DNA of 64,000 nucleotides from Marixanthomonas ophiurae (GTDB lineage: Bacteria > Bacteroidota > Bacteroidia > Flavobacteriales > Flavobacteriaceae), in NCBI RefSeq assembly GCF_003413745.1, contig NZ_QVID01000003.1, forward strand, positions 1 through 64,000, in the 5' to 3' direction. The position numbers were made by a program, and so were the translations under genes. This document shows, one piece after another, positions 1 to 64,000 of this stretch. The notes below the pieces were generated by a model that worked only from the letters and a program-made list of their open reading frames with translations, searched no databases and was not told the DNA's origin. Each line of letters starts with the position of its first letter. The stretch's first letter is position 1.

Positions 1-108
1 CTCGACTTAAATCTTAAGCCTTATTTTGTTAGACGCAGTGGACTTGAACCACCGTAATCATTACTCCTTTCGCCTGTTTAAGAACTTGCTTACCGTTGTA
101 AGCGGCTG
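1..108 (-). other. Leader region of a stable-RNA transcript leaving the left edge
   Basis: This is the transcribed side of the leftmost promoter of the array and reads leftward. In RNA sense it holds a boxA-like GUUCUUAAACA (plus-strand 75-85) and then a T-arm-like GTGG-TTCAAGT-CCAC (plus strand about 37-51) followed by TGCGTCT. No complete cloverleaf can be folded, because no matching 5' acceptor strand lies about 65 nt upstream. It is therefore either an rRNA/tRNA operon leader or a tRNA remnant. The gene it serves lies outside the window, so its identity is inferred only. Confidence 0.4.
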
Positions 109-140
109 CAAATATACAACCATTTATTTTACTCTACCAA
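109..140 (-). promoter_or_regulatory. Promoter P1 of tandem stable-RNA promoter array
   Basis: Read on the minus strand, TATATTTG (plus 109-116) is a -7 element of the Bacteroidota form TAnnTTTG. TTG (plus 138-140) is the -33 element, with a 21-nt spacer. The transcript would begin with GC-rich GCxGCCGCTTA, as at the other three copies. Confidence 0.7.
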
Positions 141-225
141 AACTTTTTTGAAGTTTTTTAAAACTTTTTTTTAAGAGCGTTTTGATGCTTTTCGATTCAA
201 TTTTTATTGCTTCGTTAAGCGGATG

Positions 226-255
226 CAAAAGTACAATACTTTTTAAACCCTGCAA
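226..255 (-). promoter_or_regulatory. Promoter P2 of tandem stable-RNA promoter array
   Basis: The minus-strand -7 is TACTTTTG (plus 226-233) and the -33 is TTG (plus 253-255), with a 19-nt spacer. The leader starts GCATCCGCTTA and ends in boxA-like ACGCTCTTAA (plus 171-180), just before the P1 promoter region. Confidence 0.75.
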
Positions 256-341
256 CACTTTTTAAAAATAATTTTTAGATTTTTTTAAGAGCGTATTTTG
301 CTGCTTTTTGATTCAATTTTCATTGTTTCTCTAAGCGGATG

Positions 342-371
342 CAAATGTACAACACTTTTTAAATCTGGCAA
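342..371 (-). promoter_or_regulatory. Promoter P3 of tandem stable-RNA promoter array
   Basis: The minus-strand -7 is TACATTTG (plus 342-349) and the -33 is TTG (plus 369-371), with a 19-nt spacer. The leader again begins GCATCCGCTTA and carries boxA-like ACGCTCTTAA (plus 285-294). The whole unit is a clear, slightly diverged duplicate of the P2 unit. Confidence 0.75.
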
Positions 372-454
372 CCTTTTTTAAAAGTTTATTTGAAATATTT
401 TAAAGATCGTTATTCGCTTTATAAAACGCCTTACGTTGTTTTTGTAAGCGGGTG

Positions 455-484
455 CAAAGATACATTGCTTTTCTACTCCTGCAA
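455..484 (-). promoter_or_regulatory. Promoter P4 of tandem stable-RNA promoter array
   Basis: The minus-strand -7 is TATCTTTG (plus 455-462) and the -33 is TTG (plus 482-484), with a 19-nt spacer. The leader begins GCACCCGCTTA and contains ACGATCTTTAA (plus 400-410), the most diverged boxA-like copy. This is the outermost promoter of the array. Confidence 0.7.
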
Positions 485-625
485 ATAAAACATAGCCTTT
501 TTTTAAAGTTTTTTTAACCTATATAGCTAAGTAGTTGATTTGTTTTATTTTAATCTATAAATTAATCTAAGACTTTTTAAACACCTTTTATACCTTAATA
601 TATATACAATTTTTAACCGTTTTAC

Positions 626-745
626 TTTGCGTTAGGGATTGAGTCTTTGTTGGAGCTCTTTTTAAAGCGCCACAGCTTTAAAAAAGCGACTGACGAAAGC
701 CCGCCCATTTCTTGCTTTTTCTACAAGAAATGGGAACGCCCACAT
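626..745 (-). ncRNA. Structured RNA element, copy 1 (Flavo-1-like)
   Basis: This is a three-way-junction design. The closing stem is GCGTT (629-633) with AACGC (735-739). One hairpin forms between about 655-665 and 674-685, and a perfect hairpin pairs CCCATTTCTTG (704-714) with CAAGAAATGGG (724-734). The linkers AGGGATTGAG and GACGAAAGCCCG are shared with copy 2 at 29991-30054. From memory it resembles the Rfam Flavo-1 RNA motif of Bacteroidota; I cannot run the covariance model. The sense strand is inferred from copy 2, where a promoter sits just upstream on the minus strand. Confidence 0.5.
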
Positions 746-765
746 GATAGAGATGAAACTGCTTA

Positions 766-787
766 CTTCGACAAGCTCAGCACAGAT
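766..787. repeat. REP-like extragenic repeat, copy 1
   Basis: Reads CTTCGACAAGCTCAGCACAG, one of four extragenic copies related by CTTCGAnnnnnCTCAG in this window (also 3514-3534, 19354-19386 and 33040-33060). It looks like a dispersed palindromic intergenic repeat. I see no transposase linked to it. Confidence 0.45.
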
Positions 788-928
788 CGTTAATAGATAT
801 TAGATCTGAGACTAAGAATAGACCCATATTGTCCCTTCTTGCTATACATAAATCGATTATACTATTTGGCGGTTATAAAGCATTTATAACATATTGATTG
901 TTTTCAAGTAAAACTAAACCCTTGTATA

Positions 929-959
929 TTGTGAGACTTTTAAAACAGTAGTATCTTTG
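929..959 (+). promoter_or_regulatory. thrS promoter
   Basis: TTG (929-931), a 20-nt spacer and TATCTTTG (952-959) give a near-ideal Bacteroidota sigma-A promoter. Transcription would start about 965, leaving a leader of roughly 15 nt before the thrS ATG at 982. Confidence 0.7.
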
Positions 960-981
960 CTACTTATTAAATTACTCTACT

Positions 982-2928
982 ATGATACGCATTACCTTAC
1001 CGGATGGAAGTGTAAAAGAATTTGAAGCTGGCATTACTGCTATGGATGTAGCAAAAAGCATAAGCGAAGGATTGGCCAGAAATGTAATTTCGGCTTCCTT
1101 TAATAAAGAAACTCTAGAAACTAGTACGCCACTTACTGAAGATGGTAGTCTTGTTTTATATACGTGGCGAGATGATGAAGGAAAAAAAGCCTTTTGGCAT
1201 TCTTCTGCCCATATTCTTGCACAAGCATTGGAAGAATTATATCCTGGTGCTAAATTAACAATCGGTCCAGCTATCGATACTGGGTTTTATTATGACGTAG
1301 ATTTTGGCGAGCATACTGTTTCGGAAAAAGATCTACCTATCATCGAAAAGAAGATGTTAGAAATTGCCCGTGGAAAACATGAGTTTTCTATGCGGGAATC
1401 TAGTAAAGCTGATGCGCTAGATTACTATAAAAAACAACACAACGAATATAAGGTTGAATTAATTGAAAACCTTGAAGATGGCACCATCACTTTTTGTGAC
1501 CATGACACCTTTACTGATCTATGCCGTGGAGGCCATATACCCAATACTGGTATTGTGAAAGCCGTAAAGTTGATGAGTATTGCCGGTGCATATTGGCGCG
1601 GTGACGAAAATAACACGCAGTTAACGCGTATTTACGGTGTTACTTTCCCGAAGCAAAAAGAACTGAAGGAGTATCTTGCTTTATTAGAAGAGGCCAAAAA
1701 GAGAGACCATAGGAAACTTGGGAAAGAACTTGAATTGTTTACGTTTTCACAAAAAGTAGGTCAAGGTTTGCCATTATGGCTTCCTAAAGGAGCTGCTCTT
1801 AGAGAACGCCTAGAGAACTTCCTTAAAAAAGCTCAGAAAAAAGCGGGTTATGAAATGGTGGTTTCGCCACACATTGGACAGAAAGAGCTTTATGTAACTT
1901 CTGGTCATTACGCAAAATATGGAGAAGATAGTTTTCAACCTATAAAAACACCGAACGATGATGAGGAGTTTTTATTAAAACCGATGAACTGCCCACATCA
2001 CTGTGAGATATACAACAGCAAACCTTGGTCTTATAAAGATTTACCAAAGCGTTTTGCTGAGTTTGGAACAGTGTATCGCTATGAACAAAGCGGCGAATTA
2101 CACGGTTTAACTCGCGTACGTGGGTTTACACAAGATGATGCACATATATTTTGTACGCCCGATCAATTGGATGATGAATTTAAAAAGGTAATAGACCTTG
2201 TCTTATATGTTTTTGGCTCGCTAGGGTTTGAAAACTTTACAGCACAAGTATCGCTACGCGATCCTGAAAAACCAGAAAAATATATAGGTGCTCTTGAAAA
2301 TTGGGAGAAAGCTGAAAATGCAATCCTAAATGCTGCAAAAGAAAAAGGCTTAGATTATAAAGTGGAAACTGGAGAAGCTGCTTTTTACGGTCCTAAATTA
2401 GACTTTATGGTGAAAGATGCCTTAGGAAGAAGCTGGCAACTAGGTACTATACAGGTGGATTACAACTTACCAGAGCGCTTTGAATTAACCTATAAAGGTA
2501 GTGATAACGAGCTACACAGACCTGTTATGATTCACCGTGCACCATTTGGTAGTATGGAACGATTTATAGCTATTTTACTAGAGCATACAGGGGGTAACTT
2601 CCCTTTATGGCTTATGCCAGAACAAGTTGCTATATTATCATTGAGTGAAAAATATGAAAAATACGCTCAAAAAGTTTTAAATTCGCTTGAAAATAACGAA
2701 ATTCGCGCCCTTGTCGATAACCGAAGTGAAACCATTGGTAAGAAAATTCGGGAATCTGAGATGAACAAAATACCGTATATGCTCATTGTTGGTGAGCAGG
2801 AAGAAAAAGATGGTACAGTTTCTGTACGGAAACATAGCGACGGAGATATAGGAAATATGACCATCGAAGAATTTTCTGAATTAATTAACAAGGAAATTGA
2901 AAATAATATTGTAGATTTTAATGTTTAA
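982..2928 (+). CDS. thrS: Threonine--tRNA ligase
   Basis: Class II aminoacyl-tRNA synthetase that charges tRNA-Thr in the cytoplasm. All expected parts are visible in its 648 residues: an N-terminal TGS domain (about 1-61), the editing domain with HxxxH (H73, H77) and C181/H185, and the catalytic core with the zinc/active-site motif MNCPHH (C337). Motif 2 (YRYEQSG...) follows, then the C-terminal anticodon-binding domain (about 545-640). The length is normal for the family. It heads the classic thrS-infC-rpmI-rplT cluster and has its own well-formed promoter 20-50 nt upstream. The ATG fits the family N-terminus. Confidence 0.97.
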
Positions 2929-2948
2929 CCTTAATAAAATATACAGCC

Positions 2949-3509
2949 ATAGCAATACGAAGAAAAAGAAGTAGAGGCCCAAGAAGGGTCATAAAAGAAG
3001 ATCAACACCGAATTAATAAAAAAATTCGGGCAGACGAAGTACGTCTTGTAGGAGACAATGTAGAAATGGATGTTTATCCAACCAGCAAAGCATTGGAAAT
3101 TGCACAAGAGATGGAATTGGATTTAGTAGAGATTTCTCCTGACGCCAAGCCTCCTGTTTGTAAAGTGATGGACTACAAGAAATTTGTCTACGAGCAAAAA
3201 AAGAGAGAAAAAGCTTTAAAAGCAAAAGCTTCAAAAGTTGTTGTAAAAGAGATTCGTTTCGGTCCAAATACCGACGATCACGATTACGAATTTAAGAAGA
3301 ATCATGCTGAGAAGTTTTTAAAAGATGGAGCGAAACTAAAGGCATATGTCTTTTTCAAAGGACGGTCCATCATATATAAGGATAAAGGAGAAATACTTTT
3401 ATTACGTCTTGCCCAAGATCTAGAAGAAGTTGGTAAAGTAGAACAAATGCCAAAACTAGAGGGGAAACGAATGATTATGTTCCTTGCTCCTACTAAGAAA
3501 TTAAAATAA
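2949..3509 (+). CDS. infC: Translation initiation factor IF-3
   Basis: IF-3 binds the 30S subunit, checks the start codon and keeps subunits apart. The first in-frame ATG (3066) would cut off most of the N-terminal domain. The frame is open back to a stop at 2919-2921 and encodes a typical IF-3 N-terminus ([20 protein letters not shown]...). No ATG, GTG, TTG or CTG occurs in that stretch. The best match to the family start (MAIR...) is an ATA at 2949, giving 186 residues, the usual length. infC with a rare start codon is known elsewhere (AUU in E. coli), where IF-3 represses its own translation. It lies 20 nt after thrS. Identity is certain; the exact start is inferred. Confidence 0.85.
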
Positions 3510-3513
3510 TGCG

Positions 3514-3534
3514 CTTCGACATCACTCAGCGACC
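3514..3534. repeat. REP-like extragenic repeat, copy 2
   Basis: Begins CTTCGACATCACTCAGCGAC in the infC-rpmI spacer, close to the copy at 33040-33060. It belongs to the four-copy family listed at 766. Confidence 0.45.
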
Positions 3535-3612
3535 AAGACAGTAAAATGTGTTGGTTTTTTGTGTGAAACAGCGTTGAAAATAAAGTGAAATAAATAGTTA
3601 AAAGAAGCAGAC

Positions 3613-3810
3613 ATGCCAAAACAAAAGACAAAATCTAGTGCCAAAAAACGTTTTAAGGTTACCGGTACTGGTAAAATTAAAAGAAAGCACGCGTTTAAAA
3701 GTCATATCTTAACAAAGAAGTCTAAAAAACGTAAGCTTAAATTGACTCATGATGGTTTAGTAGATAAAGCAGATGAGAGCAATGTTAAGCAAATGCTTCG
3801 TATGAAGTAA
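3613..3810 (+). CDS. rpmI: 50S ribosomal protein L35 (bL35)
   Basis: Small, very basic 65-residue protein of the large subunit. It starts [20 protein letters not shown], the conserved bL35 N-terminus, and its length is typical. It sits between infC and rplT as in most bacteria. The 100-nt spacer before it holds a REP-like repeat rather than an obvious promoter, so transcription from upstream is likely. Confidence 0.97.
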
Positions 3811-3914
3811 ACCGCTTAACCCGGTTAAAACAAATTATTTAAACCCTGGAGTACGGCTACTTAATGTAACCAAAGTGTCAAAATGACCGCCTGCTACAAA
3901 AAACAATTAAAATT
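3811..3914 (+). promoter_or_regulatory. Structured rpmI-rplT intercistronic region (possible L20 control site)
   Basis: This 104-nt spacer is long for an L35-L20 pair. It contains TTAACCCGGTTAA (3817-3829, near-palindromic), AGTA-CGGC-TACT and GTCA-AAA-TGAC hairpins. L20 is known to repress its own operon by binding mRNA in other bacteria. Whether this spacer acts that way is inference only. Confidence 0.3.
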
Positions 3915-4259
3915 ATGCCAAGATCAGTAAATTCAGTTGCTTCAAGAGCCAGAAGAAAAAAGGTAATGAAGCACGCCAAAGGTTACTTTGGAAGACGTAA
4001 AAATGTATGGACGATAGCTAAGAATGCTGTTGATAAAGCAATGCAGTATTCGTACCGCGACCGTCGTGCAAAAAAGAGAAATTTTAGATCCCTTTGGATC
4101 ACACGTATTAATGCAGGTGCACGCCAGCATGGGATGTCTTATTCAAAATTTATGGGACAGTTAAAAGCTAACGAAATCGGATTGAACCGTAAGGTACTTG
4201 CAGATTTAGCAATGAACCATCCTGAAGCTTTCAAAGCAATTGTTGAGAAAGTAAAATAA
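3915..4259 (+). CDS. rplT: 50S ribosomal protein L20 (bL20)
   Basis: Basic 114-residue large-subunit protein that binds 23S rRNA early in assembly. In other species it also represses its own operon. The conserved N-terminal tail ([17 protein letters not shown]) and the core [15 protein letters not shown] and NRKVLADLA are intact. It is the last gene of thrS-infC-rpmI-rplT and is followed at once by a strong terminator. Confidence 0.98.
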
Positions 4260-4295
4260 ATTAATAAACTAGTATTTATTTCACTATACGGGAAG

Positions 4296-4323
4296 AGCCA
4301 CTCAAATTGAGTGGCTTTTTTTG
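4296..4323 (+). terminator. Rho-independent terminator of the thrS-rplT cluster
   Basis: The stem AGCCACTCAA/TTGAGTGGCT is followed by a run of T, about 37 nt after the rplT stop codon. Confidence 0.85.
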
Positions 4324-4343
4324 TTATATCCTTTAAAGCGACG

Positions 4344-4373
4344 GTCATTTCAACGACAGGAGAAATCGCATGT
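4344..4373. repeat. Dispersed flavobacterial extragenic motif
   Basis: Contains GTCATTTCAACGACAGGAGA followed by AATC. This is a motif I recognise from intergenic regions of many flavobacterial genomes, usually as GTCATTTCGACnnnGGAGAAATC. It is the only copy I noticed here. Its function is unknown to me. Confidence 0.35.
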
Positions 4374-4473
4374 TGTCTTTCGATTAGATTGAGTTACTCA
4401 GAATTCATTTGAAGATAAATAAATTTCAGTGTGCTAACAGGTTTGGGCTATACAGGTTATTGCAAAAGCTCTA

Positions 4474-4911
4474 TTAAGGATAGTTGAAGAATAACTCAAC
4501 AAAACAACCTAGAATAAAACTTGCGAAGGCAGCTATAAATGAAATACGTTTTAACGTAAAGATATTTTTAAAGGCGAGCCATAGACAAAACAATGCACAA
4601 ATAGAAAAAATAATTGTTCCATATAAAGGTACTATGCTTTCGAAAAGACCAATCTGATCAAAAAAGGGATCTAATAATGCTGTAAAGCCAAAAAGAGCTA
4701 AAGCAAAATTTGTTTTTTTATGTGCAACGAGCAAGTAATAACTTGCGATAAGGAATTCAATACCTATTGCCAAGGGACCATATTGGTTGTAGTATTCTCT
4801 TTTAAAATAGGTGTCAAAACCTTGCGGAAACTCGATTTTTAAAATAAAACTAATGCTCATTACAAAGGCAATAATCAAAAGCACTAACGAAATGAGTTTT
4901 CTTTTTTTCAC
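4474..4911 (-). CDS. Hypothetical four-helix membrane protein
   Basis: I do not recognise this 145-residue protein. A basic start (MKKRKLISLV) leads into four hydrophobic stretches at about 5-25, 45-65, 70-105 (probably two helices close together) and 115-140, joined by short polar loops. No catalytic motif stands out. It is a single gene on the minus strand, convergent with rplT, and probably an inner-membrane protein. Its closest functional hint is only its size and topology. Confidence 0.6.
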   Translation of the reverse strand: MKKRKLISLVLLIIAFVMSISFILKIEFPQGFDTYFKREYYNQYGPLAIGIEFLIASYYLLVAHKKTNFALALFGFTALLDPFFDQIGLFESIVPLYGTIIFSICALFCLWLAFKNIFTLKRISFIAAFASFILGCFVELFFNYP

Positions 4912-4983
4912 AATGTGTGTTTTAATTTTGCCAACTTGTATCTTTATACGTAGGGATTTTAAATCTTAATCGTTTACGACTTT

Positions 4984-6243
4984 TTACGTCTTCTGCTTTT
5001 TCTTTTTAGCCGCCGGAAACAATACGTTGTTTAATATCAAACGATATCCCGGAGAATTAGGATGCAATGCCAATTCTGTTTTGGCGTCTCCTACTCTATG
5101 CTGATAATCCTCTGGGTCGTGACCTCCATAGAATGTAAAGAATCCTTTACCTTTTATACCGTGAATATAACGCGCTTCTCCATTGGTTTTGTTTTCACCC
5201 ATTACCAATACGTTCGATTTTACTTCATCTCTTTTATACGAAGTTGTTTGTCCCATAAATCCTTTTACTAACGAAGTATGATTCTGCACCAACATTGTAG
5301 GTATCGGATCCCATTTGGCCGAATAATCCATTAACGTAAAATAATCGGTTTCTTTTGGTATTCTCCTTTTTGCTGTCATATCGATAGATGAAAACTCATA
5401 AACCATAGGGCTGCGTTCTAATATAAAATTGGTGAACGCCATGGTTTTGCTGTAATCTATTTTACTTTGATAACCAGGCTCACTAGGGTCACCATCAAAC
5501 ATAGGTTCACAAATATCAACTCCTTCTGCCGAAAGAGCAATATCAAAGCTGTCGGTAGCACTACACATCGCAAACATAAAACCACCCCCAACTACATAAT
5601 CTCTTATTTTTAAGGCAACGTCTCCTTTTTCTTCTGAAACTTTATTATAGCCTAGTTCTTTAGCCAAGGCTTCAGATTTTTGTTTTTCTTCAATATACCA
5701 AGGAGCAGCACGATACGCTCTGTAGAATTTACCATATTGACCCGTAAAATCTTCGTGATGTAAGTGCAACCAATCGTATAAAATAAGCTGATCACTCAAT
5801 ACTTCTGTATCGTATACTACTTCATACGGAATTTCTGCATAGGTCAATACCATGGTTACGGCATCGTCCCACGGTTGATTTCCTTTTGGGGAATACACGG
5901 CAATTTTAGGTGCTTTTTCTAACACCACAGCTTCCATGTTTTGTGAAGGACTACTTATCATCGTCAGTATTTCTTCGGTCTTACTGTCAGAAATAACTTC
6001 GAAAGAAACACCTCTAATTTGACATTCCTTTTGAATTTCTTCGGAATTCGGCATTAAAAAAGAGCCACCGCGGTAGTTAAGCAACCACTTTACTTTGACT
6101 TGGCGTTCTAATGTCCAATACGTAATTCCGTAGGCTTTTAGGTGTTCCTTCTGCCCATCCACATCCATCGGGACTAATATATAGGATGCTGAAGCATTTA
6201 GGGAAAAGAAAAGAATAAATAATAAGGTAATAAATTTCGTCAT
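4984..6243 (-). CDS. Exported conserved Bacteroidota protein (often labelled 'asparagine synthetase B')
   Basis: The start chosen is the ATG at 6243, because the protein then begins MTKFITLLFILFFSLNASAS, a clean signal peptide of about 19 residues; a longer reading adds 14 residues in front of it. The 420-residue product has no glutamine-amidotransferase Cys2 and no ATP-pyrophosphatase P-loop, so the database label asparagine synthetase, which I recall for this family, is not supported by sequence. Recognisable blocks include YGGHDPEDYQHRVGD near the C-terminus and repeated conserved Trp/Tyr/His stretches. It probably acts in the periplasm or outer envelope; the reaction is unknown. Confidence 0.7.
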   Translation of the reverse strand: MTKFITLLFILFFSLNASASYILVPMDVDGQKEHLKAYGITYWTLERQVKVKWLLNYRGGSFLMPNSEEIQKECQIRGVSFEVISDSKTEEILTMISSPSQNMEAVVLEKAPKIAVYSPKGNQPWDDAVTMVLTYAEIPYEVVYDTEVLSDQLILYDWLHLHHEDFTGQYGKFYRAYRAAPWYIEEKQKSEALAKELGYNKVSEEKGDVALKIRDYVVGGGFMFAMCSATDSFDIALSAEGVDICEPMFDGDPSEPGYQSKIDYSKTMAFTNFILERSPMVYEFSSIDMTAKRRIPKETDYFTLMDYSAKWDPIPTMLVQNHTSLVKGFMGQTTSYKRDEVKSNVLVMGENKTNGEARYIHGIKGKGFFTFYGGHDPEDYQHRVGDAKTELALHPNSPGYRLILNNVLFPAAKKKKQKT

Positions 6244-6628
6244 AATGCTAATATAACGACAAAATTCGAGCCATATTGAGTTCAAGGAAATTTTCTAAAA
6301 TTAGATATTAACTAGTAGTACCATTTAAGATGCATTTAATCATTAAAAATGCCTACAGTAATTGATCTAACTTCTATTTAAACTTTTTAGAATACATCCA
6401 GTATAGCCTTAAAAAATACCGCCTCGTTTACCAATAAAGAAATTAGTATTAATAATGCAGTGTTGATGATTAGTAAAAGTTATAAAAAAGAGGTTTTAAG
6501 TATTTTGGAGAAGTTTTAAAATTATTTTTAAATATCACTAAATAATTTCTTTTCTAATTTCTTGCAAAAGTTGGTTATATTAATTGTGTCACTTGTCAGC
6601 AAGGATATTATCATATCAAGGATGAGTT
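6244..6628. other. AT-rich intergenic stretch without a recognised gene
   Basis: This 385-nt spacer is notably AT-rich. An open stretch at about 6390-6519 on the plus strand would encode 42 residues ending SYKKEVLSILEKF, but it has no good start and I do not recognise it. I see no terminator hairpin, promoter or repeat that I can defend. Confidence 0.4.
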
Positions 6629-7474
6629 TTATAACTCTTTATTGTAGTCAGTATATTTTAGCGAGGTAATATTTTCTTTTGCAAAATCATAAACTGACTG
6701 TTCAGTATAATTACCATTTTCCAGAAAATCAGCTCTCCACAATTTAATATCATCTCGTAGATAGTTAAAGTTTAGGTTTAAAAATTTTTCTAAATCGGCC
6801 CTATTTATTGTTGAAGTGTATATATATTTTTCTCCGTCATTATTTAAAGGTATTCTTAATGTTAGAGTTTCTAAATCAGAAAAATCTCTAAATAATCGAA
6901 CACTTTCTTTTATAGTTTTTTTGAAAACATAGTATTCTGTATTTGCAAAACCCTCTTTAAATATTACAAGTCTTTTATTGTAATTTGATTTACTTGAATC
7001 GAAATAACCAGAGTTCTCTTTTCCTCGCTTAAAAAACTCGTATTTTGATAACTCTAGGTTTTTTATTTTTTGATTTACCAAGTAATCAAAAGTTAGCTTA
7101 ATTTTATTCAACTCATCAAACTCAATAATATCAAGTCTTAAGTTCCGAATATTTGCACGATTTTTGGCTGCTAGACTATATCCTTTGTTAGTAATTATTA
7201 ATCCAAAGTTAGCTTTTGTATCTTCTAACATTCCAAGAAAACTTTCTATAATTATTACATCAATATTTGTCGAGAAATGTTTGCAGTCAATTATTCCGAG
7301 AATTTTATTCCCTCCTATTCTTCCTCGTATTGAAATATCAATTTGTCTATCAGTTCTGCTGTGTTTTCCAAATATACGGTCATCAAATTCAAATTCACAA
7401 TCAGTAAATACTGAAACTAATTCTTGATGAATTTGTCTTTCGTATTTTCGCCAAGTTTTATTTTCAATCGACAT
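6629..7474 (-). CDS. PD-(D/E)XK restriction-endonuclease-like (Mrr-type) protein
   Basis: The N-terminal half carries a PD-(D/E)XK nuclease core: YERQIHQEL (E12), RQIDISI (D46) and IIDCKHF (D63-x-K65). FGLIITNKGYSLAAKNRA follows, matching the Mrr/type IV restriction fold. The C-terminal half (about 140-281) is unrecognised. It stands alone, without a methyltransferase, specificity subunit or helicase. It lies in an AT-rich stretch between core genes, which suggests horizontal acquisition. It could cut modified DNA or serve in repair. The nuclease fold is well supported; the role is not. Confidence 0.7.
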   Translation of the reverse strand: MSIENKTWRKYERQIHQELVSVFTDCEFEFDDRIFGKHSRTDRQIDISIRGRIGGNKILGIIDCKHFSTNIDVIIIESFLGMLEDTKANFGLIITNKGYSLAAKNRANIRNLRLDIIEFDELNKIKLTFDYLVNQKIKNLELSKYEFFKRGKENSGYFDSSKSNYNKRLVIFKEGFANTEYYVFKKTIKESVRLFRDFSDLETLTLRIPLNNDGEKYIYTSTINRADLEKFLNLNFNYLRDDIKLWRADFLENGNYTEQSVYDFAKENITSLKYTDYNKEL

Positions 7475-7522
7475 TTTATTGATCTCGTGTCTAAAATGTA
7501 TATACCCAACAACCAGCCTCTT

Positions 7523-9076
7523 CTAAAAAGGCACCTCATTATCATCATCGGGCGGTAGGTCGTTGTTCATGGAGCTACCAAAAGCTTCATCTGCAGAAGG
7601 CAGACTATCGGTTCTAAAGGTATCGTCATTGGCGGCATCGTTCATACGGGAATGGATTTCACTTGGGATGTCAAAACGCTCTAAGTTTTCGAAACGTCCT
7701 AAATGCCCCACAAAACGCAAGCGTATTTCGTCCAGACCACCATTACGGTGTTTGGCCACAATAAATTCTCCTTGTCCTTGCGTTGGTGTACGCTCCTCAT
7801 CGTCCCATTCATCAATTTTGTAGTATTCGGGACGGTAAATAAACGATACAATATCGGCATCTTGCTCAATCGCACCAGATTCACGAAGGTCAGAAAGTAA
7901 CGGTCGTTTGCTTCCGCCACGCGTTTCCACCGCACGTGATAATTGTGATAAGGCAATTACCGGAACATTTAGTTCTTTTGCTAATGCTTTTAGGTTTCGG
8001 GAAATAGTCGAAATTTCTTGTTCCCGGTTTCCGCCGTTTTTGTTTCCTCCTGCTGTCATTAATTGTAGGTAATCGACCATAATCAATTTTATGCCGTGTT
8101 GTGAGGATAAGCGTCTAGCTTTCGCCCGTAAATCGAAAATGGAAAGCGATGGTGTATCATCAATAAATAAAGGCGCTTTTTCCAGCCCTTTTACTTTCAC
8201 GTTTAACTGTTCCCACTCGTGTTTTTCTAAGTTTCCGGTACGTAGTTTTTCGGAGCTTAATTGCGTTTCCGAAGAAATCAATCGCGTGATTAACTGTACC
8301 GAGGACATTTCCAAAGAAAAGAATGCCACTGGAATATTATGATCTACCGCAATATTTCGCGCCATAGACAAGGTCAAGGCCGTTTTACCCATACCTGGAC
8401 GCGCGGCAATAATGATTAAATCACTGGGTTGCCAACCGGAGGTTAGTTTATCAATATCTTCAAAACCGGAAGGAATACCAGATAGACCTTCTCTATTGGC
8501 AATTTCTTCAATTTTTTTCTTCGCTTGAATTACTAATTGCTGCGCTGTTTCCGAAGAACGTTTTATGTTTCCTTGGGTAATTTCGTATAATTTGGATTCG
8601 GCCGTGTCCAACAAATCAAAAACATCGGTAGTTTCGTCATACGAATCTTCAATGATTTCATTTGAAATTTTAATCAAACTCCGTTGAATGAATTTCTGAA
8701 GAATGATACGCGCATGAAACTCAATATGTGCCGAAGATGACACTTTTTGGGTCAATTGAACCAAGTAAAATTCGCCTCCCGCAACTTCGAGCGTTGCGTC
8801 CTTTTTTAATTGGGACGAAACGGTTAATAAGTCTACCGGTTCACTGTTTTCAAAGAGTGTATGAATGGCTTCAAAGATGTGTTTGTGGGCATCTTTATAA
8901 AACACATCGGCGTGTAAAATATCAATCACCTCATCGACACCTTTTTTATCGATCATCATCGCTCCAAGTACAACTTGTTCTAAATCAATAGCTTGCGGAG
9001 GCAATTTCCCCTTTTCCAACGAAATTACTTGGGAAGACTTCGTTTTATATTGATTTTGCTGTTGTACTTTTTCCAT
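7523..9076 (-). CDS. dnaB: Replicative DNA helicase DnaB
   Basis: Hexameric 5'-3' helicase that unwinds the chromosome at the replication fork. The N-terminal helical domain (about 24-130, LPPQAIDLEQVVLGAMMID) is followed by the RecA-like motor, with Walker A ARPGMGKT (225-232), Walker B-like IKLIMVDYLQLM and the conserved SQLSRAVETR and DLRESGAIEQDAD motifs. There is an acidic low-complexity tail. At 517 residues the length is normal and no intein is present. It is monocistronic on the minus strand, with the accA terminator just upstream. Confidence 0.97.
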   Translation of the reverse strand: MEKVQQQNQYKTKSSQVISLEKGKLPPQAIDLEQVVLGAMMIDKKGVDEVIDILHADVFYKDAHKHIFEAIHTLFENSEPVDLLTVSSQLKKDATLEVAGGEFYLVQLTQKVSSSAHIEFHARIILQKFIQRSLIKISNEIIEDSYDETTDVFDLLDTAESKLYEITQGNIKRSSETAQQLVIQAKKKIEEIANREGLSGIPSGFEDIDKLTSGWQPSDLIIIAARPGMGKTALTLSMARNIAVDHNIPVAFFSLEMSSVQLITRLISSETQLSSEKLRTGNLEKHEWEQLNVKVKGLEKAPLFIDDTPSLSIFDLRAKARRLSSQHGIKLIMVDYLQLMTAGGNKNGGNREQEISTISRNLKALAKELNVPVIALSQLSRAVETRGGSKRPLLSDLRESGAIEQDADIVSFIYRPEYYKIDEWDDEERTPTQGQGEFIVAKHRNGGLDEIRLRFVGHLGRFENLERFDIPSEIHSRMNDAANDDTFRTDSLPSADEAFGSSMNNDLPPDDDNEVPF

Positions 9077-9187
9077 AAGGCGAATGTAAAGAAAATGTTA
9101 ACTGAAACAGGCGTATTAAAAGTTTCGATGTTAACCAGTCGTCAACATTTGAACTGTTGATAACTTAAAATTATTGTTAATAAGGTA

Positions 9188-9214
9188 CAAAAAAAACCGA
9201 AGACGAACCTCCGG
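9188..9214 (-). terminator. accA terminator
   Basis: In minus-strand sense, stem CCGGAG, loop GTTCGT and stem CTTCGG are followed by eight T. It lies about 30 nt after the accA stop codon. Confidence 0.75.
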
Positions 9215-9242
9215 ATTTTTGAAAGGGTTGCTATAATTGAAG

Positions 9243-10196
9243 TTAGCCTTTAAAGACTCCCATCTCGGAATATTTTTCCATTCTAAGATTAACCAAATCG
9301 GTTGGTGATAAGATTTTTAATTCATCATATACTTTTGAAATGGTCTTAGAGACGGTAGAAAAAGTTTTTTCTCGATCGCTATGCGCTCCGCCTAGTGGTT
9401 CTTTAATAATAGTATCGATTACTTTTAATCTTTTAGCATCCTTTGCTGTTAGGTTTAATGCCTCGGCAGCTTGTTCTTTGTGATCCCAACTTCTCCATAA
9501 TATAGAAGAGCAGTTTTCGGGTGAAATTACAGAATACCATGAGTTTTCGAGCATCATAACCCGATCACCAACACCTATTCCTAAAGCTCCACCACTGGCT
9601 CCTTCTCCAATCACAATTACTATAATTGGCACTTTAAGGCGAGTCATTTCCATAATATTACGAGCAATGGCTTCCCCTTGTCCGCGTTCTTCAGCTTCTA
9701 ATCCTGGATAGGCTCCTGGCGTATCGATAAACGTAACTACCGGAAGACCAAATTTTTCGGCAGATTTCATTAAGCGCAAGGCTTTACGATATCCTTCAGG
9801 ACTTGCCATCCCAAAATTACGGTATTGTCGCGTTTTGGTGTTATACCCTTTTTGTTGCCCAATAAACATATAGCTTTGATCGCCAATTTTACCAAGACCG
9901 CCTACCATGGCTTTATCGTCTTTAAAGTTACGATCGCCGTGAAGTTCTAAAAAAGAATCCCCACAAATGGATTTAACATAATCCATAGTATAGGGACGAT
10001 TGGGGTGACGAGACAACTGAACACGTTGCCACGGAGTTAAGTTTTTATATACTTCCTTCTTGGTTTCCTTTAATTTTTTCTCAATCTGCTTACAGGTATT
10101 GGTAACATCTACTTCGCTGTCAGTTCCAATTTGGCAAGCTTTCTCGTACTGTTCCTGTAAATCCTTTATAGGTAATTCAAATTCAAGATATTCCAT
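9243..10196 (-). CDS. accA: Acetyl-CoA carboxylase carboxyltransferase subunit alpha
   Basis: Transfers the carboxyl group from biotin-BCCP to acetyl-CoA, the first step of fatty acid synthesis; it works in a complex with AccD. The 317-residue protein shows the crotonase-like carboxyltransferase core with DTPGAYPG, the oxyanion-hole glycine run [10 protein letters not shown] and [11 protein letters not shown]. The N-terminal helical region contains [18 protein letters not shown], typical for AccA. A TATCTTTG element (plus 10231-10238) lies upstream but has no clear -33. It has its own terminator. Confidence 0.97.
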
Positions 10197-10249
10197 AGTA
10201 TCTTTAGATTGTAGTTTTTTGCTTAGCTCACAAAGATAAAATTTTGTTT

Positions 10250-11152
10250 CTAGGTATTAGGCAATCCTCTTTTTTTTCTTTGCAATCTATTTTTAATTAT
10301 TCCGTTTGCGATAACTGTTACTATAATAATGACAGCTCCATAATAGAACTCTGTATTCATATGTTCTGAATCGCCTAAAATAAGCAATGCCAAGATAATT
10401 CCGTATACAGGCTCTAGGTTTACCGTCAGCATTACAGTATAAGGACTTATCCATTTCATTACGTGTACCGAAGCCAAAAAGGCATATGCGGTGCAAACTG
10501 AGGCTAAAAGCAGTAGTAAAAGCCAATCGTTTGTTGAGAGTTGAAATAATTCTGATGTAATTTTTCCCTGAAAAGCTAAATAGGCCGTAATACATAATCC
10601 TCCGAAAAACAATTCGTATAATGAAATAACCGAAGCTTTATGTTTTACTACCAATGCCCCATTAATAATGGTAAATACAGCTCCTAAGAATGATGAAGCT
10701 AGGGCTAGGCCAATTCCCCAGATATAATCAGTTTCTACATTAAATATTAGATATAAACCACCGATTACTATAAGTCCGAAGAACACTTCGTACCCGATTA
10801 TTTTTCTTCTGTAGAAAAGCGGCTCCAATAGGGATGCAAAAAAAGCTCCTGTGGACATAATTGCCAACGTAACTGAAACATTCGATTCTTTTATAGCTCC
10901 AAAAAAACACAACCAATGCAGCGCAATAATAAAGCCGGCAAGAAAAAAGCGTGAAAGGGTTTTACCTGAAAAGCGTAGTTTTTCTTTCTTAAGTAGAACA
11001 AACAACAAAATAAACCCTGAAGCCAATAACATTCTAAACCAAACCAACGGAATGGCATCGATGGAAATTAAAGCTCCCAGCACCGCTGTAAAACCCCAAA
11101 TAAAAATAATCCCGTGTAAATGGAGGTAGTTGAGTAATTTAGCGTTTGGCAT
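10250..11152 (-). CDS. EamA/DMT-superfamily transporter
   Basis: Inner-membrane protein of 300 residues with ten predicted helices in two five-helix EamA repeats (about 10-135 and 150-285), the normal size for a drug/metabolite transporter. Conserved features include [11 protein letters not shown] at helix 1 and [15 protein letters not shown] in the second repeat. The substrate cannot be read from sequence; amino acids or metabolites are typical. Its start overlaps the end of the LptF/G-family gene by 14 nt, so the two are probably co-transcribed with tgt. Confidence 0.85.
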
Positions 11153-12218
11153 TTCTAAGAAGGTAAATAGCTAAGATACCAAATACAAAATTAGGAAACC
11201 ACGTAGCTATAAAAGGTGAAAAAGTACTTTGCTCAGCCATCGTCCCAAATATCTTATCGAAAAAGATAAAGGTCATACCAATACCAATACCAATGGCAAG
11301 GTTGACCCCCATTCCACCACGGCGTTTTACCGATGATACTGCAACTGCAATAATGGTTAAGATATATGCAGAAACTGGTAAACTCCAGCGTTTATAGCGT
11401 ACCACTTCGTACCTATTTATGTAAGAGGAACCTTTTGCTTTTTCCCGTTGTATAAAGTCGTTAAGTTCTGTGAAATTTAGTGTTTCTGCAATATATTCTA
11501 CTGGTGTTAAATCTTCCATTTCAAAGGAAAACGTTGTGTCTAGCTTTGTTTCTTTCAAAAGTTGGTCATTGTTTTGACCTACAATTCGTTTTTTATAGTT
11601 GTAGAGTGTGTAAGAGCTATCTTTTTCATTATACTTTATACTACTTGCTGAAATTTTGTACTTCATTTCATTATCCTCGAAATGCTCTAAGGTAAAGTTA
11701 TTTCCTCTTTTTTCCTTTACATTAAAGTAGCTTACGTAAATATAATCGTTATCATTTATTTGTCTAAACACATTAGATTGTGCCCTATCTTGAGTTCCTT
11801 TCTTAAGGTATTTGTACTTAAACTCATTAAATCCTTTACTGGCCATGGGCGCTAAATACATACCTAACACCAAAGCGCCAATACAAACAATTGTAGCTCC
11901 AATCATATAAGGGCGCAAAAAACGATAATAGGAAACCCCACTACTTAAAAAAGCAATGATCTCTGTGTTATTTGCTAATTTTGATGTAAACCAAATTACC
12001 GACAAAAACAAAAACAAGGGAAACAACAAGTTTGCAAAATAAATGGTAAAGTCTAAATAATACTTTGCTATTTCGATAAAAGGCACCTCATTTTCGAGCA
12101 TTTTATCAATCTTTTCAGCAAGATTGACTGTTATCCCGATAGGAATAAATAAAAGAAGCAACAGTAAAAATGTTCCTAAGTATCGCTTCAGAATATATTT
12201 ATCGAGTATACTTAACAT
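11139..12218 (-). CDS. LptF/LptG-family LPS export permease
   Basis: One of the two transmembrane permeases of the Lpt machine that moves lipopolysaccharide from the inner to the outer membrane. The 359-residue protein has the family layout: membrane helices at the N-terminus (LDKYILKRYLGTFLLLLLLF and two more to about 125), a periplasmic beta-jellyroll (about 130-265) and three C-terminal helices. I cannot decide between LptF and LptG from this sequence alone. Its ATG overlaps the tgt stop codon by one base (TAATG), implying translational coupling. Confidence 0.9.
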   Translation of the reverse strand: MLSILDKYILKRYLGTFLLLLLLFIPIGITVNLAEKIDKMLENEVPFIEIAKYYLDFTIYFANLLFPLFLFLSVIWFTSKLANNTEIIAFLSSGVSYYRFLRPYMIGATIVCIGALVLGMYLAPMASKGFNEFKYKYLKKGTQDRAQSNVFRQINDNDYIYVSYFNVKEKRGNNFTLEHFEDNEMKYKISASSIKYNEKDSSYTLYNYKKRIVGQNNDQLLKETKLDTTFSFEMEDLTPVEYIAETLNFTELNDFIQREKAKGSSYINRYEVVRYKRWSLPVSAYILTIIAVAVSSVKRRGGMGVNLAIGIGIGMTFIFFDKIFGTMAEQSTFSPFIATWFPNFVFGILAIYLLRNAKR

Positions 12219-13348
12219 TAAAGGCGTTTATCCATTTGTTTAACCATCTTATTTTTCCAAGAAGTGAAATCTCCGGCTAAGATATGCTTTCTCGCTTCAC
12301 GAACCAACCATAAATAAAAACCGAGATTATGGATGGTTGCAATTTGCATACCCAAAAGTTCTTTTACCTTAAATAGGTGGCGAACATACGCCTTGCTATA
12401 GGCAGTATCTACCCACGTAATATCCATATCGTCAATGGGTGAAAAATCGTCTTCCCACTTTTTGTTTTTAATGTTAATTGAGCCATGTGCCGTAAAAAGC
12501 ATACCGTTACGACCATTTCTAGTAGGCATTACACAATCAAACATATCAATCCCTAAAGCAATATTCTCTAATAAATTAATAGGTGTTCCTACTCCCATTA
12601 AGTAACGAGGTTTATCTTCAGGAAGTATATCGGTGACCACTTCGGTCATAGCATACATCTCTTCCGCTGGTTCCCCCACAGACAAACCACCAATTGCATT
12701 TCCTGCTGCTCCTACAGATGCTATGTACTCTGCAGATTGTTTCCTGAGATCTTTGTATGTGCTTCCTTGAACAATGGGAAAAAATGTTTGGTTGTAATCA
12801 TATTTTAAAGGTGTCTTCTCTAAATGCGAAATACATCGATCTAGCCAACGATGCGTCATATGCATAGAGCGTTTGGCATATTTATAATCACAAGGATACG
12901 GTGTACATTCATCAAAGGCCATGATAATGTCGGCTCCAATAGTTCGTTGGATTTCCATCACGTTTTCAGGTGTAAAAAAATGCATGCTACCGTCAATATG
13001 CGACTTAAACTTAACACCTTCTTCTTTAATTTTTCTATTTGCTGAAAGGGAATACACTTGATATCCGCCACTATCGGTCAAGATATTTCGGTCCCAATTC
13101 ATAAATTTATGAATACCCCCCGCTTTTTCAAGTATATCAGTCTGTGGACGTAAGTATAAATGATAGGTGTTTCCTAAAATAATATCAGGGTTTATATCTT
13201 GTGAAAGCTCACGTTGGTGTACACCTTTAACTGTTCCAACGGTGCCTACTGGCATAAAAATTGGCGTTTCAACGGGGCCGTGATCCAGTGTTATAGTCCC
13301 AGCGCGGGCTTGGCTTTCGGGATCGGTTTTTTCTAAATTAAATTGCAT
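12218..13348 (-). CDS. tgt: Queuine tRNA-ribosyltransferase (TGT) lacking the zinc cysteines
   Basis: Exchanges guanine 34 for preQ1 in tRNAs with GUN anticodons. The TIM-barrel motifs are intact: DSGGYQVYS (D92), MAFDECTPYP (D146) and FDCVMPTRNGRNG (D271, nucleophile position), plus GGLSVGEP. The CxCxxC zinc site that normally precedes YSRAYLRHL is missing: residues 305-318 read IDDMDITWVDTAYS, with D/T/D where the cysteines would be. The fourth ligand position, H340, is retained. I believe other Bacteroidota TGTs look the same. Length (376) is normal. It is first in a tgt-lptF/G-eamA operon, and a TATCTTTG (plus 13390-13397) lies upstream. Confidence 0.93.
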   Translation of the reverse strand: MQFNLEKTDPESQARAGTITLDHGPVETPIFMPVGTVGTVKGVHQRELSQDINPDIILGNTYHLYLRPQTDILEKAGGIHKFMNWDRNILTDSGGYQVYSLSANRKIKEEGVKFKSHIDGSMHFFTPENVMEIQRTIGADIIMAFDECTPYPCDYKYAKRSMHMTHRWLDRCISHLEKTPLKYDYNQTFFPIVQGSTYKDLRKQSAEYIASVGAAGNAIGGLSVGEPAEEMYAMTEVVTDILPEDKPRYLMGVGTPINLLENIALGIDMFDCVMPTRNGRNGMLFTAHGSINIKNKKWEDDFSPIDDMDITWVDTAYSKAYVRHLFKVKELLGMQIATIHNLGFYLWLVREARKHILAGDFTSWKNKMVKQMDKRL

Positions 13349-13516
13349 GTAAGGTTTTTCTGAAATATGCCAGAATTGGCAAACAGCTGCAAAGATAATA
13401 GGATTTGTTTAGATACATAGCCTCCCTTTTTCGGAAAAGAAAATTTTAGAAAATAATTAAAAAACTGTAACCTTAATAACTTCCATTAAATCGTTGATAA
13501 CTGCCCTAATTTAGTT

Positions 13517-13546
13517 TTGCCTAGCTCTAAGAATACTGTATTTTTG
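13517..13546 (+). promoter_or_regulatory. Transketolase promoter
   Basis: TTG (13517-13519), a 19-nt spacer and TATTTTTG (13539-13546). This placement decides the gene start: the upstream TTG is part of the promoter, and the ATG at 13571 is the first usable start. Confidence 0.7.
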
Positions 13547-13570
13547 ATTCTGAAAAACAAAACAACACAA

Positions 13571-14416
13571 ATGGCAGATTTACAACACCTTGAGGATTTA
13601 GTAGTTCAAGTTCGCAGGGATATTTTAAGGCAAGTACACGCAGTAAATTCGGGGCATCCAGGTGGTTCTTTAGGCTGTACTGAATTTTTCGTCGCTTTGT
13701 ATCAAGAATTAATGGAACGCAAAGATGACTTCAATATGGACGGAATTGGGGAAGACCTTTTCTTTCTATCAAACGGTCATATTTCACCGGTTTTTTATAG
13801 TGTTTTAGCGCGTTCGGGATATTTTCCTGTAGAAGAATTAAAAACCTTCAGACATATTGATTCTCGCTTACAAGGGCATCCAACTACTCATGAAGGTTTA
13901 CCAGGAATACGTGTAGCTTCAGGATCGTTAGGACAAGGAATTTCCGTATCTATCGGCGCTGCGGAAGCAAAAAAATTAAATAAGGACAACCACATAGTCT
14001 ACACCCTTTGTGGCGACGGCGAATTACAAGAAGGCCAAAATTGGGAAGCCATTATGTACGCTGCCGGAAACAAAGTGGACAATCTAATTGTTTCTATTGA
14101 TTTAAACGGTCAACAAATTGACGGTGCAACTCAAAATGTACTTCCGTTAGGAAACGTAAAAGAAAAATTTGAAGCATTTGGCTGGGACGTTCTAGAAATT
14201 AAAGAAGGAAACAACCTTTCTGCTGTACTTGAAGGAATGAAAAAAGCCAAAGCAAAAACTGGAAACGGAAAACCTGTCTGTGTGTTGTTGCACACTGTAA
14301 TGGGGAACGGTGTTGATTTTATGATGCACACGCATGCTTGGCACGGAAAAGCTCCAAATGACGAGCAATTAGAAAAAGCATTATCACAGAACCCGGAAAC
14401 GCTGGGTGATTATTAA
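13571..14416 (+). CDS. Transketolase, N-terminal (thiamine-diphosphate-binding) subunit
   Basis: Forms a two-gene transketolase with the next gene and transfers two-carbon ketol units in the pentose phosphate pathway. This 281-residue half holds the TPP-binding domain: GHPGGSLG near the N-terminus and the TPP motif GDGELQEGQNWEAIMYA with downstream N. The start at 13571 (MADLQHLEDLV) is chosen over an in-frame TTG at 13517, which lies in the promoter. The partner starts 17 nt downstream. Split transketolases are normal in this group rather than a broken gene. Confidence 0.95.
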   Translation: MADLQHLEDLVVQVRRDILRQVHAVNSGHPGGSLGCTEFFVALYQELMERKDDFNMDGIGEDLFFLSNGHISPVFYSVLARSGYFPVEELKTFRHIDSRLQGHPTTHEGLPGIRVASGSLGQGISVSIGAAEAKKLNKDNHIVYTLCGDGELQEGQNWEAIMYAAGNKVDNLIVSIDLNGQQIDGATQNVLPLGNVKEKFEAFGWDVLEIKEGNNLSAVLEGMKKAKAKTGNGKPVCVLLHTVMGNGVDFMMHTHAWHGKAPNDEQLEKALSQNPETLGDY

Positions 14417-14433
14417 TTCTGAAAAGTAATACA

Positions 14434-15387
14434 ATGAAAAAATATACAGACAGCGGAAAAAAAGATACAAGATCCGGTTTTGGCGCAGGATTAACAGAAC
14501 TTGGAAAAACCAATGAAAATGTAGTCGCACTATGTGCAGACTTGACCGGTTCTCTAAAAATGGATGAATTTAAAGAAAACCATCCAGAACGCTTTTATCA
14601 AGTTGGAATTGCCGAAGCAAACATGATGGGTATGGCAGCCGGGATGACCATTGGTGGAAAAATACCTTTTACAGGTACTTTTGCTAACTTCTCTACAGGT
14701 CGCGTGTACGATCAAATACGCCAAAGTATTGCTTATAGTGGTAAAAACGTAAAAATATGTGCCTCTCACGCTGGTGTTACCTTAGGTGAAGATGGAGCAA
14801 CACATCAAATTCTTGAAGATTTAGGGTTGATGAAAATGCTTCCAGGAATGACCGTAATCAATACATGTGACTACAACCAAACGAAAGCTGCAACCTTGGC
14901 CGTAGCGGAACACCAAGGACCTATGTATCTTCGTTTTGGAAGACCAAAAGTAGCAAACTTCACTCCTGAAAATCAGAATTTTGAGATTGGTAAAGCTGTT
15001 CATTTACAAGAAGGAACCGATGTAACTTTAGTAGCAACGGGTCATTTGGTGTGGGAAGCACTCCAAGCTGCCGAAAAATTACATGAAGAAGGCATTAGTG
15101 CCGAAGTAATTAACATACACACAATTAAGCCTTTGGACAATAAAGCGATACTTGATAGCGTTGTTAAAACAGGGTGCATTGTTACCGCAGAAGAACACAA
15201 CTATTTAGGTGGTCTTGGTGAGAGTGTTTCCCGAGTATTAGCCAAAAATGCCCCAACTCCACAAGAGTTTGTGGCGACGCAAGATACCTTTGGAGAATCT
15301 GGAACGCCTGAGCAATTAATGGAAAAATATGGTTTAAATGCCAATGCCATTATAAAAGCTGCAAAGAAAGTGATCTCGCGTAAATAA
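14434..15387 (+). CDS. Transketolase, C-terminal (pyrimidine-binding) subunit
   Basis: This 317-residue second half of the split transketolase contains the pyrimidine-binding domain (GIAEANMMGMAAGM, with the catalytic Glu that activates thiamine; TFANFSTGRVYDQIRQS) and the C-terminal transketolase domain (VTLVATGHLVWEALQAA, HTIKPLD, VTAEEHNYLGGLGE). It also resembles the DXPS/E1-beta family, but its pairing with the upstream N-terminal half makes transketolase the best call. A strong bidirectional terminator follows. Confidence 0.95.
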   Translation: MKKYTDSGKKDTRSGFGAGLTELGKTNENVVALCADLTGSLKMDEFKENHPERFYQVGIAEANMMGMAAGMTIGGKIPFTGTFANFSTGRVYDQIRQSIAYSGKNVKICASHAGVTLGEDGATHQILEDLGLMKMLPGMTVINTCDYNQTKAATLAVAEHQGPMYLRFGRPKVANFTPENQNFEIGKAVHLQEGTDVTLVATGHLVWEALQAAEKLHEEGISAEVINIHTIKPLDNKAILDSVVKTGCIVTAEEHNYLGGLGESVSRVLAKNAPTPQEFVATQDTFGESGTPEQLMEKYGLNANAIIKAAKKVISRK

Positions 15388-15431
15388 TCTTTTTTTGCTC
15401 CAGTCTGTTGATAGCAGACTTCGATCAAAAA

Positions 15432-15464
15432 AGAAAGCCCCGCAATATAATTGCGGGGCTTTCT
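15432..15464. terminator. Bidirectional terminator between transketolase and a small minus-strand gene
   Basis: A perfect 15-bp stem, AGAAAGCCCCGCAAT/ATTGCGGGGCTTTCT, with loop ATA. It lies between the converging transketolase and the 50-residue gene at 15480-15632 and can serve both. Confidence 0.85.
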
Positions 15465-15479
15465 CATTTTAAATTGTTT

Positions 15480-15632
15480 TTATGCAGTATCACGAGGTTG
15501 ATGCTGCTCTTTCCGTTGTTTAACTTGATGATTTATCTCTTTCCCATCAGCCTCTTCTCCTTTTTTATTTATGGCTTGCTCTTCTATGCTTTGTTTCTGT
15601 TTTTCTGAATTATTTTTCTTATCATTTTCCAT
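15480..15632 (-). CDS. Small hydrophilic 50-residue protein
   Basis: A 50-codon reading frame from ATG (15632) to TAA. The product begins MENDKKNNSEKQKQSIEEQA and ends QHQPRDTA; it is almost entirely Lys, Glu, Gln, Asn and Asp with no hydrophobic core, so it is probably disordered. I do not recognise a family. It is bounded downstream by the hairpin at 15432-15464 and is divergent from the DUF2383 gene 170 nt away, which hints at a shared stress-related setting. The coding call rests on the intact frame, composition and terminator only. Confidence 0.55.
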   Translation of the reverse strand: MENDKKNNSEKQKQSIEEQAINKKGEEADGKEINHQVKQRKEQHQPRDTA

Positions 15633-15802
15633 AACTGTACAATTTTTATTCACTTAAATATAATCAGTAATCTGCTGAAATCAAAATAATTATAATTCAT
15701 TAACACCCTTTGTTAAAGCATTCTCAATTGGCAAAATACTAAGAAATTTCTTCTAAAATAGATTGTACTTTTATTATATAATTTCAAAAAAAAGAGAACA
15801 CT

Positions 15803-16288
15803 ATGAAAACCACAAGAGAACAAGCAAAGGAAACAGTACATAAAGATTTAGTGAATAACCTACAGGGACTACTGAAGAAAAATTATGATGCAGAAAAAGG
15901 ATTTACTAAAGCTATGGAAGATGCAAAGGATAGTAATTTAAAGCGTTTTCTAGGACAACAAGCTCGACAACGCAATAAATTCGCCACAAAATTAGATAAT
16001 GAAATACGTTCTTTAAATGAAAAGCCTACTGAAGATGGAAGTACTACAGGAGATTTACATCGAACTTGGATTGATATAAAAACTGCATTTACTGGAAAAG
16101 ATGATGAAGCAGTTTTGGAAGAATGTATTCGAGGTGAAAAAGCGAGTATGGAAGAATATGAAGAAACGCTAAATGAAAACCGTTTTCCACCAAAGTTACA
16201 AACCGTCTTAAATAACCAACTATCTGAAATTAAAGGTACAGTAGCAAAAGTGAAAAACCTTGAAGATCTTGCTGAGAATATGAATTAA
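15803..16288 (+). CDS. DUF2383 (PA2169-type) four-helix-bundle protein
   Basis: 161 residues matching the PA2169/DUF2383 family, a ferritin-like helical bundle of unknown function often induced by stress. Family signatures visible are LLKKNYDAEKGFTKAMEDA, the central Arg/Gln helix LGQQARQRNKFATKL, GDLHRTWIDIKTAFTGKDD and EECIRGEKASMEEYEETL. It is wholly soluble with no signal peptide. Divergent from the small hydrophilic gene and ended by its own terminator. The role in stress is family knowledge, not seen here. Confidence 0.8.
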   Translation: MKTTREQAKETVHKDLVNNLQGLLKKNYDAEKGFTKAMEDAKDSNLKRFLGQQARQRNKFATKLDNEIRSLNEKPTEDGSTTGDLHRTWIDIKTAFTGKDDEAVLEECIRGEKASMEEYEETLNENRFPPKLQTVLNNQLSEIKGTVAKVKNLEDLAENMN

Positions 16289-16315
16289 TGAAAAAGGAAG
16301 ATGAATAGCAAGAAG

Positions 16316-16347
16316 AAACCCTGAAGTACCTCCACTTCAGGGTTTTT
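16316..16347. terminator. Terminator after DUF2383 gene (bidirectional)
   Basis: AAACCCTGAAGT (16316-16327) pairs with ACTTCAGGGTTT (16334-16345). T/A runs on both sides allow it to end both the DUF2383 gene and the convergent MBL-rhodanese gene. Confidence 0.85.
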
Positions 16348-16369
16348 ATTATTTCATTTTTGACCGTAC

Positions 16370-17755
16370 TTAAGCCGTTATTTCAATATCTGCTTCTTTT
16401 ATAGCTTTAAATCCTCCTGCAACATCAATTACGTTGTGTATTCCTCTACTTTTTAAAATAGAAGCAGCAATTACCGAACGGTACCCTCCTGCACAATGTA
16501 CATAAAAGGGTTCCTTAGTAGGATAATCACTTAAGTATTCATTTATAAGACTTAATGATGTATGCTTGGCATTAGGAATATGAGCAGAGCTATACTCTCC
16601 ATCTTTACGAACATCAAAAACAGGAACGTGTTCTTTTATTTTTTCCTTTAATACGGTAGCAGAAACTGATTGCATGCTGTCAACTTCTTTATCAGCTTGT
16701 TGCCAAGCTTCAATTCCTCCTTTTAAATACCCCAAGGTATTGTCAAAACCAACTCTCGATAATCGCATCACGGCTTCTTCTTCCCGTCCTTCGTCAACAA
16801 TCAACAAAATAGGTTGTTGTACATCGGCAATTAAATCACCCACCCACGGGGCAAATCCGCCATCTAAGCCAATAAAGATAGATTTTGGAACATGACCTTT
16901 AATAAAATCTTTTTGATGACGCACATCTAACATCACCGCTCCAGTTGTGTTTGCCGCAGTTTCAAACTCTTGTGGGCTTAATGCTTTTGTTCCGCGAGTT
17001 ATCACTTCATCAAAACTATCATACCCCTCTTTATTCATTTTTACATTTAAAGGGAAATAACTTGGTGGTGGTAAAAGACCATCGGTAACTTCTTGTATAA
17101 ACTCATCACGAGTCATATCTTCCCGTAATGCATAATTCATCTTTTTTTGATTGCCTAGCGTATCTACGGTTTCTTTCATCATATTTTTTCCACAGGCAGA
17201 ACCCGCACCGTGTGCCGGATAAACGGTAACGTCATCGGCTAATGGCATTATTTTTTCGCGAAGGCTATCGTATAAAATACCTGCAAGTTCATCTTGCGTC
17301 ATAGTAGCTGCTTTTTGGGCCAAATCGGGTCTACCCACATCACCTAAAAACAAAGTATCACCACTAAAAATAGCTTGATCCTTACCTCTTTCATCACGAA
17401 GCAAATAGGTTGTGCTTTCCATGGTATGTCCTGGAGTGTGCAAAGCAATTATGGTTAGTTTTCCTACTTTAAACTCCTGTTTATCGTTAGCTATCGTAGC
17501 ATTAAAAGAGGGATTAGCGTTTGGACCAAATATTATTGGGGCTCCAGTTTTTTCAGAAAGTGAAAGATGCCCGCTTACAAAATCAGCGTGAAAATGGGTT
17601 TCAAAAATATATTTAATCTTGGCATTATCACGTTCTGCTCTTTCTGTATATGGGTGCGTTTCTCGCAAAGGATCTATAATTGCTACCTCGCCTTCACTTT
17701 CAATATAATAAGCGCCTTGCGAAAGACATCCAGTGTAAATTTGTTCAATATTCAT
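16370..17755 (-). CDS. Metallo-beta-lactamase fold / double rhodanese sulfurtransferase protein
   Basis: N-terminal metallo-hydrolase domain with THFHADFVSGH (HxHxDH) and YPAHGAGSACGK, like persulfide dioxygenases (ETHE1/Blh), followed by two rhodanese domains. The first rhodanese (about 270-360) has LLIVDEGREEEA where the catalytic Cys loop should be, so it is probably inactive. The second has the active loop HCAGGYRS. It likely oxidises or relays persulfide sulfur in the cytoplasm. The ATG at 17755 (MNIEQIYTGC) is preferred: a longer TTG start at 17776 overlaps a TATCTTTG promoter element (plus 17774-17781). Length is 461 residues. Confidence 0.88.
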   Translation of the reverse strand: MNIEQIYTGCLSQGAYYIESEGEVAIIDPLRETHPYTERAERDNAKIKYIFETHFHADFVSGHLSLSEKTGAPIIFGPNANPSFNATIANDKQEFKVGKLTIIALHTPGHTMESTTYLLRDERGKDQAIFSGDTLFLGDVGRPDLAQKAATMTQDELAGILYDSLREKIMPLADDVTVYPAHGAGSACGKNMMKETVDTLGNQKKMNYALREDMTRDEFIQEVTDGLLPPPSYFPLNVKMNKEGYDSFDEVITRGTKALSPQEFETAANTTGAVMLDVRHQKDFIKGHVPKSIFIGLDGGFAPWVGDLIADVQQPILLIVDEGREEEAVMRLSRVGFDNTLGYLKGGIEAWQQADKEVDSMQSVSATVLKEKIKEHVPVFDVRKDGEYSSAHIPNAKHTSLSLINEYLSDYPTKEPFYVHCAGGYRSVIAASILKSRGIHNVIDVAGGFKAIKEADIEITA

Positions 17756-17898
17756 TCTCTGTAAAATTTGATGCAAAGATACAGATTGTTGTGATTTATT
17801 TTAAAAAATAAGAAAAGAGCACTTAGTTTTTTCACATAATTTTTAGAAAATAGGCTTTAACTTCAACTATCTTTATGGTCAACCAAAATTTACATTTT

Positions 17899-18216
17899 AT
17901 GAAACGATTTGCAATTTTATTATTTTCAACTTTGTTATTTGCTTGTGCAAGTGACAAAAAAGATACAGAAACTGTCCGCGATATGGCTGTTCAAGAAGTT
18001 AAAAAACAAATGAACTTACCTGAGGGAACTACTTTTAACAATGAGAACATTGAGGTGACTGAAGAAGAATCTAATACAGAAGGAGTTGAGACGGTTTATG
18101 TGGTAAAAATTTCTATTAAATCTCAAGATCAAGACGGAAATGAAATGATAAAAACAAATACCTTACGATATGAAAAAGCGGATGATGACACGTATAAGCT
18201 CGCATCTTTCGATTAA
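17899..18216 (+). CDS. Small putative lipoprotein
   Basis: The ATG at 17899 gives a 105-residue product starting MKRFAILLFSTLLFACASDK, a lipoprotein signal with the cysteine after FA; an upstream in-frame ATG would bury this signal. The rest is acidic and contains VKKQMNLPEGTTFNNENIEV and a predicted beta-rich second half (VETVYVVKISIKSQDQDGNE). I do not recognise the family. It probably sits in the periplasmic leaflet of a membrane. It precedes the M28 peptidase but is separated from it by a terminator. Confidence 0.65.
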   Translation: MKRFAILLFSTLLFACASDKKDTETVRDMAVQEVKKQMNLPEGTTFNNENIEVTEEESNTEGVETVYVVKISIKSQDQDGNEMIKTNTLRYEKADDDTYKLASFD

Positions 18217-18224
18217 ATAATTAT

Positions 18225-18268
18225 ATGCCTTTTATTAAAAGTTGATTCTTTTATAAAAGGCATTTTTA
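18225..18268 (+). terminator. Terminator after the small lipoprotein gene
   Basis: ATGCCTTTTAT (18225-18235) pairs with ATAAAAGGCAT (18253-18263), followed by TTTTATT. The loop is large (17 nt) and itself AT-rich. Confidence 0.7.
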
Positions 18269-18328
18269 TTATTCAATTGAATAATAAAAATAAAGCATCC
18301 TTATTAAAAATCAATAATTAATATACAA

Positions 18329-19339
18329 ATGAAATATTTTTTTCTCTCCCTATTAACACTACTTGTAGTATCATGTAATACAGCGCAAACCACTATTGCC
18401 AAGAAAAAAACCCGCGTGGACTATGCCAATAGTATTACCGCTGAAGAATTAAAAACCATGTTATACACATTTGCTGGTGATGAAATGCAAGGGAGAATGA
18501 CAGGTGAAAAAGGTCAAAAAATGGCTGCGGAATACCTTCGTAACTTCTATCAAGATCACGGTATTGCTTCTCCTATCGAAGAGAATAATTATTATCAAAC
18601 CATCCCTGCTGAATATTTCAATAGAATGCAAGATCCTAAACCATCAGAAAATGTAGTCGCTTTTATTGAAGGCTCAGAAAAACCAGATGAAATAATTGTA
18701 CTTTCTGCTCATTACGATCACGTAGGTATGCGGGAAGATGGTACTATTTTCAATGGTGCAGATGATGACGGTAGCGGAACTATGGCAATGTTAGAAATGG
18801 CTGAAGCTTTTCAGCAAGCAGTTAAAGATGGAAATGGACCAAAGCGTTCTATTTTATTTTTACACGTTACAGCAGAAGAAATAGGATTATTTGGCTCTCG
18901 ATATTACACTGAAAACCCAATTTTTCCTTTAGAGAATACCGTTGCTAATTTAAACACAGATATGATTGGTCGAATTGATCCAGATAAAAAAGATAATCCA
19001 AACTATATTTACTTAATAGGTAGTGACAAACTAAGCCAAGAACTACACGATGTTTCTGAAGAAGTGAACAAAGAATACACAAACTTAGAGTTAGATTATA
19101 CATATAACGACGAAAACGACCCAAATCGTTTTTATTACCGAAGCGATCACTACAACTTTGCAAAAAACAACATCCCGATCATCTTTTATTTTAATGGAAC
19201 ACACGAAGATTACCATAAACCAACGGATACTCCTGATAAAATTGAATACGACTTAATGACAAAAAGAGCACAATTAATTTTTCAAACCGCTTGGGAAATA
19301 GCAAATCGGGAAGGTAGAATTACGGCAGATAAGCTTTAA
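18329..19339 (+). CDS. M28-family zinc aminopeptidase lipoprotein
   Basis: Exported metallopeptidase of 336 residues. The signal MKYFFLSLLTLLVVSCNTAQ has a lipobox (VVSC), so it is lipid-anchored. The M28 zinc-site motifs follow in order: SAHYDHVG, NGADDDGSG, HVTAEEIGLFGS (catalytic Glu pair), NTDMIGR and YRSDHYNF. It probably trims peptides from the N-terminus in the periplasm or at the cell surface. A single-gene unit; its terminator also separates it from the opposing tRNA-His gene. Confidence 0.93.
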   Translation: MKYFFLSLLTLLVVSCNTAQTTIAKKKTRVDYANSITAEELKTMLYTFAGDEMQGRMTGEKGQKMAAEYLRNFYQDHGIASPIEENNYYQTIPAEYFNRMQDPKPSENVVAFIEGSEKPDEIIVLSAHYDHVGMREDGTIFNGADDDGSGTMAMLEMAEAFQQAVKDGNGPKRSILFLHVTAEEIGLFGSRYYTENPIFPLENTVANLNTDMIGRIDPDKKDNPNYIYLIGSDKLSQELHDVSEEVNKEYTNLELDYTYNDENDPNRFYYRSDHYNFAKNNIPIIFYFNGTHEDYHKPTDTPDKIEYDLMTKRAQLIFQTAWEIANREGRITADKL

Positions 19340-19353
19340 TAAAAATCACGGGG

Positions 19354-19386
19354 CTTCGATATATCCCTCCTACCGGGACACTCAGA
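19354..19386. repeat. REP-like extragenic repeat, copy 3
   Basis: CTTCGAT at 19354 and CTCAGAC at 19381 flank a short TCCC/GGGA inverted repeat. It is the longest and most diverged of the four related copies in the window. Confidence 0.35.
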
Positions 19387-19412
19387 CGCCTTGAAACATA
19401 CATTCTGAATAC

Positions 19413-19446
19413 AAAAAAAGCCTCTCGTTTCCGAGAGGCTTTACTT
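19413..19446. terminator. Bidirectional terminator between M28 peptidase and tRNA-His
   Basis: AAAGCCTCTCG pairs with CGAGAGGCTTT across a short TTTC loop, with A and T runs outside. It serves the peptidase gene (plus) and tRNA-His (minus). Confidence 0.85.
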
Positions 19447-19449
19447 TTG

Positions 19450-19524
19450 GGTGGAAGACGGGATTCGAACCCGCGACCCTCGGTACCACAAACCGATGCT
19501 CTAACCAGCTGAGCTACAACCACC
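19450..19524 (-). tRNA. tRNA-His (anticodon GTG)
   Basis: A 75-nt cloverleaf on the minus strand. The extra G(-1) pairs with the C discriminator, a hallmark of tRNA-His. The anticodon stem TCGGT/ACCGA encloses loop TTGTGGT with anticodon GTG, and the T arm is GCGGG-TTCGAAT-CCCGT. CCA is not encoded. As read, the acceptor stem has two adjacent T-T (U-U) mismatches at positions 5-68 and 6-67. Confidence 0.95.
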
Positions 19525-19550
19525 ATGTAATTTCGCTTTAAAAGCGAGTG

Positions 19551-19581
19551 CAAATATAAGGTATTTACCACGTTTGCACAA
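19551..19581 (-). promoter_or_regulatory. tRNA-His promoter
   Basis: The minus-strand TATATTTG (plus 19551-19558) and TTG (plus 19579-19581) have a 20-nt spacer. The transcript start region reads GCACTCGCTTTTAAAGCG, very like the starts of the four promoters at 109-484. This suggests a shared stable-RNA promoter design. Confidence 0.75.
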
Positions 19582-19600
19582 TATAAAAATATCAGAATTT

Positions 19601-20317
19601 TTAGATCAAATCAAAAATAGAATCTACAGCCACGTATCGTTCTGTTGTAAAGCCTTCTCCGTGCTCCACTCCTATTAAGCGTCCTAAGTTTTGAGCACGA
19701 TATGTTATACTCTCATTAAAGTTTGCCGTAGCGATAGGCGTAACCGGTTCTTTAGAGTTTTCATCAAAGAATTGACTTTTATACGCAGCAACCGATTCTA
19801 GTTTTTTATCTAAATGTCCAGTTATGTCAACAACAAAGTCGGGCGTTAAGTCTTTCCACTGTATATAATGGTACACATGTTTAGGTCGCCATTCCTTTTG
19901 GTGATTACCCTCATGGATTGTTTCAATTTTACGTAAACCGCTTAAAAAACAAGCATCGCTAACCAACTTACTGCCTTTTCCATGATCGATATGACGGTCA
20001 TCAATTGCATTGCATAAGACAACATCCGGTCTGTATTTTCTCAATATTTTAATAACCTCCAACTGAGTAGCCGTATTGTTCACAAAAAAACCATCTGAGA
20101 ATTGTAAGTTGTGCCGTACCGCTACACCCAGTATCTTAGCAGCATCCTCTGCTTCTTTATCTCTAATTTCAGCTGTGCCTCTTGTACCCAACTCGCCTCG
20201 AGTTAAATCTAATATCCCTACTTTTTTACCATTTGCTACTTCTTTTGCAATAGTTCCTGAACAACTTAACTCTACATCATCAGGATGCGCCCCAATGGCT
20301 AATATATCTAACTTCAT
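19601..20317 (-). CDS. bshB1: Bacillithiol biosynthesis deacetylase BshB1
   Basis: LmbE-family zinc deacetylase that removes the acetyl group from GlcNAc-malate in bacillithiol synthesis. The zinc motifs GAHPDDVE near the N-terminus and DDRHIDHGKGS are intact. The body (TRGELGTRGTAEIRDKEAEDAA, LSGLRKIET) follows BshB1 closely. At 238 residues the length is normal. It starts 3 nt after the stop of the trans-sulfuration gene, so the two form an operon linking cysteine supply to the cysteine-containing thiol. Confidence 0.93.
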   Translation of the reverse strand: MKLDILAIGAHPDDVELSCSGTIAKEVANGKKVGILDLTRGELGTRGTAEIRDKEAEDAAKILGVAVRHNLQFSDGFFVNNTATQLEVIKILRKYRPDVVLCNAIDDRHIDHGKGSKLVSDACFLSGLRKIETIHEGNHQKEWRPKHVYHYIQWKDLTPDFVVDITGHLDKKLESVAAYKSQFFDENSKEPVTPIATANFNESITYRAQNLGRLIGVEHGEGFTTERYVAVDSIFDLI

Positions 20318-20320
20318 GGT

Positions 20321-21493
20321 TTATACTTTTTGTAATTTTCCTTCTAAAACAGTTTCAAAGGCTTGCTCTAAATCGTTTATTAAGTCGCGTTTTTCTTCAA
20401 TTCCTACAGAAAAACGTAACAAACCATCGCTTATTCCTTGTCGTTCTCTTTCTCCTGAAGAAAGTAATGCGTGCGATGTTTTTGTAGGTGATAAAATAGT
20501 AGATTCTACTCCGGCCAAACTCATGGACTCTTTAATTAGTTTCAATGATTTCATAAACTTGGAAGCATCCACTCCTTCTTTTAACTCGAAAGAAAGCATG
20601 CCGCTATACCCTCGCATTTGTTTTTTTGCTAACGCATAATCTGGATGACTTTTTAAACCAGGATAATATACTTTGTCAACTAGATCATGTCTATGTAACC
20701 ATTTAGCCAGTTTTTTAGCATTTTTATTCTGTGCTTTTACCCGAAGTTTCATGGTTTTCATACTTCGTTCCAGCAACCAAACCGTATAATCGCTTAAGCT
20801 TCCACCTAAGTTTTTAGCAACATTCCAAATTTTCGTAATATGCTCTTCTGATGCAGCAACCGCCCCTGCGCAAATATCGCTATGCCCGCCCATGTATTTG
20901 GTAGCACTGTGTATCATAATATCAATGCCGAAATCTGCCGGGTTTTGATTTATGGGAGACGCGAACGTATTGTCAATCATTGTAACAATATTTCGCTCTT
21001 TTGCGATACGTGAAATCATTTCCAAATCGGTTATTAGCATTAACGGATTGGAAGGTGTTTCAACAAAAATTACTTTGGTGTTATCTTTAATTTTTGAAGT
21101 AAAGTCAGCTTCAGAAAAACCTTCTGTAAAATCGTATTTAATACCAAATTTATCAAATTCTTCAACTACAAAATTATAGGTTCCGCCGTAAAGCGTTTTT
21201 TGCAATACCACATGATCGCCCGCATGTAAAAAAGCGAGCATTGTTGTACTTATGGCCGCCATCCCACTTCCAAAAATTAAACCTGCTTCAGTTTTTTCGA
21301 GCATCGCAATTTTTTTGCAAAGCGCTTCTTGATTCGGTGTATTAAAATACCGCGGATAGCGTTTTACATCAACTCCTTCATACGCATATGAACTTGACGT
21401 ATAAATGGGGGAAACGGCTCCTTTAAACTGTTCATCTTTTACTTCGCCAACGTGTGTGCAAATGGTATTTATCCCTAAATTATTCTCTTTCAT
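20321..21493 (-). CDS. PLP-dependent trans-sulfuration enzyme (cystathionine gamma-synthase/lyase family)
   Basis: Cys/Met-metabolism PLP enzyme of 390 residues. The start at 21493 (MKENNLGINTICTHVGE) fits the family; a longer frame adds 15 residues. Conserved parts include YPRYFNTPNQEALCKKIAMLE, FVETPSNPLM, DNTFASP and the PLP-lysine motif HSATKYMGGHSD, with SLGGVEST-like SLAGVEST near the C-terminus. Synthase, lyase and methionine gamma-lyase cannot be separated by eye. The neighbouring bshB1 makes a role in cysteine production plausible. Divergent from hutI. Confidence 0.88.
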   Translation of the reverse strand: MKENNLGINTICTHVGEVKDEQFKGAVSPIYTSSSYAYEGVDVKRYPRYFNTPNQEALCKKIAMLEKTEAGLIFGSGMAAISTTMLAFLHAGDHVVLQKTLYGGTYNFVVEEFDKFGIKYDFTEGFSEADFTSKIKDNTKVIFVETPSNPLMLITDLEMISRIAKERNIVTMIDNTFASPINQNPADFGIDIMIHSATKYMGGHSDICAGAVAASEEHITKIWNVAKNLGGSLSDYTVWLLERSMKTMKLRVKAQNKNAKKLAKWLHRHDLVDKVYYPGLKSHPDYALAKKQMRGYSGMLSFELKEGVDASKFMKSLKLIKESMSLAGVESTILSPTKTSHALLSSGERERQGISDGLLRFSVGIEEKRDLINDLEQAFETVLEGKLQKV

Positions 21494-21556
21494 CTCACTA
21501 AAATTTTCTGAACGTCTAAGGTATAAATTCCTTGTCAAGTTTACTATCTTTATGGT

Positions 21557-22792
21557 ATGAAATTACTCCTTACTAACATACAGAAACTACTGCAAACCCG
21601 TGAAAATCCACCGCAAAAAGTAAGCGGAACAGAAATGAACCAATTACCAAGTATAGATAATGCTTGGGTACTTATTGAAGATGGTATTATTTCAGATTAT
21701 GGTGACATGAGGAATATTCCAAATGTGGAAGGCTTTAAACCCATTGATTGTACTGGTAAAATCGTGATGCCTGCTTGGTGTGATTCGCATACACATATTG
21801 TCTATGCAGGAAACCGTGAGCAGGAATTTATCGATAGAATTAAAGGGTTATCCTATCAAGAAATCGCTGAAAAAGGCGGTGGGATTGTCAATAGCGCTAA
21901 AAAGTTACAGGAAACTTCTGAAAAAAATTTGTATAAGCAATCTGCCAAACGATTGGAAGAAGTGATGAAACTAGGAACAGCAGCAATTGAAATAAAAAGT
22001 GGTTACGGACTTACTACCGAAGCGGAATCTAAAATGCTTCGGGTTGCCAAAAAATTAGAAAAAAACTATCCAATAACGGTGAAAACTACTTTTTTAGGAG
22101 CCCACGCTGTTCCAACCGAATACAAAGAGAATAAAACGGAATACATCGATTTAATTTGCAATGACATGCTCCCAAAGATTGCTGAAGAAAAACTAGCAGA
22201 CTATGTGGACGTGTTTTGTGAAGACGGTTATTTTTCAGTAGCAGAAACGGAGCGAATTCTAAAAGAAGCACAAAAATATAAGCTCACCCCTAAAATTCAT
22301 GTTAATCAGTTTAATGCTATTGGCGGTATTGCAGCGGGTGTAAAATACGATGCTTTAAGTGTAGACCACCTTGAAGTAATGACCGACGAAGACATTGAAG
22401 CTTTAAAAGGCAGTGAAACCATGCCAGTGGCACTTCCCTCCTGTTCCTACTTTTTAAGTATTCCTTATACGCCTGGCCGAAAATTAATCGATGCTGGGTT
22501 ACCACTTGCTTTAGCAACAGACTATAATCCGGGCTCTACGCCCAGTGGAAATATGAATTTTGTCGTTTCTACTGCTTGTATAAAAATGCGATTAACACCA
22601 GAAGAAGCAATTAACGCTGCCACTATCAACGGTGCATATGCAATGGGAATTAGCGATACACACGGCAGTATTACCAAAGGTAAAGTTGCGAGTCTTATTA
22701 TAACAAAAGCGGTTCCCTCGTATGGTTATTTACCGTATTCCTTTGGAAGTAATTTAATCGATTCTGTAATCATAAAAGGAGAAGTTGTATAA
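21557..22792 (+). CDS. hutI: Imidazolonepropionase
   Basis: Hydrolyses imidazolonepropionate to formiminoglutamate, the third step of histidine degradation. This 411-residue amidohydrolase shows the metal motif SHTHIVYAGNREQEF, then KSGYGL, HVNQF, VDHLEVM and ATDYNPGSTPSG. An upstream TATCTTTATGGT directly abuts the ATG, so the mRNA may be almost leaderless. Its stop overlaps the hutG start by one base (TAATG). hutH and hutU are not in this window. Confidence 0.95.
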   Translation: MKLLLTNIQKLLQTRENPPQKVSGTEMNQLPSIDNAWVLIEDGIISDYGDMRNIPNVEGFKPIDCTGKIVMPAWCDSHTHIVYAGNREQEFIDRIKGLSYQEIAEKGGGIVNSAKKLQETSEKNLYKQSAKRLEEVMKLGTAAIEIKSGYGLTTEAESKMLRVAKKLEKNYPITVKTTFLGAHAVPTEYKENKTEYIDLICNDMLPKIAEEKLADYVDVFCEDGYFSVAETERILKEAQKYKLTPKIHVNQFNAIGGIAAGVKYDALSVDHLEVMTDEDIEALKGSETMPVALPSCSYFLSIPYTPGRKLIDAGLPLALATDYNPGSTPSGNMNFVVSTACIKMRLTPEEAINAATINGAYAMGISDTHGSITKGKVASLIITKAVPSYGYLPYSFGSNLIDSVIIKGEVV

Positions 22793-23802
22793 TGGATTTC
22801 GTTCGATTTTATTCTGAAAAAGAATTGGCACAGCTTACGAGTTCCAGAGCTGGAGAAGAAAAACTGGGAGCTGCTGTAAAAACAGTTTCTAATTGGGAAG
22901 AATTGAAAAACACCCAATCAAAATATGTTTTATTAGGTATTCCTGAAGATATTGGCATACGTGCCAATCACGGAAAACCGGGCGCACGAGATGCCTGGGT
23001 GTCAGGGTTGCAGTCGTTTTGCAATATTCAGAACAATTTGCTCACTAAAGCTGAAAACTTGATTGTTTTGGGTGAGATAGATTGTAAAACCCAAATGGAA
23101 CAAGCAGAAAAAATTGATGAAGAAGATCCACATTATTTTGAAAAGTTAGGGGAGTTAGTAACTCAAATTGACGATAAAGTTTCAGAAACAATCAAGCGAA
23201 TTGTTCAAGCAAATAAAACACCTATCATCATTGGGGGCGGTCATAATAATAGCTTCGGAAACTTAAAAGGAGCTTCGCAAGCTATCGGCAAAGGAATAAA
23301 CTGCGTGAATTTTGATGCTCATACAGATTTTCGAACCTTAGAGCATCGGCATAGCGGTAATGGATTTTCATTCGCTTATGAAGATGGTTATTTAAACAAG
23401 TATTCCATAGTTGGGATTCATAGAAATTATACCTCAAAGGCTGTTTTTGAAATGATGGATGCCAATCCAGAAAGAATTCAGTATTCCATTTTTGAAGATA
23501 TTGCTATTTCAGAAAAAATAGCTTTTTCAAAAGCACTTCAACATGCTGACGAATTTCTACATACCAAAACTGACTATTTTGGTGTTGAGTTAGATTTGGA
23601 TGCTATTGAAAATATAGGAAGCAGTGCGATGACGCCAAACGGTTTTACGCTAACCGAAGCGCGAAAATTCTTGACTTATTTTTCAGAAAAACAAAATTGT
23701 AAATACATACATATTTGTGAAGGAGCACCGGCTTTTTCAAGCAATTCGGGACAATTAGGGAAAACGATTTCTTATTTAATATCAGACTGTATCGCTTCAT
23801 GA
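22792..23802 (+). CDS. hutG: Formimidoylglutamase (arginase/ureohydrolase family)
   Basis: Cleaves formiminoglutamate to glutamate and formamide, the last step of one histidine-degradation route. The 336-residue protein belongs to the Mn-dependent ureohydrolases: GGGHNNSFGN, NFDAHTDFRTLE and ELDLDAIE supply the metal ligands. An N-terminal extension of about 100 residues is typical of the Bacteroidota form. Agmatinase is the alternative, but the one-base overlap with hutI points strongly to HutG. It overlaps the next gene by 4 nt. Confidence 0.9.
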   Translation: MDFVRFYSEKELAQLTSSRAGEEKLGAAVKTVSNWEELKNTQSKYVLLGIPEDIGIRANHGKPGARDAWVSGLQSFCNIQNNLLTKAENLIVLGEIDCKTQMEQAEKIDEEDPHYFEKLGELVTQIDDKVSETIKRIVQANKTPIIIGGGHNNSFGNLKGASQAIGKGINCVNFDAHTDFRTLEHRHSGNGFSFAYEDGYLNKYSIVGIHRNYTSKAVFEMMDANPERIQYSIFEDIAISEKIAFSKALQHADEFLHTKTDYFGVELDLDAIENIGSSAMTPNGFTLTEARKFLTYFSEKQNCKYIHICEGAPAFSSNSGQLGKTISYLISDCIAS

Positions 23803-24254
23803 AAATTACATCCTACGAGCCACAATACGATCAAGACTTTTACGAGCTAAATGTAGAATGGCTAGAAACATACTTTTATGTTGAAGATTTTGACCGAGAA
23901 GTATTAAGTAATCCAAAAAAATACATTTTAAACCCTGGCGGGCATATCTTTTTTGCTGTTGAAAACAAGACCGTTTTAGGCACGGTTGCCCTTATAAAAA
24001 AAGAAGAAGGCGCTTTTGAACTTACCAAAATGGCCGTTTCGCCAAACCAACGAGGTAAGAAAATTGGTCAAAAGCTAATGCAATACTGTATTGATTTTGC
24101 AAAAGAAAATAAGTTTGAAAAACTGTTTCTATACTCCAATACCAAGCTTGAAAATGCTATTTATATTTATAGAAAATTCGGGTTTATAGAAGTAGAACAA
24201 GAGCCCGATGTACCATATGAGCGAAGTAATATAAAGATGGTTTTTCCACTCTAA
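23799..24254 (+). CDS. GNAT-family N-acetyltransferase
   Basis: 151-residue acetyl-CoA-dependent acetyltransferase. The acetyl-CoA-binding motif A reads KMAVSPNQRGKKIGQKLMQYC, followed by LYSNTKLENAIYIYRKFGF (motif B). The substrate cannot be read from sequence. Its ATG overlaps the hutG stop by 4 nt (ATGA), so it is the third gene of the hutI-hutG operon, although its family is not a known part of histidine degradation. Confidence 0.88.
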   Translation: MKITSYEPQYDQDFYELNVEWLETYFYVEDFDREVLSNPKKYILNPGGHIFFAVENKTVLGTVALIKKEEGAFELTKMAVSPNQRGKKIGQKLMQYCIDFAKENKFEKLFLYSNTKLENAIYIYRKFGFIEVEQEPDVPYERSNIKMVFPL

Positions 24255-24258
24255 CGTA

Positions 24259-25485
24259 TTACTTGTTCTTCTCCTCAATCCATTTGGACATAAACTTTGT
24301 GCTTTGTGCCGTGTGGTGCTGTAAAATTTGCCCAAAAAAGTTTTTATTTCTGTGTGCTTCTAATGAGTTTAAAAGAGTGAAAATTCTTTCAATAAGGTTA
24401 ACCTCAAAAAGATTTTTATCAAATCGGTTATTGAGTATTTTAAAATTTTGCTGCTGCTTTTCTAACCAAACTTTTTCATCGGTATAAAGCGCGATAGCTT
24501 TCTCTATAAAGTCAGTCCAATTATCTATCCCATTATTAGTTGCAGAAGCACTATAAAGCCCTTCGGCTCCTATATTTGTAGTTACAAAAGGCGTTCCGCA
24601 TTGCATAGCATCTATCAATTTCCCTTTTAATCCTGCACCAAACCTGATTGGCGCTAAACACACTCCTGCTTGTTGTATTACAGTGTGACTATTTGCCGCC
24701 CAACCTTTAATAATAAACCCTTCCTTCTCGTTATGCAGCTCCTCTATTTGTTGTGGAGCGTACGCTCCATAAATATGCAATTCAGCTTTTGGAAGCTTTG
24801 CTTTTATATAAGGCCAAATCTTCTTTTTTAAAATTTTTACAGAATCTACATTTGGTGCATGCAGTAAATTACCAATGGTAATAAAATGGTTTCTTTCTTT
24901 AAAAGTTGGCAGGTTTTCAATTTGTTTTTCTGAAGTGGGAGAAAGTAAAAATGGAAGATAAAACAATAGATCTTCTGGAATAGCAAAGGTGTTTTGTAAT
25001 AGCATCATTTCAGTTTCTGAAATAATAAGTGACAAATCGCACCGCCAAATACTTGCTAACTCTCGTTTTGCTGTTTCCGTAAATAAATTTGCTTCTTCAA
25101 CAGGTTTCTCTTTTTTTATAGCTGTTTCGCGTGCTTTCCGAAGAAAATGCAAGTCTTCTGTGTCTAATACTTTTAGTGCTTTTGGACAGATCTCACTTAC
25201 CCGCCAGCCAAATTGTTCTTCGGTTATAAACCGATCAAAAAGCACAATGGTTGGGTTCAGTTTCTGAAGAAAATCATCAAAAGAAGGATTATTAAGTTGA
25301 ATTTTTTTTGAAGAAACTCCTAAGTTTTCCAAATCCACAGATTTATCACCACCGCTCGCAGTACTTGCAAAAGTTATAGTGTAATTATCTGCTAGGAAAA
25401 GCTGAATAAGCTGAAGCATTCTAGAGCCTGCCGCTGTGGTAGACGGTTCAGGAAAGGTATGACCTATGATGAGTAGATTTTTCAA
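24259..25485 (-). CDS. Glycosyltransferase (GT-B, GT4-like)
   Basis: A cytoplasmic GT-B-fold glycosyltransferase of 408 residues, probably for cell-surface glycans. The N-terminal domain starts MKNLLIIGHTFPEPSTTAAG, a donor/acceptor cleft typical of GT4. The C-terminal domain holds FITIGNLLHAPNVDSVKIL, ELHIYGAY, and the sugar-nucleotide region PIRFGAGLKGKLIDAMQCGTP, where the family E is replaced by an atypical context. Its start lies 2 nt before the next minus-strand gene's stop, suggesting co-transcription. Confidence 0.85.
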   Translation of the reverse strand: MKNLLIIGHTFPEPSTTAAGSRMLQLIQLFLADNYTITFASTASGGDKSVDLENLGVSSKKIQLNNPSFDDFLQKLNPTIVLFDRFITEEQFGWRVSEICPKALKVLDTEDLHFLRKARETAIKKEKPVEEANLFTETAKRELASIWRCDLSLIISETEMMLLQNTFAIPEDLLFYLPFLLSPTSEKQIENLPTFKERNHFITIGNLLHAPNVDSVKILKKKIWPYIKAKLPKAELHIYGAYAPQQIEELHNEKEGFIIKGWAANSHTVIQQAGVCLAPIRFGAGLKGKLIDAMQCGTPFVTTNIGAEGLYSASATNNGIDNWTDFIEKAIALYTDEKVWLEKQQQNFKILNNRFDKNLFEVNLIERIFTLLNSLEAHRNKNFFGQILQHHTAQSTKFMSKWIEEKNK

Positions 25486-25487
25486 GC

Positions 25488-25775
25488 TTAGTTATAAACC
25501 AAATTAAAACTAATAAATTGCCAAATTATAGAAGCTAAAATAGTGGCACTAATAAACAGCGTCATTAAGACCACTATTTTTTTATTAGATTGCCAATTAA
25601 TAATATTTAAAACAATCTGTAGTACTAAGGCTATTGCTTGAGACAACAAAAAGGTGTTACCAAATTGCCATTCGGGGTTATTTTGTTTAAGGACAAACGT
25701 AATAATCATTACGATTATCAATATCACTGTAAAAGTTATCACCGTCCATTTTGGAAATCTAAACCTCTTATTCAT
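25488..25775 (-). CDS. Small three-helix membrane protein
   Basis: A 95-residue protein that I do not recognise. It starts MNKRFRFPKWTV and has three hydrophobic segments at about 9-29, 40-58 and 68-90 separated by short polar turns. It is 2 nt from the glycosyltransferase and likely in one operon. A promoter with -33 TTG and -7 TATCTTTA ends only 4 nt before the ATG, so the mRNA is probably leaderless. Confidence 0.6.
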   Translation of the reverse strand: MNKRFRFPKWTVITFTVILIIVMIITFVLKQNNPEWQFGNTFLLSQAIALVLQIVLNIINWQSNKKIVVLMTLFISATILASIIWQFISFNLVYN

Positions 25776-25779
25776 ACCA

Positions 25780-25810
25780 TAAAGATACTATTTGTAAGTT
25801 TCCTTTCCAA
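25780..25810 (-). promoter_or_regulatory. Promoter for the three-helix protein/glycosyltransferase operon
   Basis: In minus sense, TTG (plus 25808-25810), a 20-nt spacer and TATCTTTA (plus 25780-25787). The -7 box lies 4 nt before the ATG, so the start of transcription would coincide with the start codon. The string TATCTTTATGGTATG is identical to that at hutI. Confidence 0.6.
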
Positions 25811-25832
25811 TTACGGGATAAAAGCACAATAA

Positions 25833-27071
25833 CTATAAATTTTTAATATCTAGTTGAGCTGTCCTAACAACTTTAGAACTATCTGTTTGCGTCCAAGCAA
25901 AGAACAATTTGTCTCCTAATTTTGCCGTTTGAGGAAAGCCACTAGCGCGCTCGGCACTCGTTTTCGAAACAATAATTGGGGCTCCAACTTCTCCTGAAAC
26001 AGCTATTTTTCTAACTTTAATCACTTCTTCTTCACCATTGGGCTCCATCCAAATAATAACAGCTTCTTTATCTGAAATCATCTCCACCTCTACTCTACCG
26101 GTTGCATTTTTAGTGTCAACCCGAATAGAACTTCCGAAGTTTTTACCATTATCCTCTGAAAAAGCTATTTGCACTTTCCCTTCTCCTCCCACTGCAGTAA
26201 ACCAACCAACAGCAACTGAATTTTCAAGTGCTGCAATGGAAGGACCATTTACAGGACATCCGGGAATTTCCCAATTATCATTCCCAATAGTTTGTGACTT
26301 TGTTGGCTCTTCATTTTCAAACCGAATTACTGAAATATCTCTAATTTCTTCTTTACTTCTATCCCGATACGCAACGATTGGTCCGTTGGTAGTCATGGCT
26401 GATGACGTTCCGCAGCAATCACAAACGCTATTATCTAACTCGGTATCGTTGCTGATTTCACCTTTAAAGTTAACCGTTGCAGCTCGTAACGTCATGGCAC
26501 CACCTTCATTATGAGAATCGTGGTTTTCATGACCCCCTCCAACAGTATTTCGACCATCTAACCACGTTACAAAAAAGCCTTTTTTATTAGGTATCATAGA
26601 AACAAAGCCGTGCTCGCTTTTGGTACCATCGTTATGGAGAAGAAAATCATTCTTCCAGCTTTCTTCTTCGGAATTGTAAAGGTCTAATTTTACATTATAC
26701 GTATATGTACCTTTCGCTGACTTTTGTAGATGGCTTGTTAAAACAGTGCCCTTATTTTCGGCTATAACCGGGAAATCTGCCCAATTTATAAACCAATCTG
26801 TTCCAGAGCTAACCGCAATAGGCTCCTGCCAATTTTTAGATTTATACTCTGAATAATACAACGTTGAAAGGCTGTCCCGTTGTGTTACGTACGATAAGAA
26901 AAGAGACTCCCCATTACTGAACAATCGTGGCAATGAACTGTTTACCGTAGTAGGGTTGGAAATTAATTGAACGTTTTCAGTTATTTCTTTAGGAGATATT
27001 TTATCCTCTTTTTTTACTTCATTTTTACACGAGATAAAAAGGAATAAAAAAACTATAAAAGAAATTCTCAT
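25833..27071 (-). CDS. Exo-alpha-sialidase-like beta-propeller lipoprotein
   Basis: Signal MRISFIVFLFLFISCKNEVK carries a lipobox, so this 412-residue protein is anchored in the envelope. The body has sialidase-type repeats, including an Asp-box-like SEDNGKNFG, WLDGRN and SVAVGWFTA. A cysteine-rich CDCCGTSSA sits mid-protein; I recall similar motifs in marine sialidase-like proteins, and it is not a sialidase catalytic feature. True sialidase activity is uncertain. It lies 7 nt upstream of the rimO stop boundary, so it may be the second gene after rimO. Confidence 0.75.
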   Translation of the reverse strand: MRISFIVFLFLFISCKNEVKKEDKISPKEITENVQLISNPTTVNSSLPRLFSNGESLFLSYVTQRDSLSTLYYSEYKSKNWQEPIAVSSGTDWFINWADFPVIAENKGTVLTSHLQKSAKGTYTYNVKLDLYNSEEESWKNDFLLHNDGTKSEHGFVSMIPNKKGFFVTWLDGRNTVGGGHENHDSHNEGGAMTLRAATVNFKGEISNDTELDNSVCDCCGTSSAMTTNGPIVAYRDRSKEEIRDISVIRFENEEPTKSQTIGNDNWEIPGCPVNGPSIAALENSVAVGWFTAVGGEGKVQIAFSEDNGKNFGSSIRVDTKNATGRVEVEMISDKEAVIIWMEPNGEEEVIKVRKIAVSGEVGAPIIVSKTSAERASGFPQTAKLGDKLFFAWTQTDSSKVVRTAQLDIKNL

Positions 27072-27078
27072 GATTTTA

Positions 27079-28386
27079 TTAGCTTTTAACTACTTCCCCG
27101 TACAAGTCAAAATCTTCGGCGGCTGTTATTTTTACGTTGAAAAATTCGCCTGTTCTTAAATAGCCTTCTTCAGCATTGACCAACACTTCGTTATCTACGT
27201 CTGGACTGTCAAATTCAGTACGTCCAACAAAGTAACTACCTTCTTTTCTATCAATTAAAACACGGAATTCTTTACCAATTTTCTGCTGATTCAATTCCCA
27301 AGAAATCTGTGACTGAATGGCCATAATTTCATTAGCCCGATCCATTTTTACATCTTCAGGCACATCATCTTCTAGATTAAAAGCGTGTGTGTTTTCTTCG
27401 TGAGAATACGTAAAACAACCTAAACGCTCAAAGCGCATTTCTTCTACCCAGTTTTTAAGTAGCTGGAAGTCTTCTTCCGTTTCCCCAGGGTATCCGACAA
27501 TAAGTGTCGTACGGATAGCCATATTGGGAACATACTTTCTAAAGTCTCTTAAAAGGTTAGTTGTCTTTTCATACGTAGTACCTCGGCGCATTGATTTTAA
27601 AATATGATCCGAAATATGCTGCAATGGAATATCGATATAATCGCATACTTTTGGCTCTTCTCGCATTACGTCCAACACATCCATTGGGAAACCGGTTGGG
27701 AATGCATAATGCAACCTGATCCACTCAATTCCTTCAACCTTTGCCAGATTATTAAGTAGTTCGGCAAGGTTTCGTTTTTTATACAAATCAAGACCATAAT
27801 ACGTAAGATCTTGTGCAATTAGGATTAATTCTTTTACCCCATTTGCGGCTAGTTTTTCAGCTTCAGTTACTAAATCTTCAATAGGGGTACTTTTATGCTT
27901 TCCTCTCATCAATGGAATGGCACAAAACGAACACGGACGATCACAACCTTCGGCAATTTTTAAATACGCGTAGTTTTTTGGAGTAGTTGTTAATCGTTCT
28001 CCTATGAGTTCGTGCTTATAATCAGCACCTAGTGCTTTTAATAAACCGGGTAATTCTGTAGTTCCGAAGTATTGATCTACATCTGGAATTTCTTTTTGAA
28101 GATCGGGTTTGTAGCGTTCAGAAAGGCAACCGGTAACAAAAACCTTATCAACTGTTCCTTCTTCTTTTTTCTGAACGTACTCTAATATCGTATTTACACT
28201 TTCTTCCTTTGCATTCGCAATAAAGCCACAGGTATTGATTACTACTACATTTCCTTCTTCTTCATGAACAACCTCTTTGTTATTGGCACGTAACTGTCCC
28301 ATTAATACTTCGCTATCGTAAACATTTTTAGAACAGCCTAAGGTTACTACATTAATCTTATTTTTCTTCAGTGATTTTGTACGCAT
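27079..28386 (-). CDS. rimO: Ribosomal protein uS12 methylthiotransferase
   Basis: Radical-SAM enzyme that methylthiolates an aspartate of ribosomal protein S12. It has the UPF0004 N-terminal domain with TLGCSKNVYDSEVLMGQL (first cluster cysteines also in NTCGF and VTGCLSERY), the radical SAM motif CDRPCSFC and a C-terminal TRAM domain (about 370-435). The SKN variant and the length of 435 separate RimO from MiaB. No clear promoter element stands directly upstream. Confidence 0.95.
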   Translation of the reverse strand: MRTKSLKKNKINVVTLGCSKNVYDSEVLMGQLRANNKEVVHEEEGNVVVINTCGFIANAKEESVNTILEYVQKKEEGTVDKVFVTGCLSERYKPDLQKEIPDVDQYFGTTELPGLLKALGADYKHELIGERLTTTPKNYAYLKIAEGCDRPCSFCAIPLMRGKHKSTPIEDLVTEAEKLAANGVKELILIAQDLTYYGLDLYKKRNLAELLNNLAKVEGIEWIRLHYAFPTGFPMDVLDVMREEPKVCDYIDIPLQHISDHILKSMRRGTTYEKTTNLLRDFRKYVPNMAIRTTLIVGYPGETEEDFQLLKNWVEEMRFERLGCFTYSHEENTHAFNLEDDVPEDVKMDRANEIMAIQSQISWELNQQKIGKEFRVLIDRKEGSYFVGRTEFDSPDVDNEVLVNAEEGYLRTGEFFNVKITAAEDFDLYGEVVKS

Positions 28387-28511
28387 TCTCTAAGTATAAA
28401 TAATTAAGTAAGAAATAGAAAGGGTTTTAACTCTCTATATTATTATTGCTTCTATTGCTATTGTCGTATTTTTAAATCAATAATTGCAAGAGTATAAGTT
28501 ATGGTTGAAAT

Positions 28512-28997
28512 TTAAATTTGTTTTATCATATACAAGTTTGTCCATGATTCGTCATGGAACTTGAATTGCCCCGTAGCTTCATGCTGTATTTTAAAGCCTT
28601 CCTTTTTATATAATCGGACTGCATTTTCGTTCCATCCAAATGCTCGTAGGTCAACTTTTTCAACAGTTGCTTTATTTTGAATTCTTTGAATCATTAGCCT
28701 GACGATATGTTTCCCCAGCCCTTTACCTCTATACACTTTATCTCCTATCAAAATTCTTGATAATCGAGGGTATTCGTTTTGAAAGTTTAGCTCACAGTGA
28801 CCAATAACTTTATCAGTTTCAATATCGATTATTCTTTTAGGTTTAAGCCCTTCTTTATTAACGTAATCTTCAAGCTGCTTTGTGGTTAATGGATATGAAA
28901 AAATAGGTCCTGCAAATTGAATTAGAGCTCTTTCGGAATCTATCCAACTTATCAATCTTTGAAAATCTTCTTTCGTAAAAGGCTCAAGTTTAATCAA
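28512..28997 (-). CDS. GNAT-family N-acetyltransferase
   Basis: 161-residue GNAT of the RimJ/RimL-like subgroup. The acetyl-CoA loop is ILIGDKVYRGKGLGKHIVRL and the distal motif LRAFGWNENAVRLYKKEGF. N-terminal FTKEDFQRLISWIDSERALIQFAG is typical. The substrate is unknown. It follows ftsY on the same strand by 14 nt and may be transcribed with it. Confidence 0.85.
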   Translation of the reverse strand: MIKLEPFTKEDFQRLISWIDSERALIQFAGPIFSYPLTTKQLEDYVNKEGLKPKRIIDIETDKVIGHCELNFQNEYPRLSRILIGDKVYRGKGLGKHIVRLMIQRIQNKATVEKVDLRAFGWNENAVRLYKKEGFKIQHEATGQFKFHDESWTNLYMIKQI

Positions 28998-29011
28998 TCT
29001 AGTTTCTTTTG

Positions 29012-29965
29012 TTATTTAAAAAACGAATCTACAAACTCGAACTTGTTGAAGACTTGAAGATCTTCCATTCCTTCCCCTACACCAATGTATTTAACGGGAA
29101 TTTTAAATTGATCGCTAATACCAATAACAACGCCTCCTTTTGCTGTTCCGTCAAGCTTGGTAACTGCTAGCGATGTAACTTCGGTTGCGTTGGTAAACTG
29201 TTTGGCTTGTTCAAAAGCATTTTGCCCAGTTGAACCATCCAATACCAATAAAACATCGTGTGGTGCATCTGGAATTACCTTCTGCATTACGCGTTTTACT
29301 TTTGAAAGTTCATTCATTAAGTTTACTTTGTTGTGCAAACGTCCTGCAGTATCAATAATAACCACATCTGCATTTTGTTTTACAGCACTTTGCAAACTAT
29401 CAAACGCTACACTGGCTGGATCGCTGCCCATGCTTTGCTTTACTATAGGAACTTCGGTACGGTCTGCCCATATTTGTAATTGGTCAATCGCCGCGGCTCT
29501 AAAGGTATCGGCCGCTCCTAATACTACTTTTTTACCTGCTTTCTTAAATTGATATGCTAATTTACCTATGGTGGTAGTTTTTCCAACTCCGTTTACACCA
29601 ACTACCATAATTACGTGCGGCACGGAACGTTCTGGTACTTCAAATTCGGTTGCATTACCAGAGTCAATTTCGCTCAAGAGACCAGCAATTTCCTCACGAA
29701 GAATTTGATTTAACTCGTCTGTACCTAAATATTTATCTTTTGAAACACGAGCTTCTATACGCTCAATTACTTTTAACGTGGTATTTACTCCTACATCGCT
29801 TGTTACGAGTATTTCTTCAAGGTTATCGAGTACATCATCATCTACTTTGCTTTTACCAGCAACAGCTTTGGACAGTTTATCGAAAAAAGTAGTTTTCGAT
29901 TTTTCTAACCCTTTATCTAGGGTTTCCTTTTTTTCTTTTGAAAATATTTTTTTAAAAAGGCTCAT
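29012..29965 (-). CDS. ftsY: Signal recognition particle receptor FtsY
   Basis: SRP-type GTPase that docks ribosome-SRP complexes at the membrane. The NG domain is complete: VGVNGVGKTTTIGKLA (G1), DTFRAAAIDQLQIW, DTAGRLHNK (G3), TKLDGTAKGG (G4) and the closing GVGEGMEDLQVF. At 317 residues it lacks the long acidic A domain of enterobacterial FtsY, as is common outside that group. A structured RNA element and promoter-like TATCTTTG lie in its leader. Confidence 0.97.
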   Translation of the reverse strand: MSLFKKIFSKEKKETLDKGLEKSKTTFFDKLSKAVAGKSKVDDDVLDNLEEILVTSDVGVNTTLKVIERIEARVSKDKYLGTDELNQILREEIAGLLSEIDSGNATEFEVPERSVPHVIMVVGVNGVGKTTTIGKLAYQFKKAGKKVVLGAADTFRAAAIDQLQIWADRTEVPIVKQSMGSDPASVAFDSLQSAVKQNADVVIIDTAGRLHNKVNLMNELSKVKRVMQKVIPDAPHDVLLVLDGSTGQNAFEQAKQFTNATEVTSLAVTKLDGTAKGGVVIGISDQFKIPVKYIGVGEGMEDLQVFNKFEFVDSFFK

Positions 29966-29990
29966 AGTTTTGTTAGTTAAGCACGGTTTT

Positions 29991-30054
29991 GCGTGAGGGA
30001 TTGAGTACGCTACCGTGTAGCGACGAAAGCCCGACCCGATTTAGGGGCACGCCC
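29991..30054 (-). ncRNA. Structured RNA element, copy 2 (Flavo-1-like), in the ftsY leader
   Basis: In plus-strand coordinates the closing stem is GCGTG (29991-29995) with CACGC (30048-30052). A hairpin pairs CGCTAC (30008-30013) with GTAGCG (30017-30022), and CCC (30035-30037) can pair with GGG (30044-30046). Linkers GGGATTGAG and GACGAAAGCCCG match copy 1 exactly. The last closing pair changes from T-A in copy 1 to G-C here, a compensatory change. On the minus strand TATCTTTG (plus 30063-30070) would start transcription at the element's 5' edge, so minus is the likely sense. Confidence 0.55.
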
Positions 30055-30087
30055 ATATCCGGCAAAGATAATGGTTTAAAAATACAA

Positions 30088-30116
30088 AAAGCCACCTTCG
30101 TAAAAAAGTGGCTTTC
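30088..30116 (-). terminator. Terminator after the rpmB-rpmG-bL38 operon
   Basis: AAAGCCAC (30088-30095) pairs with GTGGCTTT (30108-30115). It lies about 20 nt after the bL38 stop on the minus strand, separating the ribosomal genes from ftsY. Confidence 0.7.
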
Positions 30117-30136
30117 TGTATAGTATTGTATATTGG

Positions 30137-30289
30137 TTATTTTTTGTTTAACCAATCGTTTACTTGGTCTGGAGCCATAATAGACTCTACAAAAGTATAC
30201 GCTCCTGTTTTTTCTGACTTCACCATTTTAATGGCTTTACTTAGTCGCTTAGATCCGGTTTGTAATGTTGCTACTGATTTCTTTGCCAT
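30137..30289 (-). CDS. DUF4295 protein, putative ribosomal protein bL38
   Basis: A 50-residue basic protein from ATG (30289), beginning MAKKSVATLQTGSKRLSKAI and ending MAPDQVNDWLNKK. It belongs to DUF4295, found only in Bacteroidota. From memory, this family was identified as the Bacteroidota-specific large-subunit protein bL38 in a Flavobacterium ribosome structure; that identity should be treated as recall. Its place directly after rpmB and rpmG on the same strand, 7 nt from rpmG, supports a ribosomal role. Confidence 0.9.
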   Translation of the reverse strand: MAKKSVATLQTGSKRLSKAIKMVKSEKTGAYTFVESIMAPDQVNDWLNKK

Positions 30290-30295
30290 AACTAA

Positions 30296-30478
30296 TTATT
30301 TTATCTCCTTGTGAACAGTCATCTTTTTAAGGATAGGGTTGAATTTTTTCAACTCTAATCTGTCCGGAGTGTTTTTCTTGTTTTTAGTGCTAATGTAACG
30401 AGACGTCCCAGGTTTACCTGTTGCTTTGTGCTCTGTACATTCTAAAATTACTTGTACTCTATTTCCTTTTTTAGCCAT
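30296..30478 (-). CDS. rpmG: 50S ribosomal protein L33 (bL33)
   Basis: 60-residue basic large-subunit protein. [32 protein letters not shown] and the C-terminal [16 protein letters not shown] are standard. The zinc cysteine pairs of the C+ type are absent, so this is a zinc-independent form. It lies between rpmB and the bL38 gene in one operon. Confidence 0.97.
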
Positions 30479-30505
30479 TGTTACCGACTTTATACGTTAT
30501 TGCAA

Positions 30506-30745
30506 TTATTTGTTAAGGAAGCCTTTTTCGCGAGCTTCTTTAACTACTGCATAAATCCCTTTTTTATTGATGTCTTTTAACGCTGAAGTAGATACTTTTA
30601 GTGTTAACCACTGATCTTCTTCAGGAATGTAAAAGCGTTTTTTTACCAAATTCACATTAAACTTGCGCTTGGTTTTGTTCATCGCGTGGGATACGTTGTT
30701 CCCAACCATTGCTCTTTTGCCCGTAAGCTCACAAACTCTTGACAT
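30506..30745 (-). CDS. rpmB: 50S ribosomal protein L28 (bL28)
   Basis: Large-subunit protein of 79 residues when started at the ATG at 30745 (MSRVCELTGKRAMVGNNVSH). A longer open frame to 30811 adds 22 residues that overlap the promoter and are not part of the family. No zinc CxxC pairs are present. First gene of rpmB-rpmG-bL38. Confidence 0.96.
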   Translation of the reverse strand: MSRVCELTGKRAMVGNNVSHAMNKTKRKFNVNLVKKRFYIPEEDQWLTLKVSTSALKDINKKGIYAVVKEAREKGFLNK

Positions 30746-30780
30746 TACCTTATTGTTTATAGTTATTTTTAAACAGGCTG

Positions 30781-30811
30781 CAAATTTAAATAAATTTATC
30801 GGTATGCACAA
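30781..30811 (-). promoter_or_regulatory. rpmB operon promoter
   Basis: In minus sense, TTG (plus 30809-30811), a 20-nt spacer and TAAATTTG (plus 30781-30788). It begins in the 76-nt gap after cinA and fixes the rpmB start at 30745. Confidence 0.7.
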
Positions 30812-30821
30812 TAAAAGATAT

Positions 30822-32069
30822 TTAGTTTTTTAAAATTTCTTTTAGAAGCATTTCGAAAGCCTTGTTTGTCGCTTTTATAATAACACGTTCGCGGTTATTA
30901 CCAAAGCTAAATTTTTGAGAAACAACTCCTTTTGGTGAAGCGATTGCAATAAACACTGTTCCTACTTCATCAATAGCATCTCCTTTTGTTGGCCCTGCAA
31001 TACCCGTGGTTGCGACAGCATAGTCTGTTTTAAAAAGCTTTGCTACTTGGGTTGCCATTGCCTCTGCCACCGGAGCACTTACCACGGTATGTTTATCAAT
31101 CAGTTCTTGACTTACACCTAATACTGAAACTTTTTGCGAAGTTTCGTACGGTACAATACTACCCCTTAAATAAGTAGATGCACCAGGTACTGCGGTTATT
31201 TCTTTAACAACTGAACCACCAGTACAACTTTCTGCTAAACTCAGCGTTTGCTTTTTTTGAAGTAATAGAGAAGCTACGCGCTCTACAATACTAGTTTCAT
31301 TTTCAAAGCCTACAGCTATATCTTCCAATAGCGTGTTAAGTTTTTCCATTTGCTCATCTACGGCTTTCTGTAAGGCTTTTTTATCTTTCCCTTTTGATGA
31401 CAACCGTAAACGCACTCTTCCTAAAGATGGTAAATATGCAAGTTTTATATCTTTAGGCAACTTGTTTTCCCAGTCTTCTATTCGTTCTGCTACGGCACTT
31501 TCGCCCAAACCGTAAGTCAATAATGTCTTGTGATAAATATGTGGACGGTTGTATTTTTTAATGATGCGAGGGAATACCTCTTTTGTAAGAATGTGTTTCA
31601 TTTCATAAGGCACACCTGGCATTGAAATAAAAACTGTGTTGTCTTTTTCCATCCATATTCCAGGAGCGGTTCCGTTTGGATTTTGAAGTACCTCAGCTTT
31701 TGAAGGAACCATCGCCTGTTTTAAGTTTGCAGGTAACGGTTCTTGTTTTATATACTTTGCGAAGATTTCTTTTATATTTTGAAGCACTTCAACATTCTCT
31801 ACTAAAGTGTCTTCAAAGTATTCGCAAAAGGTCTCTTTGGTAATATCATCTTTAGTGGGGCCTAACCCGCCTGTAACGATAACTAAATCTACTCTTTTTT
31901 TTGCATCTTCAAGTGCATTAAGAATATGCTGACGCTCATCTTGAATGGAGGTTATTTGATATACCTGAACTCCAATTTGATTAAGTTGTTTGCTAATATA
32001 AGCAGAATTGGTGTCTACTATTTGCCCGATGAGTATCTCATCACCAATGGTGATTATTTCTGTTAACAT
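30822..32069 (-). CDS. CinA-family nicotinamide-nucleotide amidohydrolase
   Basis: Two-domain protein of 415 residues. The N-terminal molybdopterin-binding-like domain (about 1-170) has TIGDEILIGQIVDTNS and VTGGLGPTKDDITKE; in related enzymes it acts on ADP-ribose. The C-terminal CinA amidase domain (about 255-410) has LAESCTGG and TGIAGPTKGDA and deamidates NMN. It salvages pyridine nucleotides; the old competence/damage-inducible name is misleading here. It abuts the Hpt gene with no gap. Confidence 0.92.
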   Translation of the reverse strand: MLTEIITIGDEILIGQIVDTNSAYISKQLNQIGVQVYQITSIQDERQHILNALEDAKKRVDLVIVTGGLGPTKDDITKETFCEYFEDTLVENVEVLQNIKEIFAKYIKQEPLPANLKQAMVPSKAEVLQNPNGTAPGIWMEKDNTVFISMPGVPYEMKHILTKEVFPRIIKKYNRPHIYHKTLLTYGLGESAVAERIEDWENKLPKDIKLAYLPSLGRVRLRLSSKGKDKKALQKAVDEQMEKLNTLLEDIAVGFENETSIVERVASLLLQKKQTLSLAESCTGGSVVKEITAVPGASTYLRGSIVPYETSQKVSVLGVSQELIDKHTVVSAPVAEAMATQVAKLFKTDYAVATTGIAGPTKGDAIDEVGTVFIAIASPKGVVSQKFSFGNNRERVIIKATNKAFEMLLKEILKN

Positions 32070-32411
32070 CTAAAGGTTAAAATCTTCTTTAAGCTCTTCT
32101 AAAACAGCTTTTACGGTTGTAACTACGTGTAATAACTTTTGATCAATAGCACTCTGTTTTTTTGAAGTTTTGGTCCAAGACTCTATTGCTAATACTTCTT
32201 TATTTACCTCAACGCCAAACATTTCAAAATTTGGCTTCATTTTATGAGCAAATTGGTACGCTAATTCTTTATTATCATTGTCTATCGCTTCTTGCAATGC
32301 ATGAAGATCTGGTGGTATTTCTTCTAAAAATGTTTGAGCTACAACGGCCATAAAATCTTCATCACCACCAGCAACTTCTTTAATTTTTTCTTTGGAATAA
32401 TGTCTACTCAT
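32070..32411 (-). CDS. Histidine phosphotransfer (Hpt) domain protein
   Basis: A single Hpt domain of 113 residues, a carrier for phosphoryl groups between response regulators and hybrid kinases. The phospho-accepting site is H56 in AYQFAHKMKPNFEMFG, the HxxKxxxxxxG pattern of the family. No kinase or receiver gene lies nearby, so it must work with partners elsewhere. It is fused head-to-tail with no spacing between cinA and the FAH-family gene, so it is probably expressed with them. Confidence 0.88.
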   Translation of the reverse strand: MSRHYSKEKIKEVAGGDEDFMAVVAQTFLEEIPPDLHALQEAIDNDNKELAYQFAHKMKPNFEMFGVEVNKEVLAIESWTKTSKKQSAIDQKLLHVVTTVKAVLEELKEDFNL

Positions 32412-33023
32412 CTATTTAACTTTTATGGAGAAAACTTGCTTGTCTTCAATAAACCCCTTTAATCTATCTTCAGGATTTACTTTTGCAACACCTGCGGGAG
32501 TTCCTGTAAAGATAACATCTCCAATCTTTAATGTAAAATATTTTGAAATATATTCAATCAACTCATCAATTTTCCACAACATTAATTCGGTAGAAGCCTT
32601 TTGAATAATTTCACCGTTTTTTTCTAAGCTGAAATTAATATCATCTACACTCTTAAACGTTTCTTTTGAAAGAAAATTACCTATTACGGCCGCACCATCA
32701 AAAGCTTTTGCTTTTTCCCAAGGCAATCCTTTTTCTTTTAACTCAGACTGAAGATCTCGAGCTGTAAAATCAATACCTAATCCTATTTCGTCATAATACT
32801 TATGAGCAAATTTACGATCTATATGCTTCCCTATTTTTTTTATTTTTACCAACACCTCTACTTCGTGATGTACTTCTTCTGAAAAATCTGGGATAAAAAA
32901 CGGTTGCTTTTTTAATAAAATTGAAGTGTCTGGCTTTAAAAACAAAACAGGATCTGTTGGTTTCTCGTTTTTAAGTTCCTCTATGTGATCGGCGTAATTT
33001 CGACCTACGCAAATTATCTTCAT
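32412..33023 (-). CDS. Fumarylacetoacetate hydrolase-family protein
   Basis: 203-residue short FAH-family enzyme. Conserved pieces are CVGRNYADHIEEL, LFLKPDTSIL, HHEVEVLVKI (metal-binding His and Glu), GIDFTARDLQ, KAFDGAAVIG and the C-terminal GDVIFTGTPAGVAKV. Single-domain members are usually oxaloacetate tautomerases, acylpyruvate hydrolases or decarboxylases. The exact substrate is not determined. It starts the group FAH-Hpt-cinA with gapless junctions. Confidence 0.88.
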   Translation of the reverse strand: MKIICVGRNYADHIEELKNEKPTDPVLFLKPDTSILLKKQPFFIPDFSEEVHHEVEVLVKIKKIGKHIDRKFAHKYYDEIGLGIDFTARDLQSELKEKGLPWEKAKAFDGAAVIGNFLSKETFKSVDDINFSLEKNGEIIQKASTELMLWKIDELIEYISKYFTLKIGDVIFTGTPAGVAKVNPEDRLKGFIEDKQVFSIKVK

Positions 33024-33039
33024 GGTAATCTATGTGTTA

Positions 33040-33060
33040 CTTCGACTCCGCTCAGTGACC
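33040..33060. repeat. REP-like extragenic repeat, copy 4
   Basis: Contains CTTCGACTCCGCTCAGTGAC, the copy closest to the family consensus, in the short spacer before the FAH-family gene. Confidence 0.45.
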
Positions 33061-33103
33061 ACTGCTCACCGTCTGCTATACTCTTGGTAAAACTTGAGGG
33101 AAT

Positions 33104-33877
33104 TTATAATTTGTTGTTTAATTGGCTCAATTTAATGCGGGTCAATACCTTTTTTGTGTATCGTGGAAAATCTGCGTTAATTAACCAACCAAAATAACCA
33201 GGTTCTTTTTCAATAATATCGGTTACTTTCTTGCCTTTATGTTTTCCGAAACTAAAAATCTCTTCGCCTTGTTTATTATACCCTACAAAACCTGCAAAAT
33301 CTGCAAAATTTTTATGGGCACTAAAAGTGGAAAGGAAGTTAATATCGTTTTCTACATCTTCATATCGATCTAATTGTGCTTTTAACACCTCATAAGTTGC
33401 ATTAGTATCTGCCTCGGCGCTGTGGGCATTGGTTAGATCTTTATCACAATAAAACTTGAAAGCGGCCTCTAAAGTCCGTTTTTCTTTTTTATGAAAAATA
33501 GTCTGTACATCTACTGCTTTTGCTTTTTTAAGATCGAAATCTACTTCTACTCTTAATAATTCTTCAGCAAGTAGTGGAATATCAAACCGGTTGCTGTTGT
33601 ATCCACCTAAGTCACTATCCTTCATTAGATCTTGCACTTTATGTGCCAACTCTTTAAAAGTAGGCTCATTTTCTACCATTTCATTGGTAATACCATGAAT
33701 AGCAGTTGTGGAAGCAGGAATAGGCATTTCTGGATTTACGCGCCACGTATGGCTCTCTTTATTTCCGTTAGGGAATACTTTTAAGATGGAAATTTCAACA
33801 ATCCTATCTTTGGCCACATTGGTTCCGGTTGTTTCCAAATCGAAAAAACAAATGGGTTTGCTTAGGTTTAATTCCAT
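33104..33877 (-). CDS. DnaQ-like 3'-5' exonuclease with ExoX-like C-terminal domain
   Basis: 257-residue DEDDh exonuclease. Motifs are FFDLETTGTNVAKDRIVEI (ExoI, D and E), GYNSNRFDIPLL (ExoII) and NAHSAEADTNATY (ExoIII, His and Asp). The C-terminal part (about 205-257, FSFGKHKGKKVTDII...YFGWLI) is the small domain seen in ExoX-type proteins. It could be a repair exonuclease or a DNA polymerase III epsilon-like proofreader; the C-terminal domain favours the former. Confidence 0.88.
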   Translation of the reverse strand: MELNLSKPICFFDLETTGTNVAKDRIVEISILKVFPNGNKESHTWRVNPEMPIPASTTAIHGITNEMVENEPTFKELAHKVQDLMKDSDLGGYNSNRFDIPLLAEELLRVEVDFDLKKAKAVDVQTIFHKKEKRTLEAAFKFYCDKDLTNAHSAEADTNATYEVLKAQLDRYEDVENDINFLSTFSAHKNFADFAGFVGYNKQGEEIFSFGKHKGKKVTDIIEKEPGYFGWLINADFPRYTKKVLTRIKLSQLNNKL

Positions 33878-33954
33878 AGTTCGGTTTTCAGAATTTTAAA
33901 AAATTGTTTTCTTCAGAAAAAAATAATAAAGAAAAGTTTAGATAAAAGCTTAGG

Positions 33955-35280
33955 TTAGACTTCTCTATTTACATTCCAAGCTTCTAAGTAATCGGCTACA
34001 GCTTTTACAAATTGTCCTCCCAACGCTCCATTTACAACTCTATGGTCATAACTGTGCGATAAGAACATTTTATAACGAATGCCAATAAAATCACCGTCTG
34101 GCGTTTCAATCACCGCTGGAACTTTACGAATGGCTCCGAGCGCCAAAATACCTACTTGTGGTTGATTAATAATAGGCGTACCCATTATACTACCAAAGGT
34201 ACCTACATTGGTTACCGTATAGGTTCCTCCCTGAATTTCATCTGGTTTTAATTTATTTTGACGAGCACGGTTTGCTAAATCGTTTACCGCTTTGCTCATC
34301 CCAACCAAGTTAAGTTGGTCTGCATTTTTTATAACTGGAACTATTAAATTACCATCTGGTAAAGCTGCTGCCATTCCAAGATTTACGTTTTTACGTTTTA
34401 TGATTTTGTCACCATCGACAGCGATATTCATTAATGGATAGTCTTTTAATGCTTTTGCTACTGCTTCCATAAATATTGGTGTAAACGTTAGTTTTTCACC
34501 TTCTCGTTTTGCAAAATCACCTTTTACTTTATTTCTCCAGTTCCAAACCTTAGTAACATCACACTCTACAAAAGATTGTACGTGTGCAGAAGTCTGCACG
34601 CTGTCTACCATATGCTTCGAAATCATTTTACCCATTCGGGTCATTTCGATTACTTCATCTTCTCCGTTTACTGAAACGGCAGGTTTTTGTTTTGGTGCTG
34701 GCGCTGGTTTTGAAACTGCTGGTTGTTGTGCCGTTGCTTGCGTAGGCTGTGCTTGTTGTTGGCCTCTATTTTCTACATAAGCCAACATATCGTTTTTAGT
34801 GACACGCCCGTCCTTTCCGGTTCCTGAAATAGAATCTAATTCAGATTGAGAAACGCCTTCTTCTTTGGCAATATTTTTTACTAAAGGAGAATAGAAGCGG
34901 TCGTCACTATTTTCTATTCCTGCCTGTGTAGATTGCTTTGCGGTTTCAACCTTTTCCTCAACGGCTTGCACCATTTCTGGTTCTGGCTTTGTATCAACGG
35001 CTGAGGACTCAGGAGCACTATTGTCGTCTTCTCCATCACCTTCAGTTTCAATGATAGCAATAGTTTGTCCTACTTGCACCACATCGTCTGTGTCAAACAA
35101 TTTTTCTACTAAAACCCCGTCAACTTCACTGGGGACTTCGCTGTCCACTTTGTCTGTTGCGATTTCCAAAACGGCTTCGTCGGACTCAATGGTGTCACCC
35201 ACTTCTTTAAGCCAATTGGTTACGGTTGCTTCTGCAACACTTTCGCCCATTTTAGGTAGTTTCAATTCAAATTTTGCCAT
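33955..35280 (-). CDS. Dihydrolipoamide acyltransferase (2-oxoacid dehydrogenase E2)
   Basis: Core acyltransferase of a 2-oxoacid dehydrogenase complex. The ATG at 35280 (MAKFELKLPKMGESVAEATV) is preferred to a TTG 12 nt upstream. Parts in order: lipoyl domain with ATDKVDSE (K44 lipoylated), an acidic/Gln-Ala-Pro linker, the E1/E3-binding domain (SPLVKNIAKEEG...GRVTKNDML) and the catalytic domain ending HSYDHRVVNGALGG (catalytic His). Branched-chain 2-oxoacid dehydrogenase is the likeliest complex, but E1 and E3 are not here. Length is 441 residues. Confidence 0.9.
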   Translation of the reverse strand: MAKFELKLPKMGESVAEATVTNWLKEVGDTIESDEAVLEIATDKVDSEVPSEVDGVLVEKLFDTDDVVQVGQTIAIIETEGDGEDDNSAPESSAVDTKPEPEMVQAVEEKVETAKQSTQAGIENSDDRFYSPLVKNIAKEEGVSQSELDSISGTGKDGRVTKNDMLAYVENRGQQQAQPTQATAQQPAVSKPAPAPKQKPAVSVNGEDEVIEMTRMGKMISKHMVDSVQTSAHVQSFVECDVTKVWNWRNKVKGDFAKREGEKLTFTPIFMEAVAKALKDYPLMNIAVDGDKIIKRKNVNLGMAAALPDGNLIVPVIKNADQLNLVGMSKAVNDLANRARQNKLKPDEIQGGTYTVTNVGTFGSIMGTPIINQPQVGILALGAIRKVPAVIETPDGDFIGIRYKMFLSHSYDHRVVNGALGGQFVKAVADYLEAWNVNREV

Positions 35281-35356
35281 AACGTTTTGCAAGTAGTTTT
35301 TTTAAATTAACGGTGCAAAATTAATCAAATTTTAATCGTTTTATGTTTCAAAAACC

Positions 35357-36478
35357 TTAAAATACAAGAACACTTCCTTTTTCGTCGCTTTTATCGCTGC
35401 CAATAATAAAATTACAACCGGGTGGACGAATCCTAAATTGGTTATTTTTATTTTTGAATTTCTTCATAACCATAAATATCTGATGGTACGGCATATAATC
35501 TACATCAAAGATGAACAGTGTGTTTGTTAATTCTGTCTCCTGAAAAATTGTTTTGGAAGATGATGTTAAGGGAATTTTTATTTTTTCTGAAAGTATTTTT
35601 AACAACTGTAAATTTTCAGTTAAGACAATTGCTTTTTGGCTTATAGCAGCTGGGGTTTTTCTTTCTTCAGAAGAAGATCCTTTTAGTTTTTTAGCCAAGG
35701 AAACTCCAATTTTTACCGAAGTGTTTAACAACTGGTTTGAGTTGAAATGTTTTTTGTAAAATATTTCCATTGCCCCATAAAACCGGTCTAAATATGCAGC
35801 GTCTTTTTGTGTGCTCTCGCCTTTATAGTGCAGTGTTTCTGTTGATCCAATATAATGGTTTTTATACCCTGCCTGTTCAATTTTATACGAGAAGTCTATA
35901 TCTTCTCCATACATAAAATAATCTTCATCAAAGCCGCCAACCTGATTGTATACGCTTCGTTTTAAAAACATAAAAGCCCCTACCAATACAGAAACGGATC
36001 CAGTTGCTTCTTCTGAAAGATCACTTGCATAATATTTTTTTGTCAATCCGAGTATTTTCAACAAAGAAATGAATGGTGTAGGAACATTTCGTTTACTTTC
36101 CGGAAGAAAATTACCCGTACCATCTAACAAATAAACTCCTATTGCTCCAATTTTTCCTGAAGATTCTAAAATTCCCAAGCATTTTTCAAAAGTACCTTCA
36201 GCAACAGCTGTATCTGGATTTAAAACACATACATATTCTCCTTTAGCAACTTTAACAGCTTGATTATTTGCTTTGCTGAAACCAACATTCTCTTTGTTTT
36301 CTATCAAAGTAATGTTTGGAAAGCACTCTTTAACCATTTTACAACTATCATCGGGTGATGCGTTGTCTATTACAATAATTTCTGCTTCAATATTTTTAGT
36401 GGCGCGCTGGACGCTTACTATGCACTGATGCAAAAAATAGCGGACGTTATAGTTGAGGATTACTACAGAAAGCTTCAA
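35357..36478 (-). CDS. Glycosyltransferase family 2 protein
   Basis: GT-A-fold glycosyltransferase of 373 residues. The N-terminus MKLSVVILNYNVRYFLHQCI and VIDNASPDDSC mark the nucleotide-sugar site, followed by LNPDTAVAEG (DxD region), VLVGAFMFLKR and DEDYFMYGEDIDF. It resembles rhamnosyl/polysaccharide transferases. The C-terminal 100 residues are an unusual tail with FIFDVDYMPYHQIF. It lies 3 nt from recR, and this gene pair is common in flavobacteria. Confidence 0.9.
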   Translation of the reverse strand: MKLSVVILNYNVRYFLHQCIVSVQRATKNIEAEIIVIDNASPDDSCKMVKECFPNITLIENKENVGFSKANNQAVKVAKGEYVCVLNPDTAVAEGTFEKCLGILESSGKIGAIGVYLLDGTGNFLPESKRNVPTPFISLLKILGLTKKYYASDLSEEATGSVSVLVGAFMFLKRSVYNQVGGFDEDYFMYGEDIDFSYKIEQAGYKNHYIGSTETLHYKGESTQKDAAYLDRFYGAMEIFYKKHFNSNQLLNTSVKIGVSLAKKLKGSSSEERKTPAAISQKAIVLTENLQLLKILSEKIKIPLTSSSKTIFQETELTNTLFIFDVDYMPYHQIFMVMKKFKNKNNQFRIRPPGCNFIIGSDKSDEKGSVLVF

Positions 36479-36481
36479 ACT

Positions 36482-37102
36482 TTATTGGTTTTTTAGAGAC
36501 GTTTCAAACGGAATACGGTTTACAATACTACGGCCTAAGGTAACTTCATCTGCATACTCCAATTCGTCTCCTACCGAAATACCACGGGCAATGGTTGTGG
36601 TCGTTATTTTATAAGGCTCGATTTGTTTAAAGATATAAAAATTGGTGGTATCACCTTCCATTGTAGAGCTTAAAGCGAAAATAAGTTCTTTTATTTTTCC
36701 ATTTTTTACTTTTTCGACCAAGGAATGTATATTCAGCTCGCCAGGACCAATCCCATCCATTGGAGATATTTTTCCACCTAATACATGATATTGTCCTTTA
36801 TACTGGCTTGTATTTTCTATAGCCATCACATCACGGATGTCTTCAACCACACAAACAATTTCTTCTATTCGATTTGGGTTTGAGCAAATTTCGCATAATG
36901 TATTGTCTGAAATGTTATGACAATTAGAGCAAAAATTGATTTCTTCCCTCATTTTCAATAAACTTTCTGAAAGCTGTTGGGTTTGGTTTTCGGGTTGCCG
37001 CAATAAATGCAGCATTAACCGAAGTGCAGTCCGTTTTCCAATTCCTGGAAGTTGAGACACTTCATTAACTGCGTTTTCCAATAATTTTGAAGAAAAATCC
37101 AT
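36482..37102 (-). CDS. recR: Recombination mediator RecR
   Basis: 206-residue recombination mediator that helps RecF/RecO load RecA on gaps. Helix-hairpin-helix [16 protein letters not shown] is at the N-terminus, the four-cysteine zinc finger [18 protein letters not shown] follows, and the Toprim domain with [12 protein letters not shown] closes the protein. Length is normal. A hairpin in the spacer downstream separates it from the next minus-strand gene. Confidence 0.96.
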
Positions 37103-37118
37103 GAGGTGTAAGATAAAA

Positions 37119-37155
37119 AAATGCTTCAGAAATATAACATTCCTGAAGCATTTTT
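37119..37155. terminator. Terminator between recR promoter side and the T9SS propeller gene end
   Basis: ATGCTTCAG pairs with CTGAAGCAT across a 15-nt AT-rich loop, with A and T runs on both flanks. It lies 18 nt after the stop of the minus-strand gene 37173-39656 and probably terminates it. Confidence 0.75.
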
Positions 37156-37172
37156 AAATACTATATTACTAT

Positions 37173-39656
37173 TTAATTTTTAATAAATTTCTTGGTTACA
37201 GTACCTGCTTCGGTATTAATTCTAACAAAATAAATACCACTATTTAAGTTAGAAACACCTACTGAATAATTTCCTGAAATGTTTACATTTGGTTGATAAA
37301 CAACAAGCTTACCTAATGTATCAAAAATACGAATATCAGCTTCCAAGTTTTGTGAAAGCTTAATATTTAGCTCATCATTTGCTGGGTTGGGATATACGCT
37401 TACGTTTTCTTCTGAAATTTTATCTTCCACACTCAAAGTTGGAACCTCTACTGGAGATGCCCAAAGACCTCTTCCGTAGGTAGCGGCATAAAGCATATCG
37501 GTCTCATTGTTAATCTCTAACTCATTAACCTGAACATTTGGAATGTTATTACTATAAGGTTGCCATTCAGTAAGGCCATTATCGATATAATAAATACCGT
37601 AGTTCATTCCTAAATACAATCCATCGGCACCGTTATCATCCCAAACTACAGAAAGTGCGCTAAAATTAGGAAGATTTTTTAAGTAATTTTCCCAAGTTTC
37701 ACCTCCGTCTTCAGAAACAAATACTTTAGAACCACTTGTAGTCGCTACTGCTACTTTATCTGGATTTGTTGGGTGTATTGCAATATAATTGATTGCACCT
37801 CCTGGTAACGGAAGGGTCTCCCAATCTGTAGCACCGCCATCTGTGGTTTTATAAATAAGCCCTCCCCTAGTGGCATACATTATTTGATTATTAGAAGGAG
37901 CAATTTTTAAGTTACTTAAGTTACTTCCAAAACTTTGTGAAATCGACGTCCAAGAGCTTCCTCTATTAATAGACTTATAAACGCTACTGTAGCCTGTGTA
38001 CAATGTTGCTGGTACTGTTGGGTCTTGTTCAAAAGGGGTAATCCAATTTCCAGACGCAGGTGCATTAAGACCAAAATAACTGGCTCCTCCATTGTTTGAC
38101 CTATACAAAGAGCCATATTGGGATGTTCCATATAGATTGTTAGTATTATCATAATCTACAAAAGTCTCCATACCGTCTGCTCCTAGCCAGTCTTGCCAGC
38201 CTTGGGCTTCGGTATAAACAGATGTTCCATTATCTTGAGACCCTCCAGAAACGATAACATCTTGAGTTTGTGAAACACCTATTTTATAAAATTGGCGTAT
38301 CCCAAGACCTTCGGTTAAATCAGTATAATAACTAGAATTTACGTTTCCAGTGTTATCGGCTTTAAATATCCCTCCGTCAGTGCCCAGGTATAAAGTAGTG
38401 CCCACAAATTCCATAATATCCACATCGGCATGGCAATAACCTATGTTCGCCCCTGCAGCATTACCTGGAATCCAGTCTGATGTAATATTAAAGTTACTCC
38501 CTCCATCGGTTGATCGCCACGTTAAAATACCTGCAATATGTACTTCATTCGCATCTGTTGGATTTACAGCAATATCCATATCTCTTGGAGCTTGCCCCCT
38601 ATTGTCCTGCGCCGTTGTACTGTAACCAAAATAGTTTTTACCAGCATGGTCCAGCTCGGTAAAGTTGTCGCCACCATCGCTTGAGGCGTAAAATCCTCCA
38701 AAAAGACCTCCGGAAGCTTCCAAAACATATACAACTGAATCATCATCTGCAGAAATCCCTATCATTTTTGGACCGTTGCTAAAACCTCCTATTTGAGTAA
38801 AAGTTGCTCCACCGTCTGTAGATTTGTGAAAACCAGTTCCAGAAGCATATACTACAGATGGGTCACCAGGTTTAAATTCGATATCAAAACCGTTAGAGTC
38901 TGTAGTTACTTGATCCCAGTTAGAGCCTCCATCGGTCGTTCTATATATTCCTGCATTCTGTGAGGATGCAAACATTATATTGCTGTCATTGGGATTGATC
39001 AATATTTTGTTTACCAAAGAGTTGCCTAAATCTGCCAAGGGGTTCCAAGTAGCTCCGGCATCTTCAGACTTAAAAATTATCCCGCTCGTAGAACCAGAAA
39101 AATAGGTATTTGAATCTGCAGGATCCATCGTTACGGCATATACACTTAGATTAGTGAAATTATCGTTTAATGGCGACCAATCTTGACCTCCATTAGTAGT
39201 TTTCCATACCCCGCCAGTGTTAGCACCTATAATAATATGATCATTGTCAGCAGCATCTACTGAAAACCCTGTTACACGCCCCACTCCTGGATTCCATCCA
39301 GAGGTTGCGCTCCAGCTTGTTGGTCCCAATTCGGTCCAATTGTCATTTAAAACTTCCCTTGAACCTGCTGTACTATTTAAGTATGCGTTATAACGTTGTA
39401 ACTCTTTTATATTTTTGTCAATGGGAGTTAAGTATCCGTTTTCATTTTGAAGACGCAACGCATTGTATTCCCAGCGCTTAAACTGTTTATAACCTGTACC
39501 TCGACCTTTGTCCTTACCATCAAAATAGGCTTCGGCACTATCGATTACGTCCTGTACTTTATAGGTGCCAGCATCAATCATTTTTAAATATTCTTGAGAA
39601 AAAGAAGTGTTTGCTACAAAAGCAAAAACAGCTAAGAGTAAAATTTTAAAACGCAT
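37173..39656 (-). CDS. Secreted BNR/VPS10-type beta-propeller protein with T9SS sorting domain
   Basis: An 827-residue exported protein. MRFKILLLAVFAFVANTSFS is a signal peptide. The middle is built from about ten propeller repeats of the form GGxxWxxxxxxF/L with STDGGxxF/W variants (KTTNGGQDW, KSEDAGATW, RTTDGGSNW...). The last 90 residues (SVYPNPANDELNI...TKKFIKN) form a type IX sorting domain that directs the protein to the cell surface. It may bind or cleave polysaccharide or act as an adhesin. It sits between recR and the symporter gene, a spacing I would normally expect to be closer. Confidence 0.85.
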   Translation of the reverse strand: MRFKILLLAVFAFVANTSFSQEYLKMIDAGTYKVQDVIDSAEAYFDGKDKGRGTGYKQFKRWEYNALRLQNENGYLTPIDKNIKELQRYNAYLNSTAGSREVLNDNWTELGPTSWSATSGWNPGVGRVTGFSVDAADNDHIIIGANTGGVWKTTNGGQDWSPLNDNFTNLSVYAVTMDPADSNTYFSGSTSGIIFKSEDAGATWNPLADLGNSLVNKILINPNDSNIMFASSQNAGIYRTTDGGSNWDQVTTDSNGFDIEFKPGDPSVVYASGTGFHKSTDGGATFTQIGGFSNGPKMIGISADDDSVVYVLEASGGLFGGFYASSDGGDNFTELDHAGKNYFGYSTTAQDNRGQAPRDMDIAVNPTDANEVHIAGILTWRSTDGGSNFNITSDWIPGNAAGANIGYCHADVDIMEFVGTTLYLGTDGGIFKADNTGNVNSSYYTDLTEGLGIRQFYKIGVSQTQDVIVSGGSQDNGTSVYTEAQGWQDWLGADGMETFVDYDNTNNLYGTSQYGSLYRSNNGGASYFGLNAPASGNWITPFEQDPTVPATLYTGYSSVYKSINRGSSWTSISQSFGSNLSNLKIAPSNNQIMYATRGGLIYKTTDGGATDWETLPLPGGAINYIAIHPTNPDKVAVATTSGSKVFVSEDGGETWENYLKNLPNFSALSVVWDDNGADGLYLGMNYGIYYIDNGLTEWQPYSNNIPNVQVNELEINNETDMLYAATYGRGLWASPVEVPTLSVEDKISEENVSVYPNPANDELNIKLSQNLEADIRIFDTLGKLVVYQPNVNISGNYSVGVSNLNSGIYFVRINTEAGTVTKKFIKN

Positions 39657-39783
39657 ATATTCAGTAAGTTAAGTGATAAAAAGTTCTTTTTTTTTAAAGT
39701 GCCTAAATATACTCAAAAATAAAGTTTTCAACCTCGTTAAACTTTGTATTTTTGAGTCATTCTTATTTTAAGTCAATAACTTT

Positions 39784-41247
39784 ATGCAGCCATTACACAT
39801 TCTTTTATTAATTGGTGGATATTTTGGGGTTTTAATGCTTATTTCATACTTCACCGGAAAAAATGATAGCAATGATGCTTTTTTTAAAGCAGAAGGAAAA
39901 TCGCCTTGGTACATCGTTGCATTCGGAATGGTTGGGGCATCACTCTCTGGAGTGACTTTTATCTCGGTTCCTGGTTGGGTGAAAGATTCGCAATTTAGCT
40001 ACATGCAAGTAGTGCTAGGTTATTTAGTAGGCTACTTAGTAATTACATTCATATTACTACCCATTTATTATAGAATGAATGTAACCTCCATTTATCAATA
40101 TCTAAACAATCGCTTTGGGAATGTTAGTTACAAAACAGGAGCCTTTTTCTTCTTTGTTTCTCGTGTTTTAGGAGCATCATTTAGATTGTTTTTAGTCGCT
40201 ACTGTATTACAGTATTTCGTTTTTGAAGCTTGGAATGTACCATTCTTTGTTACTGTCATACTATCTATATTATTAATTTGGATCTATACCGCACGTGGCG
40301 GTATTAAAACCATAGTTTGGACCGACACCCTACAAACCTTATTTATGCTAGGTTCTGTTTTGGTTGCTGTCTATTTTATTAAAGATGAATTAAACTGGAC
40401 GTTTACCGAACTCTTTGCAGCTCCTGAAATTGCTCCTTACACCAAAACATTCTTTATGGATAGTTTTCTGGATAAAGATTATTTCTGGAAATCCTTTTTT
40501 GGCGGTATGTTCATCACAATCTGTATGACAGGATTGGATCAAGATATGATGCAAAAAAACCTAACCTGTAAAAGTTTGAAAGATGCACAAAAAAATGTAT
40601 TATCGTACAGTTTAGTTTTTATTCCTGTAAATTTATTATTCCTCTTTTTAGGAGCCCTACTTTTTGTTTATGCCGAGCAAAATGGAATAAGTGTCCCTAT
40701 GCTTGATGGTAAGGAAAAAACAGACCTATTATTCCCTGAAATAGCCCTGAATGGCGGTATGGGATTGGGCCTTAGCATCATTTTTATTTTAGGGCTAATT
40801 GCGGCTGCCTACTCCAGTGCAGATAGCGCACTTACCTCATTAACCACCAGTTTTTGTATCGACTTTTTGGGTATTGAGCGTAAAGAAGTGAAACACCAAA
40901 AAAGTATTCGTAAAAAAGTACATGTTGGCGTAAGTGTATTATTAGTAATTGTAATAATTGCCTTTAAATATCTTTTAGACAGCAGTGTGATCGATCTTTT
41001 ACTAAAAGCAGCTAGTTACACCTATGGACCACTCTTAGGTCTCTTTGCTTTTGGGATATTTACAAAAATGCAGGTGAAGGACAAATGGGTTTGGTTGGTT
41101 TCGATTATTTCTGTTGCACTAACATTTATAATAGGAAGCATTCCGCCAGAATACATCGGCGGCTATCACTTTAATTACGAATTGTTAATTGTAAACGGGG
41201 GACTAACCTTTTTAGGTCTAATATTGATTAGACGCCAAAAGGACTAA
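39784..41247 (+). CDS. Sodium:solute symporter (SSS family)
   Basis: Inner-membrane Na+-coupled transporter of 487 residues with about 13 helices. Family signatures include [19 protein letters not shown] near helix 1-2, [17 protein letters not shown] and [20 protein letters not shown] in the helix 8-9 region (sodium site). The solute is unknown; sugars, amino acids and sialic acid are family substrates. Its last 30 nt overlap the end of the opposing CoA-binding protein gene. Confidence 0.9.
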
Positions 41248-41577
41248 GGTACAAGCTACATCAACTTCAATATTGTTTTCTTTCAGTAGTTTATAAAATT
41301 TTGGGTTTTCAGTTCCTGGGTTGAAGATTACCCGGTTTGGTTTCAACGAAACAATATAATCGTAATATTCAACTTGCCGTTTTGCGTTTAAATATAAGGT
41401 AACGGTATCGATGTTTTCAAAGTTTTCTTTTTCAGTGGTTATTTCTATTCCAGCCACTTCTCCTTCTCGTAAACCCACTGCTTCTACTGGATGATTATTA
41501 TCTACCAATCGGTTTATAGCAAGATTTGAATAGCGTGAAGGCTTTAAACTAGCGCCTAATACAAGTGTTTTTTTCAT
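41218..41577 (-). CDS. CoA-binding domain protein (YccU-like)
   Basis: 119-residue single Rossmann domain of the CoA-binding family: [44 protein letters not shown]. Such proteins bind CoA or NAD(H) but have no assigned reaction. It is convergent with the symporter gene with a 30-nt overlap, unusual for a core gene and worth noting. It has no other operon partner here. Confidence 0.82.
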
Positions 41578-41760
41578 TGTTTTCTTTTTCTGAATAGAAT
41601 ATACAATCGGTTTACTTCATCTTTCGCTAAAAGTATGTTAAAAAGAAATATTCGTGTAACAATTCTGAAATGGACTCGTCTATTGAGTAGAAATATTTCT
41701 GACTTTGTTGTGAAAATTTTTACGTTGATGGTTAGTGTTAATAATAGCAACAAAGTTATA

Positions 41761-41786
41761 AACCCGAAGCAATTCGCTTCGGGTTT
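41761..41786 (+). terminator. Orphan terminator-like hairpin
   Basis: ACCCGAAGC-AATTC-GCTTCGGGT, followed by TTGTTATTT. The symporter gene ends over 500 nt upstream on the plus strand, with no plus-strand gene in between, so this hairpin may end an unannotated small transcript. Confidence 0.6.
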
Positions 41787-41926
41787 GTTATTTATATGTT
41801 AAAACAGATTTTAAAGTGAAACGTTCTGTTTTTAAAATAGTCATTAGTGTGAGAGTCTGTTAAACTCTTTAAATCATTTATTTTGAAATAAACTCAAAGA
41901 AATTGATTTTTGTTAAGCTAGAAAAG

Positions 41927-41955
41927 CCTTCCATGTCTCTGGAAGGCTTTTTGTT
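41927..41955. terminator. Terminator downstream of the KAS III gene
   Basis: AGCCTTCCA pairs with TGGAAGGCT, about 24 nt after the KAS III stop on the minus strand; T tracts lie on both sides, longest on the plus strand. Confidence 0.75.
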
Positions 41956-41978
41956 TTTTTATAAGTTTTTAAAATAAC

Positions 41979-42986
41979 TTACCATCTTATAATTACACTT
42001 CCCCACGTAAAGCCACTACCAAAAGCAGCTAATACTACAAGGTCACCTTTTTTAATCTTCCCAGCTTTATGAGCTTCAGAAAGTGCAATTGGGATTGATG
42101 CCGCCGTCGTATTTCCATATTTTTGAATGTTATTAAACACTTGATCATCACTCAGTTTTAATTTCTGCTGAATAAACTGAGAAATACGCAAGTTTGCTTG
42201 GTGCGGAATCAACATATCAATATCATCAATCGATAAGCCATTTGCCTCAAGTCCTTCGTGAATTACTTCTGTAAAACGGACAATCGCATGTTTAAATACA
42301 AATTGACCATTCATATATGGGTAATAAGGAATATCTTCTTGCGGATTTTTTTCTATAATTTCAGGAACCCAATATTCAGTACTCGGGCCTTGTAAAGCTA
42401 ATTCATCTTTATGCTTCCCTTCACTATGTAAATGAGTAGAAAGAATTCCACCTTCATTAGTTTCACTTCTAGACACAACTGCAGCTCCTGCTCCATCGCC
42501 AAAAATTACTGAAACACTACGACCGCGTGTGGTGAAATCGAGTCCACCACTATGATTTTCACTTCCTATAACTAGAATGTTTTTATACATTCCCGTTTTC
42601 ACAAATTGATCGGCTACCGACATAGCATAGACAAAACCACTACATTGGTTACGTACATCAAGCGCTGGAATAGTTCGCATATTCATCATTTCCTGGACTT
42701 CTACACCACCGCCCGGAAAATACATATCGGGACTTAGCGTTGCAAAAACAATCATATCTACATCGTCTGGTTTTAAATTAGCTTCTTCCAAAGCTATGGT
42801 GGCAGCTTTCACGCCCATTACCGAAGTGGAATTCCCATCTCCCTTTTTAATGTGTCTTCGCTCTTTAATTCCGGTACGCTCTTGTATCCACGCGTCATTG
42901 GTGTCCATCAATTTTGAAAGGTCGTCATTGGTAACAACATTTTCGGGCACATAATGACCAAGCCCTGTAATTTTTGAAGTGTACAT
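41979..42986 (-). CDS. 3-oxoacyl-ACP synthase III (KAS III/FabH-like)
   Basis: Condensing enzyme that starts fatty acid or related chains from acyl-CoA and malonyl-ACP. The ATG at 42986 (MYTSKITGLGHYVPENVVTN) fits the family; the longer frame adds nine residues. Catalytic triad: Cys in DVRNQCSGFVYA, His in PHQANLRI, Asn in GNTTAASI. The gene is not beside plsX/rpmF, so it may be a paralogue of the housekeeping FabH acting in branched-chain or secondary lipid synthesis. Length is 335 residues. Confidence 0.92.
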   Translation of the reverse strand: MYTSKITGLGHYVPENVVTNDDLSKLMDTNDAWIQERTGIKERRHIKKGDGNSTSVMGVKAATIALEEANLKPDDVDMIVFATLSPDMYFPGGGVEVQEMMNMRTIPALDVRNQCSGFVYAMSVADQFVKTGMYKNILVIGSENHSGGLDFTTRGRSVSVIFGDGAGAAVVSRSETNEGGILSTHLHSEGKHKDELALQGPSTEYWVPEIIEKNPQEDIPYYPYMNGQFVFKHAIVRFTEVIHEGLEANGLSIDDIDMLIPHQANLRISQFIQQKLKLSDDQVFNNIQKYGNTTAASIPIALSEAHKAGKIKKGDLVVLAAFGSGFTWGSVIIRW

Positions 42987-43128
42987 ATAGTTATAGTATA
43001 AACGAAAAGGCAAGATACATATTCAAGCACTGTGAGGGAAATAAATACGCTTCTTATAGTATGCGTGCATAGCAAATTGAGTGCTTCTCGTTATTTTTTT
43101 AAGTATCTTTTCAAAAAAATTAAATCCT

Positions 43129-45585
43129 ATGAAAAAACTTACTGCCTTACTTATTTTTCTACTCATTTATTCTACTTTTTATGCCCAAGTAGATAAAAAC
43201 TATCAAAAACCACCTAAAAATATTCTCGATTTAGTAGAAGCACCTCCTGCTCCTTCGGTAATTGTGGATGATAAAGGTGAAAATGTTGTTCTTTTATATA
43301 GAGATTCTTATAAATCTATCAACGAGCTTTCTGAAACCGAAATGCGTTTAGGAGGACTGCGAATCAACCCAAAAACAAATATTGGAAGTCGTACCAACTA
43401 CTACAATAATATTGAGGTAAAAAAAGCAACCGACAAAGAAACGACACAAGTTTCCGGTCTTCCTCAAAATGCCCGGTTATCAAATTTTAGTTGGTCCCCT
43501 AACCAAAAAATGATTTCTTTTTTACACACAACTCAAGAAGGTGTAGAAGCTTGGGTGCTAGATGTCGATAAAGGATCAGTAAAAAAACTAACTAATGCAA
43601 CCGTTAACGCCAATATGGGCGATGTTATTAATTGGTTTAAAGACAGCTCTAGTCTATTAGTTAAAATGCTTCCAGATAATAGAAAAGAATTAATTAATAC
43701 TGCTGAGGCCGTACCAACAGGTCCAACTATTTCAGTTAGTGATGGAGAAAAAGCACAAAACCGAACGTATCAAGATTTGTTAAAAAACCCAAATGATGAA
43801 GCTAATTTTGAGCAATTAGCACTTTCAGAAATTAAGAAGGTTTCTATTAATGGAGAAATCGCATCGTTTCTTCCAACTGCAATGTACCGAAGCATTAGTT
43901 TTTCTCCTAATGGAGACTATCTGTTAGTTTCAGAAGTAAAAAAACCGTTCTCTTATTTAGTGCCTTACTACCGTTTTCCATACAATGAAACCGTGTATGA
44001 TGCCAACGGAAAAGTAGTTACAGTTATAAATAAAGTACCCTTAGATGAAGTTCGTCCAAAAGGATTTATGGCTACGCGAACTGGAAAACGAAACTTTAGC
44101 TGGCGTAATGATCAACCCGCAACTTTATATTGGGTAGAAGCTTTAGATGAAGGAGATCCCGAAAATGAAGTTAACTTTAGAGATGTTGTCTACCAAGTTG
44201 AAGCACCTTTTAGCGGGAAAGGAAAAGAAATTTTAAAAACAAAGAATAGGTTTTCAGGTATTACCTGGGGTGATGATAAAAATGCTATTGCCTACGATTA
44301 TTGGTGGAACGACCGAAATACCAAAACATATTTATTCAACCCTTCTAACATAAAACAAAAACCTATTGTTATATCTGACCGAAATTACCAAGATCGATAT
44401 AGCGACCCAGGTGATTTTGTAACCACTCAAAATAAATTTAACCGTTCTGTATTAGATCTCAATAACCAAACAGCCTATTTAATGGGTGATGGATTTTCTG
44501 AAAAAGGGCAATTTCCTTTTGTAGATGAATTCAATTTAAAAACTCAGAAAACGAAACGTATTTATCAATCAAGTTATACAGACAAAAAAGAAGATTTGTA
44601 TAATGCGATTGATATGAAAAAAGGAAAGATTTTAGTTAGAATAGAGTCGCAGAATGAATATCCTAATTATTATTTCAGAGATATTAATAAAAAGGAAGAT
44701 TTAACCCCTGTAACTAGTTTTGAAAACCCTTTTAAAAGTTTACAAAACGTACATAAAGAGGTGATTACATATAAACGTGATGATGGATTAGAGTTGGAAG
44801 GGACATTATATCTGCCTGTTGGCTATGATATGGATGCAAAAGAAAAAAAGCCGATGATTCTTTGGGCCTACCCTCGAGAGTTTAAAGATAAAAGCAGTGC
44901 TTCGCAAAATACCACCAACCCGAATGAATTTATCTATCCATTCTGGGGAAGTCCTATTTATTGGGTAACACAAGGATATGTTGTACTGGACGATGCTGCT
45001 TTTCCTATTGTTGGTGAAGGCGATGAAGAACCTAATGATACGTTTAGAACTCAGCTAGTCGATAATGCAAAAGCAGCTATTGACGCTGTGGATGATATGG
45101 GCTACATTGACAGAAACCGTGTTGCAGTTGGCGGACATAGTTATGGAGCTTTTATGGTTGCGAATTTACTAAGCCATAGTGATTTATTTGCTGCTGGTAT
45201 TGCAAGAAGTGGAGCCTATAACCGTACGTTAACACCATTCGGATTTCAAAGTGAAGAACGCAGCTATTGGGATTCACCAGAGACCTATTACACCATGTCT
45301 CCTTTCATGCATGCTGAAAAAATGAAAACACCGTTGCTGCTAATCCACGGACAGGCTGATAATAACTCTGGTACGTATCCGCTGCAAAGTGAACGTTATT
45401 TTAATGCGTTAAAAGGACTAGGAGCAACGGCTCGTTTGGTTATGTTACCAAAGGAAAGTCACGGGTATCGTGCAAAAGAAAGCATCTTGCACTTACTATG
45501 GGAGCAAGACAAATGGTTGGATACTTATGTGAAGAACAAAGAGAAAACTGATGAGTCTATGAGTAAAAAAGCCGAAGGCAAGTAA
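43129..45585 (+). CDS. S9-family prolyl oligopeptidase-like secreted peptidase
   Basis: Exported serine peptidase of 818 residues. The ATG at 43129 gives a signal peptide MKKLTALLIFLLIYSTFYAQ; a GTG frame start 48 nt upstream would not. N-terminal beta-propeller region (about 30-560), then an alpha/beta-hydrolase domain with Ser in GGHSYGAFM, Asp in GQADNNSGT and His in ESHGYRAKE. It probably degrades proline-containing peptides in the periplasm. A terminator follows. Confidence 0.92.
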   Translation: MKKLTALLIFLLIYSTFYAQVDKNYQKPPKNILDLVEAPPAPSVIVDDKGENVVLLYRDSYKSINELSETEMRLGGLRINPKTNIGSRTNYYNNIEVKKATDKETTQVSGLPQNARLSNFSWSPNQKMISFLHTTQEGVEAWVLDVDKGSVKKLTNATVNANMGDVINWFKDSSSLLVKMLPDNRKELINTAEAVPTGPTISVSDGEKAQNRTYQDLLKNPNDEANFEQLALSEIKKVSINGEIASFLPTAMYRSISFSPNGDYLLVSEVKKPFSYLVPYYRFPYNETVYDANGKVVTVINKVPLDEVRPKGFMATRTGKRNFSWRNDQPATLYWVEALDEGDPENEVNFRDVVYQVEAPFSGKGKEILKTKNRFSGITWGDDKNAIAYDYWWNDRNTKTYLFNPSNIKQKPIVISDRNYQDRYSDPGDFVTTQNKFNRSVLDLNNQTAYLMGDGFSEKGQFPFVDEFNLKTQKTKRIYQSSYTDKKEDLYNAIDMKKGKILVRIESQNEYPNYYFRDINKKEDLTPVTSFENPFKSLQNVHKEVITYKRDDGLELEGTLYLPVGYDMDAKEKKPMILWAYPREFKDKSSASQNTTNPNEFIYPFWGSPIYWVTQGYVVLDDAAFPIVGEGDEEPNDTFRTQLVDNAKAAIDAVDDMGYIDRNRVAVGGHSYGAFMVANLLSHSDLFAAGIARSGAYNRTLTPFGFQSEERSYWDSPETYYTMSPFMHAEKMKTPLLLIHGQADNNSGTYPLQSERYFNALKGLGATARLVMLPKESHGYRAKESILHLLWEQDKWLDTYVKNKEKTDESMSKKAEGK

Positions 45586-45610
45586 ACTTTTTATAAACAT
45601 GTTTAATAGA

Positions 45611-45638
45611 AAAAGGGTGCAATTTTTGCACCCTTTTT
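45611..45638 (+). terminator. Terminator after the S9 peptidase gene
   Basis: AAAAGGGTGCAA pairs with TTGCACCCTTTT, ending in a run of T, 26 nt after the stop codon. Confidence 0.85.
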
Positions 45639-45768
45639 TAAACAACCTAACCAATAAATAATCGGCAACTTTTCTTTTTCATAGCAGTTTTCCAATTATA
45701 TAGCTTAAAGATACAGTATAAATGTTTAATAAAATACAATTTAACTTCAACAGAAAGTTAATGTTTTA

Positions 45769-47076
45769 TTAAATATATTTTTTGTAGTTATTTATTAATA
45801 CTGAAGCTCCTAAATCATTTAATAAATTATACAAACCAAAAAAGGTTCTGTTTATATAAAGAAAATGCTTAGAACCCCTATTCCCATTCATTTTACGTAA
45901 TTCGGTGTCTTTTGAATATTTATCGCTTAAATCAGCTATTTTTCCGAAGAATACTTCATCTGAAAAATCAAAGGTCTCGCCATGAAAAGGCTTAGTGAAC
46001 AAACTCAGCATTTCGTGAAACAATTCTGAAAAGAACTTCACTTCTTCTGGGGAATCATCGCTTCGCAAAATCTCAAGCTCGTACATTTTTTCCATAAAAA
46101 TATCAGGATTGTCGATATTCTCAGGTTTTGCTAATTCAAAATAGGGTGTGTAAAACTCTTCCGGGACGTTTTTAATACAACCAAAGTCGATTGCTATCAA
46201 ATTAGCGTCTTTATCAACCAAAAAGTTACCAGGATGTGGATCGGCATGAACACTTTTTAATTCATGCATTTGGAACATATAAAAATCCCATAACGCCTGC
46301 CCTATTTTATTAGCTTTTTCCTTGTCAGTATTATGCTTTGTAAATTCGGAAAGGTGTTCGCCCGTCATCCAATCCATCGTGATGATGCGATCGGTTGAAA
46401 GTGCTTCATAATACTTCGGAAATTTTAAATTAGGAATGTTTGCACACGCTTCGGTTGTAGCTTTGCTTTGAGCAATCTCTAGATTGTAATCGGTTTCTTC
46501 CATAAGCTTCCCTTCAATTTCTTTGAAGTACTTTTCAGAATCCTTCCCTTTCAGGTTAAACATTTTAATAGCAAAGGGCTTTACCAACGCTAAATCACTG
46601 CTAATACTATCGGCTACCCCCGGATATTGAATTTTAACAGCAAGGTCTTTTCCATCCTTAGTTGCTTTATGTACTTGACCAATACTGGCTGCCGCAACCG
46701 AGTTTTCATCAAACGTATCGAACAGGTCTTCTGGTGTTTGATTAAAATAGTTTTTGAATGTTTTTCGAACCAACGGCGCAGACAATGGTGGCACTTGAAA
46801 TTGCGCTAATGAAAACTTCTCCACATACGCTTTAGGCATGATGTTTTTTTCCATGCTCAGCATTTGAGCCACTTTCAAGGCGCTTCCTTTTAGGTTTTTT
46901 AATCCATCGTAAATATCTTCAGCATTACTTTCATTCAATGCATCCTTATTTAGTTCTGGGTTTACAAGTTTTCCGCTGTAATATTTCAAGTAATTACCGC
47001 CAACTTTTACACCAGTACCAACCAACTTACTGGCTCGTTTTATTTTGCCTGTGGGAATCGAATCGAGTGTTTTCAT
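45769..47076 (-). CDS. ABC1/UbiB-family protein kinase-like ATPase
   Basis: 435-residue atypical kinase (AarF/UbiB) linked to quinone or lipid metabolism. Motifs seen: the nucleotide-gating KVAQMLS (the family KxGQ, here with V), AAASIGQVHKATKDGKDLAVKIQYPGV (lysine), SVHADPHPGNFLVDKD (catalytic Asp/Asn) and IAIDFGCIK (the DFG position). Residues 1-50 are an N-terminal extension without a membrane helix. It is directly abutted by a TetR gene, and the pair is a recurrent flavobacterial unit. Confidence 0.9.
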   Translation of the reverse strand: MKTLDSIPTGKIKRASKLVGTGVKVGGNYLKYYSGKLVNPELNKDALNESNAEDIYDGLKNLKGSALKVAQMLSMEKNIMPKAYVEKFSLAQFQVPPLSAPLVRKTFKNYFNQTPEDLFDTFDENSVAAASIGQVHKATKDGKDLAVKIQYPGVADSISSDLALVKPFAIKMFNLKGKDSEKYFKEIEGKLMEETDYNLEIAQSKATTEACANIPNLKFPKYYEALSTDRIITMDWMTGEHLSEFTKHNTDKEKANKIGQALWDFYMFQMHELKSVHADPHPGNFLVDKDANLIAIDFGCIKNVPEEFYTPYFELAKPENIDNPDIFMEKMYELEILRSDDSPEEVKFFSELFHEMLSLFTKPFHGETFDFSDEVFFGKIADLSDKYSKDTELRKMNGNRGSKHFLYINRTFFGLYNLLNDLGASVLINNYKKYI

Positions 47077-47745
47077 TTAGTTCATTTTGTCTTTCCATAA
47101 AAATTTTCCGAAGTCAACCACACTTTCCAACGGGGTATTGTCAAATACATCGAAAATGGCGCGGACTGATTTTTCAATAACAACATCTGTTTTTTCAAAG
47201 GAAGCCGAATTATCTTCCATCCAATATTTTAGAATGAAAAGGGTTTGTAACCAAGCGCCTTCCGAAAAGACTGAAACTGGTTGTTTTAAAATCTTGAGGT
47301 TTTTTTCTTCGTTTTTTTCGTTAATTAATCCGGAAGCAAATTCTTTTACTCTACTTCGCAACCCTTTAAGCTGTGAAAGGTTTTTCATTATATCTTTATG
47401 TTCTTGAAGGGCGAAAAGTACGTAACTACGGTTGGCGGTCAGCATTTCAAAAAAAGTAAAGAAGAACGTAAGCATCTTCTCTTGGTTGCTAAAGCTTTCA
47501 AAGTTTTTGTCTTTATGAGCCAGTTTCAGGGAATGATCGAAAAAAGTATTCCAGATTTCGTTCCGCAAGCCATCGAAAGAGCCGAAAAAGCTGTAGAATT
47601 CCGCTTCGGTCATATCGTGTTCTTTGCTGAATTTATAAACACTTTTCGGGGTTTGTTCGTTTTCAAGAACGTATTCCATATACGCCGAAATAATGGTATC
47701 GCGGGTTATGCTTTTCTTTTTTGAAGGTGTTTTCTTAGTTGCCAT
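47077..47745 (-). CDS. TetR-family transcriptional regulator
   Basis: 222 residues. The N-terminal helix-turn-helix (about 13-60) reads RDTIISAYMEYVLENEQTPKSVYKFSKEHDMTEAEFYSFFGS. The rest is a helical ligand/dimer domain without a recognised ligand motif. It ends exactly where the UbiB gene starts (no gap), so it probably controls its own operon. A palindrome TTTCGTTCGAAA (47779-47790) and a TATCTTTG box lie in its upstream region. Confidence 0.85.
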   Translation of the reverse strand: MATKKTPSKKKSITRDTIISAYMEYVLENEQTPKSVYKFSKEHDMTEAEFYSFFGSFDGLRNEIWNTFFDHSLKLAHKDKNFESFSNQEKMLTFFFTFFEMLTANRSYVLFALQEHKDIMKNLSQLKGLRSRVKEFASGLINEKNEEKNLKILKQPVSVFSEGAWLQTLFILKYWMEDNSASFEKTDVVIEKSVRAIFDVFDNTPLESVVDFGKFLWKDKMN

Positions 47746-47778
47746 CTTATATTGTTTTAACGTGCAGAAATTTTGCCG

Positions 47779-47818
47779 TTTCGTTCGAAAATATCATTCC
47801 TTTCAAAGATACGAAACG
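47779..47818 (-). promoter_or_regulatory. Candidate TetR operator and promoter region
   Basis: TTTCGTTCGAAA (47779-47790) is a perfect 12-nt palindrome. CGTTTCG (47777-47783) and CGAAACG (47812-47818) form a longer-spaced inverted repeat flanking a minus-strand TATCTTTG (plus 47804-47811). A repressor bound here would block the TetR-UbiB operon. This is inference from symmetry. Confidence 0.45.
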
Positions 47819-47896
47819 TTTAACGCATGCTTTGTTGTGTTAAACAAAAGGTTCTGTTAAAGTTTCCAGTTTCTTAGTAGTTGTTGAAAGAGAGAA

Positions 47897-47927
47897 CTTA
47901 CAGAGTGACAAGCTGTCAGAAACTAAG
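47897..47927 (+). promoter_or_regulatory. Candidate operator upstream of htpG
   Basis: CTTA...TGACA-AGC-TGTCA...TAAG is an inverted repeat centred on 47912, 70 nt before the htpG ATG. It does not match the CIRCE element used by HrcA. A binding protein is not known. Confidence 0.35.
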
Positions 47928-47981
47928 AAATGGTACTTTATTTGTCTTATATATTTCAGAAAAAAATAAAACATATATATT

Positions 47982-49877
47982 ATGAGTAAAGGAACTATTA
48001 ATGTATCGGTCGAGAATATTTTCCCGCTGATCAAGAAGTTTTTATACAGCGACCACGAGATATTTTTACGGGAGCTGATTTCAAACGCTACAGATGCTAC
48101 GCTTAAATTAAAGCATTTAGCCAATATTGGGGAAGCAAACGATGTTGCCTACGGAAATCCTAAGATTGAAGTAAAAATCGATAAGGAGAATAAAAAGCTT
48201 CACATCATAGATGAAGGAATTGGAATGACAAAAGACGAGGTTGAAAAATACATCAACCAAATTGCTTTTTCTGGTGCTGAAGAATTTATAGAAAAATACA
48301 AAGATAAAGATGGTGAAGACACTGGAATTATAGGGCATTTCGGACTTGGGTTCTATTCTTCGTTTATGGTGGCCGACAAAGTAGAGATTATTACCAAAAG
48401 TTTTAAGGACGAGCCAGCAGCTCATTGGGTATGCGACGGATCGCCAAATTTCACGTTAGAAGAAGCTGATAAAAAAGTACGCGGTACGGAGATTATTCTT
48501 CATATTTCAGATGATGAAACTGAATTTTTAGAAGAAGGTCGTATCCGTGAACTATTGGTTAAGTATAACAAGTTTATGCCAATCCCGATTAAGTTTGGGA
48601 TGAAAACGGAAACACTTCCAAAACCGGAAGATGCCAAAGAAGACGATCCAGCACCTACCAAAGAGGTTGAAAACATTATCAACAATCCAAACCCGGCTTG
48701 GACCAAACAACCGGTAGATTTAAAAGAAGAAGACTATAATAGCTTTTATCGAGAATTGTACCCAATGCAATTTGAAGAGCCGTTATTTCACATTCACTTA
48801 AACGTAGATTATCCGTTCAATTTGACAGGGATATTATATTTCCCAAAGATGACGAACGATATGAACATACAAAAGGATAAAATCCAATTGTATCAAAACC
48901 AAGTGTTCGTTACCGATAATGTAGAAGGTATTGTACCGGAATTTTTAACAATGCTTCGCGGTGTGATTGATAGTCCAGACATTCCATTGAATGTTTCACG
49001 TAGTTACTTACAGGCTGATGGCGCGGTAAAGAAAATCGCCAGCTATATCACTCGTAAAGTAGCCGATAAGCTGAAATCACTTTTCAACGACAACCGTGAA
49101 GACTTTGAGCAAAAGTGGAACGACATTAAAGTGGTGATTGAATACGGAATGCTTACAGAAGACAAGTTTTTTGACAAAGCTCAAAAATTTGCATTGTACC
49201 CAACCGTTGACGGCAACTATTTTACTTTTGACGAATTACAGGAAAAAATAAAAGACAAACAAACGGACAAGGACGATAAATTGGTCGTGCTGTATGCTTC
49301 AAATAAAGATGAGCAGCACAGCTATATTCAAGATGCGAAAGATAAAGGCTATGAAGTGTTGATGCTAGACTCGCCAATTATATCGCACTTGCTTCAAAAA
49401 CTAGAAAGCAGTAAAGAAAACATCAGTTTTGTACGCGTAGATAGTGAGCCTGTTGAAAATTTAATAAAGAAAGACGAAGAGCAGATTTCGAAGCTTTCAG
49501 ACGAAGAAAAAGAAACGCTTAAAACGTTCTTATCTGAAACAGTGCCTTCAGAAAAATTCAACGTGCAATTGGAAGCGATGGATAGCAAAGCCAATCCATT
49601 TGTAATTACCGAGCCTGAGTTTATGCGAAGAATGAAAGAAATGCAGAAAACCGGTGGCGGTGGCGGCATGTTCGGTATGGGTAATATGCCGGAAATGTAT
49701 AACCTGATTGTAAATACTAATCACGAATTAGTTTCTGAAATTTTAAACACCAAAACTCAGAAAAAGAAAGAACGATTGGTTAATCAAGCATTAGATCTTG
49801 CTAAGTTGAGTAAAAACCTTTTAAAAGGAGAAGACATGACAGCGTTCATTAAACGTAGTTATGAAATGATTAAATAA
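47982..49877 (+). CDS. htpG: Molecular chaperone HtpG (Hsp90)
   Basis: Bacterial Hsp90 of 631 residues. The N-terminal GHKL ATPase (about 1-220) holds ELISNATDATLKLK, DEGIGMTKDEV, GHFGLGFYSSFMV; the middle domain (about 240-480) has the catalytic-loop region and NVSRSYLQAD; the C-terminal dimerisation domain ends with MTAFIKRSYEMIK. A glycine/methionine patch (about 560-575) is noticeable. Single gene with its own terminator; candidate operator palindrome upstream. Confidence 0.97.
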   Translation: MSKGTINVSVENIFPLIKKFLYSDHEIFLRELISNATDATLKLKHLANIGEANDVAYGNPKIEVKIDKENKKLHIIDEGIGMTKDEVEKYINQIAFSGAEEFIEKYKDKDGEDTGIIGHFGLGFYSSFMVADKVEIITKSFKDEPAAHWVCDGSPNFTLEEADKKVRGTEIILHISDDETEFLEEGRIRELLVKYNKFMPIPIKFGMKTETLPKPEDAKEDDPAPTKEVENIINNPNPAWTKQPVDLKEEDYNSFYRELYPMQFEEPLFHIHLNVDYPFNLTGILYFPKMTNDMNIQKDKIQLYQNQVFVTDNVEGIVPEFLTMLRGVIDSPDIPLNVSRSYLQADGAVKKIASYITRKVADKLKSLFNDNREDFEQKWNDIKVVIEYGMLTEDKFFDKAQKFALYPTVDGNYFTFDELQEKIKDKQTDKDDKLVVLYASNKDEQHSYIQDAKDKGYEVLMLDSPIISHLLQKLESSKENISFVRVDSEPVENLIKKDEEQISKLSDEEKETLKTFLSETVPSEKFNVQLEAMDSKANPFVITEPEFMRRMKEMQKTGGGGGMFGMGNMPEMYNLIVNTNHELVSEILNTKTQKKKERLVNQALDLAKLSKNLLKGEDMTAFIKRSYEMIK

Positions 49878-49901
49878 TAAGTTTTTTCTTACATATTTTT
49901 C

Positions 49902-49929
49902 AAAAACCGTCTTAAATGACGGTTTTTTT
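49902..49929 (+). terminator. htpG terminator
   Basis: AAAACCGTC-TTAAAT-GACGGTTTT followed by T residues, 25 nt after the stop codon. Confidence 0.85.
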
Positions 49930-49953
49930 GTTAAAAAATTTAACTATAAAGTA

Positions 49954-49983
49954 TTGATTTAAAGTTATTTTAACGTATTTTTG
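49954..49983 (+). promoter_or_regulatory. Promoter for the large HYR/T9SS protein
   Basis: TTG (49954-49956), a 19-nt spacer and TATTTTTG (49976-49983). Transcription would start about 20 nt before the ATG at 50010. Confidence 0.7.
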
Positions 49984-50009
49984 GTGTTATAACCAAAAAT
50001 TTAACAATT

Positions 50010-53000
50010 ATGAGAAAAAATACCTTAATCACATTTCTATGTGTTTTATGTACTATTTCCTTTGCCTTAGGACAATCGTTTAGTCCCACAAGTAGTAACC
50101 AAACCAATATTATTGGTAATCCGGCAGGAAGTGTAACTATAAATAATGGAAATGTTGACCAAAACAGAGCTCCAGTAGCCATCACCCACAGTGCTTCTCA
50201 AACCATTGAAGCTGGAATTACTTGCAATTCTGGGGGTATTGCTTTAAATACTAATTTGGCACGAGAATTCGATTTAGAAAATGACTTTGGTATAGACGAT
50301 GATTTTCAAGTAACAAATGTAGAGTTTGCTATCTTTCCATCATCGAATACAGCTACAACTTTTCCTGTAACTGTAAACCTTTATAGTTCTTCCCCTGCAT
50401 TTCCCGGTGGGACCTTGTCTTTATTAAGTTCAACTGTTTATGATTTTACTACAGCAGATGCTGGTACCATTGTATCAGTCCCAATTTCAGCAACGGTCCC
50501 TCAAGGCTCTTTGTTAGTTTACGAAATATCTGTATTAGGTGACGGTGCAACTGTATTTTTTATAGGAACAAATGATGACGGACAGACCGACCCTTCCTAC
50601 ATTCAAGCAGCAGATTGTGGCGTTCCCAGCTATGTAGATTTAGCCACAGTAGGATCAGGTCAAATGTATATTATGAATATTGTTGGTCATAGAGTAATTC
50701 CTCCCATCATTGTCTGTCCTAGTGACTTAATGGTAGATACCGATCCTAGTGATTGTGGCGCGATAGTCAATTTTGCAGATGCAATCGCCATCGACCCTGA
50801 AGGTGATCCTGTAACTGTATCCCAAACAATGGGTCCAGTCAGCGGTAGCATGTTCCCAACAGGTGATACCGTTGTAGAATTTACTGCTACAGATATAGAT
50901 GGCGAAACTTCAACTTGCCAGTTTACTGTAACGGTAACCGATATGGAAGTACCAGAAGCTATATGTCAAAACCTAACATTAGATTTGATGGGCGGATCTT
51001 CGGTTTCCATTACACCTGCCGATATTGACAATGGTTCTACAGACAACTGTGGCATTGTTGATTATTCATTGGATATAGATACATTTACATGTGCCGATGT
51101 GGGAGACAATACAGTCACTTTGACCGTTACAGATGATGAAGGTAATTCTTCAACCTGTACAGCAACCGTAACCATTGAAGACAATACAGCCCCTGAGATA
51201 ACTTGTATAGGTGAACCAGGGATTTTTAATATTTTAGAAGAATTTGAAGCGGCTACTATCCCATCAGGATGGACTACAATTGTTGAATCTGGAGCTGACG
51301 ATTGGGCTTTCGGATCAGGAGATATGCCTGGATCAACAGATGATTTTCCAACCAACGCAGCGATATTTGATGATGATGCAGCAGGAAGTGGACAGGTAAA
51401 CTTAGTAAGGTTACTTTCCCCTGTGTATGATATTTCAGCAGCTGCCTCAGCCGATCTAAATTTTGATTACTCTTTACAGGACTTTGTAGGTGATGGTGAA
51501 ATATCTGTTGAGGTTTGGGACGGTTCTGCTTGGCAGGAAATCCTTTTTGCAACAGAAGACACACCTCCAACAAGCTTAGGCGTGACAGATATGATGCCTT
51601 TTGCAAACCCAGATTTCCAAGTGCGCTTTACGTACGACGACAATGGCGGTTTCGGCTGGGGAGCTGGTGTAGATAACTTTGCATTGAATTATGAGCTTTC
51701 TACTTCTCCACCTTTAGAGGTTGCATTAGATGCTAGCGGAAACGCAACCATCCCTGCTTCAGATCTTATACAAACAGTAAATGAAGCTTGTGGTTATGTT
51801 GTAACCGTTGGTGGCCCTGCCACTGGAGGTGGTTCAACTACTGAAACACTAGAAACTACCTTTGCTGGCGGAAACGGTCTTGACGGTGCTATGTTCGATA
51901 TTGTAGCAATCAATGAGGTAACTATTAATTCTTTTGATGTAAATCTTGATACAGGGATTACAGATGATGTTGAGGTTTACTATAAATCAGGAACTTGGGT
52001 AGGCTTTGAAGAAGATGCCGGTGCGTGGACTTTATTAGGCACTGCAAATGTTACTTCTGCTGGTGATGGTCTTCCAACACCATTAAACCTAAGTTTAGGA
52101 CAAACAATTGCTGCCGGTGATACGGGTGCATTCTATGTAACTACAACTTCAGGAGGGATGAACTATACAGATGGAACTACAACAGGAGCCGTATTTGCTT
52201 CTGATGATAATATTGAATTTTTAGAAGGAGCAGGAAAATCATATCCTTTTGGTGTTTCAACATTTGACCCTCGCGTATTTAATGGAAATATTATTTATGA
52301 TGTAGGACCACAAATAGATAGTGATGTTAGTTTTGACTGCTCTATGCTAGGAGAAAATGAAGTCGAGGTATTTGTTACTGACGATAGTGGAAATTTCTCT
52401 TCTTGTACAGCAACTGTTAATGTGGTAGATATTACTGCACCAATTATTATTTGTGCCGGAAACCCAGGACCAGTATCAATCTTAGAAGAATTTGAAGGCG
52501 CAACTATTCCTGATGGATGGAGTACTACTATAGATGCTGGTGTTCAGGATTGGACCTTTGGCTCAGGTGAGATGCCGTTTGGCCCAAGTTTCCCAACGAA
52601 TGCAGCTATTTTTGATGATGATGCAGCTGGAAATGGTGAAATTAATTTAGCCACTTTATACTCTCCTGTATATGATATTACAGGTTCTAACACAGCTTCT
52701 ATATCATTTGACTACGTAATGCAAGACTTTATTGGTGATGGAATATTTACTGTAGAAGTATATGATGGTGCTGATTGGCAAGAAATACTTTTTGTTGATG
52801 CAAGTACAAATATTGAGAACACAGGAATGATAGATATGTTACCTTATTTAAATGAAGCGTTTCAAGTTCGATTTACGTATGATGACGAAGGCTCTTGGGC
52901 TTGGGGTGCCGGAATCGATAACTTCCAGTTAGATTATGAAGTAACAGACATAACAGCTATCGACATACCACTTGGACCTGACGGGACAGCAACAATCGAC

Positions 53001-53699
53001 CCTAACAGCTTGATTCAAAGTGTAGATGAAGCTTGTGGAATTAGCACTGTAGCTTCTGATATCACTGAAGTGAGTTGTGCTGATATTGGTACGCCTATGA
53101 CAATTACAATTTTTGCAAGTGATGCAAGTGGAAACATAGCATCTTGTACTGCTGAAATTAATGTAGTTGATACGTTAGCACCAGAAGTTACGTGTCCAGA
53201 AGATCAAAGTGTTGATCCAGGAACAGGTAATCTATTCTATGAAGTGCCAGATTATTTTGCTAGCGGAGAAGGTTCTGCTTTAGATAACTGTACAGATCCT
53301 GTAACAATTACATCTCAAAATCCAGCTCCAGGAGAGTTGTTATCCGATGGTGTTTATACTGTTACTTTAACTGCTGAAGATGAGTATGGGAATGTTGGTA
53401 CGTGTACTTTCGAGTTAACTGTTGAAAGTATTTTAGGTGTAGATGATAACTCATTGAGTAATTCAATATCTATGTATCCTAATCCAGCGGACAGTCAAGT
53501 TACTATTTCAAATAAATCTGATGTTGCATTACAAAATGCAGTGATTTATGACATTAATGGTAAGTTGATTAACCAATACGACCTTAGCAATATGCAAGGA
53601 AAACAGGTAATTGATGTTTCGGCATTGGCTACCGGAGTTTATGTAGTACAGATTACTGGTGAAACATCAAGCGTTTCAAAAAGATTGATCATAAAATAA
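50010..53699 (+). CDS. Secreted HYR-domain/jellyroll adhesin-like protein with T9SS sorting domain
   Basis: A 1,229-residue exported protein. The signal peptide MRKNTLITFLCVLCTISFAL is followed by a propeptide region, a HYR domain (about 230-310), a second HYR-like domain (about 314-393), a jellyroll 'anchor J/MAM-like' unit (about 400-563), a different beta unit (567-773), a second copy of the jellyroll (about 810-980), a third HYR domain (about 1017-1140) and a T9SS sorting domain (about 1144-1229, SMYPNPADSQVTI...KRLIIK). The two jellyroll copies share runs such as PTNAAIFDDDAAG and QVRFTYDD. It is likely a surface or extracellular adhesin or matrix protein. Confidence 0.85.
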   Translation: MRKNTLITFLCVLCTISFALGQSFSPTSSNQTNIIGNPAGSVTINNGNVDQNRAPVAITHSASQTIEAGITCNSGGIALNTNLAREFDLENDFGIDDDFQVTNVEFAIFPSSNTATTFPVTVNLYSSSPAFPGGTLSLLSSTVYDFTTADAGTIVSVPISATVPQGSLLVYEISVLGDGATVFFIGTNDDGQTDPSYIQAADCGVPSYVDLATVGSGQMYIMNIVGHRVIPPIIVCPSDLMVDTDPSDCGAIVNFADAIAIDPEGDPVTVSQTMGPVSGSMFPTGDTVVEFTATDIDGETSTCQFTVTVTDMEVPEAICQNLTLDLMGGSSVSITPADIDNGSTDNCGIVDYSLDIDTFTCADVGDNTVTLTVTDDEGNSSTCTATVTIEDNTAPEITCIGEPGIFNILEEFEAATIPSGWTTIVESGADDWAFGSGDMPGSTDDFPTNAAIFDDDAAGSGQVNLVRLLSPVYDISAAASADLNFDYSLQDFVGDGEISVEVWDGSAWQEILFATEDTPPTSLGVTDMMPFANPDFQVRFTYDDNGGFGWGAGVDNFALNYELSTSPPLEVALDASGNATIPASDLIQTVNEACGYVVTVGGPATGGGSTTETLETTFAGGNGLDGAMFDIVAINEVTINSFDVNLDTGITDDVEVYYKSGTWVGFEEDAGAWTLLGTANVTSAGDGLPTPLNLSLGQTIAAGDTGAFYVTTTSGGMNYTDGTTTGAVFASDDNIEFLEGAGKSYPFGVSTFDPRVFNGNIIYDVGPQIDSDVSFDCSMLGENEVEVFVTDDSGNFSSCTATVNVVDITAPIIICAGNPGPVSILEEFEGATIPDGWSTTIDAGVQDWTFGSGEMPFGPSFPTNAAIFDDDAAGNGEINLATLYSPVYDITGSNTASISFDYVMQDFIGDGIFTVEVYDGADWQEILFVDASTNIENTGMIDMLPYLNEAFQVRFTYDDEGSWAWGAGIDNFQLDYEVTDITAIDIPLGPDGTATIDPNSLIQSVDEACGISTVASDITEVSCADIGTPMTITIFASDASGNIASCTAEINVVDTLAPEVTCPEDQSVDPGTGNLFYEVPDYFASGEGSALDNCTDPVTITSQNPAPGELLSDGVYTVTLTAEDEYGNVGTCTFELTVESILGVDDNSLSNSISMYPNPADSQVTISNKSDVALQNAVIYDINGKLINQYDLSNMQGKQVIDVSALATGVYVVQITGETSSVSKRLIIK

Positions 53700-53724
53700 T
53701 CCTGTTATAATAACCAACCAAAGC

Positions 53725-53758
53725 AAAACCCCTTCACAAATTTGTGAGGGGGTTTTCA
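53725..53758 (+). terminator. Terminator after the HYR/T9SS protein
   Basis: AACCCCTTCACAAA pairs with TTTGTGAGGGGGTT (one extra G opposite the C run), then TTTTC. 25 nt after the stop codon. Confidence 0.8.
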
Positions 53759-53828
53759 TTTCATATTAATTTATAAAATATATCTTAAAATGCCTTTAAG
53801 TTGTTTAGCGTTTTATACTTTTAAGGTT

Positions 53829-54653
53829 ATGAAAAAAATACTTTTACTTTTTGCCGCAACTACATTATTTGTTAGTTGCAACGAAACACAGAAGCAGAAA
53901 ACAGAAAAAATTCCCGTAGAACAAAATAATGGGATTGGAGATGGAGCTCCTTCCCTATCTACAGCATTTGCCGAAGGTGTTGAAAAAACACACAATAAAG
54001 AAGCTTTTTTAGAACACAACAATGTTTCGTTTGATATTGCTTTGAATTTTAATGGCGAAGAACGTTTAAACGGAACGTTTACGATGCGAACCAATTCGAC
54101 AAAAATAAAATATGAATCTGAAGATGGAAAAACTATTATTTATGACGGCAAAGACGTTTTTCTAAGCCCTAAGGATGCTGAAATGAAATCTGCCCGTTTC
54201 GATATTCTTACTTGGCCTTATTTTATGGCAATGCCCTTTAAATTAACCGATCCCGGTACAATATGGGGTCCTGTAGAACAAGTATCTGAAAAGGATAATG
54301 AATATTCTAGAGCAAAGCTCACTTTTAAAAATGACATTGGCGACACCGCAGATGATTGGTACGAGGTTTATGTAGATAATAATACAAACTTACTAAGTTA
54401 CGCAGCGTATATTGTTACCTTCGGAAAAAGTGTTGAAAAAGCTGAAGAAGCACCACACGCCATTCTATACGCAAACTATCAAGTAATTAATGATATTGCC
54501 ATTGCAAATACTTGGAAATTTTACAACTGGAGTAAAGAGGAAGGATTATACGGTGATATTATAGGCGATGCAACCTTGAGTAATATTAAATTTACGGAAT
54601 CTGCAGATTATACTGTTTCTAAAAATGCTAAAAAAGTAGAAGCTCCTAAATAA
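53829..54653 (+). CDS. DUF6503-like lipoprotein
   Basis: The ATG at 53829 starts MKKILLLFAATTLFVSCNET, a lipoprotein signal; the in-frame ATG 39 nt upstream would precede the signal with 13 unrelated residues. The 274-residue product resembles the DUF6503 lipoproteins of Bacteroidota, a LolA/LolB-like beta-fold (FDIALNFNGEERLNGTFTMR, IIYDGKDVFLSPKD, DILTWPYFMAMPFKL); I cite the family number from memory. Probably outer-membrane or periplasmic. Function unknown. Confidence 0.7.
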   Translation: MKKILLLFAATTLFVSCNETQKQKTEKIPVEQNNGIGDGAPSLSTAFAEGVEKTHNKEAFLEHNNVSFDIALNFNGEERLNGTFTMRTNSTKIKYESEDGKTIIYDGKDVFLSPKDAEMKSARFDILTWPYFMAMPFKLTDPGTIWGPVEQVSEKDNEYSRAKLTFKNDIGDTADDWYEVYVDNNTNLLSYAAYIVTFGKSVEKAEEAPHAILYANYQVINDIAIANTWKFYNWSKEEGLYGDIIGDATLSNIKFTESADYTVSKNAKKVEAPK

Positions 54654-54658
54654 ACTAT

Positions 54659-55015
54659 ATGACAAACTTACCTTGGCATCAATACCTAATGGGCGTGCTT
54701 TATATCTTGGCGGGCATCAACCACTTTAGAAAACCAAAAATGTATGAACGTATTATGCCCCCCTACATCCCAGCTCATTCAACAATGGTGCTACTAAGCG
54801 GTATCGTTGAAATGATTTTTGGCTTCATGCTCTTGAACAAAAACACGCAAAGTATCGCTGCTTGGGGAATTATTGTCATGCTGATTATCTTTTTTACCGT
54901 TCATATTTATATGTTGCAAGATGAAAGAGCGGCCATGAAACTTCCTAAATGGGCATTAATTCTACGTATTCCCTTGCAATTTGTATTAATCTATTGGGCT
55001 TATTTATATGTATGA
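54659..55015 (+). CDS. DoxX/MauE-like membrane protein
   Basis: 118-residue inner-membrane protein with four helices. The short motif ILAGINHFRKPKMYERIMPPYIP is characteristic of the DoxX-like family, followed by LLSGIVEMIFGFMLL. Small DoxX-like proteins have loosely defined redox or transport roles. It starts 5 nt after the lipoprotein gene and overlaps the AlkB start by 4 nt (ATGA), giving a three-gene operon. Confidence 0.8.
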   Translation: MTNLPWHQYLMGVLYILAGINHFRKPKMYERIMPPYIPAHSTMVLLSGIVEMIFGFMLLNKNTQSIAAWGIIVMLIIFFTVHIYMLQDERAAMKLPKWALILRIPLQFVLIYWAYLYV

Positions 55016-55632
55016 CACCTCTATTCCCTTCAGAAGAAAATAACACTCCTATACAACCCACTTTGCCAAATGCTGAAGTTGTTTATCATCCACATTTTAT
55101 TTCAGAAAAGAAAGCTGACACCTATTTTGAAACACTCCTGAATGAAACAGACTGGCAGCAGGATGATATCACCGTCTTTGGAAAAAAATATAAGCAACCC
55201 CGACTAACCGCCTTATATGGTGAAAGTGGAAAAAGTTATTCTTATTCAGGAATTACTATGACACCTTTACCACTAACCCCAGTATTAACTAAAATAAAAA
55301 ATAAAGTCGAAGAAATTTCTAGTGAAAACTTTAATGTTGTTTTATTAAACCTATATCGTGATGGGAAAGACAGCAACGGTTGGCACAGCGATGACGAAAA
55401 AGAACTAGACAAAAATCCAGTGATCGCATCGGTAAGTTTTGGAGCAGAACGCATGTTTCACTTAAAGCATAAACATGATAAAGCTTCAAAATACAAGGTA
55501 AATCTCAAAAATGGAAGCCTTTTAGTAATGAAAGGTCAAACGCAACATTTTTGGAAACATCAAATACCAAAAACAAAAAAGAACGTCTCTCCTAGGATTA
55601 ATTTGACTTTCAGGAAAATTGTAAGCCACTAA
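55012..55632 (+). CDS. AlkB-like 2-oxoglutarate/Fe(II) dioxygenase
   Basis: Repairs alkylated bases by oxidative demethylation. The ATG at 55012 overlaps the DoxX-like stop; a longer frame of 21 residues is out of family. Iron ligands H125 and D127 (GWHSDDEKEL) with H183 (FWKHQIPK) are present, and the 2-oxoglutarate arginines R195 and R201 lie in PRINLTFR. SFGAERMFHLKHK and LYRDGKDSNGWHSD match AlkB homologues of the ABH2/3 type. The 206-residue length is normal. Confidence 0.92.
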   Translation: MTPLFPSEENNTPIQPTLPNAEVVYHPHFISEKKADTYFETLLNETDWQQDDITVFGKKYKQPRLTALYGESGKSYSYSGITMTPLPLTPVLTKIKNKVEEISSENFNVVLLNLYRDGKDSNGWHSDDEKELDKNPVIASVSFGAERMFHLKHKHDKASKYKVNLKNGSLLVMKGQTQHFWKHQIPKTKKNVSPRINLTFRKIVSH

Positions 55633-55637
55633 ATTAT

Positions 55638-56417
55638 TTACCCAAAAATATCATTTAGCACTTCCGCTAAACGAATTCCACCTTTTTGTAATTGCATTCT
55701 AAGTACATCCATATATTCGTACATATAAGGATACCATAGTTTTTCGCCAACTTCAGTATTGCTATAAATATCTTCGCATAGTGCACGACTTTCGTACATC
55801 CAATCAGTTATGGATCCTTGTTGTATTTGTTTCAATTGCATTTTCGAAAGCTGTTTTTCATTTGCTGCTAACTCTGAATACGACATATTATAATCTTCAA
55901 TCATTTTTGTGTCCCAAACTGAATGTAAATTAGTTCCTTCATTAAACCAACGTACTTGAAAATCGTTACCACCTTTATCTTTTGCTAAACCAATGTGCAT
56001 GGGTTGATGCAAATCGCCCATAAAATGAACCAATAGCTTTAAGTAGAAAACCTTATCCTCTTTTGAAGCTTTTTCATCCTTAAGCACTTCAACACTTTTT
56101 TTAATTGCTTCTATAATATCACCCGCTTCATTTTTATCATGCTCTTCATAAGTAGATTCAAAAGGGAAGTTCACATAATGCCAAGGACCATATTTTCTAT
56201 AGTTACTGTCACTTTTAATTTCATCAGCATAAGTAGAAACCAATGCAAGTGACTCACCATTTAGTAATTTTTCAATATTTCGCTTTGCTTTTTTAGTTAA
56301 ATACTTTTTAGCAATTTCTCCTGTAGCACGATGACCATTACGCCCCCAATCTTCAGCCGGACGAGCTACTAATGCAGTAAAAGCAAATAAAACAAATAAC
56401 AAGAAACCCTTTTTCAT
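55638..56417 (-). CDS. S1/P1 nuclease (secreted zinc nuclease)
   Basis: 259-residue exported single-strand-specific nuclease. Signal peptide MKKGFLLFVLFAFTALVA, then W24 in EDWGRNGHRATGEIAKKYL, which in this family supplies the first zinc ligand from the mature N-terminus. Further ligands are in LLVHFMGDLHQPMHIGLAKDKGGND and NLHSVWD. It degrades RNA and ssDNA outside the inner membrane, supplying phosphate and nucleosides. It is convergent with alkB with a 5-nt gap. Confidence 0.93.
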   Translation of the reverse strand: MKKGFLLFVLFAFTALVARPAEDWGRNGHRATGEIAKKYLTKKAKRNIEKLLNGESLALVSTYADEIKSDSNYRKYGPWHYVNFPFESTYEEHDKNEAGDIIEAIKKSVEVLKDEKASKEDKVFYLKLLVHFMGDLHQPMHIGLAKDKGGNDFQVRWFNEGTNLHSVWDTKMIEDYNMSYSELAANEKQLSKMQLKQIQQGSITDWMYESRALCEDIYSNTEVGEKLWYPYMYEYMDVLRMQLQKGGIRLAEVLNDIFG

Positions 56418-56495
56418 AATGTGTATTTTATAATATTTCTGAAGAAATTTTAAGCAAAGATACTATTCCTTGTTTTAAGTTAATATTATAATTAG

Positions 56496-56525
56496 TTGGA
56501 AAATTCAAAAAAAGAATTATATTTG
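56496..56525 (+). promoter_or_regulatory. Promoter of the SPFH/hydrolase/RHH cassette
   Basis: TTG (56496-56498), a 19-nt spacer and TATATTTG (56518-56525), 39 nt before the SPFH ATG. Confidence 0.7.
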
Positions 56526-56563
56526 TTTAATATCATTTTAATATCAAATTAAATTTAACTATT

Positions 56564-57424
56564 ATGTCAAACGAAAAAACAATCACTCCAGCTAACGGTT
56601 ATCTAATGCTGTTTGTATTTTTTATTATGATTGCAGCGGGCGTTGTTGGCTTGCTTCTTACCAAAAATGCTTGGTTTATTGCCTTATTTTTCCTAGGGTT
56701 ATTAGCTCTACCAGGCTTTGTACTCGTAAACCCTAATGGCTCGAGAGTATTGCTACTCTTCGGAAAGTATATAGGAACTATAAAAAAGAACGGACTTTTT
56801 TGGGTAAACCCGTTATATGCAAAGAAAAAAATATCTCTACGTGCTCGAAACTTTGATAGCGAACGCTTAAAAGTGAATGATAAATTAGGAAACCCAGTCA
56901 TAATTAGTACTATTTTGGTTTGGCGGGTACGCGATACACACAAAGCCGCTTTCGATGTTGACAATTATGAAGAATTTGTACGCATACAAACCGATGCTGC
57001 CGTTCGTGAATTGGCCAGTAAATACCCTTATGATAATTTCGCCGACGAAGGCATGGACGCCGATATTACTTTGCGTTCTAGCATGGAAGAAGTAAACGAA
57101 GCTTTGGTAAAAGGACTTGACGAACGTCTTACAATTGCCGGTATTGAAGTACTAGAATCGAGAATTGGCTATCTAGCGTACGCCAATGAAATTGCGAGTG
57201 CTATGCTTAAAAGACAGCAAGCCACAGCAATTGTTGCGGCACGTCATAAAATTGTAGAAGGTGCCGTTAGCATGGTCGAAATGGCTCTTAATAAACTAAG
57301 CAAAAAACAAATTGTAGATTTAGACGATGAACGAAAAGCCGCTATGGTAAGTAATTTAATGGTAATTTTATGTGGTGATAAAGATGCTTCCCCCGTTGTT
57401 AACACAGGAACATTAAATATGTAA
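56564..57424 (+). CDS. SPFH/Band 7-domain membrane protein
   Basis: 286-residue stomatin/prohibitin-like protein. Two N-terminal hydrophobic stretches (about 10-32 and 36-50) anchor it; the SPFH domain runs about 60-235 with LLFGKYIGTIKKNGLFWVNP, SLRARNFDSERLKVND and GIEVLESRIGYLAYANEIASAMLKRQQA. The C-terminal coiled stretch ends in a conserved LVMILCGDKDASPVVNTGTL. It would oligomerise at the membrane and organise lipid or protein patches. First of the three-gene group with the hydrolase and RHH genes. Confidence 0.9.
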   Translation: MSNEKTITPANGYLMLFVFFIMIAAGVVGLLLTKNAWFIALFFLGLLALPGFVLVNPNGSRVLLLFGKYIGTIKKNGLFWVNPLYAKKKISLRARNFDSERLKVNDKLGNPVIISTILVWRVRDTHKAAFDVDNYEEFVRIQTDAAVRELASKYPYDNFADEGMDADITLRSSMEEVNEALVKGLDERLTIAGIEVLESRIGYLAYANEIASAMLKRQQATAIVAARHKIVEGAVSMVEMALNKLSKKQIVDLDDERKAAMVSNLMVILCGDKDASPVVNTGTLNM

Positions 57425-57450
57425 ACCAAGTTTTTCTAAAAATTTTTAAT

Positions 57451-58380
57451 ATGAAAAAGTTACTTATTTTACTTGCTCTATTTTACTTCGGAAGTGGTTA
57501 CGCACAAGACAACTTTACTTCTGAAGAATTGAAAATAACCCCTTTGGTAGAAGGCTCACTTTTACTTCCTAAAACTTCAGAAAAAAAACCGCTTGTCATT
57601 ATTATTGCTGGCTCGGGACCTACTGATAGAAACGGAAACCAGAATATGATGAAGAACAATTCGCTTAAATTTTTAGCGGAAGCTTTGTATAAAAAAGGAG
57701 TTGCTAGTTTTCGGTACGACAAACGGATTGTGAAAATCATGAAAAGGGGTGCAATGGATGAAAAGAAAATCAAATTTGATGATTTTATTAAAGATGCCGT
57801 TGACGTTACTGAACATTTTAAAAATGACAATCGGTTTGGCAAGCTTTACATTATTGGTCACAGCCAAGGTTCGTTGGTTGGGATGATTGCCGCCCAAAAC
57901 CGAGCAGATGGCTTTATTTCTATTGCCGGTGCAGGACAAGAAATAGATGATGTCATTGTAGATCAGTTGGCAAAACAAGCTCCGGGTTTGGTTGACAATG
58001 CCCGACAGTCATTCGACGACCTTAGAGTAAATGGAACCGCTCAAAATTATAGTCCAGGTTTAGCTTCCATCTTTAGACCCGACATTCAACCCTTTATTTA
58101 TAGTTGGATGCAGTACAATCCACAAGAAGAGCTTTCCAAGCTAAAAACCCCAGTTTTAATAATAAATGGTGACAAAGATTTACAAGTTCAAGTTAGCGAA
58201 GCGGAAGCTTTGTATAAAGCAAAGCCAGAAGCCACCTACAAAGTGATACCAAAAATGAATCATGTTTTAAAAGAAATAAATGGAAATGATCTTGAAAACA
58301 GCAAATCATACAATCAATATAATCTTCCTATTTCCGAAGAATTGATTACTGTGATTACTCAATTTATTGAATCTAATTAA
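57451..58380 (+). CDS. Exported alpha/beta hydrolase
   Basis: 309 residues. A signal peptide (MKKLLILLALFYFGSGYAQ) sends it across the inner membrane. The alpha/beta fold shows the oxyanion region VIIIAGSGPTDRNGN, the nucleophile elbow IGHSQGSLVG, and Asp/His candidates in LIINGDKDLQVQV and KMNHVLKEI. It is probably an esterase or acyl hydrolase. It lies 27 nt after SPFH and 1 nt before the RHH gene. Confidence 0.87.
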   Translation: MKKLLILLALFYFGSGYAQDNFTSEELKITPLVEGSLLLPKTSEKKPLVIIIAGSGPTDRNGNQNMMKNNSLKFLAEALYKKGVASFRYDKRIVKIMKRGAMDEKKIKFDDFIKDAVDVTEHFKNDNRFGKLYIIGHSQGSLVGMIAAQNRADGFISIAGAGQEIDDVIVDQLAKQAPGLVDNARQSFDDLRVNGTAQNYSPGLASIFRPDIQPFIYSWMQYNPQEELSKLKTPVLIINGDKDLQVQVSEAEALYKAKPEATYKVIPKMNHVLKEINGNDLENSKSYNQYNLPISEELITVITQFIESN

Positions 58381-58381
58381 T

Positions 58382-58543
58382 ATGCCTAAAAAGAAAGCCT
58401 TCGCCTTGCGCGTTAATGAAGACATGATGAAAGCCGTGGAAAAGTGGGCCGCAGATGAGTTCCGTAGCACCAATGGACAGATTGAATGGATGTTGCATGA
58501 AATGCTGAAAGATGCCAAAAGACTTCCGAAGAAGAAAGAGTGA
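58382..58543 (+). CDS. Small ribbon-helix-helix (Arc-like) DNA-binding protein
   Basis: A 53-residue basic protein from ATG (58382) to TGA, starting MPKKKAFALRVNEDMMKAVE and including FRSTNGQIEWMLHEMLK. The pattern of a short beta strand (AFALRV) followed by two helices fits the Arc/MetJ ribbon-helix-helix fold. It starts 1 nt after the hydrolase stop, so it belongs to the same operon and may regulate it. Too short for standard gene calls at 100 residues. Confidence 0.8.
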   Translation: MPKKKAFALRVNEDMMKAVEKWAADEFRSTNGQIEWMLHEMLKDAKRLPKKKE

Positions 58544-58594
58544 ACGATGTTTTTTAAGCAAATAATTGTATTTTGCAGTCAAACTAATTGATTC

Positions 58595-59932
58595 ATGCAA
58601 GATAATCTTACCCAAGAAATTATTGATACAACTCCCTTTTTTACAAGTGACACCATTGTATTTGGTGTGCTTATGCTAACACTAGGGTTTATTTTTTATA
58701 CTTCCTCAAAAGAAACCGGTTTTTGGAGTTCCTTTTACAAAATTGTTCCAGCCTTATTCATGGCATACTTTTTACCGGCATTATTGACCACTTTTGGAGT
58801 AATAGCTCCCGATTGGACCAGTATTTCTGAAACAGGAGAAGCTGTTGAAAACAGCTCTAACCTATATTATGTTTCTAGTCGATATCTATTACCGGCAGCT
58901 TTGGTATTGATGACGTTAAGCATGGATTTAAAAGCAGTTTTTAACTTAGGTCCAAAAGCACTCATTATGTTTTTTACAGGAACCATTGGAATTGTAATAG
59001 GTGGTCCCCTTGCCGTGTTATTAATAGGAACTATTTCGCCCGAAACTGTAGGTGGTGCAGGCGCTGATGCCGTATGGAGAGGTCTATCAACCCTTGCCGG
59101 AAGTTGGATTGGCGGTGGTGCTAACCAAACTGCCATGCTTGAAATCTATGGCTACAACCAAGAATTATACGGAGGTATGGTATTCGTAGATATTGTGGTA
59201 GCCAACATTTGGATGGCTATCATTTTAATAGGAATTGGTAAATCTGCCCGAATTGATAAATGGCTAAAATCTGACACTTCCGCGATTGAAGCCTTAAAAC
59301 AAAAAGTTTCAGATTATGCAGCAACAGTAGATAGAAATCCTACCCTAACCGATTTAATGATTCTTGGAGCCATTGCTTTTGGTACTGTTAGTTTCGCACA
59401 CTTAGGTGCAGGATACTTGAGCGTATTTTTTGAAGACTTTGTAAACAGTTTTCCAAAGGGGATTACCCGTAACGTATTTACCTTTTTAAGCTCCTCTTTC
59501 TTTTGGATGATCTCGATAACCACTCTTATAGGTGTTTTACTATCTTTTACTAAATTAAGAAGCTATGAAGGTGCTGGGGCGAGTAAATTTGGAAGTGTTT
59601 TTATCTATATTTTAGTTGCCAGTATTGGTATGAAAATGGACTTAACACTCATTTTTGACAATTTCGGACTCATCTTTATTGGTCTTGTTTGGATGATAAT
59701 TCACGCTGGATTATTGATTTTAGTAGCTAAATTAATTAAAGCTCCTTACTTTTTCCTTGCAGTGGGTAGCCAAGCGAATGTGGGCGGAGCAGCATCTGCA
59801 CCTATTGTGGCGTCAGCATTTCACCCGTCATTAGCAACTGTTGGAGTATTATTGGCTGTTTTTGGGTATGCCATAGGGACAGTGGCAGCGATACTTTGTA
59901 CAGTACTAATGCAATTGGCGGCGGTTTCGTAA
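58595..59932 (+). CDS. DUF819 family membrane protein
   Basis: 445-residue integral inner-membrane protein with about 12 helices. Family signatures are ISPETVGGAGADAVWRGLSTLAGSWIGGGANQTAM, AHLGAGYLS and VGSQANVGGAASAPIVASAFHPSLATVGVLLAV, all rich in small residues typical of DUF819 (YjcL-like). It is likely a carrier; the substrate is unknown. Confidence 0.88.
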   Translation: MQDNLTQEIIDTTPFFTSDTIVFGVLMLTLGFIFYTSSKETGFWSSFYKIVPALFMAYFLPALLTTFGVIAPDWTSISETGEAVENSSNLYYVSSRYLLPAALVLMTLSMDLKAVFNLGPKALIMFFTGTIGIVIGGPLAVLLIGTISPETVGGAGADAVWRGLSTLAGSWIGGGANQTAMLEIYGYNQELYGGMVFVDIVVANIWMAIILIGIGKSARIDKWLKSDTSAIEALKQKVSDYAATVDRNPTLTDLMILGAIAFGTVSFAHLGAGYLSVFFEDFVNSFPKGITRNVFTFLSSSFFWMISITTLIGVLLSFTKLRSYEGAGASKFGSVFIYILVASIGMKMDLTLIFDNFGLIFIGLVWMIIHAGLLILVAKLIKAPYFFLAVGSQANVGGAASAPIVASAFHPSLATVGVLLAVFGYAIGTVAAILCTVLMQLAAVS

Positions 59933-60044
59933 ACAAGAAACTATTTGTTTTTCTGAAATAGCGTTGTTTAAAAGTAATTGGTATTTCAAGTTTTATGTTT
60001 CTTGCAAAATATGCATCTTTGCGATCTTAATATTTCAACATATA

Positions 60045-60761
60045 ATGAGAATTCTATTCATCGCTTTAGCCGCTTTATTTTTAGTTAGTTGTTCCAATTC
60101 GAATCCTGAACAGGAAATGAAACTTTCTGGTAACGTTAAGGGACTTAAAAAAGGAACGCTATTATTACAGAAAATTGAAGATTCACTATTAGTTTCAGTA
60201 GATTCTGTAGCTATTGACGGCGATCCCAATTTTACATTTGTTGAAGAAATATCTAGCCCCGAAGTATATTACCTTTACCTACGCCTTAAAGATGGAACGC
60301 TTCGAGAAGATCGCATCCCTTTCTTTGCTGAGCCGGGCGAAATTATAATCAACACCAGCTTAAAAAAGTTTGGAGATGATTTTATAATAAATGGCTCTGA
60401 AAATGAGCAAGCACTTGATGAATACAAAAAGTTAATGCAACGATTTGCAGACAGAAACTTAGATTTGATTAAAGAAGAGTTTACAGCTCAAAAAAGTGAA
60501 AACGATTCCTTATTAAAAGCAATAAAGCGAAAAAGAACAACTGCTCTTTCTAGCAAGTATTTAGCAACTGTAAACTTCGCATTGAACAACAAAGATAAAG
60601 AGATAGCCCCATATTTGTTGTTAACAGAAGTATATGACGCAAATGTAAAATACTTGGACACTGTTTACACGTCACTTACCCCAAAAGTAAAAGACTCCAA
60701 ATACGGAACGCTTTTGGAGTCTTTTATTTCAGAACGAAAAACGATGAAGGATAGCTTATAA
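60045..60761 (+). CDS. DUF4369-containing lipoprotein
   Basis: The ATG at 60045 gives MRILFIALAALFLVSCSNSN, a lipoprotein signal; a TTG frame 81 nt upstream does not. The 238-residue product has the DUF4369 beta-rich domain (KLSGNVKGLKKGTLLLQKI ... FFAEPGEIIINTSLKKFGDDFIINGSENEQALDEY) that in Bacteroidota often precedes a thioredoxin fold, but no CxxC is present here. Its C-terminus overlaps the opposing gene by 6 nt. Confidence 0.8.
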   Translation: MRILFIALAALFLVSCSNSNPEQEMKLSGNVKGLKKGTLLLQKIEDSLLVSVDSVAIDGDPNFTFVEEISSPEVYYLYLRLKDGTLREDRIPFFAEPGEIIINTSLKKFGDDFIINGSENEQALDEYKKLMQRFADRNLDLIKEEFTAQKSENDSLLKAIKRKRTTALSSKYLATVNFALNNKDKEIAPYLLLTEVYDANVKYLDTVYTSLTPKVKDSKYGTLLESFISERKTMKDSL

Positions 60762-61022
60762 AGCGTTAATCTTATCAATTAACTTTCTACCTTCAGTTTC
60801 TAATTCTTGGTTAATACTTTTAAAATGTTGCTTTTTATTTTCAACATCTTTTTGGTTTACCTTTACTATTAAAGCATCAAAAACAGCGATGGCTTCATCG
60901 ATAATTTTTTCAGATTCTTTGGTTTCTTTTTTAGGATGGGTTAGTTGCCATATATAGACAGCTTCAATAATATCTCCCAACACATAATTTATGTCTCTTT
61001 TTAAGTCGCGTACACTTGCCAT
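60756..61022 (-). CDS. Hypothetical helical protein
   Basis: 88 residues from the ATG at 61022 (MASVRDLKRDINYVLGDIIE). All-helical, with a coiled-coil-like C-terminal half (about 50-88). No recognised motif beyond LGDIIEAVYIWQLTHP, which I have seen in flavobacterial homologues of this gene. It ends against the DUF4369 gene (6-nt overlap) and starts 36 nt after the manA stop, so it may be the last gene of manA's operon. Confidence 0.6.
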   Translation of the reverse strand: MASVRDLKRDINYVLGDIIEAVYIWQLTHPKKETKESEKIIDEAIAVFDALIVKVNQKDVENKKQHFKSINQELETEGRKLIDKINAL

Positions 61023-61058
61023 TTTATAAATATTTAATTTTGCGCAAGGTACGAACAA

Positions 61059-62036
61059 TTACGGAATGTATGTTTCTAAAAGTGTTACAGAAGTAGATTT
61101 TATTTTAATTGAAGTAAAACAAGCGGGAATTAATACCGTTTCACCTTTTTTTACAGTTTCGGAAGTACTTTCGGTTTCTATTATTGCTTCTCCTTCCGTG
61201 CACATATAAACCACAAAAGAATCAATTTCAGCTAAATTGCGAGTGAAGTTTGTAGTAATGTTTAACTTATTGGTTTCAAAATACTGAAGGCTTTTTAAAG
61301 GGATTATACTATTTTCAACATCTTGATACGCGATATTATATTCAACATCTTCATAATTAATGGCGTCCTTTGCCAAGTCGGTATGCAAATCGCGCATTTC
61401 ACCATTTATATCAGGACGATCCCAGTCGTAAATACGATACGTAATATCTGATGTTTGTTGTATTTCAGCCAAAAGTACTCCGGCACCAATGGCATGTATT
61501 GTGCCTGGAGCGATAAAAAAGGCATCTCCTGGTATTACTTTTTCGGAATGAAGAATATCTGTAATGTTACCTTCGGAAAGTTTTTTCAAGTAGCTTTTTT
61601 CATCAACTTTTTTATTAAAACCCAATATAAGCCGAGCGTCTTTTTCTATTTCTACAATGTACCACATTTCAGTTTTTCCAAAACTATTGTGACGGTTTTT
61701 AGCTAGTTTATCACCTGGATGTACTTGAACAGAGAGATCCTCTTGAGCATCAATGAATTTAAATAACAAAGGAAATTTACTTCCAAAGTTTGTATATACT
61801 TTATTACCAAGTAAGGTTTCTTTATATTTATTGATAACCGTAACTATCGTTTCATTTTTATATATCCCATTTGCAATTATAGAAGTATCGTCATCTAATC
61901 CAGAAACTTCCCAGCTTTCACCTATTTTTCCTTTTCCATTTTTATGCAATTTTTGAGATAGTTTATTTCCTCCCCATACTTTCTCTTTTAGAATCGGGAT
62001 AAACTTTAAGGGGTATAATGTTTGAGTTTTGTTCAT
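61059..62036 (-). CDS. manA: Mannose-6-phosphate isomerase, class I
   Basis: Interconverts mannose-6-phosphate and fructose-6-phosphate. The 325-residue cupin shows the zinc motif QVHPGDKLAKNRHNSFGKTEMWY, DAFFIAPGTIHAIGAG and VSGLDDDTS near the N-terminus. It belongs to the shorter bacterial class I type. The stop of queD overlaps its start by 1 nt, so idi-queD-manA are co-transcribed. Confidence 0.93.
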   Translation of the reverse strand: MNKTQTLYPLKFIPILKEKVWGGNKLSQKLHKNGKGKIGESWEVSGLDDDTSIIANGIYKNETIVTVINKYKETLLGNKVYTNFGSKFPLLFKFIDAQEDLSVQVHPGDKLAKNRHNSFGKTEMWYIVEIEKDARLILGFNKKVDEKSYLKKLSEGNITDILHSEKVIPGDAFFIAPGTIHAIGAGVLLAEIQQTSDITYRIYDWDRPDINGEMRDLHTDLAKDAINYEDVEYNIAYQDVENSIIPLKSLQYFETNKLNITTNFTRNLAEIDSFVVYMCTEGEAIIETESTSETVKKGETVLIPACFTSIKIKSTSVTLLETYIP

Positions 62037-62446
62037 TATTTACCTGTATAGACTACAAAGTTACGAGGTGTTTCATATAGTTTTACCGAAATTTCAAATT
62101 TATCATCTAGTCTTTTGCGAAGTTTATTCCATATCACAATGGCAATATTCTCTACAGTTGGGTTTAGCGATTTAAATTGCTCAACTTCAACATTGAGGTT
62201 TTTATGATCAAAAGGGTCTTCTACCTCTTCTTTTATAATTGTTTTAAGAAAATCTAAATCGATTAAATAACCTGTTTTAAAGTCAATTTCCCCGGTCACA
62301 CCTACTTCAAGCTCATAGTTATGTCCGTGATAGTTTGGGTTACTACATTTACCAAAAAACTCGCGGTTTTTTTCATCACTCCATTCTTTTACAAATAAAC
62401 GGTGCGCTGCATTAAAATGTGCTTTTCTGAAAACTGTTAAACTCAT
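62036..62446 (-). CDS. queD: 6-carboxytetrahydropterin synthase QueD
   Basis: Converts dihydroneopterin triphosphate to 6-carboxytetrahydropterin, the first committed queuosine step, or functions as a pterin synthase. The 136-residue protein carries the zinc His triad (HFNAAHRL, NYHGHNY), the catalytic Cys in FGKCSNPNYHGH, and DHKNLN. It overlaps idi by 4 nt and manA by 1 nt. tgt at 12218 uses the pathway's product. Confidence 0.93.
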   Translation of the reverse strand: MSLTVFRKAHFNAAHRLFVKEWSDEKNREFFGKCSNPNYHGHNYELEVGVTGEIDFKTGYLIDLDFLKTIIKEEVEDPFDHKNLNVEVEQFKSLNPTVENIAIVIWNKLRKRLDDKFEISVKLYETPRNFVVYTGK

Positions 62447-62961
62447 AGAGTTAGATGTTTTTGAAATTTATCGAAAATAATTTTAAACCATGCTGTATAA
62501 ACAGAAGGATTCTCTTTCATATCTTTCTCTACAGCTTCCATAGACATCCATCTCCAAGCGGCGACTTCATCTGGGTTAATATTTGGTTCGTCATTATATT
62601 TCCCAACTAACATATGGTCATATTCATGCTCGGTTAATCCATTATCGAAAGGTGCTTTGTAAATAAATGAAATGGTTTCTTTTAAATCTGTTGAAAACCC
62701 CATTTCTTCCTGTAACCTACGTTTTCCCGCATCAATGTTGTTTTCTCCATCTCTTTGGTGGCTACAGCAAGTGTTTGTCCATAATCCTGGAGAGTGATAC
62801 TTATGCAAAGCCCTTTGCTGAATCATCAATTCATTTTTATCATTAAAAACGAATACCGAAAAAGCACGATGCAACAAGGCTTTTTCATGAGCTTCCATTT
62901 TGGGCATTAACCCTATTTTTTCATCCTTTTCATTTACAAGGACTACTTTCTCTTCTATCAT
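62443..62961 (-). CDS. idi: Isopentenyl-diphosphate delta-isomerase, type 1
   Basis: Nudix-fold isomerase interconverting IPP and DMAPP for isoprenoid synthesis. 172 residues. Active-site TNTCCSHQRDGEN (Cys and His) and the Nudix-like helix GKRRLQEEMGF; C-terminal EVAAWRWMSMEAVEKDM. An upstream TATTTTTG-like box (plus 62978-62985) is present. First gene of idi-queD-manA. Confidence 0.94.
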   Translation of the reverse strand: MIEEKVVLVNEKDEKIGLMPKMEAHEKALLHRAFSVFVFNDKNELMIQQRALHKYHSPGLWTNTCCSHQRDGENNIDAGKRRLQEEMGFSTDLKETISFIYKAPFDNGLTEHEYDHMLVGKYNDEPNINPDEVAAWRWMSMEAVEKDMKENPSVYTAWFKIIFDKFQKHLTL

Positions 62962-63016
62962 GCAATTTCAGTTTTTTCAAAAATACGAAATAGCACCTTG
63001 TAAATAAAACCTAAAT

Positions 63017-63052
63017 GAAAAGCGTTCAATAAAACTATTGAACGCTTTTTTA
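63017..63052. terminator. Bidirectional terminator between idi and the OmpA-like gene
   Basis: AGCGTTCAATA (63021-63031) pairs with TATTGAACGCT (63036-63046), with A and T runs on both sides, so it can act in both directions. It lies 22 nt after the OmpA-family stop on the minus strand. Confidence 0.85.
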
Positions 63053-63073
63053 AAATATAATTTGGTTGATTAG

Positions 63074-64000
63074 TTAGTTCTGAATAATAAACATGGACCT
63101 TCGGTTTAACTGATGTTCTTCTTCGGTACATTTTACACCGTTTGAACATTCATTGACCAAACGGTTTTCACCATATCCTTTTGCACTGAGTCTACTGCGA
63201 TCAATGCCCTTTTTAACAAGCCAATTAAGAGTTGATTGTGCTCGTTTTTCAGATAAGGCTTCATTATAACTGTCGTTTCCACGTGAGTCAGTGTGAGATT
63301 CTATGTGGATTATCAGTTCTGAATATTCTTGAAGTGCGGCTAATATTTTTGCCAGCTCCACTTCGGCATCCGGACGAATATTATAACGATCAAAATCAAA
63401 ATAAATAGGCTGTAAGCTAAGGCGGCAACCTAAATCATCTGGAGGACAGTCTACTAGTTTTAATGGTAATGGAACTTCAACAGTTCCCGTTTTTATTGGT
63501 GTCGCCACTAATTTTTCATTAGGAGCATAACTTTCTTTTGTACCGCGTACTGCGTATTTACTATCACAATCTGCTGTTAAAGTATACCTCGCATCGGGAC
63601 CAACCACCATACTTTTTACTTCTTTATTATTAGAATCTAAAAGCATTACGGTTGCTCCGGGTAGTAACTCCCCACTATCAACATCGGTTACTAAGCCGGT
63701 TATAGTGATTACACATTTTTCTTTCAGTAAGTATATTTCATCATCTACACTTCCGCGGGCTCCATCTCTATTAGACGTTAAATACCCAATTCTTTTTGTT
63801 TCTTTTATTATGAAGCCAAAATCATCTTGATTGCTGTTTGCTGGCTCGCCTAAGTTTTTTACTGCTCCGGGTTTCCCTTCATCTCCTAAGGGAGCCATGT
63901 AGATATCAAACCCTCCAAGACCAGCACGACCGTCACTTGAAAAATATAGGTTGTTCTCTTCGCTGATAAATGGAAAAGACTCTCTAGTTTCAGTATTTAT
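63074..64000 (-). CDS. OmpA-family outer membrane protein, 5' part beyond the right edge
   Basis: The frame is open from the right boundary (64000), so the N-terminus lies outside the window; the first visible ATG (63898) is internal. Parts seen in order: the end of a WD40/PD40-like propeller (FISEENNLYFSSDGRAGLGG), a carboxypeptidase-regulatory-like beta domain (about VITGLVTDVDSGELLPGATV) and the C-terminal OmpA domain (IYFDFDRYNIRPDAEVEL, IESHTDSRGNDSYNEALSEKRA). It tethers the outer membrane to peptidoglycan; the propeller form is typical of Bacteroidota PorE-type proteins. Cysteines near the end (NECSNGVKCTEEEHQLNRR) are usual. Confidence 0.9.
   Translation of the reverse strand: MNTETRESFPFISEENNLYFSSDGRAGLGGFDIYMAPLGDEGKPGAVKNLGEPANSNQDDFGFIIKETKRIGYLTSNRDGARGSVDDEIYLLKEKCVITITGLVTDVDSGELLPGATVMLLDSNNKEVKSMVVGPDARYTLTADCDSKYAVRGTKESYAPNEKLVATPIKTGTVEVPLPLKLVDCPPDDLGCRLSLQPIYFDFDRYNIRPDAEVELAKILAALQEYSELIIHIESHTDSRGNDSYNEALSEKRAQSTLNWLVKKGIDRSRLSAKGYGENRLVNECSNGVKCTEEEHQLNRRSMFIIQN

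Follow-up and report, generated by a model that had tools for sequence, protein, structure and literature searches.

Tandem promoters in front of an rRNA operon

The left end of contig C3 in the six-contig genome of Marixanthomonas ophiurae raises a simple question: what do several closely spaced promoters on the minus strand drive when they point off the end of the contig, and what does the RNA that they would share contain? The stretch analysed here (the window) is C3:1-64000, and its left edge is the contig end. A search of the minus strand of its first 900 nt with the strict pattern TTG-N17..23-TAnnTTTG returned exactly four promoters (P1 to P4, spacers of 21, 19, 19, and 19 nt), with -7 boxes at 109, 226, 342, and 455 and steps of 117, 116, and 113 nt, just as the initial annotation had read them from the sequence. 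Of 5000 copies of the 600-nt segment generated with a first-order Markov model, 4819 contained no site, 175 contained one, 6 contained two, and none contained three or four. Since the whole 64-kb window holds 21 matches to the same pattern on both strands, an isolated match carries little weight, and it is the cluster that counts. A boxA-like site, also claimed earlier for each promoter unit, was present in all four. The features of the array are as follows.

455..484, minus strand: promoter P4, TTG at 484-482, 19-nt spacer, -7 box TATCTTTG at 462-455, discriminator CACCCGC
400..410, minus strand: boxA-like site ACGATCTTTAA of unit 4
342..371, minus strand: promoter P3, TTG at 371-369, 19-nt spacer, -7 box TACATTTG at 349-342
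285..294, minus strand: boxA-like site ACGCTCTTAA of unit 3
226..255, minus strand: promoter P2, TTG at 255-253, 19-nt spacer, -7 box TACTTTTG at 233-226
171..180, minus strand: boxA-like site ACGCTCTTAA of unit 2
109..140, minus strand: promoter P1, TTG at 140-138, 21-nt spacer, -7 box TATATTTG at 116-109, start predicted at about 104-103
88..103, minus strand: hairpin GCTTAC-AACG-GTAAGC, read from the sequence, at the 5′ terminus of the predicted P1 transcript
77..87, minus strand: boxA-like site AAGTTCTTAAA of unit 1, immediately 5′ of a tRNA-like element

Sigma-A promoters of Bacteroidota carry a TTG element, and all four sites have it about 19 to 21 nt 5′ of TAnnTTTG. Given that the sigma-A -7 box TAnnTTTG of Flavobacterium psychrophilum lies at -12 to -5 (PMC9723704, in excerpt), the GC-rich block CA(C/G/T)CCGCTTA found 3′ of every one of the four -7 boxes would be mostly discriminator, with the start site inside it. 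The initial annotation had correctly placed such a block (GCxnCCGCTTA) after each box, but its description as the beginning of the transcribed leader does not hold. TRF scored a 116-nt repeat with 85% matches over 1.9 copies, and units 2 and 3 are 87% alike. A separate small RNA from each promoter is not favoured, as the units run into one operon.

That operon lies past the window edge. Read on the minus strand, the left end of C3 is 100% identical to the start of contig C4 (5564 bp) over an overlap of 121 nt, and C4 carries 16S (272-1799), tRNA-Ile, tRNA-Ala, 23S, and 5S genes. A 16S gene had been predicted within about 300 nt to the left; it begins 151 nt beyond the edge, and the promoters stand directly 5′ of a 16S-23S-5S operon and point at it. 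The right end of contig C1 matches the same C4 stretch (93% over 192 nt). With these two upstream flanks, C4 resembles a collapsed rRNA operon, and the contig ends point to a minimum of two rrn copies in the genome. The other copy, on C1, has P1 and one further promoter 246 nt upstream, and the -7 box and discriminator of P1 also occur at C4:6-21 and C1:2254973-2254988. Because P1 and the tRNA-like element both lie within the 121-nt overlap with the collapsed contig, it is the assembly join that ties them to P2-P4. Two further features frame the leader.

C4:128-143, outside the window: main boxA, GTTCATTGATATATTG
982..2928, plus strand: thrS (threonine--tRNA ligase), the divergent neighbour, an ORF matching TIGR00418 with 731 bits

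The sequence GTTCATTGAYATATTG, which we take to resemble boxA, stands before 16S (C4/L032, 128-143) and again before 23S (2359-2374), where it is 3′ of tRNA-Ala. The same spacer order, a tRNA and then boxA, was shown by many Flavobacteriaceae loci in a DNA-pattern scan. Overall, the anatomy of promoters, leader, and operon is close to certain.

The intergenic region toward thrS showed two additional features. A strong hairpin (CCCATTTCTTG-loop-CAAGAAATGGG, seen by eye at 706-737 on the plus strand) lies between the rrn promoters and thrS and is perhaps a terminator or a dispersed repeat. A promoter-like TATCTTTG occurs at 952-959 (plus strand) right before thrS, and a similar TATCTTTGCTGC site is found in the same-genus loci L067-L069.

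Stable-RNA promoters in the genome and in the family

The motif TANNTTTGCANNCGCT has 12 matches in the 3.3-Mb genome, against none for the reversed pattern, and 11 of these stand 5′ of rRNA or tRNA genes. Six are rrn promoters, P1 being counted three times among them (C3, C1, and C4), and five precede tRNA-Val, Phe, Gly-Leu, Lys, and His. The initial annotation had singled out the tRNA-His promoter at 19551 as related; it is indeed present, and ARAGORN places the tRNA-His gene at 19523-19449 (minus strand). The twelfth match (C2:739683-739698, TATTTTTGCAATCGCT) had no RNA gene by ARAGORN or Rfam in the 3-kb locus L338, and possibly marks an RNA not yet described or arose by chance. Near variants of the motif are also found 5′ of tRNA-Glu and tRNA-Asn. 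With 11 of 12 sites before stable RNAs, a GC-rich discriminator is therefore common to rRNA and tRNA promoters, a feature that would fit growth control.

We compared these promoters with 53 16S-upstream stretches from 35 other genomes of the family, nearly all of different genera, which together with the two copies of this genome gave 55; L089 and L090 (too short) and L099 (masked) were dropped, leaving 52 copies from 35 genomes. Zero, one, two, three, and four promoters were found in 1, 11, 26, 13, and 1 copies, respectively, so that 40/52 have at least two and the window copy alone has four. Spacings ranged from 91 to 246 nt, 49 of 55 falling within 100-154 nt. Using the pattern [AC]GNTC[AT]T, picked after these sequences had been inspected, we found a boxA-like site behind 33 of the 38 distinct P1 units and 29 of the 46 distinct upstream units, where shuffles predicted 2.1 and 1.7, respectively. 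This comparison with other flavobacterial rRNA promoters, proposed earlier as a check, revealed repeated promoter-leader units, most with a boxA-like site, recurring in the family. By analogy, the boxA-like sites may serve as antitermination signals and the discriminators may provide growth-rate control.

Tandem rRNA promoters and boxA are already known kinds of element. In the excerpts of the cited sources, two promoters are described for Mycobacterium tuberculosis rrnA and five for M. chelonae (PMC10218544), and P1 and P2 for rRNA operons of Escherichia coli (PMC5179076); serial promoters, in numbers that vary by operon and species, are common to these systems and the one studied here. In contrast, the promoters described here are of the Bacteroidota TTG/TAnnTTTG type, their discriminator is CACCCGCTT-like, and those 29 of 46 distinct upstream units are followed by a boxA-like site. 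The leader resembles other bacterial rrn boxA leaders in having boxA-like GTTCATTGAYATATTG 5′ of both 16S and 23S, but differs in repeating a boxA-like sequence once per promoter unit. The family-wide picture of Flavobacteriaceae rRNA promoters is one of units in tandem, mostly with a boxA-like site, and of a CACCCGCTT-like discriminator, a layout for which we found no description in the openly licensed literature.

A predicted tRNA-like RNA in the 16S leader

Between the last promoter, P1, and the 16S boxA sits a 50-nt element in which a T arm, GTGG-UUCAAGU-CCAC, appears without a surrounding tRNA. The initial annotation had passed over this element, as well as the main boxA outside the window.

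27..76, minus strand: tRNA-like leader element without an anticodon arm, scoring 64 bits with model R1, which includes this sequence itself
75-71 with 35-31, minus strand: acceptor-like stem
67-66, minus strand: GG
54-49 with 41-36, minus strand: T stem
48-42, minus strand: T loop UUCAAGU

The first elements of relatives were found with a T-loop pattern and by eye, before any model was built and with the acceptor helix outside the search criteria. Alignment A2, comprising eight of the ten elements found in this way, had 97.7% of its cells paired and double changes in 6/11 pairs (12 double-change cells), and none of 500 shuffles was as high on paired cells or on covariation. Model R1 was built from these sequences, and alignment A4 (17 sequences, A2 plus nine found by R1) gave 95.7% paired cells and double changes in 9/11 pairs (31 cells), comprising 4/5 acceptor pairs and 5/6 T-stem pairs, again unmatched in 500 shuffles, while slid registers of the same alignment reached only 33-49% pairing. 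A2 is the cleaner test, since R1, which selected the nine additions to A4, contains the structure. RNAalifold applied to A4 unaided returned the identical 11 pairs. Single-sequence folding gave both helices as the minimum-energy structure for 18 of 24 elements but not for the other six (L087, L178, L189, L233, L266, and L098). Every one of the 24 carried GG between its two helices as well as a T loop of the UUCRANY type, the T loop being part of the search for many of them.

The combined acceptor/T helix measures 11 bp, compared with 12 bp in tRNA, and CCA directly after the discriminator base of the acceptor-like stem was seen by eye in 0/24 elements; one from G285, outside this set, ends in ACCA. 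A second form, found in Christiangramia, Gillisia, Salinimicrobium, Aquimarina, and others, includes a short D stem whose loop contains the GG, and its D-stem pairs (CCC/GGG, GCC/GGC, ACC/GGT, and ATC/GAT) covary as judged by eye alone. The MAFFT alignment A1 mis-registered these D-arm elements and was excluded from all counts. A descriptor written later matched the 64-kb window once, at the element itself, and the 53 leaders five times (0.015 expected), missing 2 of 7 element-bearing copies. The element thus has the fold of a t-element, that is, a tRNA-like acceptor/T-arm within a precursor RNA, and the compensatory changes argue very strongly that it is a structured tRNA-like RNA.

Known RNA classes did not account for it. 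Searches of ten loci against Rfam 15 (E up to 10) yielded no family matching the element, RF00005 included, and ARAGORN called no tRNA at the element in the window, L001, L032, L033, L146, or L147. A tRNA gene was rejected, as a complete cloverleaf with an anticodon arm is absent, and so was a real tRNA gene cut by the window edge, as C4 continues without an anticodon arm and ARAGORN finds no tRNA there. The tRNA-like domain of tmRNA has an acceptor stem, a T arm, a D loop without a real stem, and no anticodon arm. The element shares these features, but it lacks a tag-coding domain, is 50 nt long, and lies in an rRNA leader. At this length, and with no tmRNA called at the element by ARAGORN or Rfam in the scanned sequences, tmRNA was rejected as well. 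A conserved G3:U70 alanine identity was likewise discarded: only 2 of 17 sequences have G-U as their third acceptor pair, and the others have A-U or G-C.

Distribution and history of the element

A search of 397 family genomes with R1 (E up to 0.05) gave 27 matches in 22 genomes, of which 22 in 18 genomes lay in rRNA leaders and five did not (G118, G251, G045, G082, and G285:C1). Model R3, trained on the D-stem form, gave 41 matches in 21 genomes from a draw of 397 family genomes; 36 were in leaders and five (L296, L298, L299, L301, and L302) were not. L293 and L309 were counted as leaders despite failing the script, because both have the leader boxA GTTCATTGATTTATTG and L293 also has a promoter. 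Where the contig ended short of 16S, as it did for several leaders, promoter plus boxA sufficed for acceptance. Overall, the leader element was found in 27/397 family genomes and 19/237 genera. These are minimum figures, since a 16S match of any kind was seen in only 73 of 149 family genomes. In a sample of the phylum (392 genomes, family members included), three genomes had matches; the two leader matches were both in Flavobacteriaceae, and L283 (G504, another family, model R2) was rejected for want of leader context.

A genome-wide DNA pattern matched at least 119 stretches, mostly true spacer tRNAs followed by boxA. Setting aside 65/80 and 33/39 of these left 21, and five of the 21 (L167, L172, L203, L230, and L231) were rejected for having neither an rRNA promoter nor 16S, so that at least 16 leader elements remain. 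The position within the leader was similar across genera. At model-found loci, the T loop begins 64-91 nt past the first base of the nearest TAnnTTTG, and boxA follows after another 28-100 nt where the contig extends that far; at loci found by the DNA pattern, the separation from the promoter-like box is shortest in Aquimarina (L189, 46) and longest in Gillisia (L266, 104).

Within genomes, occupancy varied. Three complete genomes have the element at every 16S copy (G315, 5/5; G249, 3/3; G115, 2/2), G097 has it at 2/2 (its 16S matches being incomplete), and G085 has it in 3/4 leaders, the fourth being masked (201 N). It is present in one of two operons of G069, in none of the one examined in G151, a member of the window's genus, and in 7 of the 52 rrn copies of the promoter comparison. 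As it is missing from most copies and from one G069 operon, 16S maturation as such does not depend on the element. In the single-contig genome G069, the two loci (L081/L082) have DNA in common from boxA to 16S and differ upstream, one leader only having the element. An upstream stretch of G085 (L098, 330-462, minus strand) also gave a sub-threshold match to Flavo-1 RNA (37.9 bits; cut-off, 42).

On a 16S tree of 28 rows (6 of 34 planned rows were left out as missing, short, or masked), the trait needs six changes, at least five of them forced by well-supported branches, and it is more clustered than with shuffled labels, which scored as low in 5-7 of 500 trials. We infer from this pattern that the element may be old and repeatedly lost, or may have moved between operons.

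In relatives, thrS marks one rrn operon (thrS was found in L067-L070 at 93-98% identity and confirmed in the thrS-side loci of G153, G049, and G151). In these three genomes the thrS-side operon has three promoters and a leader without the element over its readable length, which extends as far as 16S in G151, beyond boxA in G153, and up to boxA in G049, while G153, G049, and G152, the last also of the same genus, have the element in the other operon. In G153, G152, G049, and G151, the thrS-side unit that corresponds to P4 matches it at 89-94%. In three of these four relatives, the window aligns with the thrS-side region only to about 215, just past the P2 box, and the G152 alignment ends earlier, near a contig end. 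Because the alignment stops there, P4-P2 correspond to the three promoters of the relatives. Over the overlap, window P1 and the element are identical to those of the other operon, and conversion from that operon appears to have added them behind P4-P2. The alignment to relatives does not call for a recent duplication of a promoter unit in this genome.

A possible processing mark at the head of pre-rRNA

A tandem-promoter rRNA leader bearing a tRNA-like processing mark is, by a modest preference, the best explanation of the locus as a whole. The four sigma-A promoters with their GC-rich discriminators would feed the 16S-tRNA-Ile-tRNA-Ala-23S-5S operon, presumably with transcription from all four, and since every promoter has its own boxA-like site, each primary transcript would carry one in roughly its first 60 nt. 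All four transcripts would then run through one 50-nt RNA folded like the upper half of a tRNA, in which the acceptor-like stem would stack on the T arm and the GG-bearing D segment could dock on the T loop. This acceptor/T-arm helix may be bound by RNase P and/or RNase Z, which would cut the leader there. Cleavage would remove the variable RNA next to the promoters and give pre-16S a uniform end just 5′ of boxA and 16S, with a counterpart in the spacer, where a tRNA would act likewise before the second boxA and 23S.

That the element is a processing mark cut by tRNA enzymes we propose tentatively. An acceptor/T helix, a tRNA T loop, and a D-loop GG are features read by RNase P and RNase Z. 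The proposal draws on the presence of an 11-bp helix, a T loop, and a D-loop GG in the element, on the tRNA-boxA-23S order of the spacer, and on a parallel in Haloferax volcanii, where tRNase Z generates the 5S 5′ end by cutting a tRNA-like t-element inside the rRNA operon (PMC4326828, in excerpt). The likeness lies in a tRNA-like structure within an rRNA operon; the Haloferax element is archaeal and directly precedes mature 5S, whereas the one described here is bacterial, lies in the 16S leader about 200 nt upstream of 16S, and has no anticodon arm, and its cleavage is a prediction. Counting against a processing role are the general lack of an encoded CCA, a helix one pair shorter than that of tRNA, and the absence of the element from most leaders.

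Other roles were weighed against the same evidence. The element could be a lineage-specific, boxB-like part of the antitermination machinery that aids Nus factor loading without cleavage. This would suit its place in many leaders, where a boxA-like site precedes it and the conserved boxA comes after it, and the response of the bacterial rrn antitermination complex to boxB, boxA, and boxC (PMC10250234, in excerpt). A hairpin would suffice for such a part, yet the tRNA T loop, the GG, and the acceptor helix on the T stem are all kept, and most leaders of the family have boxA without the element, which makes this role rather unlikely.

The tRNA elbow and acceptor features are recognised by RNase P, RNase Z, the CCA-adding enzyme, TruB, EF-Tu, and SmpB. 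The element, which keeps them, could instead act as a decoy or sensor for one of these tRNA-handling proteins, and operons with and without it do coexist in single genomes (G069, and G153 and G049 in the window's genus). However, the sequence indicates no partner, and we know of no partner or regulatory effect for the element; a decoy or sensor is improbable, as is its corollary that rRNA output or maturation would track tRNA-processing capacity. Least probable by far is a decaying 3′ part of a tRNA gene left in the leader by recombination or mobile-element integration: a truncated tRNA would leave a T arm and an acceptor 3′ strand, and the distribution is patchy (six changes on the 16S tree, at least five forced), but this reading is disfavoured by the compensatory double changes in 4/5 acceptor and 5/6 T-stem pairs at 95.7% pairing, and a similar position relative to promoter and boxA across genera and the genomes with the element in all copies also speak against it.

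Bacterial rRNA leaders are usually described as boxB-boxA-boxC plus a processing stem, and our search of the openly licensed literature, which is weak evidence, returned no account of a tRNA-like element in them. The processing-mark reading, if correct, would define a new cis-acting RNA family, which we put forward with reserve: an anticodon-less tRNA mimic at the head of pre-rRNA, cut or bound by tRNA-maturation enzymes, that would couple tRNA and rRNA maturation, form a bacterial counterpart of archaeal t-elements, and be switchable between operons of one genome by gene conversion. The occurrence of a conserved top half of a tRNA in the rRNA leaders of at least 19 genera of Flavobacteriaceae suggests that tRNA-maturation enzymes may act on bacterial pre-rRNA.
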